From contig JBBELK010000485.1 of the NCBI GenBank assembly GCA_037783545.1, positions 620,001 through 684,000 on the forward strand: a DNA stretch of 64,000 nucleotides. The letters run 5' to 3'. This document shows, in pieces, positions 1 to 64,000 of the stretch (position 1 is its first letter; every line of letters begins with the position of its first letter). The DNA comes from Henricia sp. BOLD:AAB3569. Lineage: Eukaryota; Echinodermata; Asteroidea; Spinulosida; Echinasteridae. The position numbers were made by a program, and so were the translations under genes. Under the pieces are notes generated by a model. The model was not told the DNA's origin. It made no database searches and saw only the letters and a list, made by a program, of their open reading frames with translations.

Positions 1-58
1 ATCAGGTGAGACATTTGAATACAATATAGTAGTCAAATACACACACCTGTCTTTAATT

Positions 59-2569
59 TTATGCAATCTTGTATCGTGGGCTGATGAACCATGCTTGCCC
101 AGGTAAATAGGACTTTGTTGCATGGAGTGGGTTGAAATCGACAAGATCTTCAGTGTTGAAGGCAGCAACTTCATTGGGGTCACTTGGTCTGACTGAATAT
201 GCATGTAAATGCCGAACAAAACCTTCAGTTGTCCATACTTGCACAATAAGTTTTACATGAGATGCCTCAATGAGGAGAACATGGATGATCTTGCCAAATA
301 CTGGATCTAATTCGGCAGTTTTTCCAATAACTACCATCATCCCCTTCCTGTAAGTTGTTCCATAAACCTTTATCCACTTGGCTACAAATACATCATCATA
401 CATGGGATATCCACCCAATGCATGTGAAATGTCATCTGCATCATCAAGTGACACAAGAAGGACTGATGTTCCTGGACCAACTTCCAATGTGGAATTCAGT
501 GATCCTGATTTGGTGAGCATATTATGGCAAAGTTGAATCTGATGCCTCTGTGCTAGCGACTTAGCAATGTTTTTGAAGTTGCAGATGATGTTTGAAATTC
601 GCTTGAAAAAATTGTGCTTTGCCTCAAACCTGATTGTCCAATATTGGCACAAAGGTCCCAATTTCCTGATGGCTTTTGGGTAATGGAGGATGAAATGGTG
701 CTTTGGTCTCAAGTGCTCTCCAAACTGCTGAAGATATAACTTGTGGTGGTCCTCGATCAAGGATTTGAGGAAGTATGTGTCCTCTCGCGTGACTCCGGGT
801 GAAAACATTATATCCATGCACTGTAGCAAAAGGTTTATTACCTCCCAGAAGATGTTGTCCTCTTCCACCAAATCACCCATCATCAAACAAAAATGCCTCA
901 TTAGGCACCACATTTGGGATGCATTCTGTCCAGCAGCTCCAAAAGGGTTTCTCATGTCATTCTCAGAAATGCAGCAGGGTTTGTTAGAAGAATCTGGGAA
1001 ACCGTAGTCATAACTTGTTATCCTCTCATTCAACACTGCCAGTGAAAATCTTCCTCTCTCTATGAGTTCCCTTATCACAAGTTTGAGTTCCCAAGCACAA
1101 ACACCTTCAAGGAAATCATGCATTACATCAGGAGCATAATTGTTGGTGACATGAAAGACTTGAAGCTCATTCAGGATAGATTCTTTCTTTATTCCCGTAT
1201 CGGGCAGACTATTTAAAGCAACATCTTCGCCATAGTTCTGCTCATTCCTTTCGAGTTCTGGATCTGCCACACACTGAGTCCGAGTCACTGTTTTGTGAGC
1301 TTTGCAATGTCTGCATGAGTAATTGGCAGAAAAAGATTCTGAAAAACCTAGCAACCCATGAACGCCAAGATTATCCCCTACAACTTGAGCCAGTGCAACA
1401 CAAAGTTTGCCACTGTAAACATTGGTGTTTACGTCAACACCATCAACCTCAAGAACCTTTAGGTCATCAACAACCCGACGTATTATTGTCTCCAACCCGT
1501 AGTGCTTTGCATGGACTGTCTTGTAAACTGCAAGTAAAAAGCACTGTTCCAAAGTTGACAGGAACTTTGATGCCAAACTTTTGATGGTATAATAGATGAA
1601 TCCAAGCTTGTGCGTGCCAGCTTTGCCACCGAGAGGATTGGTAACTTCCACATCGTCTATGTATAAAAGTATACGTATTGTATGATGTGTGAAACAAATT
1701 GTGATGCTTGCAGTATTCTCCATCTTGAAAGTATTTTAATAAGCCATTCTCAGTTTGCCGATGATGGTGCTCAAAAATTGTTTCCAGCACTCCTTGACTC
1801 TCCAGCACAAGTTTTAAAACAGATCCAATGGGTACATATTGGAAAGTCTTTTGTACAGGGTTTTGTTGGACCTCTCCAGTGACAGGATTTGTCGTCTGCA
1901 CATACTCTACTCCAAGTGGAACAGAATCTGGTTGAACATATTTATTCGAGTTTTTTATGTACTTTGAAAACTTGTAGTCAGTATCAATGTCACTGAATGG
2001 CGTTTCCAGTTCCTTTAGGTCATCAAGAAGAGAGCGCAACCGAGGTTCGTTCTCCGGATCGATACCTAAATTGGCAGTTAGGCTGATAGTTTTAAACCTA
2101 ATATATTCCATAACGTCAGTGAATAGATCTGTAGTAAGATCTTTAAGTAAATTGACAGCACTTGTTGTTATGCTGCTCGATGATCTTAAGTTGCATATTA
2201 GTTGTGCACATTTTACTTTGAGGTCAACCATCTCTGGTCCTCCACCATCCACTTGTAGATTTGGTTCATCCAGCTGCTCAGAATCCTCATCTGAATCTGG
2301 GTCCAATGGGACATCAATGTCATCATTATTCCCGTCATTGGGAAATGGTTGAATTTGTAGATCAAATTGTTCAATATGATCAGAGTTTAAGTGGCGTTTC
2401 AGTGACCACACATATTGAAAAGTTCTGTAACAACCCATTTGATAGCATGGGACAGCTGGACAGTTAACACGCCACCCTCTGTTAAGGCATGGACAAGTCT
2501 GTAATGCTGAATGAGCTCCGTACTGCCTCCAAACACAGTCCTGTTGCATTTGTAACAAATCAGCCCCAT
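59..2569 (-). pseudogene. Transposase-like protein with two C2H2 fingers, decayed
   Basis: Read on the minus strand from the ATG at 2567-2569. The first block starts MGLICYKCNRTVF and forms a C-x2-C...H-x4-H finger. A second finger (CYRTF...LKRHLNSDH) follows, then an acidic stretch and a long globular part after about 1720. That part has NPLGGKAGTHKLG, VVGDNLGVHGLLGF, CRHCKAHK, MHDFLEGVCAWEL and RPKHHFILHYPKAI. The last ~110 residues look BAH-like (weak). The block order resembles animal relatives of EnSpm/CACTA-type transposases (Transposase_21-like); this is from memory of the family and was not searched. The reading frame changes near 2470 and again near 1685, so it is not expressed as one protein as it stands. 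It could be a domesticated host gene, but two frame changes argue for transposon decay. The ORF ends at 59 near the window edge; no terminal repeats were found. Confidence 0.62.
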
Positions 2570-2597
2570 CGATAAGAGAAACTAATGCATTTGAAAG

Positions 2598-2761
2598 TTA
2601 TTGCACATTCATCACCTGCGAGTCTGTAGCGTTTTGCTCTCCAAGGAATTCTCTGTATTTCTGCTTGAACTTGATTCTTGCACCTATGGATGGGAACAGG
2701 TGTGGTATGATCTCCTCCTCTTCTTGCAAATATCTAAAAGCCTCATCATCAATGTCATTCT
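2598..2761 (-). CDS. SAM-domain C-terminal exon linked to the transposase-like gene
   Basis: An exon-like block preceded on the minus strand by a polypyrimidine tract and AG (acceptor just before 2761). It reads ENDIDDEAFRYLQEEE then HLFPSIGARIKFKQKYREFL, the last helices of a SAM domain (pattern DxEAFxxL...PxIGxRxKFxxKY). A GT lies at 2615-2614, but the distance to the next ATG at 2569 is very short for an intron. It may therefore simply end at the stop at 2598. SAM-like N-termini occur in this type of transposase relative, so the two probably belong together. The upstream part of the SAM domain is not visible within 300 bases; a foldback fragment occupies that space. Confidence 0.5.
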
Positions 2762-2886
2762 CTGAAATAGCAGAACAGATATTACAACCTTCAGTTACAG
2801 AGAGCACATATTTAGCAGTACACTTTGTGTGGTGGATAGTTTCACAGGGGGTCAATAGGTCACGGCCCTCCTGTGTTTGTCCTCCC

Positions 2887-2985
2887 GGGCCCAATTTCAT
2901 GGAATTGTTTACCGTTAGCGAAAAATCCTTGCTTACTATAGCAAAAAATCTGTGCTTGCGGTAAACGTATTTCATGGCATTTTTT
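2887..2985. repeat. Diverged GGGCCCAATTTCAT foldback (MITE) copy
   Basis: Starts GGGCCCAATTTCATGGAATT, close to the terminal inverted repeat of the clean copy at 54316-54411. The far end (GGTAAACGTATTTCATGGCA on the plus strand) only partly mirrors the start. It lies upstream of the SAM exon, inside the presumed intron of the transposase-like gene. Confidence 0.5.
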
Positions 2986-3091
2986 TTCTTCTTTGCTACC
3001 ATAAGCACGGAAATGCATGTCACTGCGCATGCGTATGTAGCAAAAAGGGACCAAAATAGGTTGGAAATGATCGTGTCGTCTGCTACATAGT

Positions 3092-3260
3092 CTGGTTCCC
3101 AGACCAAAAGATTCCGACTATTTTGAGATGATCTTTAGGTCCGGTAGGTACCAATTCCAGCCGGGCAGGATCCTGCCCGGCGACTAACTGCGCATGCGCC
3201 TCCGATAACACCCGAAGTTGTTTCCCCCAATTACGAAGTACTTCACAGTATTGCTTGCAT
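3092..3260 (+). repeat. Dispersed repeat starting TAGTCTGGTTCCC
   Basis: Shares a spaced series of short blocks with 12106-12260: TAGTCTGGTT, GGACCAAA or AGACCAAA, then GGTCCGG, CCCGAAGTT and a T-rich tail. Both are probably copies of one short element, diverged. No target duplication could be fixed. Confidence 0.35.
3160..3181. repeat. Perfect 22-bp palindrome
   Basis: Two 11-base arms (GCCGGGCAGGA and its exact complement) with no spacer and a BamHI-like GGATCC centre. It lies inside the dispersed repeat at 3092-3260 but is absent from the related copy near 12.1 kb. Confidence 0.8.
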
Positions 3261-3940
3261 TCAGATTTTCTTTTGGCATATATTCAATAAAAATGTTGTA
3301 GTTTCAATACGTTTTCGTGGTGTTTGTATCATGTTATGACGAGTGTATTGTTTGCGAGGTTCTAATGGTTAAATTTGAACTGCGTGTTAGGTCGTTTGCC
3401 CCTCATGTGACAGTGAATTTGGCGCCAAAAATAGCCAAAAATAGCCCAACAAAGCCGGTGTGTCCCTTTAAGGCGCACGATCGCGCGCGCGCACCAAAGC
3501 GCGCCTAAAATCGTTTTAAGGCGCGCTAAAAACCACGCACCTACTTCCTAAAAAACACGCACCTAGCTGCGTGCCAGATTATATTTTCCGCTTTTTGTTT
3601 TGCGCTCCATACCGTTTTTGCATTTTTTTTAATGAGCAAAAAAGAGCGCCCTCAATTGATTCATTAATTTCGCGAAGCAAACTTGTGCAAGTCTAGTCGC
3701 CAAGCAAGTGCCATGGCATACGGCGCTGGTCGTGTATGCCTAATGTGGTACCGCGCGGCGAGCAGACTGCGACTGCAACGAATGGCGAAGCAGACTTATA
3801 CAAGTCTAATCCCTAAACAAACGCCATCTATGCCTGCATCGCAAACCGGCAGCGAGCGTGCATCGCGTGTGTGTGTGGTGTGTGATGCATGCATGGGGCC
3901 GGGGATATGGGCGATCGGCCGTACCAATCCTAGTCCAGAT
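3261..3940. other. No gene seen; CG-rich low-complexity patch
   Basis: Includes an alternating CGCGCGCG run near 3480-3490 followed by repeated GCGCGC-C-TAAAA words up to about 3530. Short open frames here lack splice signals or recognisable domains. Confidence 0.5.
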
Positions 3941-4035
3941 TCTGGACTATATTATTGCGATATTGGATCGTAGCACGGCCGACTATAGAGGGCGGAATAT
4001 CGATATGATTTGGACAGCGCATAATATAGTCCAGA
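3941..4035 (+). mobile_element. 95-bp foldback element, copy 1
   Basis: Bounded by 15-base inverted repeats TCTGGACTATATTAT and ATAATATAGTCCAGA. A second 95-bp copy lies in the opposite orientation at 8165-8259 with a nearly identical interior (GCGATATTGGATCGTAG..., CTATAGAGGGCGGAATAT). The flanks TAGTCCAGA/CCTCCA are also shared, so the full repeat may reach from about 3923 to 4050. The class of transposase that moved it cannot be told. Confidence 0.7.
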
Positions 4036-4048
4036 ACTTAACCTCCAG

Positions 4049-4070
4049 TTCCCTGAGAAATCTCAGGGAA
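4049..4070. repeat. Short hairpin TTCCCTGAG...CTCAGGGAA
   Basis: Nine-base arms with a 4-base loop directly after the 95-bp foldback. It could be a hairpin of the same repeat. It is not followed by a T-run, and it is eukaryotic DNA, so no terminator role is claimed. Confidence 0.5.
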
Positions 4071-4261
4071 CTATAGCTCCGCCCACCTAGTCTGATTGGA
4101 CGCAGCGCTTATCAATCATGTGTGTGAGGCGCGCCGAATAATCGACGGTCGGGAATCGATTCTCGAAAATTGTCCGCGCAATACATCGCATAGTCATTAT
4201 AATATTATAATGTGTACATATCGGCCTCCTATGCCGGCTATGCGCTGTGCATTGTGAAACG

Positions 4262-4371
4262 AACAAACATACAGTATACACCTACCTGCATGCGTGGCTA
4301 TAGCCACGCATACAGTATACACCTGCATGCGTGGCTATAGCCACGCATGCAGGTGTATACTGTATGTTTGT
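4262..4371. repeat. Large palindrome with duplicated arm (cruciform-prone)
   Basis: Positions 4309-4366 form a perfect 58-bp palindrome, 29-base arms and no spacer, centred on GGCTATAGCC. The left arm is repeated: 4271-4311 is a second copy of most of the unit. The outermost AACAAACATACAGTATACACC (4262 on) pairs with the complement ending at 4371. The block can fold in two registers. No coding sequence overlaps it. Confidence 0.85.
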
Positions 4372-4597
4372 ATAGTTGGAAAGAGTTGAGAAGTTGATCA
4401 GATTTTGTCTTCAAAATTACTCATCAAGCATCTGTACGTGCAGATTTGAAGGAAAAAAATATATATATAGGAGTGAGAAAAAAAAGATTTTGTGCGGAAA
4501 CACTTCTTCATCCTGCCGTGCTCAAATTTTCTCACTTATAATTTCAGGTTTTTCCCATCAAATCAGTGCACTTCATTTTAAAGAAACAAATCTTATC

Positions 4598-4663
4598 TAC
4601 TAAATTCTGACCTCTTTACCTTAAAAATAGCTATTTTTAAGGTCAAGAGGTCAGAATTTAGTA
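4598..4663. repeat. 66-bp near-perfect foldback
   Basis: Arms of 32 bases (4598-4629 and 4632-4663) with one mismatch and a two-base spacer. The outer end is TACTAAATTCTGACCTCT. The size and tight centre suit a minimal foldback/MITE. Confidence 0.8.
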
Positions 4664-5640
4664 AAATAAAGACACAGTACGTGTGCTTTGTGTATTTTAT
4701 TGCACGTATTTAAGAAAAATTTACATGGTAAAATAAAGCCAGTTATTAGTTCCAACAAAAGCAGGTGTACTAAATTTGTTGACTAATATATGGCCACTTT
4801 AGTACAAAATCCTCTAGTAGTACATGTGGGCCAGGAAATTTAGGCTCTATACACAATAGGCAAAAAAAGGCCCATATATACTGCAGTTTCTATTGCAGTT
4901 ACCCATAAGAAAAACCCGACTCTGAAAAGTGTAGATAACAATAACAAACTTTTAAACATCACATAATTTTTCCCGTGTAATTGTACATTTGTGGAAAAAA
5001 TTGCCAACTAAAGTATTTCAACACAAGTATTCAACACAAAAACCATACATGTATTTTTTTAGGTTTTCTGAAGTAGTACTGCCTGCATGCATCATTTGCT
5101 GAAATTTCTACCAGGCATTTTATCAACATTATTCTTTTAAAGCTTGACAGGGTGCTCCACATTACCACCTTTAACAAATTTGCAAAGCAAATTGCACCCT
5201 GTTTTAAAAGCCATTAGCTTTTTGTTTATATACAAACATTGGTGATGTTCATTCCATTTTTAAATGAATAAAAGACAACATTTTCAACTTTCAACAATTT
5301 GTTTACAAAAACTAAGAGAAAGTATAGAAAAACATGAATTCAAACTGGAGTTGTGGCAAACTAGTGCTGCGTTTTTTATTTCCATTTTTTTTTACAAGCA
5401 ACATGTAAAACAAACTCAAATGATGCAGCCATGCATGGGTTACAAAAGTTTCATCAAAGTTGGAGAAAATGCATGGTGCAATATTTTGTGCAGAGTTTAG
5501 AGTGATCCTGTGTTTGCCTGATGTGATGTCATAACTTTGCTCATGAACATACAAATTCAAAAGCTTGATTTTTTAATACCATTTCAAGGGCCCCTCAAAT
5601 ATTTGTTTCCACTGTTCCAATATTATGGACCCATAAAGAG
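4664..5640. other. AT-rich DNA without recognisable gene
   Basis: Short open frames on both strands lack domains, splice borders and codon bias. Nothing repeated elsewhere in the window was noticed. Confidence 0.5.
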
Positions 5641-5647
5641 GCAGATT

Positions 5648-5678
5648 GGGGGGGGGGGGGAGGGGGGGCGGGGGGAGT
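5648..5678. repeat. Interrupted poly-G tract
   Basis: Runs of 13, 7 and 6 G broken by single A or C. Several G-runs of at least three make it a plain G-quadruplex candidate. Similar tracts are near 9385, 26680, 41170, 52976 and 59580. Confidence 0.7.
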
Positions 5679-6179
5679 TCAGCTCTTACACCATTGCAAC
5701 AATAGAAAATGTACATGTATTGCATTATATGTGTCTTCCTTTCTGAGCATTCTGACATACATGACTGAAATTATAGGATGAATGATCACTGCCCTGATTT
5801 GAAAAATCACTGACTAGTATATATAGTGTTATGTTTTTGAAGATGGTTTATTGTCTGTGCACTTTATCTCACCCTGAAAATATGTTACATTTGAACAGAA
5901 AATGCGGCATACCTTTCTGATTTGCTCTGCAGCTTTTTGGAGAAATTCCTGTGCAAAAAAGGGGCAATTTTTACAACTTCCTGATCTGTGCAAAGCTGCA
6001 TTAATCCTACACTGATATATGTTGTTGTCTACAAAGTAATTTTGCTCCAAATTTAATTACGGCAGATGCAAAAATTGTTCATATTTCATTCACAGACAGT
6101 AATCCTCTGCAGCAGCACGTATATGAACATTCTGTGCATGGCTGCAGGTTACATTTGAAAAATGAGTGTGAAAGGCAAA

Positions 6180-7650
6180 TTGAACACTGTATAGTAATAA
6201 ACTCATGTGTGTAGCTCATTATTGCAGTTGTGTATTATAGCTCAGAATGCATGTTTTTGAATCTTGATGTACTCCAACTGAATTCAGGAATTCAGTTTTG
6301 TTAAAAATTGCAACTGAAAGATTAAAAATTGCAACTGAAAGATTAATAATTTCTTGTTTTGCAGATTAACATTCCCTTCTTTTGAAAGTACACTGTTAAT
6401 GAAAACCCTCATTGCAATTCAAGAATACTCATAATTGATTAGTTTTGTGTTTCACATGTTGAGACACTGAAAAAAATGGAGTGCTCATAGATCACTTGCA
6501 GTTTTGCTTCACACCCCATGCCATTTTTAAATGAATGTTCAGGTCATATATAGGCCTACCTAGGCAATTATACTGGCTGAGGATTGTTGTATCAACTATA
6601 TTAGGCCTAATTTGAAATGTTTGAACTTGAATAAATGTCTGGGAACTTATTTTGTTGAGTTTGTATTGAGGTGGCATAGTCATTAAGTCCCCCTGGCCTT
6701 TTTTTCTACAGGAACATTTCCTGTGAATTGTGTGCCTGCTTATTTGCACATTGCAAAAAAATGTCTGTTATTTGAAAGGTCCCTTCAAAAATACTGGATC
6801 ATGCAAATCAATTGAAGGATTTAACACAAATAAACTCAAGTGTGTAACTCAGTCTTAATTCAGAATGCATTTTTAAAATCTTGATGTACTGTCATACTGA
6901 ATTCAGTTTTATTAAAAATTGCAACTAAAAGATGAATAATTTCTGTTTGTTGTAGATTAACATTCCCATCTGTTAAAAGTAGGGATGGCATTTACGGTTA
7001 ATTCAGAAACCGGTTTGCAATTCTTTTCAGTGTCGGTTAACCGGTTAACCGTTCAGCCGACACCAAAGTTGTTGGTGGTGTTTTACTTTATAGATGCATT
7101 TGCAATGCACACAATATACCTAGGCCCCCAAAATAATCGTTGAATCTTTATCCGGGGAAATTTTTACTACGACTCCATATAAATTAATTTCAATTTCATG
7201 AAGTAATTACAAAAACCTTTGAAAACTATTGTAAATTCTTTAAAATTGGGTTTCGTTTTAACGTTCGGCAAAACTATTTTTCATTTTTTTCCCCCGGTTA
7301 ACTGGTTAAATGTCCCATCCCCGGTTGAAAGAGTGCATTATGTTAATGAAAACCCTAAAATCAGGCATCCTCATAATTTGATTAGTTTTGTGCTTCACAA
7401 GTTGAGACAGATACATGAGACTTCCAAATTTGAAGGAATGGATTCAATGGACTGCTCACTTAATTGCAGTTTTGCTTCACACCCCATGTCGTTGTTAAAT
7501 TAATGTTCAGGTCATAATCCCATTACTAGGTGACTCTTGTGTCAAATATTAATTTAAATAAGACTACCGAGAACTTATGTTGCTGAATTGTGTGCCTGCT
7601 TTATTATTTTGTGCATTGCAAAACATGTCTTATCTGAAGCTCCCACCCGC
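6180..7650 (+). repeat. Diverged tandem duplication, two units
   Basis: Unit 1 (about 6180-6770) and unit 2 (about 6820-7650) share the same ordered landmarks. These are AATAAACTCA, CAGAATGCAT...TCTTGATGTACT, ACTGAATTCAG, AAAAATTGCAACT, AGATTAACATTCCC, GTTAATGAAAACCC, TTTTGCTTCACACCCCATG and GAATTGTGTGCCTGCTT. Unit 2 is longer because it contains the hAT-type insertion 6980-7323. Unit 1 itself has a small local duplication of a ~21-base word near 6305-6345. No reading frame is conserved between the units, so this looks non-coding. Confidence 0.7.
6980..7323. mobile_element. Non-autonomous hAT-type element (344 bp)
   Basis: Ends are TAGGGATGGCATTTACGGTT and, read inward from the right, CGGGGATGGGACATTTAACC. 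They are followed by nested GGTTAACCGGTTAACC words. It is flanked by eight-base duplications GTTAAAAG (6972-6979) and GTTGAAAG (7324-7331), one mismatch apart. The sister unit of the surrounding duplication has an uninterrupted TTTGAAAG at 6381-6388. Eight-base duplication and short G-rich ends fit the hAT superfamily. It has no transposase of its own. Confidence 0.75.
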
Positions 7651-8164
7651 CGGCGGGCCACAAAAATATTAGATCTGCTACTACATTGTATATGTACATG
7701 TTGAACTTCAAGAAAAGGATAAACAAGAACAGTTGGTTTTTATAATATTTTCGTTTTTTTGCACTTTTAGCATGAAACTGAAGTAAATGGCACAGCAAGG
7801 AATAAGCTATATCCAAATTTTGTTTTCCCATGTAGGACCCCACCCAATCACTCGCACCCCCTTCACAGTAAACCTCCCAGGTACATGCAGTACCCCCACC
7901 AGTCCCCGAACGCCCCACCCCCAAAGTGACCTAGCCATTAAAACGTTCGTGCTAGCTATCTCTATTCTCGCTGCATGAGCTGAGTAACATACACACTGCA
8001 TGCAATACGCGCTATGTGTACAGTACAGTACTCGTATGCAGTTTGCGCACACGTACATATGCTGCGCTGCAGATATCGATATCGCGGTATCGAACACCGC
8101 GACGTGAATGAATATTTATGAGCTCGATTGACCTTTGACCCCAGCGGGGAATTGGAGGTTAAGT
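7651..8164. other. Non-coding; short GC-rich and palindromic patches
   Basis: A CCCGCCGGCGGG palindrome lies near 7647-7658. Near 8072-8102 there are overlapping GATATCGATATCGCGGTATCG words able to fold. Open frames at 7604-8097 show no domain. Confidence 0.4.
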
Positions 8165-8259
8165 TCTGGACTATATTATGCGCTGTCCAAATCATATCGA
8201 AATTCCGCCCTCTATAGTCGACCGCGCTACGATCCAATATCGCAATAATATAGTCCAGA
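8165..8259 (-). mobile_element. 95-bp foldback element, copy 2
   Basis: Same element as 3941-4035 in the opposite orientation, with the same 15-base inverted ends. Together the two copies form a widely spaced inverted pair about 4.1 kb apart. Confidence 0.7.
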
Positions 8260-8567
8260 ATCTGGACTATACCAATCCGTGCGCGTGATGCGGCAAGCAG
8301 CGGGCAATGATGGCCTAGCTGTCTTCAACAATCGATTTTTAAAACAAAACTGGTTCTTGTGATAGTTTAAAAGTTTTTTGACACTTGCACAATATGATCA
8401 TGATGGCGTTACGTTTTACCGGGTTTCCCGTGAAATTAAAAACAGCTCGCCTAGCACAAATTTGGCCTGAGCTTTTTTTCACTCGCCTGCATTTTTTTCA
8501 AGACAAGGCCTGCAGTACGTATAGGACAATGCTCTCTCCAGTCAGCAGAGCCCAGTGAACCACCCAC

Positions 8568-9022
8568 ACAAACTCGGCCCCAGAACGACTCGGCCCCAAT
8601 TGCCTTGTGTACAAACTCGGCCCCAGACCGACTCGGCCCCAATTGCATTGTGTACAAACTCGGCCCCAAACCGACTCGGCCCCAATTGCCTCGTATACAA
8701 ACTCGGCCCAAACCGACTCGGCCCCTATTGCCTTGTGTACAAACTCGGCCCCAGACCGACTCGGCCCCAATTGCATTGTGTACAAACTCGGCCCCAAACC
8801 GACTCGGCCCCAATTGCCTCGTATACAAACTCGGCCCAAACCGACTCGGCCCCTATTGCCTCGTATACAAACTCGGCCCAAACCGACTCGGCCCCAATTG
8901 CCTCGTATACAAACTCGGCCCCAGACCGACTCGGCCCCAATTGCCTTGTATACAAACTCGGCCCCAGATTGACTCGGCCCCAATTCCTTTGTGTACAAAA
9001 TTGGCCCCAAACCAACTCGATC
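8568..9022. repeat. Minisatellite, ~43-bp unit, about ten copies
   Basis: Each unit is two half-units: ACAAACTCGGCCCCAGACC and GACTCGGCCCCAATTGCCTTG plus a linker. Units differ by CTTGTGT versus CTCGTAT and by loss of two C. The last units are more diverged. Because the period is near a multiple of three and lacks stops, long frames open on both strands (for example 8498-9076 minus and 8555-9157 plus). They read as a monotonous LGP/TRP/APN repeat and are not taken as genes. Confidence 0.9.
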
Positions 9023-9383
9023 CTGAACAGAAATTTCTTTCATTGTTTCTTCTTTGTGGCCTTTTTCAAGACTCAAGTTGGCCTTAGTGCCCTGCCTTGT
9101 GGCCTCGGTGCCCTTTCAAATTTGGCTTCATTCAAGGCCAAAGTGGCCTTGCCCTAAAAATTGCGAAATTTGAGGCCTGCAAACGTCTTGGTTATTTGCT
9201 CCGTTTAGTGCTTAACCTTTTCTTTGTTTTCAGCCAATATTCACCCGAAAAGTCGGGGGAGCCAATCAGCGATCGAGAACAGATGCACTGATTATTTATC
9301 AATACGATTTGAAACATTGATTTTATGGCATCTTCGGCAACTATAAGGCCCTTTATATGCCATCAACTTTATCAACCTGAGTT

Positions 9384-9416
9384 GACGAAGGGGCGGGGGG
9401 GGGGGGGGGGGGGGGT
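9384..9416. repeat. Poly-G tract
   Basis: A nearly pure run of more than 20 G next to CGAGTCGGCC, a word related to the minisatellite unit just upstream. Confidence 0.7.
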
Positions 9417-9465
9417 GGTGGGGCCGAGTCGGCCGGGGGGTGACTTGGAAAGGGGCGAGTAGGTC

Positions 9466-10365
9466 AGGACAACTTGTACCCGGGACATCTCGTACCCGAG
9501 ACAACTCGCACCCGGGACAACTCGCACCCGGGACAACACGCGTACCCTTGTCATGCTTGTGTTAAAATTTACTTAAGAAAAATTAAATGGAAATAACTAA
9601 TAAATATCACCAGCAGTAGAGTAAACAATGGAAATAAATACATTTTAATTAAAACTGAAGAAGAAGTGTTCTGTTGAATGAAATTAAAGAAAACAGTGTC
9701 ATTTAAATAAATTACTAAATTTGAGGCAATTTTATATTCAAATAAATTCCAACATGTCCAATTTGCTGGTTCTGAAGAAACCCAATAATTTGTATTAAAA
9801 TGCCCGTCCATCTGCAGCAAAAAAAAAAAAGGTATTTTTTTCGTATACATTGAACAAAGATTTTAAGGAAATTACCTCCTGGAATCAACACATAATGTAA
9901 TTTTAAGATATACTTCCCACTTGCACTTTTGTCGCAAATGTTGCTTTTCTGTAGAAAAATCACGTTTTCTTCCTCAAAAATTGCCTTCAGTTAGTGCACA
10001 AGATAACCATTCACGCGCGCGTGCAGCGCCCTCTGTTGTCGCGCTTACGCACAGACCGCTCGCCACGTCATTTTGTGCATTACTTTATGCAGTAATTTTA
10101 TCATTTATTTATCTCAGAAATGCAACATTTGCGACGGAAGTGTCAGTGGGAAGTATATCTTAGAATTGAATAAGCTATCGATTCCAACATATAAATTTAC
10201 CCAAATCCGTGTTCAATGTATATGAAAAAAATACCAAAAGGGTAAAGTGTCATAAAAGCGGGATGTTCATGACGTAGTACCAAAGGGTACGAGTTGTCCT
10301 GGGTTCGAGTTGTCTCGGGTACGAGTTGACCAGGGTGTCTTTTTTCGGGTACGAGTTGTCCCGTT
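9466..10365. mobile_element. Foldback element with inverted arrays of GGGTACGAGTTGTCC
   Basis: The left arm (9466-9552) holds about five short repeats on the complement of GGGTACGAGTTGTCC. The right arm (10270-10365) holds about four in the opposite orientation. The interior is AT-rich and contains the separate MITE at 9831-10235. The arms look like subterminal repeat arrays of a DNA transposon; no transposase is present. The related word GTCGAGTTGG recurs at 23663-23718. Confidence 0.55.
9831..10235 (+). mobile_element. 405-bp MITE, copy 1 (GGTATTTTTTTCG ends)
   Basis: Inverted ends of about 25 bases: GGTATTTTTTTCGTATACAT at left and its near complement ending AATACC at right. The interior has two inward-facing halves, each with ACTTCCCACTTGCA and GCAACATTTGCGAC words. 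The middle carries CGCCCTCTGTTGTCGCGCTT. The same element is at 47957-48308 in the opposite orientation. Confidence 0.8.
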
Positions 10366-11138
10366 TCCCATGCTAATTATAATAAAATTAACAATGATTT
10401 TAAACGTAGCTTATGCCTGGCTTAGCCACTCTTTTTGAAGCCTTGAAGGCATGTTAGGTACCGTAACTAACATTAGAATATGCAATGCCTAAGCTGAAAT
10501 AATTTTTATTCAAAATCCTACCTTTAAAACTCTCAATATAGTCGGCAAACCCCCAGTCTGCAAGCAACTTCTCCATAATTGCTAGCCGCTACGCTAGATG
10601 AATTTGTACGTATTTTGGAAAAATGGCGGCAGCGCGAAGCGTCGGTACGCGGTTATTCAGCAAACAGCGAACATGTTACGCAGCAACACATCCGCGCACA
10701 TTATGTAGGTCTACCTAGTTGCCTTTATATAACACTGATTTTACTCTTTTTTTGCATAAGAACATACTTTAATTTTTACTACAAGTTTGCACTTATGTTA
10801 CATTTGCGGTGAGTGTTATACCGTTCTTGGTTGATGAAGTCATGTATGAAACTCCGCCTAACCGTGTTGTATCATTCCGCCATGGCGTGATGACATGGCA
10901 AACTTTAACCAATCAAAATGCCTGATTAATGTGACCACTTCTGTCGTGGTCAAAATTAACGTATAAACATGGTTATTGAAAAATAAGTCGTGGTTACTTT
11001 TTTACTGAAAATGACCCCGAAAGTGGTCAAATTAATTTGACCACGGAATTTGTAACCCCGTAATTTTAAGAGTGTGTTGGTGAAACACTATTTGCGATAT
11101 AGCCTACCTTATAGCTAGGCATACAATGGTTTGCACCG
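10366..11138. other. No gene seen
   Basis: AT-rich with a modest GC rise near 10600-10690. The repeated word GTGGTCAAA.TTAA near 10930-11050 is short and inverted (GACCACTTCTGTCGTGGTC). Nothing else is supported. Confidence 0.4.
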
Positions 11139-11403
11139 GAGGGTGGGGATTTTTTGTCACCTAAATTTTACTCCAAGGGTGGAAATTTTGTCACGCGAAA
11201 AGTGACACTGACAATATTAATCATCCAGTCTTAGGTGGGGCAGCCGAGGTTAAGGGTGGGGAAACAATTGATAGTTGCATTGTGCCCCTATCAATTGTTT
11301 CCCCCACCCCAGGCTACCCCACCTAGGAGGTGGGGATTGTCACTTTTGCGTGACAAATCTCCACCTCAGGAGTAAAGTTTAGGTGACAAAAATCCCCACC
11401 CTC
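11139..11403. mobile_element. 265-bp foldback (GAGGGTGGGGAT ends)
   Basis: Left end GAGGGTGGGGATTTTTTGTC and right end its near complement. The arms continue inward as TTTACTCC, GTGACAAA and AATTGATAG words up to a centre near 11278. Almost the whole length can fold on itself. Confidence 0.75.
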
Positions 11404-11410
11404 TGTTTCC

Positions 11411-11540
11411 TCACAAAATATTAAATTTTTCCCACTCCAGATTTTAGGGGTTTTACTTTAAATCTGCACATTACAATGCTAGATGATTTTTTTTTTAAGA
11501 AAAAAATTATGTTTAACTTCCCAACTCTTACCTATGTTGG
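11411..11540 (+). repeat. Dispersed ~130-bp repeat, copy 1
   Basis: Ordered words TCACAAAAT.TTAAATTTTT, CCACTC, AAATCTGCACATT, CAATGCTAGATGA and TCAACTTCCCAACTCTTACC (here TTTAACTTCCC...) recur in the same orientation at 28050-28185 and 59393-59515. No inverted ends were found, and a tRNA-like head is not visible. Confidence 0.55.
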
Positions 11541-11695
11541 GTGCAATCTTTATGCTAAGTGCAAATTCTGAATTTGCGCGCGCAGATTTTGAACTTCACC
11601 CAGTTCAAAGATTGCGCAGGGCAAATTTTGATTCCGAACGCAATTTCAGAATATGCGGAACATAGGTTGGACGCACATTTTGAACAAAGCGGCAT

Positions 11696-11780
11696 TAGAC
11701 TGGTCCCCTGTCCATGTGTGCTACGCTTCTCTCGCTATACGACCAAGGGAAAATAAATATGAGGACAGGGGACCAGTCTA
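11696..11780. mobile_element. 85-bp foldback, TAGACTGGTCCCC ends, 9-bp duplication
   Basis: Inverted ends of about 20 bases starting TAGACTGGTCCCCTGTCC. Flanks are AAGCGGCAT (11687-11695) and ACGCGGCAT (11781-11789), 8 of 9 identical. A nine-base duplication fits Mutator-like elements, though other superfamilies with eight- or nine-base duplications are possible. Confidence 0.65.
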
Positions 11781-11813
11781 ACGCGGCATACACTAGGTAT
11801 AATTGCACCACAC

Positions 11814-12524
11814 AAGACTGGTTCCCGTCCACATATTCCACATAGGAGAATATAAGGACAGGTAAAGGGCGCTTGATCTGTGATTGGTCGTCTTTGCACG
11901 TGCGCATTGTGTGTTTTATATTTTAAAAATTGGCGAAGCCTTTTGCTTTAGGCAATGTATTTTCTTTACATTTGGATATGTTCGACACGCACGGCCGGGT
12001 TACAAATGCAACGCACTTATTTTAAGATTTCTGCCCGTCATGGCCGCCCTTTACCGATCCTTATATTTTTGCAATAAGCGATAGGATCGGGAACCAATCT
12101 AGCACCAACTAGTCTGGTTTCCGGACCAAACATTTCGATCACTAGACTGATTTCAAGGTCCGGCAACCGCCAGTATTCATCCTTTTTCCGAAGGTTCCCG
12201 AAGTTAACCAAATGCACGTTCGGAAGGTATCGTTAATCGTCAAGTACGATTCGTCAGTGTTTCGCCGCATTTTTATTTTACGATGATGCAGACAAGGTTT
12301 GAATTTGATTTGTTTATGCTATAATAAGCATGTGTTTTATTAGCCAAATATATGGAATAACCTTTTTAAAATTTGTATATATTCGTTTGAAAATTAACGG
12401 TTATACGCTCCTAAAAATCAATGCATGACGTAATGCTTAGTGCTATTTTAAACACGTACTATAGTAGCCGGTCCTCATATTCAGTCGTTGTATATGTGGA
12501 ATATGTGGAGCGGGAACCAGTCTA
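11814..12524. mobile_element. Composite of AGACTGGTTCCCG-ended elements
   Basis: Three related termini are seen. The left one at 11815 runs AGACTGGTTCCCGTCC; a right-facing one ends ATCTA at 12098; a second right-facing one ends GTCTA at 12524. The left and first right termini share a longer arm ending ...GGTAAAGGGCG. The outer flanks both read GCACCACAC (11805-11813 and 12525-12533). GCACCA also follows the internal end, so it may partly be element sequence. Probably two family members lie end to end. Confidence 0.55.
12106..12260 (+). repeat. Dispersed TAGTCTGGTT repeat, second copy
   Basis: Diverged relative of 3092-3260, lying inside the composite element 11814-12524. Confidence 0.3.
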
Positions 12525-12624
12525 GCACCACACCAACAGTTATAGAGCACGTGACGTAAGCGAATGCCCAAGCGCAGTTTTAATTTCGGTGCACAATCTG
12601 ATTCAGTACCTCCACCAGCTCAAA

Positions 12625-12717
12625 TTTTGCGCGCGGAGGTTTTAAATCTGCTTGCGTGAGCACGATGAAGATTGCGCCCATGATGAAGATTGCACCTGTA
12701 CCTAGTAGTAGTACTAG
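12625..12717 (+). repeat. Duplicated segment, copy A (left part)
   Basis: Begins TTTTGCGCGCGGAGG and matches 61067-61156 apart from small changes. Upstream sequence does not match, so this is a true edge. Copy A is split here by the Ty3/Gypsy element and resumes at 23560. Confidence 0.85.
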
Positions 12718-14838
12718 TGTAGGGCCCCTCCCGAAGCATAGCAATTAAGCAGAAGAAATCCCCCCCCCCCCAAAAAATGACATGTTCCATTTCTTTGTAC
12801 TGTGCATGGAATAGTGCTATAAACTATGCATGTACATGAGCATGCAGGAATGGCTCTCACAGCCGATTGGGTGGTTGTAACCGGTCGCCATGGTTACTGA
12901 CCCCTGATTGGTTAGGGCACACAGAGGGGCAGTGAGAAATACCTGTACACCTGGACCATGCTGTTCTCAAGTCATTCTTTGATGAGCAGCAGTCCAATAA
13001 AGTCCACACTGTGTTTCTGCAATACTGACTGATTCACTTTGCTCATATTTTACAGGTATGTTCAAACTTTTTATATCTTCTTGCATAATTTATTTCACAT
13101 ACTTAACTGGTGATCATTTTGATTGAGATATATGGTGTTTATGTATGATTTAGATGCTCTATTATTTTATGATAATTTATTCTAGACTACAACCATGGAG
13201 CGAAGTAGACATGGTAAATTTTAGGATTGTTCTGGCGGACTAGTATTAGAACCCAACTTTTATTTGAAATTCTTCCATTGACCTGCTTGATATTGAACAC
13301 CAGTGGAAATTGTATTTTACAAGTTTGGATTTCATATTGATATATTCCGACTACTAGTCCATGTATTTGTAAATGCCTAGTCCTTTGATTCAGCCACTGT
13401 GAGAAACTTTTCAGATACACAAGTTGATAATCAGTACATGTATTCACAATGTGCAGATCCTGTAAACTTATAGCTGAGTGTAATAGCATTGTACATATCC
13501 ATATGGGCAGCAGTGATATCGCACAACTCTATCGATAATATTGATATTGTGGTATCAGTACTGAGTGTACATGGGCTGGCCAGGTTGTGTTGATAATTGA
13601 TATGTGGTCACTGCACTAGTGCCATACACACATGCCATGTAGCCCTGGGTGGGATGTTTACAGTTTGGCTAGAATGACTCACTCTGGACCATGTGGTCTG
13701 ACCAGTGACTAGAGCCTTTGTTCTCCCTCATTAGTATGCAGGCTATTTTGTGCCAGTGCATACATGTAGGGTAGTCCATTATACCTATGCAGGGGAAAAT
13801 ATAAGTGATTTGCAAACATTCTGATTATATACAGGCTAGAAGGTTTGACAAGTTAAGAATTGTACAGCTTTGATTTGTGTTTCTCTGAAACTCCTCAATA
13901 TAATTGTTTTACTTGAAATAGGAATAGCAAAGATAATATTGGTTTTAGACTTAGTTAGAGTTTATTAAGTTTCATGAGGAAACGCCAGATTGTCGATTGA
14001 GTTTGTGATTTTGTTGACATACATTTAAGAAGTTTCCTGGGAGTAATTGCTCAAACAATAAGAGTATTTATAAGTATAATCTTCAAGAATGTGTTCCTAA
14101 AATTTAATAACTCTTCCACTTGTTCTGAAAGTTTGGTAATGTGAAGTTACTGTTCTCTATAGCCAAACACTAAATTCTTATAAAATGTAGCTAAATACCA
14201 TACTTCCATACAGTGTGCAGGAAATGGTCCTGGTAGTGGATGAGTCATTCATTCTAGGAAATGAGCCTCAGCTCATTATGTATTCACGAGTCCAGTATGT
14301 ATGTGGACAGAGGGCCAGGGTGGTCTGGGCCCTCCAGCTGTTTGTTTACTTTGAGATTTCAGAGCAAGTTGTGATAAGAAAAGCAGATGGCTTTTCTGAA
14401 CCTAGTGGAAACAAATAGGGACCAGAACACTTATTTTCTTGTACATATTTAATTAGGTTTATTTCAGTCTGTATTTGGGAAAGTAACTTTACTTGAGTGA
14501 ACAGACAATTCATGTTATAGAACCAGAGCTTATGTGTTTAATTATGGGTCCTTTTAGATGATGTTTGTCTGTTATGACATTTAGGAAGAATGTGCTCGCA
14601 TATGAAGAGTTAGATTTTCCTTTTTTGGATCATGTGATTGTAAAATAGATGGTTAATTATTCATGTTGAATTTTGTTGGATAATTTTGTTAATGCCATCA
14701 AGGATTTGATTGCATTGTAAGTTATTCTTTGATGAGCAGCAGTCCAATAAAGTCCACACTGTGTTTCTGCAATACTGACTGATTCACTTTGCTCATATTT
14801 TACAGGATTTCAACCAACCCCCCGTGGGCTGGCTTACA
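12718..14838 (+). repeat. 5' LTR of Ty3/Gypsy element 1
   Basis: About 2.1 kb, long for this family. Two GATTGG (inverted CCAAT) boxes lie near 12867 and 12904. An 86-base block with AATAAA occurs twice, at 12971-13056 and 14721-14806, around 1.66 kb of extra AT-rich DNA. Without that insert the LTR would be about 370 bases. Open frames inside the insert show no domain. Confidence 0.93.
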
Positions 14839-14840
14839 TT

Positions 14841-14858
14841 TGGCAACCACGAAGGGAC
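14841..14858 (+). other. Primer-binding site of element 1
   Basis: TGGCAACCACGAAGGGAC starts two bases after the LTR end and begins with TGG, the complement of a tRNA CCA end. I do not assign the tRNA. Confidence 0.7.
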
Positions 14859-15026
14859 GGGTGCGTCCGGTAGCCGATTGATGGTCAGCCGGATGATGTG
14901 CGCCTGTCAGAGGACCAGAAGAGAGCCGAAGATGACCCGGGTGCAGGCCTGAATAGCATGATGAAGTGACCGGAACACCTAGAACCCCCTACCACCACCA
15001 CCCTCTTCTTCAGTTGACGACAAATC

Positions 15027-16277
15027 ATGGCAGCCGCCGAACAGAATGTAGACAGCGCCTACCGAGTAGCCCGTAGCAGAGTCCAGGAGGCGACAGGAGA
15101 AGATCTATTCCGTGCCTGCCAAGAGCTCAAACTAGATGGAAGCGGCAAGAGCGTGTCAGCACTCCGGCGTCAAATTGGAAGATACATTGACAGCGAGGAG
15201 GTGGAAAACCAGCCAGATGGTGGACTGGCGGTGTTCCAGCGAATACAGGGGATCTTACATCATGAAACACCTGAGCCAGAGCCGACCCCAGGGGAAGTGC
15301 CCAGTTCGTCACCCCTTTCTGTTCCCATGGGAACACCGACGACAAGCAACCCCATCTTCAGAAGAGAATTTAAGATCTCAGGCCAGATCGGTGACCAAGG
15401 ACAGAGAGATAAGATCACGTTCCTGTCTCTCATGCATCAGATAGAAGCAGGATTGACGAAGGGTTACAAGGAGGCAGAAGTCGTGGAGGCAGTCATCAGA
15501 GCAATAAACCCAGCATCACGCCTCAGGAGTTATCTGGAGGGGAAACAATCACTACGGTTAGCAGAGCTGCGGAGGGTACTTCGCTCCCATTTCCAAGAAA
15601 GCGGTGCTACCGAACTGTATTATCAGCTGTCCAGGGCCCGACAAGAAGCGAAAGAAACCCCCCAAGAATTCCTCATCCGAGTCATGGATCTCCAACAGAA
15701 GGTTGTCCTTGTCTCTAAGGAGGGCACCGGTGGACCACGGTATGAGGGAGACCAAGTGCGGAGTATGTTTCTTCACACTGTCCTGACGGGTATCAGAAGT
15801 GAGGGAATAAGGATGGACATGCGTCCCGTCATCCAGAAGCCCAATGTAACCGATGAGGATCTGCTAGAAATGCTGAACATCGCAGCCAGCCATGAGACAG
15901 AACGTCAGCAAAAGTTCAACCCCTCAAGGGTCGTCGCGGTTCACTCCATCACCGAGAATTGCCCACAACCCGATGCCCCGGCACCTAAAACCTCCAAACC
16001 CAACCCTCTGGCCGAAGACATAAAAGAGTTGAAGCTACAGGTTGCTGCGATTGTGCAAGCCCTTCAAACAAGAAGTCCCCCAGCATCAGAGAACCACAGA
16101 GCACCGAGATCCAGGGGCCCAGCACGACGTTGGGGCTGCACAGGATGCCAGGATCAGGGTATTGGTGACCAGTGTCAACATTGCTTTAAGTGTGGATCTC
16201 CCAACCATTTCATGAGAGATTGTACCAGCAGGCGGCCGGGAAACGGCCAAGGGTTATTGCCGAGGGACGGGCAGTAG
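15027..16277 (+). CDS. gag: Gag of Ty3/Gypsy element 1
   Basis: 416 residues starting [15 protein letters not shown]. The N-terminal third has the SAP/helical look of many metazoan Gypsy gags. The middle is a capsid-like helical region (about residues 110-290). The end has a zinc knuckle [14 protein letters not shown]. The zinc knuckle packages the RNA inside the cytoplasmic particle. Pol overlaps its 3' end in another frame, as in members of this family that use ribosomal frameshifting. Confidence 0.9.
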
Positions 16278-19200
16278 ACCCACAAGAGAGGGAGTCCCAG
16301 AAACAAGGAGCAGATATCGGGAGAGAGGGCCCAGCAGCTAGAACTTTTCGACCAATGCCACAAGTGTGTGCACATCTGACACCACGACAACACGATCGTG
16401 TAAGCAGATTGGTCGGGAACAGATGCATGGTCCAGTGCCTAATAGAAGAGCAGCAGACAGAAGCCTTGTGGGACACTGGATCGCAGGTATCACTTCTCCC
16501 TCATTCATGGCTGAAGACGCACCTTCCCCATCTACCTCTACGGCCAATACAAGAGCTACTCGATGACACAACACTAGATGTTAGGGCTGCAAATTCTACC
16601 TCAATCCCTTTTGACGGTTGGATTGAAGCCAGTTTTTCACTCTGTGGAAAAGGAAAGAGGATGCTTGTACCGATGTTGGTAACTCCTGACCCCTGTGCTG
16701 AACCCATCATAGGCTACAACGTTATAGAAAGGATAGCAAAAGACGAGGCAGGTGACTTGAATTCCATACTTCATGCGGGTTTCCCAAAGATGAAGCCCTC
16801 ATCAGTTAAAGCTCTGGTAAATCTCCTTCACACAACTGGACCAGAGAGGTTGTGCACAGTATCTATGGGGAAGAGAGATTTCACTATACCGAGAGGGGCG
16901 ACACGAACCGTGACATGCATTGTGAGGACAGGACCCTTCCGTGAAGAGACACCCATGTTGTTTGTGCCAAACGTCATGATGCCCTGGCCAGAAGGAGCAG
17001 AGATTGCAGAATGTGTTGTGAGGGTACAGCAGGGCAAAACCTCACGCATTCATGTACCAGTGGAGAACCGAACTGGACATGATGTCACTCTACGGAGACG
17101 AACTGTTCTTGGTGAGCTAGAACAGGTGAGTTCTGTCTTACCAGGTGTCGTCGAAACTAGCCCCACCAACAATAACTCGAGCACTTCCCACATTCGCGTC
17201 AACCAGATGAAGACCAGACTCGACCCAAACGCATTAAATTGGATGCCACCCGTTGACCTTAGCCATTTGACGGACCAACAGAAACATGCAGCAGAACAGA
17301 TGTTGAAGGAGCAGGCTGGAGCATTTGCGAAAGATGAACAGGACATGGGCTGCATTAACAATCTACAGATGAAAATCCAGCTCCATGACAACAAGCCGGT
17401 ACAGAAAACTTACCTTTCTGTACCACGTCCCTTATATAAAGAGGTTAAAGATTATCTCCAAGATCTGATTAACCGTCAGTGGATTGCCAAGTCTTCATCA
17501 TCCTACTCTTCACCGATAGTTTGTGTCCGAAAGAAAGATGGGAGTTTACGACTCTGCATCGACTACCGGGAGTTGAACAACAAGACTGTACCCGACCGAC
17601 AACCTATTCCCAGAATCCAAGATGTTCTCGACGGCTTGGGCGGACACTCATGGTTTACGACTTTGGATCAGGGTAAGGCCTACCATCAGGGCTTTATGTC
17701 TGAGGAAAGCCAACCGCTCACAGCATTCGTGACTCCGTGGGGATTATACGAATGGCTCCGGATACCGTTTGGCCTGATGAATGCACCGGCAGTATTTCAG
17801 CGCTGTATGGAGACCTGCCTCGAGGGCTTGACTGGGGAGATCGCAGTTATCTACCTCGATGACATTCTGGTGTATGGTACATCTTTTGAAGATCACTTGC
17901 AAAATGTCTGCAAAATACTTCAACGTCTCCAACAACATGGCATCAAACTCAAGCCCAGCAAGTGCCACCTGTTCCAGAGGGAGGTTCGGTATCTTGGCCG
18001 AGTCGTCTCAGCAGAGGGACATAAGATGGATCCGGCAGACATCACCGCAGTTCAAGCTCTGAAGGAGAGGACACCCACAAATGTTGGAGAGTTGAGAAAA
18101 CTTATGGGTTTTCTTGGATATTACAGAAGGTATATACAAGATTTCTCGCGAATAGCCAAACCCCTCTATGACCTCCTCACCATCAGTCCACAAAACAAGG
18201 AGAAACAGCAGTCTGTGAAGAGCAAGTCGACCAACAAACGAGGCGCAGGCCAGGTCCCAGCCAAACAACCTATCACCTGGACGAGTGAACATCAGGTAAT
18301 ACTAAACTCCCTCCTTGACAAGCTGATTATCCCACCAGTGATGGCCTATCCTGATTTCTCCCAGCCGTTTGTCTTGCACACTGATGCCTCCAACGAGGGT
18401 TTAGGGGCGATACTATATCAGCGGCAACAAGACAAGCTACGAGTCATTGGATATGGCTCCCGGACTCTCTCACCGGCAGAGAGGAACTACAACCTTCATT
18501 CCGGCAAGCTGGAATTTCTAGCGATGAAGTGGGCGATCTGTGAGAAGTTTCGTGATTATCTATACTACGCCAAGTCGTTCACAGTATATACTGACAACAA
18601 TCCGCTCACTTATGTCCTCACTTCCGCCAGACTGAATGCTACTGGATACCGCTGGGTGGCCGAGTTGTCAGATTTCAACTTTGACATCCAATACAAGCCA
18701 GGCAAGTCCAATGTTGATGCCGACACGCTTTCGCGACTACCTCTTGACTTTGAGAAGTACATGGCAGAATGCACCCAGGGGACCACAACAGCATCGATCG
18801 ACACAACAGTCAAAACAATTAAGGCGCAGCAGATGGGTCTCCCATGGATAAGAGCCATCACATCCTCCATTCATCAATATGGCGACCGAGCAGATCAAGA
18901 TACAACTCAGCTGAATATGCCCGACGCCCAGCAAGCTGACTCTAGCATCGGTCCAGTGTATCGGTATGTGACTAACAAACAACGCCCCAAGATGCGAGAG
19001 AGGAGAGGAGAGACCCATGAGACAACGTTACTCCTGCATGAATGGGGAAAACTACAGATCAAGGATGGGCTACTCTACCGAAAAAGAGGGCAACAACTTC
19101 AGCTGGTTCTGCCTAAGCAACACCGACAGCGGGTCTACCATGAGCTGCATAATGAAATGGGTCACCTAGGTGCAGATAGAGTGGTTAGCTTAGCACGCGA

Positions 19201-21089
19201 TCGCTTCTATTGGCCCCACATGCAGAAGGATGTGGAAAAGTATGTCACCCAGCAATGTCCCTGTCTGAAGCAGCGTCGACCCAAACAAGCCTACCTGTGC
19301 CCCAATGCAGAGTATCACCACGACGGAGCCCTTTGAACTTGTGTCAATCGATTTCCTCCATCTGGAGCGAAGTAAAGGTGGCTACGAGTACATCTTAGTC
19401 GTGGTTGACCACTTTACTCGGTTTGCTCAAGCTTATGCCACCACCAACAAGTCCGGAAAAACTGCTGCCGATAGAATCTTCAATGATTTTGCCCTGAAAT
19501 TTGGATTTCCACGCAGACTGCATCATGACCAGGGTAGGGAATTCGAAAACCAGTTGTTTCACCGGCTGCAGCAGCTTTGTGGTATTGAGCGATCTCGAAC
19601 AACCCCTTATCACCCTCAGGGAAATGGACAAGTAGAGAGATTTAATCGCACTTTACTTTCCATGCTGCGCACCCTACCTGAAGAACAGAAGGTGAACTGG
19701 AAGGAGTCCCTGTCCAAAGTTGTTCACGCTTACAACTGCACCCGTAGTGAGGCGACAGGCTATTCTCCATTCTATCTTCTGTATGGACGACACCCAAGAC
19801 TACCCATCGATATTTTCTTTAATCTCCCACAGAGTACAGAGGGCACGGGTAAATGTACCAGCCATACCGATTATGTGACAAGGTGGAAGGACCAGATGGA
19901 GCAAGCTTATGCTCTAGCTTCCAGACGAAGTACGGACACAGCCCATCGTAACCAAGCACACTACAACAAAAGAGTCCATGGTACAAGTCTGCAGCCAGGG
20001 GACAGGGTGCTCATCAGGAACTTGAATGAGACGGGCGGTCCAGGGAAGATCAGAGCATACTGGGAGGAAAAGATCCATGTGGTTACAAAAAAGATGTCTG
20101 ACATGCCAGTCTATGAGCTGAAGCCACAGAACGGTACAGGAAGGACCAGGGTGCTTCACCGCAACCTTCTCCTCCCCTGCAATAACCTCACATCCCAGGA
20201 AGTAACACCACAGGTGCAGCAAACACAAAAGAGGAGCCAACACAACCTCCGCTCACGGAACCAAAGAACTCTTCATCCACCCGGCGAGCAAAGCAGTGAT
20301 GAAGAAGAATATTTTCATCAAACCCTGCCACCGTCTCCTGCCCCACCCTCAACAGACCACAACCCCACTGAAGGCTTGAGGGCAACTCCTTCACCAGACG
20401 ATCAACCCACAGCACCGCAGATGGATCCAGACGGGCCAGCACCGCAGGTGGAGCCTGATGAGACAGCACCGCAGGTGGAACCAGACGATCATTCCACAGC
20501 ACCGCAGATGGATCCAGACGGGCCAGCACCGCAGGTGGAGCCTGATGAGACAGCACCGCAGGTGAGGCCAGACGAGCTAGCGCCGCAGATGGAGCCAGAC
20601 GAGCCAGTACCGCAGATGGAGCCATACGAGTCAGCACCGCAGGAAAAGCCAGTGGCGGTACCAGGTGGATGTAACAACTCCATACCAGAGACAGAAGGCC
20701 GGTACCCCGCACGAGTGAGGCATCCCCCCAACATCCTCAGTTACGGTCAGCTTGGTAACCCCAACCAGCAGAGAGTGGCTGCGGTGTCCGTGCAGCACAA
20801 CCCCACCCACTATCCAGAACAGGGCTATCCTTACTATGTCCCCACCCAGCCAATCCACCCCACTCAAGCCCCACAACAGATGGGTCCTACTCATTTCCAT
20901 TATTCACAACCATTTCCCCCTGGAGGCTATTACCCGCCTACGAACTCTAACCTGATGTTTCCATTCACACCTGCAAGATACGCCCCACCACCTCAGTACC
21001 ACTACCAGCAGCACACTCCAGCATGGCAACCAACGATGACAAGCCCTTATGCCAGTTCACCAAGACTGGAACAGCAGTATGTTTATTAG
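16190..21089 (+). pseudogene. pol: Pol of Ty3/Gypsy element 1 (about one break)
   Basis: Parts in order: aspartic protease ([12 protein letters not shown]), reverse transcriptase with the YLDD box, RNase H ([13 protein letters not shown]), zinc-binding and catalytic integrase ([16 protein letters not shown]), and a proline-rich tail. The tail carries about seven repeats of the type APQMEPDE, then a Tyr/Pro-rich end. This order is the Ty3/Gypsy hallmark. The Pro/Glu repeat tail is unusual and may be expanding within the family. Expression would be as a Gag-Pol fusion in the cytoplasmic particle, with integrase acting in the nucleus. Confidence 0.9.
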
Positions 21090-21436
21090 AAATGTTTTTT
21101 TTATGATGTGTCTTCCTCATGGAGATTTATCCTTGTTAGATATGATTGCTGTTTGCAATTTCTGTGGTAACCATTTTGTTTCAGGATCATTTTTAGTGAT
21201 CAGACTAGAAAGGTTCGAGAAGGCTTGATATCACCTTCGTATTACTTTTCGGTCGACCTATACCCATGATCTTGAGGGATGTGTCATGGCTTATAGTTGG
21301 GGAACTCCCCAGGTACCACTTTAACCCTTAGATCTACATTTTGAGAAGACATGTCATGATTGGTACTGTTGTGAAATTATTATTATTTTTTTTGTCCTTC
21401 AAATGTTGGGACAACATTTACTTTTTCGGAGGAGTA

Positions 21437-23559
21437 TGTAGGGCCCCTCCCGAAGCATAGCAATTAAGCAGAAGAAATTCCCCCCCCCCCCAAAAAAATG
21501 ACATGTTCCATTTCTTTGTACTGTGCATGGAATAGTGCTATAAACTATGCATGTACATGAGCATGCAGGAATGGCTCTCACAGCCGATTGGGTGGTTGTA
21601 ACCGGTCGCCATGGTTACTGACCCCTGATTGGTTAGGGCACACAGAGGGGCAGTGAGAAATACCTGTACACCTGGACCATGCTGTTCTCAAGTCATTCTT
21701 TGATGAGCAGCAGTCCAATAAAGTCCACACTGTGTTTCTGCAATACTGACTGATTCACTTTGCTCATATTTTACAGGTATGTTCAAACTTTTTATATCTT
21801 CTTGCATAATTTATTTCACATACTTAACTGGTGATCATTTTGATTGAGATATATGGTGTTTATGTATGATTTAGATGCTCTATTATTTTATGATAATTTA
21901 TTCTAGACTACAACCATGGAGCGAAGTAGACATGGTAAATTTTAGGATTGTTCTGGCGGACTAGTATTAGAACCCAACTTTTATTTGAAATTCTTCCATT
22001 GACCTGCTTGATATTGAACACCAGTGGAAATTGTATTTTACAAGTTTGGATTTCATATTGATATATTCCGACTACTAGTCCATGTATTTGTAAATGCCTA
22101 GTCCTTTGATTCAGCCACTGTGAGAAACTTTTCAGATACACAAGTTGATAATCAGTACATGTATTCACAATGTGCAGATCCTGTAAACTTATAGCTGAGT
22201 GTAATAGCATTGTACATATCCATATGGGCAGCAGTGATATCGCACAACTCTATCGATAATATTGATATTGTGGTATCAGTACTGAGTGTACATGGGCTGG
22301 CCAGGTTGTGTTGATAATTGATATGTGGTCACTGCACTAGTGCCATACACACATGCCATGTAGCCCTGGGTGGGATGTTTACAGTTTGGCTAGAATGACT
22401 CACTCTGGACCATGTGGTCTGACCAGTGACTAGAGCCTTTGTTCTCCCTCATTAGTATGCAGGCTATTTTGTGCCAGTGCATACATGTAGGGTAGTCCAT
22501 TATACCTATGCAGGGGAAAATATAAGTGATTTGCAAACATTCTGATTATATACAGGCTAGAAGGTTTGACAAGTTAAGAATTGTACAGCTTTGATTTGTG
22601 TTTCTCTGAAACTCCTCAATATAATTGTTTTACTTGAAATAGGAATAGCAAAGATAATATTGGTTTTAGACTTAGTTAGAGTTTATTAAGTTTCATGAGG
22701 AAACGCCAGATTGTCGATTGAGTTTGTGATTTTGTTGACATACATTTAAGAAGTTTCCTGGGAGTAATTGCTCAAACAATAAGAGTATTTATAAGTATAA
22801 TCTTCAAGAATGTGTTCCTAAAATTTAATAACTCTTCCACTTGTTCTGAAAGTTTGGTAATGTGAAGTTACTGTTCTCTATAGCCAAACACTAAATTCTT
22901 ATAAAATGTAGCTAAATACCATACTTCCATACAGTGTGCAGGAAATGGTCCTGGTAGTGGATGAGTCATTCATTCTAGGAAATGAGCCTCAGCTCATTAT
23001 GTATTCACGAGTCCAGTATGTATGTGGACAGAGGGCCAGGGTGGTCTGGGCCCTCCAGCTGTTTGTTTACTTTGAGATTTCAGAGCAAGTTGTGATAAGA
23101 AAAGCAGATGGCTTTTCTGAACCTAGTGGAAACAAATAGGGACCAGAACACTTATTTTCTTGTACATATTTAATTAGGTTTATTTCAGTCTGTATTTGGG
23201 AAAGTAACTTTACTTGAGTGAACAGACAATTCATGTTATAGAACCAGAGCTTATGTGTTTAATTATGGGTCCTTTTAGATGATGTTTGTCTGTTATGACA
23301 TTTAGGAAGAATGTGCTCGCATATGAAGAGTTAGATTTTCCTTTTTTGGATCATGTGATTGTAAAATAGATGGTTAATTATTCATGTTGAATTTTGTTGG
23401 ATAATTTTGTTAATGCCATCAAGGATTTGATTGCATTGTAAGTTATTCTTTGATGAGCAGCAGTCCAATAAAGTCCACACTGTGTTTCTGCAATACTGAC
23501 TGATTCACTTTGCTCATATTTTACAGGATTTCAACCAACCCCCCGTGGGCTGGCTTACA
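21437..23559 (+). repeat. 3' LTR of Ty3/Gypsy element 1
   Basis: Practically identical to the 5' LTR, including both 86-base blocks (21692-21777 and 23442-23527). Preceded by the short purine run GGAGGAG at 21428-21434. Confidence 0.93.
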
Positions 23560-23730
23560 CTAGTACTAGTAGTAGTAGGCCTAGTACTAGTAGTAGGCCT
23601 ACAGTAGTAGTACTAGGGCAACTATTAACTAGGACAATGCTTCGCTAGATACAGCGCAGCGGTTGAGTTGGACGACGGTCGAGTTGGTAGGAGTCGAGTT
23701 GGCAAACGGTCGAGTTGACTGTAAACCCGT
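23560..23730. repeat. CTAGTA low-complexity DNA and GTCGAGTTGG repeats
   Basis: Alternating TAGTAG/CTAGTA/GGCCTA words up to about 23620. Then four spaced copies of a GAGTTGG word (23663-23718), related to the arms of 9466-10365. Present in copy B at 61157-61320. Confidence 0.6.
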
Positions 23731-24042
23731 TGGCGCATTGGTATTGCCGGCTATAAAAAAAGGTGCATACCATGATTATGATAGGAATCACGCAAGTAAA
23801 AAGAAAACAACTCACGATTCTGAAATCACACGTCTGATCCTCCAGAACGGCAACGTAAAATCGAGACACAGCACAGCTTAAACTTCGTAAGTATACTTAC
23901 TAATAATAATATAATACTAGGCCTATTCATTTTCTAGCAGACGACAAGCAAACTGTTATAAAAAGTTATCGCGGCAAAACTTTCGCAAAATACATTGTAC
24001 GTCACGATTTTGTCCTCGTCCAAAAATCTACAGGAGATAGTC

Positions 24043-24440
24043 CTAAACATCTAACACTTCAGGGTCATTAATTTTAAAAATGTCCCATCCAACCACGTTG
24101 TATTTGCTGGAAAAACTGTGGTACGCTCTGAACTGCCGTATGGCAGTCGCTTCACGACCTTTAGCAACTCCTGGTTGCTGGTATACACAGGCTTCTAGAA
24201 ACTCCCATACAGTCTTACACTGATCCTGATATGAACACATACAAGTAATGTGCCTTGTAGCATGTATCCACAGCTTTCAGCAGTGAAGGTTGGGGAATGC
24301 CTCTTTTTCCAGTAGCCTACCACAAATGACTGCGACGGGTCCAACATGTTATCCGAGTACAGCATTAAGATGAACCGTTGCGGCCTCTTGGAGCTGTCAA
24401 CGTGTTTCAGATATTCTGGCATATTGATGATATCCTACAA
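24043..24440 (-). CDS. Unrecognised exon(s) in duplicated segment, copy A
   Basis: On the minus strand a TTGTTTTGTAG acceptor leads into DIINMPEYLKHVDSSKRPQR and FILMLYSDNMLDPSQSFVVG. A second frame then carries WEFLEACVYQQPGVAKGREA and ends in LDV-stop at 24043. The frame changes near 24240, so it is either decayed or has a splice I did not find. Copy B (61701-62098) has the same layout. I do not recognise the protein. It lies downstream of the YqaJ exon in the same direction and may be part of that gene. Confidence 0.4.
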
Positions 24441-24659
24441 AACAATTACAAAATATAGGTGTTAGTTTCATATTAGATATACTATTTATTATATTAATTG
24501 AAGCATCAAGCTTCTGCAGGTACCGTGCATTTCTGATACTGTGCACCACAAAACCGCAATCCGATGTGCCTTCACCTGCTTACACCAAATTTGGAAGCTT
24601 TTGACATTATTTGTCCATTATAGACAGTTTACGCATCCCTATTGGCTGAGAGAACGTCA

Positions 24660-24885
24660 TGTGATCAGTCTTAAACGGACGATAAAGACCGGCTGGCTGG
24701 CTCGCGTTTGTGTCGGGCTACATGGACCACACACACGCATACAGAAACTGCACGTTCCTGAAAGCAAGATATGCACTAAGAAAATATACCCAGTCGTGTG
24801 CGTGCACATACAACACGACTGCATTACGCTTAACAATACCCCGGTATGTTTAGAACCGGCTGGATGGGGACCTGTAGGCTGATAA
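24660..24885 (-). repeat. Partial copy of the AATAGACCGATCC element
   Basis: Words such as CGTGTGCGTGCACATACAAC and GCATTACGC match, in reverse, the interior of the element at 51522-52070 (around 51870-51915). Copy B has the same fragment near 62320-62545. The ends of the element are not visible here. Confidence 0.5.
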
Positions 24886-25231
24886 CGACCAGAGCCATAA
24901 AGCTGGGGACCTTTGACACAAATAGTAAAACCTTGAAATGTATCAAGTGAACTGAAGTAGCAATATGCCAAAACAACATTGTTTACGAGTACAATTATCA
25001 TAATTATTTTATGAGATGACATGTACAATGGCGCTATTCACCTCGGCGTCATCTTGTTGAATGGCATTTTGGCACTGTTTCACATGTCAAGGAATGAGAG
25101 AATTACTGTTTTTTCTTCCTACTGTTTTCCAACTTCAAATGATCATTGAAACCATTTGTAATAGGTTTTTGTTTCCAGACCCAATGAATGTATATCAGTT
25201 TTGCTTGTTGCAATATTTATAAAAATACTAA

Positions 25232-25354
25232 CCAACTGAGCATCAATGAAGGATGCCATCACCTCCGAAGATGCACACCTCCCACTGTGCCTTCCCTTGT
25301 GCCTGCCTTCAAAGACGAGAGGCATCATGTGAAATGCCAAATTATTCTTCTCAT
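25232..25354 (-). CDS. Candidate 123-nt exon, copy A
   Basis: Bounded on the minus strand by TTTTGCAG and GTTAGT. Open through 41 codons, reading DEKNNLAFHMMPLVFEGRHK then GRHSGRCASSEVMASF. Same in copy B at 62890-63012. No known domain; it does not look like the C-terminal half of a YqaJ nuclease. Confidence 0.45.
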
Positions 25355-25435
25355 CTGCAAAACAGTCAATATAATTGAATCATTTAAACACTTTGATCCT
25401 ATAAAATGTGGCTGTTTGCACATTGCAAACAACAG

Positions 25436-25510
25436 TAGTACCATAGCCAAGTGGTTTGGGTCATTGACTCGCAATCATAGGTGAAAACTTGGGGTTGCGG
25501 GTTCGAACGT
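25436..25510 (+). repeat. tRNA-derived SINE-like head, copy A
   Basis: Contains a good RNA polymerase III box A (TAGCCAAGTGG, 25444-25454) and box B (GGGTTCGAAC, 25499-25508) at tRNA spacing. The acceptor stem does not pair and the anticodon arm is poor, so it is not a working tRNA gene. It lies in the presumed intron after the YqaJ exon. No tail or target duplication was identified. Copy B is at 63094-63168 with a one-base change. Confidence 0.5.
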
Positions 25511-25550
25511 TGTTTTTGACATGCCACTGGAAAACCACACAGTGTATACA

Positions 25551-26474
25551 TGAATGCCGCAAAAATCAACTTTGTTGCCCGTTTGAGTACAATAGTCTTT
25601 TACTGCAACAGACTCATATTTTTTTCCCATGGTCGGTGTACTTGCTGTCAAATTCATCGTACTTTGTAAGTGACTGCAACATTTTTTTTTGTCATTTCGT
25701 GGTCCTGATTTACAAATTCTACCAAAGTTTGAGGCATGGAGAAGTTTCTTTCTTTCCTCTTTCCATGCTTTGTTTGTGTTCTGACCCCTTGTAGCCTCTT
25801 CAGTGGCAGCATGTTGTTCCTCATTGATAGTAGTCACATGTAAATCATCCAGGAAATGTTCCTCATGTGTTTTTTTTCTAGGTAATCATGATCGTTATTT
25901 ATAGCAATGATATTAGCTGGTGCATATAATTGTCGAATTGCTTGGGCGTTCAGCCAAACATTTCTGAAGGCATCAGGATATTGGGGTTGATTTCTTAATT
26001 CCACTGGCCTTGGATCAAAGTCTTTGAGCTTGTGTGTGTTGTCCTTTTTACGTAGCTTCAATTTACTCATTCGAACTGGTGAACCACTGTATTTCTTTGC
26101 TTAATGAAATGTTTGCAGCAGTTTCGTACAGGTATCCTTTGTAACAATGCCTTCTTTTTCGTTTTTCTTAGAAACAGCGCGGTAAACGAAGGCTACATGC
26201 TTGCAGTGTGCCTCTGGCCCCATGCCTACAGCACATTCACACTGTGATTCTTCTATCACTCCATGCATATTTAGCTTTATGTCAACTCTGTATATACCAC
26301 CTTTGTTTTCATCTCGGCAGACACTCGTCCCAGTATGTAGGTGCTGTCATCTTGTCTGCAGTAACGTACCGAATTCAGAAACTTCCCATAATACAGAGAC
26401 TCGGCCTTCCCATACAAATCTTGTTTATGAAGTGCAGGAAAGGCTCTGATGTTTTTTTAAGTAACTTCTGGGAT
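25551..26474 (-). pseudogene. SWIM zinc finger / YqaJ-type nuclease gene, copy A, decayed
   Basis: Minus strand, from an ATTCCAG acceptor before 26474. An N-terminal block reads HKQDLYGKAESLYYGKFLN. A SWIM finger follows (CECAVGMGPEAHCKH, C-x-C-x9-C-x-H), then a linker (KKYSGSPVRMSKLKL). Last comes the start of a YqaJ/lambda-exonuclease-like domain: TRGQ, KAWKEERKKLLHASNFGRIC and GKKYESVAVKDYCTQTG. Family genes of this SWIM plus YqaJ type are numerous in marine invertebrates; their role is unknown to me. The frame is broken at least three times: near 26275, by an in-frame stop after LLQTFH, and in an A-run near 25876. The stop and the A-run change also occur in copy B, so they predate the duplication. 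The expected second half of the nuclease (GASPDG...EIK) was not found. Confidence 0.6.
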
Positions 26475-26621
26475 CTGGAATGTGACAGAAAGGTCACAGT
26501 GTTACTGATATTAAACTTGCAATTTTGAGTAGTTATATCCAAGCAGTACTCAAATGAATAATGAACCATTCTAATTGTGAAACAGTGCAGCAACAAGATC
26601 CCTCTGTAAACTGTTCAAAGG

Positions 26622-26662
26622 CAGGGGCGGATCCAGGAATTTTTCCAGGAGGGGTTTTTGCA

Positions 26663-26706
<44 letters not shown>

Positions 26707-26741
26707 TGACCCCCAAAACCCCCCCTCTGTATCCGCGCCTG
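26622..26741. mobile_element. 120-bp MITE with CAGGGGCGGATCC ends and poly-G core
   Basis: Left end CAGGGGCGGATCCAGGA and right end ATCCGCGCCTG are imperfect inverted repeats. They are flanked by AAAGG (26617-26621) and AAAGG (26742-26746). The middle is a run of about 27 G. The ends recall hAT-type MITEs common in deuterostomes, but the duplication seen is five bases. Confidence 0.6.
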
Positions 26742-26746
26742 AAAGG

Positions 26747-27395
26747 TATGTTATTTTCACTCGTGATTAGAAGCCCATGTTGATAAAACTGCCCTGTAGA
26801 AATTTCTGCCACATATACATGTAGGTGTAATAAATTCTGAAAACTTTAAAAATCCATGCATGGTTTTTGTGTTGAGTTAAATGGTAAAAAAGTAATTTGC
26901 AAGAAAACCACCATTCAGTTGTAAATTTATCACACAAAATACCATTTTGGACTGAAATAAAATCATTGTACCATTGTTACCAACACTTTTAGTAAGGTTT
27001 AAATTCTTGTCAACTCATCAAACAAATTGGGGTCACTGCAAATGTGTTTTACCCTTAACGCCACAATCCCACCATACACGTAGTCAATAACAATTTTGCG
27101 GATACATGTATTAACAAGCAACAAAAGAAGTTCAAAAATGTTCTCCACTTTTGATTGAAAAATGCAGCCAATCTGTGAGTGGAAATTTTCAGCACACAGA
27201 AGCTTTACGCTGTCATGCATAACGAAGCTGTTATGTGAATATTTCAATGTCAACTTAATCACAAATGAAATGTTGATGTTTTGATTAAACAGTAACATTT
27301 GCATTTCTTTTGTTGCTTAGTATATAGTTCTAGGGGACATTTTCAAGAAAAAAAGTATAAGTTAACCTTCTTGAACTTGTTTTTCAAATGCGTAC
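26747..27395. other. AT-rich, no gene supported
   Basis: A 101-codon open frame on the minus strand (26999-27304) has no splice border or recognisable domain and is not called. Confidence 0.35.
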
Positions 27396-27516
27396 CTGGC
27401 TATCAGAGTTGACATCCAAATACATTGTTGCTTCTGGGGTTGTCATTTGGAAACATCCTTTATCACATAAAGGATGTACCTTTCCAAAGTTGAAATTCCT
27501 GTCATAACTTTCTAAT
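27396..27516 (-). CDS. Candidate exon upstream of the SWIM/YqaJ gene
   Basis: Bounded by a TTGTGTTTCAG acceptor and a CAG-GTACGC donor on the minus strand. One frame is open throughout and reads LESYDRNFNFGKVHPLCDKG then CFQMTTPEATMYLDVNSDSQ. Good borders and composition suggest a real exon. It precedes the SWIM exon in the same orientation by about 0.9 kb, so it may be part of that gene. The protein is not recognised. Confidence 0.4.
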
Positions 27517-27639
27517 CTGAAACACAAAATTATAAAATGATCGTTGAAGTTTATTTAATTATATTTACACATGCATAAAGAATGTAAACACTTTTTGTCA
27601 CCATATATACCGCACTCCCTCAACAACAACAAAGGTAAT

Positions 27640-28280
27640 CGGGTACTAGCCTAAATATAAGAAAAATGTCCTTAAAGTAAATAGGCCTAGGCTAGGCTTA
27701 TGCAATTCTCCATGGGTACATTTTATGGATATTTATGTATAATCACGAACAAGTCGGGGTTTAAGGCCTCACATGTGCAAAACATGAGATTGGGTGAAAA
27801 ATATGTTTTGCCAAGAAAAAATTTTTTCCGGAAAGAATTGGGCAGTTGATCATGGCTTAATTCAGACCTTGTGTGCACAACATAGCCTAGCCTGGGGCTA
27901 GGGCTAAGACCATGTGGTTAGACAGGCTGAAAAACAATTTCTAAGTCCAGGCCTACTGACTAAGAAATTTTGTGAGGAAACCCTTAGGCTTACTTACTGC
28001 GCCTAGCCCTAGGGCAAGGCTAGTAGTAGGCCTAAAGTAAACTTTAAGTGTTTTCTCACAAAATCTTAAATTTTTTCCACTCGAAATTTTGGTTTTTTTC
28101 TCCATCAAATCTGCACATTCCAATGCTATAGATGAGTCATTTTAAAGAAAAACAATTCTGATCAACTTCCCAACTCTTACCATCTTCTAGGCACTAGCCT
28201 ACGGTCATGGTAAACATTAAAATTTAGCCTAGGCGCTAGGCCTGCTCTAGCCTACGCATAAACATTGTCACAAGTTCATG
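27640..28280. repeat. GGCCTA/TAGGCC low-complexity region with dispersed repeat copy
   Basis: Rich in AGGCCTAGGCT-type words. 28050-28185 is copy 2 of the ~130-bp repeat described at 11411-11540. Confidence 0.5.
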
Positions 28281-28854
28281 TTTTCTGCCTGACAATTTCG
28301 CCTTTCTCTCCTGGAGCTCTGTTCGAAGATCCTGAAGAGACATGGATCCATAATTTACGTTGGCTTTGCTTGTGCTTGTCAATGACGTGATTTAAATTTA
28401 TTGCCACTAAATAACGATCGTTTTATTAGTTCGGAAGTTCGGAGAATGAGCAGACGTACGTACGTTTGCGTTGTAGTTTTTCGCGCGGTTGAACATGTCA
28501 CAATTTTTTACCTGATAGGTCTGCTGCCCTCTAGTGGCAAAGATCGCTGAAAGTCTCCCATTGCTAAATGAGCTGAGCGTACTGGATCAGCCTATTGCTC
28601 AGTTTGTATTTTATCCTGGTACAATACCCGGTACCTTAACTCTAACACCCTGTATGTAAAATCATAGTTTTTTTGAAGACTGAGCAGGGTTATAGGTTAA
28701 CACATTATTTAGAAATTATACAATTTTGAATCATTTCAAAGAACAAAAATGGGTCTAAGGTTACATGAAACTTTATCATTAATTAATTCCTAATTTGCGT
28801 AGTACATTTCATAAAAAAGTTATTTACATGTTTGACTCACTCTGCTGATAGAGT

Positions 28855-28940
28855 TTCTGGTCAATTTTGGAGGAGCTGTTTTCATGGGCAAATTCGTCGA
28901 CCTTCCTACTTTGGAAATTCCGGGAATTGCCCTATTAAAT
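28855..28940 (-). CDS. Weak candidate exon
   Basis: Minus strand: TTTAATAG acceptor, open frames through ~80 bases, then CAGCAGA-GTGAGTC. Two frames stay open (one reads GNSRNFQSRKVDEFAHENSS), and neither phase fits the exon at 27396-27516 without another exon between. Low confidence. Confidence 0.22.
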
Positions 28941-29460
28941 AGTAATAATAACAAAAAACATCAGTATAAACAGGCCATTACTGTATACATTTTGTATTTC
29001 TATAATCAATATAAAATTGTTCAGCCACTTGGAAATCTGTGACATTATCAGCCACGCAGTCGTACCACTATTATTGGTCAAACCTGTAACCGAAGTTTGC
29101 AAGCTTGATGGACCGCTGTGTGAAATGGCACTGTAAATCATGCTGCCTTTAGTTTCTGTCATTAAATCTGGCAGTCTGATTTCTTTTTGGTACAGGTCTA
29201 TTTGGGGCTGCATGGTTTTCTTTGTATCTGTGCCAAATATCACTCAAATCCACCTGTGCAGTGGTGAGATTTTCCGCCCTAAAATATCTCCAAAATTGGC
29301 AGTTGACGGTGCCTTTAACTACCTAGTCTTGATTCAAGACACCAATACGGGCATGACTATAGGCATAACAAAGCCAGCGCATATAGCGCCCTTATGCTAT
29401 ATTTGGCACAGCTGTTCACAGTCTGCTCTTAAAGGACAAGATAATTAACGCTTGAATTTA

Positions 29461-29570
29461 AGGTTGCATCCGAATTTGTGGCTTTGGCTGTGGCTGTTGC
29501 TATGCTGTTTCTGAGGAAATAGCAACAGCTATAGCCACAGCCAAACCCACTGATTCGGATCCAGCCTAAG
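29461..29570. mobile_element. ~110-bp foldback (GGTTGCATCCGAAT ends)
   Basis: Left arm GGTTGCATCCGAATTTGTGG and right arm ending ATTCGGATCCAGCC are imperfect inverted repeats. The inner arms (GGCTGTGGCTGTTGCTAT and its complement) meet near 29513. It is compact, without coding capacity. Confidence 0.65.
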
Positions 29571-30165
29571 ACTAACCAAGAAAAAAATAACGTGCTTCGT
29601 GTCAAGGAGGGCGATTTGCATCACATCACAATTTTTGAAGTTTCAGTCTTAGACTATTAATTTTTATTAACGATCTCGCACGTAAATTTGACACATTTTA
29701 ACAAGCAGAAAGCAGCTAGAACCGCTTTATGAACTTTTGCAAAAAAAAAGTGTTTTTGATATCGGTTGCATCTATAGTCTGTTGTGTGAAAATGGTTTTA
29801 ACTCAAAATAGTAATTTATATATTTTTTTCCAAGTCGCTACAGTTTTACAGGCTGGAAGATTTTTACCCAAACAAACATTTTAAAATGAAAATGATTTTA
29901 TAAGAAAACATCATATAAAATAATAATAATAATAATAAGACTTCTAATGCGCACATATCCACCCTGCTGGGTGTTCAATATTTGAGTAAAATACAGTAAT
30001 TTAATATTTTTTACTAATATTTCCCAAGCTGGGGTGGGGTAGCCCCTCTATCGGGGTTGCAAATTTGCAGAAACAAACGCCACAAAATCAAAAAGCAATA
30101 ATCAAAAACAAAAATCAAAAAAGTAAACCCCCACACAATGCCCCGCCCACTTTCCAAGTCACACA
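29571..30165. other. Non-coding; AAT microsatellite and A-rich stretch
   Basis: (AAT)n lies at about 29918-29940, followed by GACTTCTAATGCGCACATATCC, which looks like the tail or head of a short interspersed element. 30065-30125 is A-rich and borders the LINE fragment. Confidence 0.35.
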
Positions 30166-30169
30166 TCGT

Positions 30170-31657
30170 TTCGGTTCTTCTGCATCACCCAACACGTGCG
30201 GGCAATCCATCAAGGCCAAATCTGTTGTTAATAGACCCTTTCACTAATAAATTTAACCGCATCGCCCCATTCGTGGATGAACATCTTATCCCGGAACAAG
30301 CAGGGTTTAGGCCAGGAAAGTCATGCACTGGCCAATTCCTCACTCAGTTCATTGAGGATGGCTATGAGGGTAAGCTAATCACTGGAGCTGCTTTCGTTGA
30401 CCTCTCTCTTCCTATGACACCGTGAACCACATAATCCTCACCAGGAAGATCTTTGAGCTGACAAAGGATGTGAGACTGACTGGACTTATCCAGACATTGC
30501 TGTCCAACCAGCGATATTTTGTGGTCCTCAACGGCAATCGCAGCAGATGGCGCAGACAGAAAAATGGCCTCCCACAAGGAAGTGTGCTTGCACCACTGCT
30601 CTTTAACGTGTACACGAACGAACAACCGATTCACCCAAACACCAGGAGTTTCATCTACGCTGATGATCTCTCCATCGCCACCCAGAACCAGTCTTTCGTG
30701 AAGGTGGAGGAGTCCCTCAGCGATGCCCTGGCCTGACTCATCCCATACTATGCGACCAACCATCTGAGAGCTAACCCTGACAAAACTCAGATAAGTGCAT
30801 TCCACCTCAAGAACAGGGATGCCAACCATCAACTAAGGATCAGCTGGTATGGGAAAAGGCTGAAGCACACTTACAACCCAGTCTACCTAGGCGTCACACT
30901 GGATCGCTCCCTTACCTACAAGAACCATATTGCCAACACAAAGGCAAAAGTCGGAGCCTGCAATATCCTCAAGAAGCTAGCCAATACCAACTAGGGGTCT
31001 GATGCCAGAACAATCCGGACAACAGCCCTTGCGCTTTGCTTCTCTGCTGCGGAATATGTATCACCAGTATGGAGTAAGTCAGCCCACGCGCCCAAGATCA
31101 ACCCAAGATTCATCCTGCAGAGCAATCACTGGTTGCCTTAGACCAACTAAAGTAGAAAACCTCTACCTGCTTTGCGGTATTGCCCCACCACACATTAGAA
31201 GGTTGGTCCTGTCCCAGCAAGAAATGGTCAACCAAGAAAACAACTCACTCAACCCACTAGTCCAACAACAGCCAGCAAACAAGCGGCTCAAATCCTTGAT
31301 ACCAGCCCTTACAACCAAAGGATGACCTTGTGGTCTAACCACCTCCAGACCACTCCACATAAACTCTCCCTCAGCCCCAAGGAATCCTTCGCATCCGGCT
31401 CCAGCGAGACTTGGCCTTTTTGGCTAAGCCTCAACCGCCTAAGAACTGGTTACGGTCGATGCAGAGTCCTAATGCAGAAGTGGGGTTTCGGTGACAAACA
31501 GACAACATGTGAATGCGGCCAGGAACAGATAAAGGAACACCTGCTAGTATGCCCACTCCTGCCAGAGCCCTGCATCCAAGATGACCTGGAAGCCGTGAAC
31601 TGCCGTGTCAGAGCCTGTGTGGAGCACAGAAGAAGAAGATGTGCTTACTTTCCCTAA
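30170..31657 (+). pseudogene. LINE (non-LTR retrotransposon) reverse transcriptase fragment
   Basis: Reads RIAPFVDEHLIPEQAGFRPG, then GLPQGSVLAPLLFNVYTNE, FIYADDLSIATQ (the catalytic YADD box), YLGVTLDRSLTYKNHI, CRAITGCLRPTKVENLYLLC and a C-terminal CECGQEQIKEHLLVCPLLPE zinc-knuckle-like end. This order and wording fit Jockey/CR1-like LINEs. The 5' end is missing before the first reverse transcriptase motifs (the usual 5' truncation), and endonuclease is absent. The frame is interrupted at least four times: near 30418, a stop near 30734, near 30992, and between 31080 and 31325. It is dead. The stop after YFP is at 31655-31657; no poly-A tail was identified. Confidence 0.82.
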
Positions 31658-31776
31658 CTGCACAGTTACTGCACAGGTCCATGTCGAACATCATGTTTGG
31701 ATGTAGGGATAAAAAGTAAGTATAAACGTCTGTCTTTGGAATGTGTCAACACTTATTTGCTCTTCATTTATTGATA

Positions 31777-31931
31777 CAGTTGAAAACGTTGACAATACGA
31801 GCAATCCGCTTATAACAAGGAAAATTGAATCTCTTAATCCTGTGTTCTTTATTGTCTTAATTTCTTAGGTTCCTGTTGTAACAGGTTAATGTACACAGAG
31901 CAAAGGACCTCTTATTAACAAAGTATGACGG
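31777..31931. mobile_element. pogo-like MITE, diverged copy, TA-flanked
   Basis: Left end CAGTTGAAAACGTTGACAAT and right end TTATTAACAAAGTATGACGG align with the ends of the clean copy 40810-40925 (CAGTCGAACACTGATAATAC). TA lies on both sides (31775-31776 and 31932-31933). Confidence 0.5.
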
Positions 31932-31942
31932 TATTTACTTAC

Positions 31943-32335
31943 TATTTGCACCGCTGTGGCTTTGAGGGCGTAGGGCTCTTGGTCAGTCGCGATCCGGTTT
32001 TCCCCGTGGTTGGACGCGTTTTGTGGATGGCTCCGCATCCGAACAAATTTTCGGTACCATTTGTGAGACCTCATACGTTTTGAACGGGCGTAGGCATGAT
32101 TTTTAACACGGGGTTTGTACAGGTAGAACATTATTTGAATACCTTCACCTGCAAGAGCGAGCTGACGGAAAGTTAATGGAGGAAAAACTGCTACTCGCAG
32201 GTACGGCCGACGTTGTGGTGTTGCAAATGCCGCACGCATCGTTGCACGACGTGCAAAATGTAGCTCTCTGTTAGAGCGTGGCAAGAGGCTTGTTGGGTTC
32301 AATAGTAGGCCTACTACACACAAACCGTGGTTCAA
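31943..32335 (-). CDS. Hypothetical first exon, minus strand
   Basis: An open frame from ATG at 32335 (or inner ATGs) reads on through RRPYLRVAVFPPLTFRQLAL, MFYLYKPRVKNHAYARSKRM and ATDQEPYALKATAVQI to a consensus GTAAGT donor at 31942-31937. It is basic, with no recognised domain. The GC- and CpG-richer composition fits a promoter-proximal exon. Confidence 0.3.
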
Positions 32336-32336
32336 T

Positions 32337-32363
32337 ATGGACGACGTGTTTCAAGTGTTGGAG
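32337..32363 (+). CDS. Hypothetical first exon, plus strand (MDDVFQVLE)
   Basis: ATG followed by nine open codons and a consensus GTGAGT donor. It starts two bases from the ATG of the opposite-strand frame. If real, the next exon would lie beyond the retrotransposon nest (after 47317). Its link to the Harbinger exons there is untested. Confidence 0.22.
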
Positions 32364-33205
32364 GTGAGTTGATGCTTGAGACTATATTCTTATAATGTGT
32401 GTGCTATGTTTCTGTTTTACGCGCATATTTCGTTACGGTTTGTTCGATTTCACATTTGAAAACTTCATCTTACTAGTAATTGTGGAAAATACCAAGCTTT
32501 TGTTGCAGTGCTCGGGCGAAGCCGAGCGTCCCTTTTACGAGATCAAAAACAAAAGACAAATGAAATATCCCCGGCTTGATTTGGGGTGCTCGTGTATGAC
32601 GACAGTGAATATTGGTTAGTTAAGCCTAGTATTTTCATGTCGTGGCCGCCCGTGTGGTATCGCAAGACGATTATAGAGTGATAATATTACATGTAGTCCG
32701 GGTCGAGATGGGAAAAATTCAATACAAGGCCCAGTGTGTAAACGTTCATAATGTAACAAAAATGTTGGGTATGTTTTTGTTTGTTCTTTTGTTACTTACT
32801 GCTACTGTAGCAAATAGTACACATACTTGTAAATTCCTCCTAGTTGGTTTATTGTTTAGTTGCTTGATCACCCCATTGCATTTCTTTTGTTAATATATCT
32901 AATATGGGGCAGGGTCAGTGCTTACAAATTTACATTTCAATCATTACTTGCATGGCCCTTCATCGGGTGAGGAAATGTAAATACGTTCGGTTGAGCGACC
33001 AGGTGCGAATTAGAATGTATTTATTTTCTTCACGGTGCGTGGTTTTCAATGGCCTTTGTTCAGGTTGCGTAATGGGGCAGGGGTATAGGGTGTGCTCAGG
33101 TCTATTCGGTTCATTCAGGTCAGTTCCGCGCCGGCTGTTAAACTTCCATTTTCCCCCGTCAATCTTAACACTAGTCTCAACGATAGTCATCTATCATATA
33201 CGTGC

Positions 33206-34394
33206 AATGTTTGCCGAAGACATCGATCCGTCTTCCGCGCCAGCTACCAAAGCTGATATTCAAGAAATTTTATCAGCTTTTGCGTCGACGTTCGACGAAA
33301 AGTTGAGACAGACGAGATCAGAAGTGGTAGAGCTTCAGACTAAAACAACGAAATCACTGACCGAGAAGATAAAGGGCACCACCAAAACAAAATGGCGTAG
33401 AGAGGGGAACCAACGACAATTCGAATTTAACCAGCTAAGTGTTTCTTATGTATTTTTCCTTCCTCTCCGGGGATTTTTTTCTCTGTTATGGCCTTATAGC
33501 CGGGTTTTTTAAATTTTTAAAAAGCCAGATCAGGTCGGGGTTTTTCACTCTCCTTCTTTAACCTTCAGTATGGACACACTGTGGAGTTGCCATTGCATTC
33601 GGTGTCCGAATACACTGACATATCCCAAATTGTGTTCAATTGTGAGTTATTTTGTGTTAGTTGGGCTATTGTCTGGGGCATAGGGAAGAAATGTAAATAC
33701 GTTCGGTTGAGCGACCAGGTGCGAATTAGAATGTATTTATTTTCTTCACGGTGCGTGGTTTTCAATGGCCTTTGTTCAGGTTGCGTAATGGGGCAGGGGT
33801 ATAGGGTGTGCTCAGGTCTATTCGGTTCATTCAGGTCAGTTCCGCGCCGGCTGTTAAACTTTAAAAATTGTATAAATAACCAAATCAATGCTGTTCTTCT
33901 GTTACAGAGAAGTGAAAGATTTGGTCAGCCGCGCCATTGAAGAAGCAGAAGAGATCAGTTCCGTCAAAACGACGCTAAACGAAGCAGTGAAACTACTTGA
34001 CGGTAGGCAGAAGCTAATTCGACTAGCAGACACGAGCCAGTACGGGTGGGCCACAGTGTCGGAGTATGAGGCTCACGAGGTGGCAGATGACGAGAATGAC
34101 GACACCAAGATCACAAAAGCGGAAAACCGGGCCGGACGCAAAATCAAGCAGAAGAAGTCAACTACTGCGAGCCAAGCAAAGCGGTTTAAGCGGGATCAGC
34201 CTGCGCCCAGCATTGCTACTGACATTAACTCTGCTCTTTTTCGTCGACCAGTCCACAGCATGTCATTTGGCCAAGCCCACGGTGGAGGCTACACCGGCAC
34301 CGCCGGAGCTTGTTTCCTTTGCGGAAGCTTCAACCATTGGAAAGCAACTTGCCCCAAGCGTAAAGGAGCATCGGCCAGTTACACCGGCCAATAA
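33206..34394 (+). CDS. gag: Gag-like region of the DIRS-like element, in two parts
   Basis: The first part lies left of the inner B-A repeat block and begins near MFAEDIDPSSAPATKADIQE. The second, after 33900, ends in a zinc knuckle (CFLCGSFNHWKATCP). Spliceosomal introns have been reported in some DIRS elements, and the inner block could be carried in one; this is inference. Confidence 0.65.
33606..33861 (+). repeat. Internal B-A junction of the DIRS-like element
   Basis: 83-bp B copy, AA, then 171-bp A copy, both seemingly identical to the element's outer ends. It equals the sequence expected at the joint of a circular intermediate. Confidence 0.88.
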
Positions 34395-36426
34395 AGATAA
34401 GTCGAAATCAGTATGTATCCCAGACAGTTCCTCTGTGTCAGGAATAAGCGGTACTTATCATGAGATTGATTCTTTCGATTATGAAAGTGTACAGGTGTCT
34501 GGTATCAAAGTGGCTGGAAGACTGCGTGATCGTGTCCAGTTTTGGCACAACATTTTTGCTCCTTCCTTTATTGTTGATACCATAACATTTGGGTACGTTT
34601 TGCCTTTCATTATTGAACCACCAAAGATGTATTCGGAAAATAATAAATCTGCCTTGAATCATTGTTCCTTTGTAAACCAAGCTATTACCGAGCTTATTCA
34701 ACTAGGAACCATTCAAAAGTGTTCCAACCCTCCTAGAGTTGTCAATCCTCTAACTGTCTCGGTACAGAGTAATGGCAAAAAACGCCTTATTCTGGACCTC
34801 AGGTTGGTCAATAAGTATCTTGACAAGGTTTCAGTTAAGTATGAAGACATGAGAACGGCGATCTTGTTCTTAAAGAAAGGCGGATACATGTTCAAATTCG
34901 ACTTAAAATCCGGATACCACCATGTGGACATATGCAAATTGCACAGAGAATTTTTGGGTTTCGCATGGAAAGTTGACGGTAAAAAATTATTTTACAAATT
35001 CAACCAACTTCCATTTGGCCTTTCTACGGCCCCATTCATATTCACGAAGTTAGTCAGACCACTTGTTAAAAAGTGGAGAAGTGAGGGAAAACTCATAGTC
35101 GTCTATCTTGACGACGGCTTGGGTTTTGCTGCAAGCTACGAGCAAGCATTGCAATGCAGTTTGCAGGTCAAGACGGATATTACTGCCTCAGGGTTCGTAA
35201 TAAATGAGGAAAAAAGTGTGTGGGATCCTGTTACTAAGATCGAATGGCTGGGATACGATATTGACTTAAATGAGGGTTTTATCTCGGTACCAGATAGACG
35301 AATATTGAGTATTCATAAGGAAATTCATTTTATGATTTATAATAATGCAGCCTTAAACACGGTTCCTGCTAGAACCTTGGCTAGTATTACAGGCAAGATC
35401 ATGTCTACCAGTCTAGTGACTGGAAATGTGTCCAGAGTGATGACTAAGGCATTACACACATGCATAGAAACGAGAACTTCGTGGGGAAGTTCAGTCGTTC
35501 TTTTGCCCGGAGCATTGGACGAATTGAAGTTTTGGGAAACTAATATCACACAGATGAACAAGTGCCCTGTAGGCCCTCGTGCTGATTGTTCTAGAATTGT
35601 CTTTTCTGACGCCAGCAGCACAGGTTATGCTGGTTACCTAGTCGATCTAGGAGATACAATCGCACATGGCCAGTGGGATAATAGTGAATCACAGAAAAGT
35701 AGTACTTGGAGGGAGCTTAAAGCAGTTGATTTGGTACTCAAATCTTTGGCTCCAAAGTTGTCCTGCCGAAGGACAAAATGGTTTACAGATAACCAGGCAG
35801 TGGAAAAGATTGCTGTAAAGGGGAGTATGAAACAAGACTTGCAATCATTAGCCCTGAGTATATGTAAGACATGTTTGTCGCATAATATCCGGCTGGATAT
35901 GGAATGGATTCCAAGGGCAGAAAACGAAAAAGCAGACAAACTCAGTCGTATTATCGATAATGACGACTGGAGTGTTGCTGGTGAAGTATTCCAATTTTTT
36001 GATAACCTCTGGGGTCCCCACACTGTAGACAGATTTGCTTCGTTTTACAACTGCAAGATCGTAAGATTTAACTCCAGATTTTGGAACCCCGGATGTGAAG
36101 CCATTGATGCATTCACTCAGAATTGGGGTAGTGATAACAACTGGATTGTCCCTCCAGTCTCAATCATTGCAAGAGTCCTTGCCCATATGGCAGATACGAA
36201 AGCTGTTGGCACACTAATTTGTCCCTGCTGGTACTCGGCACCCTTTTGGCCCATGCTTTTTCCAGACGGTTGTAATCCAATAAAAGCAGTGGTGGACGTA
36301 TATGAAATTCCCAGATACCCGCAAATCTTCGTGCAAGGTAGAGGGGGTAACAAAGAATTTATAGAGAATGTAATCAGAAGCAAAATTTTGGCAATAAGAC
36401 TCAATTTCAAAATTATCAAGGATTAA
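34320..36426 (+). CDS. DIRS-like reverse transcriptase / RNase H / methyltransferase-like protein
   Basis: Open from an in-frame position overlapping gag to 36426. Reverse transcriptase boxes include KKRLILDLRLVNKYL, MFKFDLKSGYHHV, FGLSTAPFIFTKLVRPLVKK and VVYLDDGLGF. RNase H follows (IVFSDASSTGYAGYLV, WFTDNQAVEKI, WIPRAENEKADKLSR). The last part (WGPHTVDRFASFYNCK, FTQNWG, WYSAPFWPMLF) is the DIRS methyltransferase-like domain. The protein copies the RNA into circular DNA and is distinctive of the DIRS group. Confidence 0.88.
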
Positions 36427-36453
36427 GGTCATCGGGAGTTCCTTCATTGTGAT

Positions 36454-37503
36454 TTGGTCCTAATAAATGTTTCAATCCCATTTCAGGCCATATTTACCAA
36501 AGGCATCTGGAGTCGACGTAAGAAACCAGATGACCCCGAACTGGAGACGCTCGCTTCGCAAATCCCAGGATTGATGCTCGCGGCTAGGGCCGAGTCTACT
36601 GTAAATGCTTATTCGAATGCTTTTAAGAAGTGGTCCGAATGGGCGGGAAAATTTAGTAAGCCAAATTTACCTGCAGATTCGTTTGATATTGCACTTTATT
36701 TAGTGCATTTAGGGAATTCCTCAAAATCCGCATCATGCATTACTAAAGCCCTTGCAGCCATTTCGTGGGCTCATAAATTAGCTGGATCAGGTGATCCAAC
36801 CTCTTGCACAGTCGTTTCCATGACTGCCGAGGGACTTAAAAGATCCCTTGCAAAACCAATCACTAAGAAGGAACCCGTCTCGCCGGAAATACTCAAAAAC
36901 ATGGTTGACAAGTATATTGGTGATAAAGGTTACAATGCTTCTAATTTTATGAACATAAGGACTGTGACGATGTGCTTGTTAGCGTATGTCGGGTTTCTTC
37001 GATTTAATGAAGTATCCAACATAAAACTGGGTCATGTAACTTTCACTACGGAGGGCATGGATCTATTTTTACCTTCGAGCAAAACGGACGTTTATAGAAA
37101 TGGAAAGTCTGTCGCAATATCTGCTACCAAAACCACGTACTGTCCAGTAACCTTGCTTAAGGAGTATATTAACTTAGGAGAGATTGCTGATCCCAACGAG
37201 TTCATTTTTAGAAGTTTATCCAAGTACAAAGAAGGGTATAAACTTCGACAAACAAATCAGCCGTTGTCATATTCACGGGTTCGAGAACTCGTTCTAGAGG
37301 CCCTACGTCCCTTGGTGGGAAATGTCTCGAGTTACGGTTTTCACAGCTTTAGGGCTGGAGGTGCTACTACGGCAGCAAATGCTGGTGTGGGTGAACGGTT
37401 GTTCAAGAGGCATGGCAGATGGAAGTCTGACAGTGCCAAAGACGGCTATGTTCAAGATAATAAAGAAAGGTTGTATTCTGTGTCCATGGCTTTGGACTTA
37501 TAA
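36454..37503 (+). CDS. DIRS-like tyrosine recombinase
   Basis: About 349 residues with an N-terminal SAM-like/core-binding region (AESTVNAYSNAFKKWSEWAG). The catalytic part has GFLRFNEVSNIKL (first Arg), YGFHSFRAGGATTAANAG (His-x-x-Arg), HGRWKSDSAKDGYV (His/Trp and the Tyr nucleophile). It replaces the integrase of LTR elements and inserts a circular intermediate by site-type recombination. It follows the preceding frame by a short gap. Confidence 0.9.
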   Translation: MVLINVSIPFQAIFTKGIWSRRKKPDDPELETLASQIPGLMLAARAESTVNAYSNAFKKWSEWAGKFSKPNLPADSFDIALYLVHLGNSSKSASCITKALAAISWAHKLAGSGDPTSCTVVSMTAEGLKRSLAKPITKKEPVSPEILKNMVDKYIGDKGYNASNFMNIRTVTMCLLAYVGFLRFNEVSNIKLGHVTFTTEGMDLFLPSSKTDVYRNGKSVAISATKTTYCPVTLLKEYINLGEIADPNEFIFRSLSKYKEGYKLRQTNQPLSYSRVRELVLEALRPLVGNVSSYGFHSFRAGGATTAANAGVGERLFKRHGRWKSDSAKDGYVQDNKERLYSVSMALDL

Positions 37504-37969
37504 GTCAACAAAGTGTGGTTGAAATAAGTTGACACATTAATTCGTATTAATGAGCACAGATTTGCTCACTTAAGTCGTGTAGCGTATAAAATAGTAGTAC
37601 TTATACGTAATGAAAATTGGCATAATTCCAATTGAAAATTTACTTATGATTTTAAATGGCGTTAATTTCAGATTACCAGAGACAAGTTGTCATGGTTATT
37701 TAGTATATTTAGTAACTTTGTTAAGTGAAGTAGAAATATAGGCATAGTGGTGTCTGCCATGAAGCTATTTTGCATTAGTTCAGACCTACGTTTCTCACCC
37801 AGAATTAAAAAGAAAAGACAGGGGTGAGTTTTTCGCAGCTGGCTCAATAGCGTTTTGCCTATATAGGTCATTATGATGATATGAGCATACTAATTGTTGG
37901 TTTTTCACTCTAATTGTATACATATACAACCATACAGTACTCTGTAAGTACAGACTGCTCAGCCGGTGG
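37504..37969. other. 3' non-coding part of the DIRS-like element
   Basis: AT-rich sequence between the recombinase stop and terminal repeat B. No gene seen. Confidence 0.5.
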
Positions 37970-38839
37970 CCGAATACACTGACATATCCCAAATTGTGTT
38001 CAATTGTGAGTTATTTTGTGTTAGTTGGGCTATTGTCTGGGGCATAGGGAAGAATGGCATCTTCCTAATCCATGTATTCAAAATCACTCTTGCATTGAGT
38101 TGTAATAGCAAAAAGCTAGTACACAGGTCTGCATGGGTAGGATTTCTGACTGGGTGCTTGAAGGGGAAAGGTCTCCCCTGTTTCTGTTGTTATATTTTTC
38201 TGCTCATCTTTTTTTATTACTTTGCTAAGATTTGGTTTAGTTGAAGTTGTGTATTTATGGTGGATGTCGGAAAATCTGTTTACATGCAGACCTGTGTTTA
38301 GTGCCAACCATTTCAGCCGTGCTACTAATAATTTGTAAGTGTTACTTTTGAGTTTGATTTATTGTGTATGTAATGTGTAATTTTATGTGTGAGCTACATT
38401 GTGCAATTTGATTTGTATTTGAGTATGACCAAGTGGGACGGCGGCCACTGATCGGCAGAGGGAGTTTGAGCCTCTGGATAGTGGTCACTACTTTATAGTT
38501 GCAAATTGCATTTTATTTGATAATTAGCACAATGTGGCTCATACTACCATGATGGTGTGAGTTCTTTATCGGCAAGTGACTGGTTTTCTTGTTACTTGGA
38601 TATGGATCACATTATCATTGATAATTACACATTAAGCATAAGCATCATTAATACGTGACGGCTCATAACAAATACACGCAACTGTTTTTCTGGGGAGCTT
38701 AATTGTACTTTTAGTTATTCTTGAAATCCATACTGTTTAATTTGCAAGTTAATTGTTTTATTAAAGGCCACGAAGATTAGTGGTTTTTGAACAAGATCAA
38801 CTGGTGATTCCTTATTTTGTTGGGTTTCGTTACAGTTTT

Positions 38840-38857
38840 TGGTGGCAGCGGTCGGAT
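38840..38857 (+). other. Primer-binding site of element 2
   Basis: TGGTGGCAGCGGTCGGAT, five bases after the LTR end and starting TGG. Confidence 0.6.
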
Positions 38858-38982
38858 GATTCCATCTATGGTCTGAATTCGATTCGTTCTATAGTTGGGA
38901 TCTGATACGCAGTTGGGATTACGCCACTTTGTGACATTTCTTATTTAAGTGAAAAGTTCCGTTTTCTAAATTTATATTCAGT

Positions 38983-40216
38983 ATGGATTTAAGAAGAACA
39001 ACTAATGCTCAACTAGATAGTACTATACAAATGTTGGAAGACAATCTGGATCGTCAAATAAATTTGCTTGGTGCGGCTGGAATGGGGGGTACTATAGATT
39101 TATTGGACGCTAATTTGGACCGTCAATTAAATTTGCTTGGTGTGTCTGGGACGGGGGATACAGAAGTGTGTACATCCCAGCCCGTGGGTACTGAAGTTCA
39201 TTTTGCACCCAGTCATAGATCCTCCCCCACGGGCGGGATTGGGCACACTCGAGGTATGCATGTAAACACACAAGGCAGAAAAAGATCTAAACCTGTTGTA
39301 ATACCAGTTTCCGATATTCCACCACCTAGTGTAAATAGTCGTGGTGCACCCCTAAAGTGCAGATAGGCCTAATGTAAATTGTTCATGTAGTGGTTTTGAT
39401 GTTACTCCTAAATTGGTGAACCCAATTCCATCTAGGCCCATAACTTTGCCCGATAATTATGATGGTACAACTCCTTTGGAAGACTGGTTGACCAATTTAG
39501 ACTTGTGCAGTCAAATTAACGGTTGGGATGAAGTACAAAAGACACAGTTTCTTGCTGTCAGATTAAGAGGTCCAGCTTTACAAGTGTATACTGATTTGTC
39601 AGAAGAACGAAAATATGACTTTTCTGAATTAGTAGATGCTTTAAAGGAATGATTTAGCCCGAGTGGACAAACATAACTTCATCGTGCCCGGTTGAGAGCA
39701 AGATTTCGTAAAAAGGGTGAGTCCTTACCTGAACTGGCTAGTGAAATCCGTCGATTGGTTGTTAAGGCTTATCCCAATGTCTCCTCGGAAGCTAGAGAAG
39801 AGATTGGGAGGGATCAATTTATTGAATCACTAGACTTACCTGAAATTAGGATGCAGGTTAGACGTGCAAAACCCAAGTCCCTGGGTAAAGCACTGTCATT
39901 AGCAGTAGAAGAGGAAGCTTTCCTCCGACTTGAATGTAATCAGGAAATGCCCAAAAGAATGGTGGCTAGTGCAACTCCACAAACGGACTTGGAAAGTAAA
40001 ATGTTTAAGTTAGAGCAGACATTAGAAGAACTTAAACGTCTAGCTGGTTTGAACCCAAAACGTGACTTGCGTACAAAAGGGCCACTTGTTTTTTGGAAGT
40101 GTCAACAACCTGGGCATAGACGAGTAGAATGTCCAGAATTAAGTGTAGAACAGAATTTGACAGCAAGAAGTGCTACAAACCAAGACAATTTACAACATTC
40201 GGAAAACAGACATTGA
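38983..40216 (+). pseudogene. gag: Gag region of Ty3/Gypsy element 2 (broken)
   Basis: Starts MDLRRTTNAQLDSTIQMLED with an internal repeat of the type LDRQ.NLLG. A capsid-like part (PLEDWLTNLDLCSQINGWDE) and a zinc knuckle (CWKCQQPGHRRVECP) follow. It is a different Gypsy lineage from element 1. Confidence 0.8.
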
Positions 40217-40809
40217 CTGATCAAGGGGCCACTGATCAGTCAAATTTAGATAATAGGGCCCACTACTCGGTTTGTTTTGTGCAAAGTTGTATCCATGGTG
40301 TTAATATTAAGTTTCTTATTGATACAGGCGCCTCAGTTACCATTTTGCATCCTCAGATGTGGGAGCTAGATGATGCCACTAAGTATCCGCCAGAAACTGA
40401 AACCATGGAAATTGCCATTCTTTGTGAAGGTCGTATCCGCTTTTCAGTGACAAATGTAACTGTGATGATTTTGTTACTGCTAATGATATACATTTAATTG
40501 GCCTTTAATACTCCCGGCCAGGTTGTAACAAAAACACCAATGTCACACTTTAAGGCTCACAATTTATAGAATTAACCTTTTCATAACTTGCAGTACATTG
40601 TACATGTATTTACATTTTTTTGGTCCATTTTTGATAAACCTTTTACTCGGTCAATATAACTGAAATGGTGCTGTGAACTTATACTATTATAAGCTTCTTT
40701 TTGTATTTGTAGTAGTTGCAAAAAACACTTGCGTTACTAAACATTTCAACGGTGATTTTGCATCATACCAAACATTATTCTTTGTAATAAATTGTTATCA
40801 AAGTATATA

Positions 40810-40925
40810 CAGTCGAACACTGATAATACAAAGCAATGCTTTTTTTCAAGACTGATAATACAAGATTACTGTTAAGACAAGGATTTTCAAAGTCGCAAGG
40901 ACCTTGTATTAACAGTGTTCGACTG
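40810..40925. mobile_element. pogo-like MITE, 116 bp, clean copy
   Basis: Inverted ends CAGTCGAACACTGATAATAC and the complement ending GTGTTCGACTG, flanked by TA on both sides (40808-40809 and 40926-40927). TA duplication and CAGTCGAA-type ends fit the pogo/Tigger branch of Tc1/mariner. Other copies: 31777-31931, 47931-48440 and 52355-52658. It lies in the foreign block of element 2 pol. Confidence 0.75.
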
Positions 40926-41179
40926 TATTTTTCAATATTTTTAACGTGCTCTAGTTTCTGCTCTGCTGCCGTCGTCATGACCTTCTACATAATGTACAAA
41001 TGTTTAATAAGTTATACATAAGGTTTATAGCAATGTGTTTTGTCATTTTTGAATACATTCAAAATACATGTAAACAGACGGAATATTCTGAATTGATGTT
41101 CAATTTCTGGTTGTTATGGTTTGCCATGTTTAGGGGGGTTGGGTGTGGTTGGGGTTAGGTGGGGGCGGGGTGGGGGGGG

Positions 41180-41760
41180 GGGGGGCAGTCAACATGTTGG
41201 CAGCTACCCTGTATAAAGGTTGGGAAATGGTTGGTACCATGTTGGCCCCACGTTGTTCCTACGTCGGTTTAGTGTGGGCACATTGTTGGGTTAAGGGTGG
41301 CCAGACGTTGGCCCGACGACATCTTTAAATGATACATATAAGGCTAACGTTGGCCCAACATTGTTTCCACGTTGGGCCGATGTCTCTTGCCGACGTTGGC
41401 AGCTACCCTGAATAAAGGTTGGGAAATGGTTGGTACCATGTTGGCCCAACGTTTGACACTAGTATTACAGGTGGTGCCATTGTTGGCCCCACGTTGTTCC
41501 TACGTCGGTTGAGTGTGGGCATGTTGTTGGGTGAAGGGTGGCCAGACGTTGGCCCAACGTCAACTCTAAATGATACAAAAAAGGCTAACGTTGGCCCAAC
41601 ATTGTTTCAACGTTGGGCCGATGTCTCTTGCCGACGTTGGCCCATCGTAACCTTGATGAGCAAAATCACGCTGGCCCAACGTCATTGGCCCACATTGGGC
41701 CAACGCGGAAGCACACATGGTCCCAACGTTGGCCCGACGTCGTGGTGTTATCTAGCTACC
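41180..41760. repeat. Minisatellite of TTGGCCCAACGT words
   Basis: Two long units of ~200 bases (starting near 41190 and 41395, each with GGTTGGGAAATGGTTGGTACC and GCCGATGTCTCTTGCCGACG), themselves made of short near-palindromic TTGGCCCAACG words. A GC tract with runs of G (41160-41185) precedes it. The pol coding resumes right after. The motif resembles the GTGGCCCGACGGTGGCCCA arrays at 45.5-46.2 kb, so the two inserts may be distant relatives. Confidence 0.75.
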
Positions 41761-44700
41761 ACGAGTTGATGACAGCTTGGATGCCTTGTCTAGTTCCCAA
41801 TGGTTCTCATCGCTGGATTTAACAAGCGGATATTGGCAAGTAGAGATGGATTCAAGGGATAAGGAGAAAACGCATTCACTACAGGTAATGGCTTATATGA
41901 ATTCAATGTCATGCCATTTGATCTCTGTAACGCTCCCAGCACCTTTGAACGCCTTATGGAGTTGGTACTTGCTGGTCTTCACTGGAAGACGTTTTTAGTC
42001 TATTTGGATGACATTTTGATTTACGCCAAGACCTTTAGTGAACACGTATCAAGACTTGGTGAGGTCTTTGGACGTCTCTTTGCAGCAGGATTGAAGCTGA
42101 AACCTAAAAAGTGTTGCCTTTTTCAGACAGAGGTAGCCTATTTGGGACATGTAGTTTCTAAAGAGGGCGTCTCTACTGATCCACAGAAAACATCTAGAGT
42201 TCGCAATTGGCCTACTCCCTGTAATTTGCGAGACGTTCGTAGTTTTATTGGGTTGTGTTCATATTACCGACGATTCATTAAAGATTTTGCACATATTGCA
42301 GCACCACTTCATAAACTAACCCAGAAAGATGTAGGTTTCAAGTGGACCCAGGAATGTGAGACGGCCTTTCAGACCTTGAAGGAAAAGCTGACCACAGCAC
42401 CTGTTTTGGCATTTCCTGACTTCTCGCTTTCCTTCATCTTGGATACGGATGCAAGTGCAGAGGGAATTGGAGGAGTATTATCTCAAGTACAAGATGGTCA
42501 AGAGACAGTCATCGGTTATGCTAGTCGTAAGTTAAGTAAAAGTGAACGAAATTACAGTGTCACACGAAAAGAATTGTTGGCTGCAGTGTTTTTCATCAAG
42601 TATTATAAACACTATTTGTATGGCAAGAAGTTTCTTTTGAGGACTGATCATGGGTCGCTACGTTGGCTTTATAATTTTCGAGATGTACATGGTCAACTTG
42701 CAAGGTGGCTAGAAACATTGAGCAGTTTTGACTTTGATATTTGTCACCGACCGGGTTCTCAACATAAGAATGCTGATGCCCTATCACGGATTCCGTATGA
42801 TGGTAAAGTCAATGATGATTACCTTGATCATGTTAAATTAAATTGTGCATCTCTTAGCAATGTCTTTTCAGGCTTGAGTGAGGATGACATTCGCCAAGCC
42901 CAGCGGGAAGATCCGGATCTTGCTTGTGTCATCGGCTGGAAGGAGTCAAGTGAAGAAAAGCCTCAGCGAGACCAGGTCTTAGGTTGTAGCCGAGAAATAA
43001 AAGGATATTGGTTTTTGTGGGACCAACTGAAACTACAAAATGGAGTGTTGTATAGGATGTTTGAGGGTAAGTCCTCTACTTTTCTCCAAGTTGTGGTTCC
43101 GACATATTTAAGAAGAGATGTGATGAGGCAGGCTCATAGTTCGGTTACTGGAGGACACCTGGGCTATACGAAAACATTTAAGAAGATACAGCGATCTTTT
43201 TATTGGTTGGGGTGTCGTACCGGTACCGAACGTTGGATTAAGCAATGTGATAAGTGTGCTCGACGAAAATCACCCTGTCAGAAAGCACGTGCCGCTCTCC
43301 GTCCATCTTTAGTAGGAGAACCAATGGAACGAATTGCAATAGACATCTTTGGCCCACTCCCATATTCTAGACGTGGTAATCGTTATATCATAGTTGTTAT
43401 GGATTACTTTACAAAATGGGCAGAAGCTTACCCGTTGCGTAATCAGGAAGCAGAAACTGTAGCTAAAGTTTTAGTTGAACAGTTTATTTGCCGTTTTGGT
43501 GTTCCTTTAAGCATACATACTGATCAAGGTACAAATTTTGAAAGTCGATTATTTCGCTCAGTTTGTAATTTGTTAGGAATTAAGACGCAATCAGACGGTC
43601 TTGTAGAAAGACTAAATCGGACCATTCAAGTTATGCTCAGTATGTATGTTAGGGAAGACCAATCTGACTGGGATCTTCATCTCTCCTATGTAATGATGGC
43701 CTACAGAGCCAGTGAACAAGACACTATAGGTGTTAGTCCAAATCGTATGATGTTCGGTCGAGAGGTTAGCTTACCTTTGGAATTGTTGGTAGCTAACCCT
43801 ACAAGTCTAGGGGAAGTTCCTCAAGAACCTGAAACTTACGCCAGTGAGTTGTCTGAGCGCTTGCAAAAGGCTTTTAGAATAGCAAGACAAAATATTTTGG
43901 GTGAACAAAAGAGGCAAAAACTATTATATGATGCAAAGTTAAAGGGTAAGCCATATGTAGAAGGTAGCCTAGTTTGGTTATATCGCTACGTAAGGAAAGT
44001 GGGCTTAAGTCCCAAACTTCAGTCCCATTGGAAAGGTCCTTATGTTGTAGTGAAACGGATTTCCGATTCAATTTATCGTATTAAGCATGTGCAAACTGGT
44101 TATAGAACTGTAGTGCACTTTGATAGATTGAAAACATGTTTTGGTAGCCACTCTAATACAGAGGTATCACAGGAGTCCGCAGTCCCCCCACAAGCTTGCA
44201 CTGATGAGATAGACATCGACAGTTCGAGTGAACTGGATGAGCAAGCTCTACCAGATGAAGCAAGTGGAGTGACTGCTGATCAGAATGACATCGATGGAGT
44301 ACGACCTGCGACTGGCAGCAATGGAACTTCGAGGGCCCCTGGGATGAATTACAGTCTACCTAGAACAACAAGTTCGCACACAACCGGTTCTTCATTTATG
44401 GACCAAGGAGGAAGGAATGCAACACTGCCAGACCCACAAGAGGCTGAAGACGTCTCCCAGTTAAGGGGATATCGCCGGCGACAGCCACCATAGTGGATGA
44501 GAACTGGACAGTACAAGTTGTAATTGATTTCCCAGTAGCAGTTGGCTACTTTACTTGATGCCAGTTTTGGGGTGCACACCATTACTTAGACATTTAGAAA
44601 GCCAAGTTTAAACTGCTGAATGGGACACAATATTGCAAAGTTAGCAATAATGATTTATATGAAATTCCTCCTGGTTCATAACAAATATCCATTTGTAATC

Positions 44701-45519
44701 ATAGGGATAGAATTATTAATTTTTAATTTAAAATGCATATTTAGTTATATATACATGTAAATACCTATATTAGGAATTGGAGAGTGACCACGACAAAATG
44801 TAATAGTATGGACTTATTTGTTTACTTTTTTTAAAGGCACAGGGACGTGCCTTCTCCCCAGAGGAGGGTAATGTAACAAAAATTTTGGGTATGTTTTTTT
44901 TGTTCTTTTGTTACTTACTGCTACTGTAGCAAATAGTACACATACTTGTAAATTCCTCCTAGTTGGTTTATTGTTTAGTTGCTTGATCACCCCATTGCAT
45001 TTCTTTTGTTAATATATCTAATATGGGGCAGGGTCAGTGCTTACAAATTTACATTTCAATCATTACTTGCATGGCCCTTCATTGGGTGAGGAATGGCATG
45101 TTCCTAATCCATGTATTCAAAATCACTCTTGCATTGAGTTGTAATAGCAAAAAGCTAGTACACAGGTCTGCATGGGTAGGATTTGTGACTGTGTGCTTGA
45201 AGGGGAAAGGTTTCCCCTGTTTCTGTTGTTATATTTTTCTGCTCATCTTTTTTTATTACTTTGCTAAGATTTGGTTTAGTTGAAGTTGTGTATTTATGGT
45301 GGATGTCGGAAAATCTGTTTACATGCAGACCTGTGTTTAGTGCCAACCATTTCAGCCGTGCTACTAATAATTTGTAAGTGTTACTTTTGAGTTTGATTTA
45401 TTGTGTATGTAATGTGTAATTTTATGTGTGAGCTACATTGTGCAATTTGATTTGTATTTGAGTATGACCAACCCAGATAGCCACAACCAGTGGCCCACTA
45501 GTGGCATACGAGCGGCGAC

Positions 45520-46230
45520 GAGTGCCACCCGTGACCGACAGTGGCCCGACAGTGGCCCACTGTTACAGTCGAGAGCAACAAGTGCCACCTGTGACCAACA
45601 GTGGCCCGACGGTGGCCCACTGTTACGCTCCAGCACACTATGAGTGCCACCCGTGACCGACAGTGGCCCGACGGTGGCCCACTGTTACAGTCGAGAGCAA
45701 CAAGTGCCACCTGTGGCCAACATTGGCCCGACGGTGGCCCACTGTTACGCTCCAGCACACGATGAGTGCCACCCGTGACCGACAGTGGCCCGACGGTGGC
45801 CCACTGTTACAGTCGAGAGCAACAAGTGCCACCTGTGGCCAACATTGGCCCGACGGTGGCTCACTGTTACGCTCCAGCGCAAAGAGTGCCACCCGTGGCC
45901 GACAGTGGCCCGACGGTGGCCGATTGTTACGCTCCAGCACACGATGAGTGCCACCCGTGACCGACAGTGGCCCAACAGTGGCCCACTGTTACAGTCGAGA
46001 GCAACAAGTGCCACCAGTGGCCAACATTGGCCCGACGGTGGCCCACTGTTACGCTCCAGCACACGGTGAGTGCCACCCGTGACTGACAGTGGCCCGACGT
46101 TGGCCCACTGTTACAGTCGAGAGCAACAAGTGCCACCTGTGGCCAACAGTGGCCCGACGGTGGCCTACAGCGCAATGAGTGCCACCCGTGGCCGACAGTG
46201 GCCCGACGGTGGCCGATTGTTACGCTCCAG
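45520..46230. repeat. Minisatellite array 1, ~120-bp unit of two half-units
   Basis: Units alternate GAGTGCCACCCGTGACCGAC and AAGTGCCACCTGTGGCCAAC half-units, each followed by GTGGCCCGACGGTGGCCCA and CTGTTAC. About six full units, the last ones rearranged. Frames are open on both strands and read TVGHRRATVGHRW-like; not genes. Confidence 0.85.
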
Positions 46231-46609
46231 ATAATTTTCCCGTAAATTTCACGGGAAAATGCATTGTTTTAGGCTTTACGTCGTAACCACGCACTGCCTG
46301 ATTTCATATGTATGTACTTTTGTATAAAAAACCCATCTATAGTCTAAAAAGTCAATATTTTGAAGAAATAACGAAAAAATGTGGTTTCCAGTGTCCGTGA
46401 GTACCGTGACTACATACGAAGAAACTTCAAGGAGCATATATATCAGGCGTCCTTACTGATCCTAATAACAGGAAGTGACTGGTATCAAGAGCCCTGGAAC
46501 TTCAGGTAAGCGATTAGTTGATATGTAATTACGCATTGAAAATATTCCGATTACGTCATTGATTCCGATTACGTCATTGATTACATCACAATTGCGTCGG
46601 TTAATTGGC

Positions 46610-46905
46610 CTCTGTTGACCCGCCAGTGGGCCGCTGGTTTGCCACTGTTAACCCGCCAGCGGGCCGCTAGTTTGCTACTGTTGACCCGCCAGCGGGCCGC
46701 TGGTTTGCCGATGAGCAAGGACACTAGTGGGCCACCAGCTGTGGCCAACAGTGGGCCGCTGGTTTGCCAGCCAGTGGGCCGCTGGTTTGCTACTGTTGAC
46801 CCGCCAGCGGGCCGCTGGTTTGCCGATGAGCAAGAACACTAGTGGGCCAACAGTGGGCCACCAATAATTGTACTAGTGGGCCACCAGTGGACCACCGCCA
46901 TTGGC
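46610..46905. repeat. Minisatellite array 2, GTGGGCCGCTGGTTTGC unit
   Basis: Repeats of CCGCCAGCGGGCCGCTGGTT and a larger unit ending GATGAGCAAG.ACACTAGTGGG that occurs twice. The final GCCACCAGTGG words run into the right end of the element. Confidence 0.8.
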
Positions 46906-47399
46906 TGGCTGGGAAGTGGGACGGCGGCCACTGATCGGCAGAGGGAGTTTTAGCCGCTGGATAGTGGTCACTACTTTATAGTTGCAAATTGCATTTTATT
47001 TGATAATTAGCACAATGTGGCTCATACTACCATGATGGTGTGAGTTCTTTATCGGCAAGTGACTGGTTTTCTTGTTACTTGGATATGGATCACAATATCA
47101 TTGATAATTACACATTAAGCATAAGCATCATTAATACGTGACGGCTCGTAACAAATACACGCAACTGTTTTTCTGGGGAGCTTAATTGTACTTTTAGTTA
47201 TTCTTGAAATCCATACTGTTTAATTTGCAAGTTAATTGTTTTATTAAAGGCCACGAAGATTAGTGGTTTTCGAACAAGATCAACTGGCGATTCCTTATTT
47301 TGTTGGGTTTCGTTACAATAATATATAGCACGTGCGGCATTTTGTGTTTTTAAAGGAATGACGAATAACACTAACTCACTTGTTGGCAAAATTTAGGTT

Positions 47400-47500
47400 G
47401 AAGTTTTATCTCTTAAGTTGCGTCCTCACCAGAATTTACAGCAACGGCGACGACAACGACAACGGCAACGGCAACGACATCGTTGAAGTCGAATCACCAG
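47400..47500. repeat. CGACAA/CGGCAA microsatellite, possible Harbinger left end
   Basis: TTAAGTTGCGTCCTCACCAG at about 47413 followed by CAACGGCGACGACAACG repeats. The position just before the transposase first exon and the TTA suit a PIF/Harbinger left end, but no matching right end was found. Confidence 0.3.
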
Positions 47501-47674
47501 CGGAACGGTAAAATTGTATCCCACTCCGCTCGAAGTGAAATTGGTCCTCACACAACGTGTAAATAACGACATGAACGACGTTTAATCGGTGAGTGCATCG
47601 ACACTGTGTGGCGCTCTTCAAAATGTTTCGCGGGAAAATTTCAACAAATATTAACAACAATCACGTCTGTCACA

Positions 47675-47859
47675 ATGCGCCTTTCCCTAAAAACCCGATT
47701 ACAATTACTGTATTTGTTGAAACAAAAAAGGAAGAGGCGCCTTCAAAAACAGAAGAAACGATACTGGACGAGGCAGTTGTTCAAAGAGCGACCCTCCAGG
47801 GGTGAATACACAAGAATATTTCTTTATTTGAAAGAAATCGACCACGAAATGTTCAGAAG
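47675..47859 (+). CDS. PIF/Harbinger transposase, exon 1
   Basis: ATG at 47675 begins MRLSLKTRLQLLYLL, followed by a very basic stretch and RYWTRQLFKERPSRGEYTRI, the family's N-terminal W-x-R/K motif. It ends HEMFR then AG-GTACGT, a good donor. Phase matches the exon at 50277, giving the expected FR-S-YMYIRMNVATF junction. It could start earlier, but upstream sequence in this frame has no ATG. Intron of about 2.4 kb, filled with MITEs. Confidence 0.72.
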
Positions 47860-47930
47860 GTACGTACAATATTAACAATGGTACATGTACAGCATGTAAT
47901 AAGTAGGCCTACATGCACAACATGTACATA

Positions 47931-48440
47931 CAGTCGAACACTGATAATAAAAGCATGGTATTTTTTTTATACATTGAACAAAGATTTAAATGAAATTACC
48001 TTCTGGAATCAACAGATCATCAAATTATAAGATAATATCTAGGCTACTTCCCACTTGCAGTTGCACTTCTGTCGCATATGTTGCATTTCTAAGATGATAA
48101 AATTACTGTATAAAGTAATGCACAAAATGACGCAGCGAGCGGTCGTGCGTAAGCGCGACAACAGAGGGCGTTGTGCAGTAATTGAAGGAAATTTTTGAAG
48201 GAGAAAATGTGATTTTTCTACAGAAAAGCAACATTTGCGACAAAAGTGCAAGTGGGAAATATATATAATTTCCTTTTAACTTTGTTCAATGTACACGAAA
48301 CAAATACCAAAAACACTGTTAAATACAAAGTAATGCTTAATATGTTTTCCTTTGTTTTCAAGACTGATAATACAACATTACTGTTATAACAAGGTAATTT
48401 TCCCAAGGATCAAGACCTTGTATTATCGCTGTCTCAGTTT
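47931..48440. mobile_element. pogo-like MITE containing a second MITE
   Basis: Starts CAGTCGAACACTGATAATAA after TA. It is interrupted at 47957 by the 352-bp MITE and continues after 48308 with ACACTGTTAAATACAAAG through GACCTTGTATTATCGCTG. The right end is diverged. It lies within the Harbinger intron. Confidence 0.6.
47957..48308 (-). mobile_element. 352-bp MITE, copy 2 of the GGTATTTTTTTCG family
   Basis: Inverted relative to 9831-10235, with the same inverted ends (GGTATTTTTTTTATACATTG...) and the same GCGCGACAACAGAGGGCG core. Confidence 0.78.
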
Positions 48441-50276
48441 ACATATTTAACTGTGCTACTACTAGGCTATTAAATTACTATCAATGCTAGAATAGGGCGA
48501 CAAATCGTGTGTAAAAAAAGCTATATTAGGGCGACCTGCTCAATAGGGCGACATTTTGGTGTCGCCCTAATATTTTTGAGTTTAAAATTATTTTTTTTAG
48601 GTCAAAAACCATTTTTTTTTTAGGTCGAGAACCATTTTTATTGGGACTGGAGTTGTTTCTCTTCGGTCTGTGACCATCTCCGGAAGCTTTGGGTAAACAA
48701 ATAAGGTGTCATTTTGAGTGACTCTTGCCGAAATTTCGGTGGTCCCCGGCGAGAGTCGTGCCGAAATGTCGCCCTATTGCGGCATTCAGAGTAGTTTAAA
48801 TGAGTATTATTATTATTATTTCTTTCTGGTATTCATACCAAGGATTCCTCTAAAGAGATTAGAAATGGCCTCTTCACGAAAGAATGCTCTGGGATCTTTA
48901 AAGTGCGTTACCATTACCTAACACACTGGACCAACTGATTTACATCCCTTCCGAAGGATGAAGCAAGCGCTTTTGTTGTGCTCCCCCCGGAAAGAATTAC
49001 ACCTACGGACTACAGTCTACACTAAATTTTCTTTAACTGTACAACCCAGAACCCTAGCCCCCAGGTTGGACATACATGTAGCTTCATTGTATTTATACGA
49101 CACTCGAGTAGTGTAGACAGTAGTCCAACCTCGGCTGTGTTATAAATGCTCATGAGGAAACGGCAGTTTCAGAGGTGAAAACAGTTTTAGTACATTTTTC
49201 TCAAGAAATATTTTTTTCTGTCATGCCCCACAGGGTTTGCACAAATAGCATTGCCTCGGTGTATATCCGTAGGTGGAACCAAAATGCATAAATCTGATGA
49301 AGAAACATGAATTTAGAAAATTATTAGAAAACACTTTCTGTCAAGCCCCATAGAGGTTTCTACACAGGGTCTCGGATGATGTCCAGCAGCTGGTTTCACG
49401 AAACCTTAGGCAACTGCGTGATCCCACTTTCCCAACTTTTTATTGCAACTTTTTATTTCGTGAAATCGACTGCATGGAATTCTTTTCTTATGCCGAGCTG
49501 GACACAGACAAAATAAAAGACATTAAATCTTGAATTGTTTTCTTTGTATCAAACACAATGTAGCCGTAAGATTTCTCTCATAGTACTACTGCCTGATTTT
49601 TACATCAGTTGACAATACAATAGCTGAACACGATGAGAAACTGTAACTGTCATTGTAACAGTCATTCTATTTTATGCTACAGGTCTTTAACTCTTGTCTG
49701 TTTTAAGTTCTTTGTAACAGCAGTTTGAGTTTGATGTGAAAATAGTACACTTAACACGATCAAGATCTATGGATTTCAAAAGAATTTTTGAAGAAAATTT
49801 GTAATGCTATGAAAAGTAGAAAAGGCCCACTATATATATACAACAATAATGATTGATCATTATACATTACATGTATCAATTAAACAATTTCGTCTTTGTA
49901 TTTAAAGTTATGTAATGCCCATTTTAATGATTTTAGTAATTAGTTGTTTTAAAATGATATTATAATTAAAAATGGTTCAAAGTATATGTACAAACTTTCA
50001 CTAAAAGTCTGGTGAGTTAACAATCGTCATACCAACAAGTCAGTGCATTGTATTGAAGACTTCCCTTATAGCCATCACCTCATTGGCAGAGTATTTCCTG
50101 TAAAGAAATGAAAAAAGCTCACCTTTTTCTGGCAACAAAAATAAACCAATCAACAGGGTTAGTTGGAAAACCGATGCATCGTAAGTTCCATGCTGCAAGA
50201 GGTTCCAATGGTGGAATAGCCAAAAGTGCTAAAACTCTATTGATAAATAAACATATTGTTTATTTTTGGATTGCAG
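48441..50276. other. Harbinger intron remainder; small inverted repeats
   Basis: Contains a cluster of TAGGGCGACA words facing each other (48489-48580 and 48766-48781), including ATATTAGGGCGAC paired with GTCGCCCTAATAT. The rest is AT-rich without supported genes. Confidence 0.45.
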
Positions 50277-51392
50277 TTACATGTACATACGAATGAACGT
50301 GGCCACTTTCCAGGATCTACTGAAGGAAACACGGCCCAAGCTTACCAAGAAGTCCACAAATTACAGAGCACCAATATGTGCAGAAGAGCGGTTAGTAATT
50401 ACGCTGCGCTACCTTGCCACAGGAAATTCTCAAGTTTCACTGTCATTCTCTTTCTGTGTTGGAAAACAGACAGTCAGCTCCATCATCAAAGAAACCTGTG
50501 AGGTGATTTGGGATGCCCTGAACTCAGTGTATCTGAAGTTCCCTGAATCAAAGGAGGATTGGCTGCAGATCGCAGCAGGATATATGAAGAAAGATGGAAC
50601 CTCCCTCATGTGCTGTCGTCGATTGACGGCAAACACATCAGCATCCAGTGCCCTGCTAATGGTGGAAGCCTTTATTACAATTATAAACACTTTCACCCAA
50701 TTGTGCTACTTGCATGTTGCGATGCAGAATACCGCTTCACATACGTGGACATTGGATCCTATGGCGGAACAAACGATGCATCGATCTTCACAGATACACA
50801 GTTATATTCGGCTCTGGAGAACAACATTCTTAACATCCCTGAGCCATCAATGGTGGGTGAACTCAAGCTGCCCTATTCTCTCATTGGTGATGAGATTTTT
50901 GCAATGAAAACATGGCTTCTTAAGCCATACAGCGGCAGTGGACTTTCTTTAGAAAAGAGAGTCTTCAATTATAGGTTATCTCGGGCTAGACGCTGCATTG
51001 AGAACGCCTTCGGTATTTTGGCAGCTAAGTAGAGGATCTTTAGGAGACCAATAATCGCAAATGTGTCAACAGTTGATGGTGTCTCGAAAGCCTGCTGTTG
51101 CCTTCACAACTACTGTATTTGTCATGCGAAGGCCGTGTACGCTCCAGCACACCTTACAGACAGTGATAACAGGCACGGAGATTGGCATTCAACAACCCAA
51201 GGAGATTCATGCTCGACTCACATTACCCACCAGGGATCTAATAACTACTCGTTTGAAGCCAAAGGTGTTAGAGATACCCTTTGTCGCTATGTGAATGGGG
51301 AAGGGGAAGTGCCATGGCAGATTTCACAGGTGACCATGACGTCAAGGAAGACGAAACTAAATGACACTTACCTTGCACTTCACGAGGACTAA
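50277..51392 (+). pseudogene. PIF/Harbinger transposase, exon 2 (decayed)
   Basis: Begins after TTTGGATTGCAG. Reads YMYIRMNVATFQDLLKETRP and EERLVITLRYLATGNSQVSL (helix-turn-helix region), then SSIDGKHI, DIGSYGGTNDASIF and RRCIENAFGILAAK. These supply the three acidic residues of the DDE nuclease. A one-base frame change near 50585 and a TAG where this family has Trp (51030-51032, before RIFRRPI) break it. The C-terminal part stays open to the stop at 51390. Only two lesions means recent loss. DDE transposases of this family cut and paste DNA in the nucleus and usually work with a Myb/MADF-like partner. Confidence 0.85.
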
Positions 51393-51521
51393 TTGGCACC
51401 AAGGGATTTCTGATAGTTTTTTACAGCCTGTAATAAAACAAGAGTAGACACTATGACATGGGGCAAATGTAGCTGGGGCCATATGATCAGTATGGGAGTG
51501 AGACATAAAGAAGTAAACTTA

Positions 51522-52070
51522 AATAGACCGATCCAGTAAGCTCCGCCCATTTTGGAATTGACCAATCACAGCGCCAGGTCCAGGTAACAAAAATTGTTGG
51601 TTAACTGAGTCCTCAAAATGTTGTGCACAGAGCTACGGCAAATGCAGCACGAGTGACGCAAAAACACCATAAACATAATGTTTATCAGCGCAGAGGACAC
51701 TAGCCGGTTTAAAACGGATTGTATAAGACTATCCTAACCTGCTTTTAATCCCTTCATAAATGTGTTTTTGTGTAAACGGGAAAAACTCACCAAAATTAGC
51801 TTGTCGTTTTGCTATGTTGTGCATTCACTGCGTTCTAGATGTGTGTCGAGATGTTTTTGTTCGAAAGCTCGCGTTACGCGTAATGCAGGCGTGTTGTATG
51901 TGCACGCACACGACCGGATATTTAAGTGCACATTTTTGTGTGCGTGTTTCAATATGCGCTGACCATGGCGCTGACGCACGGCGCGGCCACACGACTCTAC
52001 ACGTGCTTCACATGTGTGGCATGTTGCTAGGCAATTTCTAAATGGGCGGAACTTACTGGATCGGTCTATT
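51522..52070. mobile_element. 549-bp DNA element with AATAGACCGATCC ends
   Basis: Inverted ends of about 31 bases: AATAGACCGATCCAGTAAGC at left and its near complement ending GGTCTATT at right. The interior is CpG-rich and repeats TGTGCGTG words. It lies 130 bases beyond the Harbinger stop. Partial inverted relatives occur at 24660-24885 and 62320-62545. No transposase; superfamily not assigned. Confidence 0.75.
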
Positions 52071-52354
52071 GCAAGGACAAAACATACATTAAATACTGCC
52101 AGGCCGCTTTGTGATCTTCTCAGGATTATGTCACAACCCTGTTAAACAAACCAGATGACCTCGCGTGTTTCAAAATTTCGGGTAAACGGGGTCGAAACTG
52201 AATTGCGTTTTAAACAAAACATTGATGCTTTTGGGCAGAAAACACGATGTGATTGAGTTTGCATGAAAATATTACTTTGATTGCCAAAATAGGCTCAAGG
52301 CCTGAGAAAGAGCCATGTATATTTATGACAATACTCCGTCCATGTTACAAACAT

Positions 52355-52658
52355 TTAGTCGAACACCGATAATAAGAATGTTGTACCCCAACTACAGCAC
52401 TAATCTTAACTTACTGTTAGGCCTTTCCCAACAATACATGTAAGTTACGATTGTCCCAACAATAGCAGGGGCAGTACTAACTTATAAGTTGGGATTAGTG
52501 CTGTAGTTGGGATGGAACAAGAACACTGTTAATACAAAGTAATGCTTATAACAAGCAACATTTGTTGGTCCCAAGTCTTTGCTTTCCTTTGTTTCCATGA
52601 CTGATAATACAAGGAAGTGGTAACAATTGTCTGCTTGATGTATTGGTATTCAAACTGT
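52355..52658. mobile_element. pogo-like MITE with nested 130-bp foldback
   Basis: Left part TTTAGTCGAACACCGATAAT, then the foldback 52386-52515, then AACACTGTTAATACAAAGTA and a right end near 52658. The word order matches the copy at 47931-48440. Confidence 0.55.
52386..52515. mobile_element. 130-bp foldback (CCCCAACTACAGCAC ends)
   Basis: CCCCAACTACAGCACTAATC and its near complement at the right; arms about 30 bases. Inserted in the pogo-like copy. Confidence 0.7.
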
Positions 52659-53376
52659 ATATCCACCATTTATACCCTCTAATTACAAAAGCTCACCTTA
52701 AATTTCACGGGGTATACTGCACGTTGTCTAGAGTATAGTATGCAAGTGTATTTTTAGTGAGTATGTAATTGTGGCCATCAGTCAATGTATAAAGACATCC
52801 AAACCTTTTAACAACTTCTGTGAGCTTGTAAGAACAAGAACAAAATGTTAGTTTACAATGCAAGTAACATGTAACATGATAACATCTTTAATGAACAAAT
52901 TACAAACTGAATGAATTTGCAAACTCATTAGTAAAAGAGAAATAAGCATGGAAGAACAATGATTTCTGTTTGGGGTGGGGGGGGGGGGTGGAGGGGGTGT
53001 AGACCATGTAAAACACATTTAGCAGAGCAATCACACAGTTGATCGCCATTAACGATTGCTTTCACGCGCAGGACAATCAAGACCGTAGCTCGCCACAATA
53101 ACAAGAAGAAAAGGTTATCACAAAATGTGCTGGTTATACAAATGATCAAAACAGTACTTTCTGACTGTATAGTGACACCAGTGGTTTTAGCCATGTTCTC
53201 GTATTTACACAGCTCGCATTAGGTCATTGTAAACATGGAGATGTTTACAATGCTGTTGGGAGTGATTACATATTTTTTTGCTGAATCCGTGTTTTCGATG
53301 AAGCCATTGTCGTAGTAATAGTGCTCAGCTGTATGTTAAAACTGAACGCATTAACTAAAGTAATACTTAGTCTTAC
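52659..53376. other. No gene seen; poly-G and small hairpin
   Basis: Poly-G at about 52974-53000. A hairpin CATTGTAAACAT/ATGTTTACAATG with a GGAG loop lies at 53225-53252. Confidence 0.45.
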
Positions 53377-53518
53377 CTGCAGTGCCAACATGCCTCCCTC
53401 AATTTGGGCGCTCGGTGGCAAACCCCGCAAGGTCGATGCCAGGAGCCTTCCCCAAAGTGCAGCCTGATCATCTTCATCATTTTTTTGTGAGGATTTCTAG
53501 TATTTTCTTGTCGTAATC
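53377..53518 (-). CDS. Exon E: BESS-like motif of a minus-strand gene
   Basis: Borders: CGGCAG acceptor and CTGCAG-GTAAGAC donor on the minus strand. It enters in phase 0 as DYDKKILEILTKK. After a run of seven A, the downstream frame reads DEDDQAALWGRLLASTLRGL and PPSAQIEGGMLALQ. That is a BESS-like motif (acidic start, L-x3-L-R/K-x-L-P-P), typically a protein-interaction tail of MADF proteins. The two halves are one base out of step at the A-run: either a real lesion or a base-calling error. Confidence 0.5.
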
Positions 53519-53938
53519 CTGCCGATATAAATTTGAATAAATTAGCTAGGTCGTGTGTGCCTGAGTTCATGTTCTCTTCTTCAAAGGAGCGTGACCAGAT
53601 TTTTCAAAAACAAAATGGATTTCGTTCATAACCTAAGTACCTAACAATCATATTAAATACCTCCCCAAAATACTATACATGGGAAGAAAACAGGAAATTT
53701 CGATGTGGAAGCAAAAAGGTTGGTGTAATCACTGCATTGCCTTACGTAACCGGATAAATTAGTTTACTGAACTTCAGTGGATTTTTGATATCCCTAGAAA
53801 TATACGGATAGAGGGTGCGAAATTTCAGAAAAATATGACATGATATGGTCTCAAAACCCATGGAATAAATGTGGGGGTCAAAAATGTAACTCTGCTTTGA
53901 AGTGACTGATGAAGACGCAAAATAAATTAAGGCTTACC

Positions 53939-53967
53939 TCAACTAGAGGGTCTCTTTTGGCAGACTC
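53939..53967 (-). CDS. Exon D: 29-nt microexon (SAKRDPLVE)
   Basis: TTTTTTCAG acceptor and GAG-GTAAGC donor. Enters with one base from exon C, giving KRKSAKRDPLVE, and leaves in phase 0 for exon E. Basic, could be part of a nuclear localisation signal. Confidence 0.5.
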
Positions 53968-54085
53968 TGAAAAAACAATAAGTAAATCAACTCATTTCAA
54001 GTGTAATCATCATTCTAATAACGAGAAAACCAGAAAATACATAATTTACAAGTTATATTATGGTATACATGTACGTATTGCTTAC

Positions 54086-54148
54086 TTCTCTTTGGCCCCT
54101 TTCTTACAAATTCCTTGTTGACTCTAACATTTTGTTCAACCATGTCAT
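54086..54148 (-). CDS. Exon C: DMVEQNVRVNKEFVRKGPKR
   Basis: 63 bases between CTTTCAG and GTAAGC. Phase matches exons B and D. Basic C-terminal end. Confidence 0.5.
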
Positions 54149-54315
54149 CTGAAAGTTGAAAGTATACAAATGGATCATTATGACCGAAATTGTTTTACTT
54201 CATTTACTAGAGCTCATGGAAATCTCTTTTGATTCTTAGTCATCTAAAATCTGTTTAAAAACAAAGTACAATTTAAAAAACTTGGACAAGTTGACTGAGA
54301 ACTATTTTCGAACCA

Positions 54316-54411
54316 GGGCCCAATTTCATAGAGCTGTTTAACAGCCCATTTTCTGCTACAGTAAGCACACGTTTTCAGCTAGCGCTTAAACAGCTCTATG
54401 AAATTGGGCCC
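54316..54411. mobile_element. 96-bp foldback with perfect 26-base GGGCCCAATTTCAT ends
   Basis: GGGCCCAATTTCATAGAGCT (54316 on) and its exact complement (54386-54411). It sits between exons C and B of the minus-strand gene. Perfect arms indicate a recent arrival. A diverged relative is at 2887-2985. Confidence 0.85.
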
Positions 54412-54512
54412 TTACTATGTTTTTTTTTCCATTTACTAAGCTTCATGTATTGAAGCAATTTATTCTAGGAACAGAAAACATGTGGTCTGTTTAAGTCATA
54501 TAAAAGACTTAC

Positions 54513-54578
54513 CAACAGCACTGTGTAGAGTAGCAGTTGAACTACTTCCACTTGCTGCTGCAGCTGCTTCTTCTTGCT
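54513..54578 (-). CDS. Exon B: Ala/Ser-rich, duplicated exon
   Basis: 66 bases, TTGCTACAG acceptor and GTAAGTC donor. Reads QEEAAAAASGSSSTATLHSAV. Phase 1 at both ends, so it can be skipped or repeated without changing frame. It is a sister of exon A. Confidence 0.55.
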
Positions 54579-55099
54579 CTGTAGCAAAACAAAGAGCAAA
54601 GTTTATTTCAACAATTGATGAATTTCTCCACCATTATTTTCCCTTTCATTTATATGTAAAGATTTCCAATGATATTTCTGTTCCAAATTATAACTGAAAA
54701 GGGAGATTTTAAACATTTAGAGGCAAAACATATTAAATAGGAAGAAATACAAAAAATGTAATTAAAAAAGTGGACATGAGCCAGTCATTTAGCCAGGGAG
54801 GCAGGAAGACAGATGGCTCTCTAAGTTCACAAACTGGACTCCCAGAACATATACCAGAAGAAAAGAGAAGCAACGTAAACGGTGAATGGATGTCATTACA
54901 TTATTAAATAGTGTTCTGTTGAAGAGGGCAGCACAAAAAGATACACAGATAAGCAGGCCTTTTACATTGAAACAAGCTTGCTTGATACAGCAAATAGTTG
55001 ACAATATTGAAACAGATCATCACGAATAGCCCTTTTATTCCTTAATTTCGTTCAAAAACCTGCTCCCTGTATTGACGAGCCAGCCCATTTAAGATTTAC

Positions 55100-55162
55100 C
55101 AACAGCACTGTGTAGAGTAGCAGTAGAACTTGCTGCGGCAACTGCTTCTTCTTGATCTAGAT
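55100..55162 (-). CDS. Exon A: sister copy of exon B
   Basis: 63 bases, TTGCTACAG acceptor and GTAAATC donor. Reads LDQEEAVAAASSTATLHSAV. Intron flanks (TAGCAAAACAA and CAAAGTTTATTTCAACAA) are also shared with exon B, showing a duplication of about 150 bases. The expected N-terminal exons, for instance a MADF domain, were not found upstream within the window. Confidence 0.55.
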
Positions 55163-56640
55163 CTGTAGCAAAACAACCAAGGCAAAAGGACCAAAGTTTA
55201 TTTCAACAAATAACGAATTTATCCATCATTATCTAACAGACTGACCCGGGATTCTGCTGAAAGTCTGCGGCTGTCTGTCGTTGCTAAGCGGGCGGGAATC
55301 GGCAGACTGCCCGGACCTGTGCACTGATGCGCGGCGAAATTTAATGAGCTACGCTGGCCGAGAATTGTGAATAATTCATGAGCTGATCGGAGTTCATGAA
55401 TACGAGCGGTTTTACGCGACATGCCGCAAATGAGTGACATTGAACGGCTTCACTACCGAAAAATGTAATTTTGACGTCGTACATGAATCTCGGTGCCGGG
55501 AGCTTAGACTGTGATTCAACCACTAGCGCGATTGTTTGTTGCAAAAGATCGACGCCCAAGATGTACAAAAATACAAACCGGAGAAATGTTTTCTAACTGT
55601 GCGCGCGGCAGCCCAGCAGGCCAGATTACGTACGTAAGGAAATAAATTTGCCATAGGCCTAGTTCGCGAAAGAAGTCACAAAAAATTTCGTCGGGGAATC
55701 TGCGAACGCAGTAGTAAAACACGTGTTTTGAGAAAAATCAGTGAACGATTTCCCTGTATCGCACCGCAAAATGCGACGCGTTTTTTACTTGATTTAGCGA
55801 TGCAATTTCCGAGTCATTTTTCAACATCTTGTCCTTGCACTTTCACCATAAGCTTTGTTAATAGTGAAAATTAAGGAAAAAAACGAAGATGGAAAAAGGA
55901 CTAACGTACCACGAGTCCGCGACGGCTTTCGGCACCGGCAGGGTTCTCGCCACGCACAAACTCGACCCGTTACGCTGAAATTCCGGTTCGCCGACACATG
56001 AGAAATTGCCGATCAAAACATTCGGTTCCCAATACGCACAAAACAATTATTACACATGGTGCTGCTAAGTACAGAAATAACGTAAATTATCTTTCGTCAA
56101 AAAATGAACCACGGAGAGAACCTGAAAGAATAAAAAATACTTCGCTCGACCGGCCAAAAACAGCTCTCGAAACGGACCACAGCCGGCGGCCGCTTTCACA
56201 GTGCAGCAGTGCTAAGCCTCGACAAGGCCGCTTCGCTATCGCTCCAGCTGCACGGCACGTGCATGCGGTGGTCCTGTAGCTAACCTTGTATATAAGTTGT
56301 TTAAATACGTTATCTGTACAACGGCAGTAAAAGCATGCGAAGAGCAATGCACGTGAACACAGTAAATCCAAGTTAGCAGCTTGATAAGAGGCCAACTCGT
56401 GCCGATCGCCGTTCTGTTAACTTAAACGTCATTGGCCAGAATGTAGTAGCATCAAGTCACTATTTTTAGCAGCTAATCAGCATGCGTTATATATCACGAT
56501 CGCTTTCCCCCTGTGCATAAGTTATATATATATCAGCTCAGCTGGCTGGGTTGTTGATCAAATTCTGCCGAACGGCCAAGGACGACGGCTTTACGTTGGC
56601 CTAAAAAAAAGTATACAATGTATACTTTTATGTATTTACA
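55163..56640. other. CpG-richer region, possible promoter
   Basis: From about 55240 to 56300 CG dinucleotides are frequent (a GCGGCCGC near 56188) and no repeat was recognised. It lies upstream of exons A-E and could hold their first exon and promoter. A near-palindrome AAAAGTATACAATGTATACT lies at about 56608. No transcription signal is clear. Confidence 0.3.
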
Positions 56641-56701
56641 CAAAGGCAAACCGACGAAGTGAAATATGTTGTATGTAATTCCAATCGGTTTTTTTCTGCA
56701 G

Positions 56702-56848
56702 GTGCATGAAGGTGGAAAAGTCGGGCGTATAACTTGGATCGAACATGAATCAGAAAATGTTGAAGTTGTACATTTACGTGTTTATGCCGTAGTTTATAGA
56801 CCTATAGATGGCGGAAGGTTGTGCAAGAACGGAATAACAATAAAATAG
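56702..56848 (+). CDS. Weak candidate terminal exon
   Basis: TTTTTTTCTGCAG acceptor then VHEGGKVGRITWIEHESENV and onward to a stop at 56846-56848, overlapped by AATAAA. No domain recognised; single isolated exon. Confidence 0.25.
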   Translation: MHEGGKVGRITWIEHESENVEVVHLRVYAVVYRPIDGGRLCKNGITIK

Positions 56849-59392
56849 CTAGTCCTTTTATATAATCAAACTTCTTGCACACCTCCGGATTTTTAAGATG
56901 CACAGAAAATAACGGAATTTCACATTCCGCGGCAGTCTTAAGAAAAACACGCCATTATACTTACAAAAGCCAGAGTGGGGAACAAAACTGGTGGGATAAT
57001 TTTGTTCCCGATCCCCTCAACTACCTTCTGTATATATTAGCACGACGTTTGAAACTAATGTATTTGGGCTTGGCAGAAGCATATAGCACGTTTTAAACGG
57101 GGTGCATGATGTGTCGCGATAAATTCAATCGAGTTCGACACGGCATTATACATTTCCCCAGGTATTTGCGTGATGCTACCCGTTAATAACTAACAAATAG
57201 TATTTGTTTTTGTGCCAAAACCAAATGTTGTTTTCCAATGCTGGTATCATCTTGTCTCATCCAAATAATACCTACCTGTGGAAGAATTTCACCGGCCCCG
57301 ATGTCCCTGATTGCCCATATTTGTCTCCAACTCACCTCTGCAGCCGGACAGGGAGAAAATGTAATCTATTGTTCTTGCACACTATTCAAGAAGTAATTCT
57401 TAATGATGTACTTGAATCGTGGGTGACATTACAAAAGTCATAACTTTACCTTTATTTAGTGATTGTGCAGCATTATATGAAATTATAGTATTGTACTAAC
57501 TTTATGTAATAGAAAAAAATATCCTTAGATTTAGATTTATAGAAAAATGTGGAAACCACGCAATCCTGGAAAAAAACCAATTTCACTGCCAAAGTGTCCA
57601 GCCACATGGAACTCAAGTGGAAAATAAAGGCAGCAATAAATATAAAAAGCCTGCTGGGCCAGGGATGACTTCAAAGGCACTAGCCGACTGGACCCTGCTG
57701 GAGAAAGTATGATTGGCAGGCCCGGACGATAATCGTTGTCTGCCTGCAGGCGAGGTAAGTTTTTTTTTCCGGCACATATTTGTTTTCTAAAGAATCTTGG
57801 TACTTTAAAAATGTCCATATTGCTTAAGATATTAGGATGAGTTGTTTGATAAGAACATGCATAATCAATTATTTAATCGCAATAACATCAGATTAATTAC
57901 TTTTTTTTAAACAGCTACAAGTATGACAAACCTACATTCTGGCGATTTAATTATATAGGGAATGGAGCAGATACGCGAATCAGGGTCAATGGTTTATTTT
58001 ATAAGTTTATACCCAGGTTACAGTTCCCCCGCCAAGTGCAGCATCTTTATTTACTTCCATATAAGGTACTACCGAAAATGCCCATTGAACAGGTCCTCCA
58101 ATCCACGCTTGGAAGAAAAATTTTGCATCAAACCCTGGATATTGTGGTGACCAATCGTGAACTTCATTAATATTCATGCGACTTTTTACTGTTTCTTGAT
58201 CAGTTCATGAAAACAAACCAGGAGCTGGTACATTGTAGTAATCCACATACACAGGGCTGCATTACAGCCAATGAACAGTCGTCTGCTGCATGATGGGACC
58301 ACGTGTTGCGAGCTCCTGCTGTATGCATGTGTATGCATGCATCACGCACTGCATGCACTGTGCGGGTAGTCTTTGTGAAAGACTGTCGTACGTGCGCGGT
58401 CGACATTGCACCGTGTGGACAGGGTACTAGTTTATGTGCCATTGGGTTCAGTCTGTAAGACAGTCTTTGGAATCGTTCCACCTGTCACGTGGTTTGCTCG
58501 CGAAAACGCGAGCACATTCCTACGTGACGTAATGATTAGCATAACCCGTTTCCGAATGTACGGCGTTTGAAGGTCGTGTACCTGTACGTACCTCGAAGTA
58601 TATAGTTGTACTCTAGGCCTATGCAAGACTTTCCACACGACGTAACGATAAACAAAAATGTGCGTGGTGATTTTGAGGATTTATGATGCATATATGGCGG
58701 ATCGTCACCGTGTTAACAGAAGCGACGAGGATTATATCAAAAGACAGACAGTTTAGCAAAGGATGCAGGTACTTCTCAGCGGCGTAGGTGCAAGATTTGA
58801 AGAAAGGTAGGAATGCTGTAAAATGATGGTGTTTACAAAATATCCGCATATGCTGAAGGAGAATTGTAACGAACGACATGTTTGCATAGGCCATGGAGGA
58901 ATAAATTTATGTTTCTTCCTCCATGCATAGGCCTACACGTACATGACACACTACACATGCTACTAGCTAAGATAATATCAGCTCTTTTTTTATCATTTTT
59001 CATTGGGATGTGGTCTTTTAGCAGTAGAGCTGAGAGAAGTTAAGAACATGAACCCGCCATCGCAAAACAAATGTCATTTTCTCACCGTGACACACTAATT
59101 CCCCCTAAAACTCACCCAAACCTTGCCAGGCATAACCACTACGCAGGTCCTTGAGGGAAATAACCAGCCACGATGATTATTTTGCCAACAATTCTAGCGA
59201 AACAAACCGGTATGCTCACAGCCTAGCCGTTGTCATGTTGTGTTCAAAAATTCTGCCTAGTCTGTGTACAAAGGAATACCAATGCGCATTGGTTACTAGA
59301 CGTGATCTATTTTTAGTTGATCACGGCTTCAGACCTTGCGTGCATACTGCTTGCAAAACATATGAGACAGGTTTGTAAATTTCTAAGTGATT
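56849..59392. other. No gene supported
   Basis: Short frames only. A hairpin CATGGAGGAA/TTCCTCCATG lies near 58892-58925. TGCATGCATG-type words occur near 58320-58350. Confidence 0.4.
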
Positions 59393-59515
59393 CCTCGCAA
59401 AATCTTAAATTTTGCCACTCGAAATGTTGTCAATTTCCCATTAAATATGCTCATTCCAATGCTAGATGATTCATTTTAAAGAAAACAATTATGATCAACT
59501 TCCCAAATCTTGTCA
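59393..59515 (+). repeat. Dispersed ~130-bp repeat, copy 3
   Basis: Same ordered words as 11411-11540 and 28050-28185, including CAATGCTAGATGATTCATTT and CAACTTCCCAAATCTTGTC. Confidence 0.55.
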
Positions 59516-59527
59516 CGGTGACGACCC

Positions 59528-59700
59528 TCCTGAGTTTGTCCTCCAGATGGGGGGCTGGGGGAGGGGGCGGGGACAAGGTGGGGGGGGGGGACGACGACAA
59601 TATAGCCATGTGGGGAAACGCACATAGCTGCTAGCAGGAAAGCATCATAGCATGGGCTCTATTTGTTCACACTTCCAATCTGGAGGACAAACCGGGTAAA
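59528..59700. mobile_element. Foldback with GTTTGTCCTCCAGAT ends and poly-G core
   Basis: GAGTTTGTCCTCCAGAT at left and ATCTGGAGGACAAACC at right are inverted. Poly-G tracts (59549-59590) lie inside. A related GTTTGTCCTCC word is at 2874, next to the GGGCCC foldback. Confidence 0.5.
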
Positions 59701-59829
59701 TTTGGTCTGCAGGAAACCATTTTAGCAATGAAAATATTTCAAGTGTTTGCTTGAAAACACTTTAATTATGTCATGCTCAATTGCATTCTAACCATTTCTT
59801 TCACTTTCGTTTCTCTTTTTTCTCCTCAG

Positions 59830-59905
59830 ACCCACAAATTAGCAGAGTTTCAATAAAGTACGGTACGGAAGATGGAATCTCTATCGGCGAAGTATTTCTG
59901 CGAGG
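59830..59905 (+). CDS. Candidate internal exon with strong splice sites
   Basis: Preceded by a long pyrimidine tract ending TTTTCTCCTCAG and followed by GCGAG-GTAAAA. One frame is open: PQISRVSIKYGTEDGISIGE then VFLR. It looks like host protein sequence, not recognised. Neighbouring exons were not found. Confidence 0.4.
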
Positions 59906-61066
59906 TAAAATTTGTTGTAATTTATAATCTTTTCTTTAACAAAAATTCCAATGCCACAAGATAGCAGTCAATCCACCCATGATGGCACACACAAACCCCG
60001 GGCACTGACAAACCCATGTTGAGCATTTACTGGTATTTCCTTTTGCAGTCTCTGTACAGGGGAACATTGACAATAATCACATAATTATTAATACAAGATC
60101 CACCTTATAACAAATTTTTCATGCTGATATTACAAAAATCATGTTAAAACAGGGCACTTTTGCCTACACAAGTGTTCAGTTCAGCTTTATGCATGAACAA
60201 CTCGTACCTGCTTGAAACAGTGTAGTAGAGACCAGACCTGTGGAAAATGCTGAGTCCTTGATGTGCATTTGATGAGGAAAATGAATTTAGTAATTACAAT
60301 TAAACGCTGTTTTAGACAGATTCTTACCAAATTCTCACGATTTACTATCGTATGCGATTCTTTTGCTTTTTTCTTCAGAAAATGAGGAATAAGATTGACC
60401 TCCATCTACACGGGATTCTCATCAGTCCGTATATACTTCATGACTACTTGCGGCTTCTCGCATCTCCCAACAGAAGAGTGTGCAATCCTTTGTCTCCACG
60501 CTTTGGTCTTCTTTTAATGTAAAATGTCCTGTTGCTGCTTCGTGTCTGGGGTTTCCATATTTGATGAATGATGGAAAATTAAAGCTACACAAGACTTTAT
60601 TTCAAATGTCCTGCAGCTAGCTGCACGACTTTGTGACTTATGTCAATTGCAACGGACAGCCACACACAAAACAGTAGTCTTTAATCAGAATGAATTAGAC
60701 TGTATTGAAGCCTTGCTTGACAAATTCTTTTTTGAGCATGTAATCAGCTACATGTACATGTACACTCCATTGTGTATTCACATAACATGGAGGCCTAATT
60801 GAAAGGTACAACTTCCATGCAGATGTAAATGTAACTAGGACAGTTCTTTAATAATCATGAATGAACCTACATGTTGAAATTTTGAGCAAACTGCAGATTT
60901 TGAAAGTTCATTTTTCTGAGCTATAAAGGTACATGTATATTCCTGCTTAAACTTAAAGAGCACAATGAATTTGGGCCATGGGGTCAAAGACTTGCGACGT
61001 GTCACAAGTATACCAAATCCATCACATCTCGCAACGGGTTCAGCGAGTTCCGATGGATTTGGCTAC
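59906..61066. other. No gene seen; pogo-like words
   Basis: Around 60088-60150 ATTAATACAAG, CTTATAACAA and TGATATTACAA suggest a decayed pogo-like copy. The rest is unassigned. Confidence 0.35.
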
Positions 61067-61700
61067 TTTTGCGCGCGGAGGTTTTAAATCTGCTTGCGTG
61101 AGCATGATGAAGATTGCGCCCATGATGAAGATTGCACCTACATGTACCTAGTAGTAGTACTAGTACTAGTAGTAGTAGGCCTAGTACTAGTAGTAGGCCT
61201 ACAGTAGTAGTACTAGGGCAACTATTAACTAGGACAATGCTTCGCTAGATACAGCGCAGCGGTTGAGTTGGACGACGGTCGAGTTGGTAGGAGTCGAGTT
61301 GGCAAACGGTCGAGTTGACTGTAAACCCGTTGGCGCATTGGTATTGCCGGCTATAAAAAAGGTGCATACCATGTTTATGATAGGAATCACGCAAGTAAAA
61401 AGAAAACAACTCACGACTCTGAAATCACACGTCTGATCCTCCAGAACGGCAACGTAAAATCGAGACACAGCACAGCTTAAACTTCGTAAGTATACTTACT
61501 AATAATAATATAATACTAGGCCTATTCATTTTCTAGCAGACGACAAGCAAACTGTTATAAAAAGTTATCGCGGCAAAACTTTCGCAAAATACATTGTCAC
61601 GATTTTGTCCTCGTCCAAAAATATACAATGTTATTAAACGATAATCAAACGCATCGCGCTTGCGATTTAGTTAAAACTAATGATCCCACAGGAGCTAGTC

Positions 61701-62098
61701 CTAAACATCTAACACTTCAGAGTCATTAATTTTAAAAATGTCCCATCCAACCACGTTGTATTTGCTGGAAAAACTGTGGTACGCTCTGAACTGCCGTATG
61801 GCAGTCGCTTCACGACCTTTAGCAACTCCTGGTTGCTGGTATACACAGGCTTCTAGAAACTCCCATACAGTCTTACACTGATCCTGATATGAACACATAC
61901 AAGTAATGTGCCTTGTAGCATGTATCCACAGCTTTCAGCAGTGAAGGTTGGGGAATGCCTCTTTTTCCAGTAGCCTACCACAAATGACTGCGACGGGTCC
62001 AACATGTTATCCGAGTACAGCATTAAGATGAACCGTTGCGGCCTCTTGGAGCTGTCAACGTGTTTCAGATATTCTGGCATATTGATGATATCCTACAA
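61701..62098 (-). CDS. Unrecognised exon(s), copy B
   Basis: Sister of 24043-24440 with the same acceptor, frames and stop. One residue differs near the end (NDSEV versus NDPEV). Confidence 0.4.
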
Positions 62099-62889
62099 AA
62101 CAATTACAAAATATAGGTGTTAGTTTCATATTAGATATACTATTTATTATATTAATTGAAGCATCAAGCTTCTGCAGGTACCGTGCATTTCTGATACTGT
62201 GCACCACAAAACCGCAATCCGATGTGCCTTCACCTGCTTACACCAAATTTGGAAGCTTTTGACATTATTTGTCCATTATAGACAGTTTACGCATCCCTAT
62301 TGGCTGAGAGAACGTCATGTGATCAGTCTTAAACGGACGATATAGACCGGCTGGCTGGCTCGCGTTTGTGTCGGGCTACATGGACCACACACACGCATAC
62401 AGAAACTGCACGTTCCTGAAAGCAAGATATGCACTAAGAAAGTATACCCAGTCGTGTGCGTGCACATACAACACGACTGCATTACGCTTAACAATACCCC
62501 GGTATGTTTAGAACCGGCTGGATGGGGACCTGTAGGCTGATAACGACCAGAGCCATAAAGCTGGGGACCTTTGACACAAATAGTAAAACCTTGAAATGTA
62601 TCAAGTGAACTGAAGTAGCAATATGCCAAAACAACATTGTTTACGAGTACAATTATCATAATTATTTTATGAGATGACATGTACAATGGCGCTATTCACC
62701 TCGGCGTCATCTTGTTGAATGGCATTTTGGCACTGTTTCACATGTCAAGGAATGAGAGAATTACTGTTTTTTCTTCCTACTGTTTTCCAACTTCAAATGA
62801 TCATTGAAACCATTTGTAATAGGTTTTTGTTTCCAGACCCAATGAATGTATATCAGTTTTGCTTGTTGCAATATTTATAAAAATACTAA

Positions 62890-63012
62890 CCAACTGAGCA
62901 TCAATGAAGGATGCCATCACCTCCGAAGATGCACACCTCCCACTGTGCCTTCCCTTGTGCCTGCCTTCAAAGACGAGAGGCATCATGTGAAATGCCAAAT
63001 TATTCTTCTCAT
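62890..63012 (-). CDS. Candidate 123-nt exon, copy B
   Basis: Sister of 25232-25354, identical by eye, same splice borders. Confidence 0.45.
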
Positions 63013-63093
63013 CTGCAAAACAGTCAATATAATTGAATCATTTAAACACTTTGATCCTATAAAATGTGGCTGTTTGCACATTGCAAACAACAG

Positions 63094-63168
63094 TAGTACC
63101 ATAGCCAAGTGGTTTGGGTCATTGACTCGCAATCATAGGTGAAAACTTCGGGTTGCGGGTTCGAACGT
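63094..63168 (+). repeat. tRNA-derived SINE-like head, copy B
   Basis: Box A TAGCCAAGTGG at 63102 and box B GGGTTCGAAC at 63157; one base differs from copy A between the boxes. Confidence 0.5.
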
Positions 63169-63208
63169 TGTTTTTGACATGCCACTGGAAAACCACACAG
63201 TGTATACA

Positions 63209-64000
63209 TGAATGCCGCAAAAATCAACTTTGTTGCCCGTTTGAGTACAATAGTCTTTTACTGCAACAGACTCATATTTTTTTCCCATGGTCGGTGTACT
63301 TGCTGTCAAATTCATCGTACTTTGTAAGTGACTGCAACATTTTTTTTTGTCATTTCGTGGTCCTGATTTACAAATTCTACCAAAGTTTGAGGCATGGAGA
63401 AGTTTCTTTCTTTCCTCTTTCCATGCTTTGTTTGTGTTCTGACCCCTTGTAGCCTCTTCAGTGGCAGCATGTTGTTCCTCATTGATAGTAGTCACATGTA
63501 AATCATCCAGGAAATGTTCCTCATGTGTTTTTTTTCTAGGTAATCATGATCGTTATTTATAGCAATGATATTAGCTGGTGCATATAATTGTCGAATTGCT
63601 TGGGCGTTCAGCCAAACATTTCTGAAGGCATCAGGATATTGGGGTTGATTTCTTAATTCCACTGGCCTTGGATCAAAGTCTTTGAGCTTGTGTGTGTTGT
63701 CCTTTTTACGTAGCTTCAATTTACTCATTCGAACTGGTGAACCACTGTATTTCTTTGCTTAATGAAATGTTTGCAGCAGTTTCGTACAGGTATCCTTTGT
63801 AACAATGCCTTCTTTTTCGTTTTTCTTAGAAACAGCGCGGTAAACGAAGGCTACATGCTTGCAGTGTGCCTCTGGCCCCATGCCTACAGCACATTCACAC
63901 TGTGATTCTTCTATCACTCCATGCATATTTAGCTTTATGTCAACTCTGTATATACCACCTTTGTTTTCATCTCGGCAGACACTCGTCCCAGTATGTAGGT
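63209..64000 (-). pseudogene. SWIM/YqaJ gene, copy B, cut by the window edge
   Basis: Sister of 25551-26474; the SWIM finger (CECAVGMGPEAHCKH) and the start of the YqaJ domain are present. It shares the in-frame stop after the SWIM part and the frame change in the A-run. The N-terminal block lies beyond the window. Confidence 0.6.

What the first reader, a model, noticed from the sequence alone, without database searches (positions are those of the whole stretch)
32975..38052. DIRS-like element with its right and left end repeats fused inside the 5' coding region
Seen: an 83-bp right-end repeat (B) and a 171-bp left-end repeat (A) recur internally as B-AA-A at 33606-33861, between two gag-like parts. 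Known: DIRS1 has an internal region complementary to its ends, and PAT/Ngaro elements have split direct repeats with the junction copy at the 3' side. A junction copy close to the 5' end, inside or between gag parts, is an arrangement I do not know from described groups. It could template circle closure during reverse transcription, and might be removed from mRNA as an intron. An alternative is a short non-autonomous copy (32975-33690) and a full copy inserted head to tail; the gag N-terminal part lying only in the left piece speaks against that.
Basis: partly seen in the sequence, partly recalled or inferred. Interest (0 to 1): 0.85.

Follow-up and report, generated by a model that had tools for sequence, protein, structure and literature searches.

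The report
Jumping element with gag-intron circle junction
A tyrosine-recombinase retrotransposon of a probable marine animal carries the repeat thought to close its DNA circle inside what looks like an intron of its first gene, a stable arrangement shared by several related families in the same genome, while most other related families examined keep that repeat at the far end.

Summary
The element (32975-38054) has the order A1, gag N-part, B1-A2, gag C-part, RT/RNase H/MT, tyrosine recombinase, B2. It is not an accident of this locus: the same order occurs at 7 independent sites in the 740 Mb genome (8 copies, one duplicated with its flanks; 97.5-100% identical) and in three further families (4 loci) whose pol is 61-69% identical. 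None of the 8 pol-bearing copies found lacks the block. In a pol tree these families form one clade (100/100). The nearest other own-genome family and 7 more have B1-A2 3' of the recombinase, so the junction most simply moved once, into gag. The block lies in an intron-like segment (33434-33907): its removal restores gag with no codon gained or lost, the acceptor is conserved, and one donor position, always GC, is in frame in all 5 loci. By arrangement this is a PAT-like (split-direct-repeat) element with a derived junction position. I saw this position in no passage that I read; Figure 1D of the key paper was not visible. The likely mechanism is that unspliced RNA supplies the circle-closing template and spliced RNA makes Gag. 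Splicing and circles are inferred, not shown.

The parts
32975..33145 (+). A1, left terminal repeat
   Evidence: Identical to A2; same left boundary ATGTAAATA at 7 independent sites
32979..33022 (+). Inverted repeat at the start of A (same in A2, 33695-33738): recombination site or RNA hairpin, undecided
   Evidence: 10 pairs, 97.1% of 70 cells paired in 7 loci picked by eye, 4 pairs changed on both sides; not evident in L039-L042
33210..33433 (+). gag N-terminal coding part (exon 1)
   Evidence: Open frame ATG...FNQ; intact in 6 of 8 full copies; homologous to the uninterrupted gag of L033
33434..33907 (+). Inferred GC-AG intron, 474 nt, holding B1-A2
   Evidence: CCA|GCTAAG...TTACAG|A; of GT/GC donors from -60 to +120 the only position in frame in all 5 gag-junction loci
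33600..33690 (+). B1, internal copy of the right terminal repeat
   Evidence: 99% to B2 over 91 nt
33691..33861 (+). A2, internal copy of the left terminal repeat; B1|A2 has the sequence a B2|A1 circle junction would have
33908..34394 (+). gag C-terminal coding part (exon 2), zinc knuckle at about 34308-34358
   Evidence: No stop in 8 of 8 full copies; zf-CCHC E 0.0086, below the curated cut-off, motif legible
34027..36426 (+). pol frame: RT (34774-35262), RNase H (35710-35946), MT-like (35956-36186)
   Evidence: RVT_1 2.8e-19; RVT_3 0.0068 and Dam 0.0049, both below cut-off; overlaps gag in another frame
36427..37503 (+). Tyrosine recombinase frame; pyrimidine-rich CAG, like a splice acceptor, at 36460-36486 before the conserved start
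   Evidence: Phage_integrase 3.4e-9, above cut-off; CAG in 6 of 7 loci compared, AAG in L034
37964..38054 (+). B2, right terminal repeat; insertion without target-site duplication
   Evidence: Ends GGGAAGAA; the right flank starts AA at 7 of 7 sites while the left flank ends AA (4) or TT (3)

Best explanation
This is a recently active PAT-like tyrosine-recombinase retrotransposon whose split-direct-repeat junction (B1-A2) has moved from a place 3' of the recombinase gene into an intron of gag, most simply once, in the ancestor of a clade of at least four families. Shown: the order, its presence as a unit at many sites, its conservation between families, their grouping as one clade, variants shared by A1 and A2 (or B1 and B2) within copies, and an intron-like segment whose removal restores gag exactly. 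Inferred: RNA starting in A1 and ending in B2 lacks the outermost bases. The unspliced RNA carries B1-A2, which bridges the cDNA ends and restores the B2|A1 junction in a DNA circle. The tyrosine recombinase then inserts the circle with no duplication. Spliced RNA makes Gag but cannot template circle closure.
For: Eight of 8 genomic B-A blocks are flanked by A upstream and B downstream, at 7 independent sites. L023, L025, L031 and L032 have the same order; L031 and L032 are one family at two different sites; L026, damaged, fits it. Tree clade 100/100; the nearest other group holds L033 with uninterrupted gag and 3' junction. Seven of 12 database homologues of the gag C-part, including Asterias rubens P0123, start at the same gag position behind non-gag residues. 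The GC donor at position 0 is the only one in frame in all 5 loci. All 8 window-family pol copies found retain the block. C95 has one base not in the other copies in both A1 and A2; C356 has one in both B1 and B2, as expected if one repeat templates the other.
Against: There are no RNA data. The window's donor CCA|GCTAAG is a weak, non-consensus site. L023 and L025 have further in-frame donors, among them TAA|GT 15 nt downstream at a conserved TCAGCTAAGT motif that is unexplained. No circle was observed. Homogenisation is incomplete: one base at the inner edge of B differs between B1 and B2 in all 8 full copies, and C433 differs at another. A search for spliced genomic copies did not complete. 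The tree is rooted at the midpoint for drawing only, so the direction of the move rests on the 3' form being the commoner one.
Confidence: 0.75

Rival explanations
1. The architecture is a chance head-to-tail insertion of a short A-gagN-B copy next to a full copy.
For: Each module has both ends, and solo copies exist: A-gagN-B at C599/C492, C64, L022 (5' end lost) and L027/L028; L043 starting at A2 without gagN (right end not read); L029 as A...B without gagN, internally deleted.
Against: The composite is at 7 independent sites and in three other families; in no locus read is the gag N-part in the long module, and none has a complete gag beginning at A2.
Confidence: 0.05
2. There is no splicing: gag N-part and C-part are separate small proteins with the junction in an untranslated spacer.
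For: The window's donor is weak, and no RNA is available.
Against: Joining gains or loses no codon against the uninterrupted gag of L033; pyrimidine-rich tract plus CAG acceptor in all 5 loci; the same boundary in 7 of 12 database homologues.
Confidence: 0.15
3. The inner junction plays no part in replication and is a harmless relic.
For: Its use as template is inferred from models of related elements, not observed.
Against: It is kept in all 8 window-family copies found and in four families, with A1/A2 repeats 98-100% identical within copies although the families differ by 31-39% in pol protein.
Confidence: 0.08
4. Assembly artefact.
For: A tandem duplication of about 37.66 kb, or an assembly repeat, includes this copy.
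Against: Six other sites have unrelated flanks, and three other families show the same order.
Confidence: 0.01

Closest known systems
Echinoderm-form Pat1-like elements (SpPat1; PMC4157794, sections 6-7 and passages)
   Same: Gag zinc finger, RT-MT-YR, split direct repeats; related families in this genome have the 3' junction
   Different: Junction inside gag here. The paper says that nematode and echinoderm forms differ in the placement of the internal repeat, but the text I saw does not say where it lies in the echinoderm form, and I could not see Figure 1D
Nematode-form Pat1 and Kangaroo
   Same: Split direct repeats, MT domain
   Different: Their internal repeats lie between MT and YR (PMC4157794, section 7); here inside gag
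Ngaro / VIPER / TATE
   Same: A1...B1A2...B2 logic; isolated AB units are known (Cafeteria Ngaro, PMC8547959; SIRE in VIPER, PMC6681497; passages read)
   Different: Ngaro and VIPER have the junction 3' of YR and lack MT; one Bodo saltans TATE copy is listed with A1, A2 at the 5' end but B1, B2 at the 3' end (PMC6681497, passage), so without a B1-A2 block there
DIRS1
   Same: Tyrosine recombinase retrotransposon with MT and an internal template for the ends
   Different: Inverted terminal repeats and internal complementary regions, not direct repeats (PMC3266345, passages)

Membership tests
Tyrosine-recombinase retrotransposons (order DIRS) | RT plus tyrosine recombinase, no integrase | tested here: met
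   RVT_1 2.8e-19 and Phage_integrase 3.4e-9, both above cut-off; no retroviral integrase or protease family among the hits of the four frames scanned
PAT-like | Split direct repeats A1, B1, A2, B2 | tested here: met
PAT-like | MT domain | tested here: inconclusive
   Dam 0.0049, 17.0 bits against a cut-off of 28.1; homologues P0001 20.1 and P0022 27.2 bits
Pat1-like | Zinc finger in Gag | tested here: met
   CX2CX4HX4C read directly; zf-CCHC 16.6 bits, below the cut-off of 20.8
Pat1-like | Internal repeats at the position described for the group (MT/YR in nematode form; 3' of YR inferred for echinoderm form) | tested here: not met
   B1-A2 lies between the gag parts
Pat1-like | Groups with PAT reference elements in RT/YR trees | not tested
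   No reference PAT sequences were at hand; the tree holds own-genome loci and 27 of the 120 listed database proteins
DIRS1-like | Inverted terminal repeats | tested here: not met
   No long inverted pair joins the ends; the six pairs listed have arms of 22-27 nt
Ngaro/VIPER | Junction 3' of YR, no MT | tested here: not met
   Junction in gag; MT-like match present but weak

The most novel reading that the evidence does not exclude
Splicing is the switch between expression and replication: because the circle-closing junction is inside the gag intron, every spliced RNA is sterile as genome and every replicating RNA must be unspliced, and the conserved poor (GC) donor keeps the two pools in balance. 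This would be a retrovirus-like genome/mRNA partition reached independently by moving a recombination template into an intron.
Probability: 0.35. Interest if true: 0.8.

Novelty: new variant of a known kind. Interest (0 to 1): 0.62.

Why it matters
As far as I know, the way split-direct-repeat retrotransposons close their circle has been inferred mainly from anatomy. Here the anatomy has changed within one group, with both forms side by side in one genome. That makes the model testable: circles, splice products and solo modules have predicted sizes. It also gives an independent case of an element whose intron must be kept for replication yet removed for Gag.

Tried and rejected
Chance repeats: rejected. 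Accidental composite: rejected for single copies. DIRS1-type inverted repeats: none found. Known RNA families: none up to E 5 in 32900-38200. Viral contigs: 4 stretches matched a pattern, none a relative by tblastn. Other donors: L023 and L025 have further in-frame donors, L031 and L032 have two upstream, and the window has a poor one at +51. My first gag C-part frame check used the wrong frame and showed false stops; corrected. P0133 was first read as an uninterrupted gag; its residues FNQQVLAKC fit a read-through of a GCAAGT donor as well, so it is not counted. A wider count of copies by the gag N-part DNA did not complete. L024, L030 and L044 are fragments that do not show the order and are not counted. 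Papers: PMC4157794 sections 6-7 and passages; passages of PMC3266345, PMC6681497, PMC9210276, PMC8547959, PMC2685390, PMC8969392, PMC3783388, PMC12477816. PAT (1992) and Kangaroo (2002) are not held.

Full report
Observation. The direct repeats are real and slightly longer than reported: A is 171-177 nt (32975-33145 and 33691-33861) and B is 91 nt (33600-33690 and 37964-38054), each at 99% or better. Between A1 and B1 lies an open frame, 33210-33433, ending ...GNQRQFEFNQ. After A2 lies 33908-34394, starting EVKDLVSRA and ending in a zinc knuckle. Then come RT, RNase H and an MT-like stretch, and a tyrosine recombinase. The zinc knuckle, RNase H and MT matches are below Pfam's cut-offs.

A mobile unit, not a local accident. 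The 256-base B-A block occurs at 8 places in the source genome (42 matches, 40 of 45 candidates scored). At all 8, A lies upstream and B downstream. The two C485 copies share at least 8,037 bases of identical sequence, within a tandem duplication of about 37.66 kb, so they count as one insertion; this leaves 7 independent sites with unrelated flanks. Match pieces to the window's element are 97.5-100% identical. Six copies aligned end to end differ by 0-0.71%. The gag N-part frame is intact in 6 of 8 (shortened in C727, broken in C433). The gag C-part has no stop in 8 of 8. YR has none in 8 of 8, and pol is whole in 7 of 8 (C727 is interrupted). Left flanks end in AA (4 sites) or TT (3) and right flanks begin with AA (7 of 7), with no duplication, as expected of a tyrosine recombinase.

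Same order in other families. Two loci first found by A-repeat similarity, L023 and L025, have A1, gagN, B1-A2, gagC, pol, YR, B2 in that order, with pol 63-69% and gag 45-60% identical to the window's. Of 12 further loci fetched by pol similarity (chosen from the 68 matches), two (L031, L032: one family, two sites) have this order. Eight (L033-L037, L039-L041) have B1-A2 3' of YR. L042 has a junction 3' of pol with no YR found, and L038 is unresolved. In L033-L037 the gag matches run on in one frame. In L039-L041 gag is continuous past this position, or nearly so, but breaks further on, near residue 46 of the C-part, with no junction in the break. A tree of 42 pol proteins (the window, 14 own loci, 27 of the 120 database proteins listed) puts the gag-junction loci and P0001-P0004 in one clade (100/100). 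The group next to it holds L033 with P0005, P0006 and the Amphiura filiformis proteins P0010 and P0025. The root is a midpoint, and the junction type of the database proteins is unknown; the 3' junction is the likely ancestral state, with one move into gag.

The intron. In all five gag-junction loci (4 families) the segment can be removed from after AACCA or AATCT, starting with GC, to a pyrimidine-rich CAG, giving introns of 421-516 nt and an exact join. L033 encodes the same protein stretch without interruption (FNQ-SVNDL against FNQ-EVKDL). Of GT and GC donors from -60 to +120, only position 0, always GC, is in frame in all five: GCAAGT in L023 and L025, GCTAAG in the window, L031 and L032. 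Of 12 database homologues of the gag C-part, 7 begin with non-gag residues directly before the same boundary, among them P0123 from Asterias rubens (in P0125 and P0131 these are only two or three residues). Four start further inside and say nothing, and one (P0132) is uninterrupted. An acceptor-like site also precedes YR: pyrimidine-rich CAG in 6 of the 7 loci that I compared, including the 3'-junction locus L033, and AAG in L034. So these elements may use the host spliceosome anyway. No RNA was available.

How it probably works. The element needs a template for its outermost bases, which a transcript lacks. B1-A2 is a copy of the junction that the circle must have. Variants support templating: C95 carries one base in both A1 and A2 that no other copy has, and C356 carries one in both B1 and B2 that is otherwise only in C433's B1. 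Against full homogenisation, C433 is mixed there and a base at the inner edge of B differs between B1 and B2 in all 8 full copies. If the block is an intron, only unspliced RNA can be copied into a circle. All 8 window-family pol copies found retain it. The general circle model is recalled from work on DIRS1, PAT and Ngaro, and summarised for DIRS1 in PMC3266345 (passages).

Solo modules. Each half has an A and a B end, and each is found without the other. Short ones are C599/C492 (one event), C64, L022 (5' end lost) and L027/L028 (one event). L043 begins at A2 and lacks the gag N-part (its right end was not read), and L029 is an internally deleted A...B unit without it. They may come from resolution of circles at the two junctions or from recombination between repeats; the data do not decide.

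Comparison and novelty. By split direct repeats, zinc finger and (weakly) MT this is PAT-like, but the junction position matches no group described in the passages that I read. PMC4157794 gives MT/YR for nematode-form Pat1 and Kangaroo and 3' of YR for Ngaro and VIPER, and only says that the echinoderm form differs. PMC8969392 notes that 'other configurations exist'. My ten searches listed no paper whose listing or passages, as far as I read them, describe a junction inside gag or a gag intron. The library lacks most subscription papers, so this is not proof. The host is probably an echinoderm (inference only).

Noticed in passing
window 24030-61688 and beyond (G000:C485): The region is part of a tandem duplication of about 37.66 kb (99.8-100% identical where compared), recent or an assembly repeat; it carries the element twice.
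   Followed up: partly
window 32979-33022 and 33695-33738: An inverted repeat at the start of A with compensating changes between families of both junction types: covariation score reached by 0 of 500 shuffles, number of pairs changed on both sides by 63 of 500. The 7 loci were picked by eye; L033 pairs imperfectly and L039-L042 do not show it. Recombination site or RNA hairpin.
   Followed up: partly
window 36460-36486: A pyrimidine-rich CAG, like a splice acceptor, stands before the conserved start of the recombinase in the window and in 5 of 6 other loci compared.
   Followed up: partly
L039-L041, near residue 46 of the gag C-part: Gag breaks and changes frame across about 160-290 nt at another position than in the window's clade, with no repeat junction in the gap; possibly a second, unrelated gag intron.
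   Followed up: no
L023 4331-4350, L025 4619-4638: The motif TCAGCTAAGT is conserved just inside the intron next to the GCAAGT donor; the window's and L031's donor looks like the product of a 10-nt deletion joining the two.
   Followed up: no
L042: A related pol locus with a split-repeat junction 3' of pol but no recombinase match found.
   Followed up: no
L012/L013 (C727) and L016 (C433): Two full copies of the family carry internal insertions of about 3.7 and 3.1 kb.
   Followed up: no
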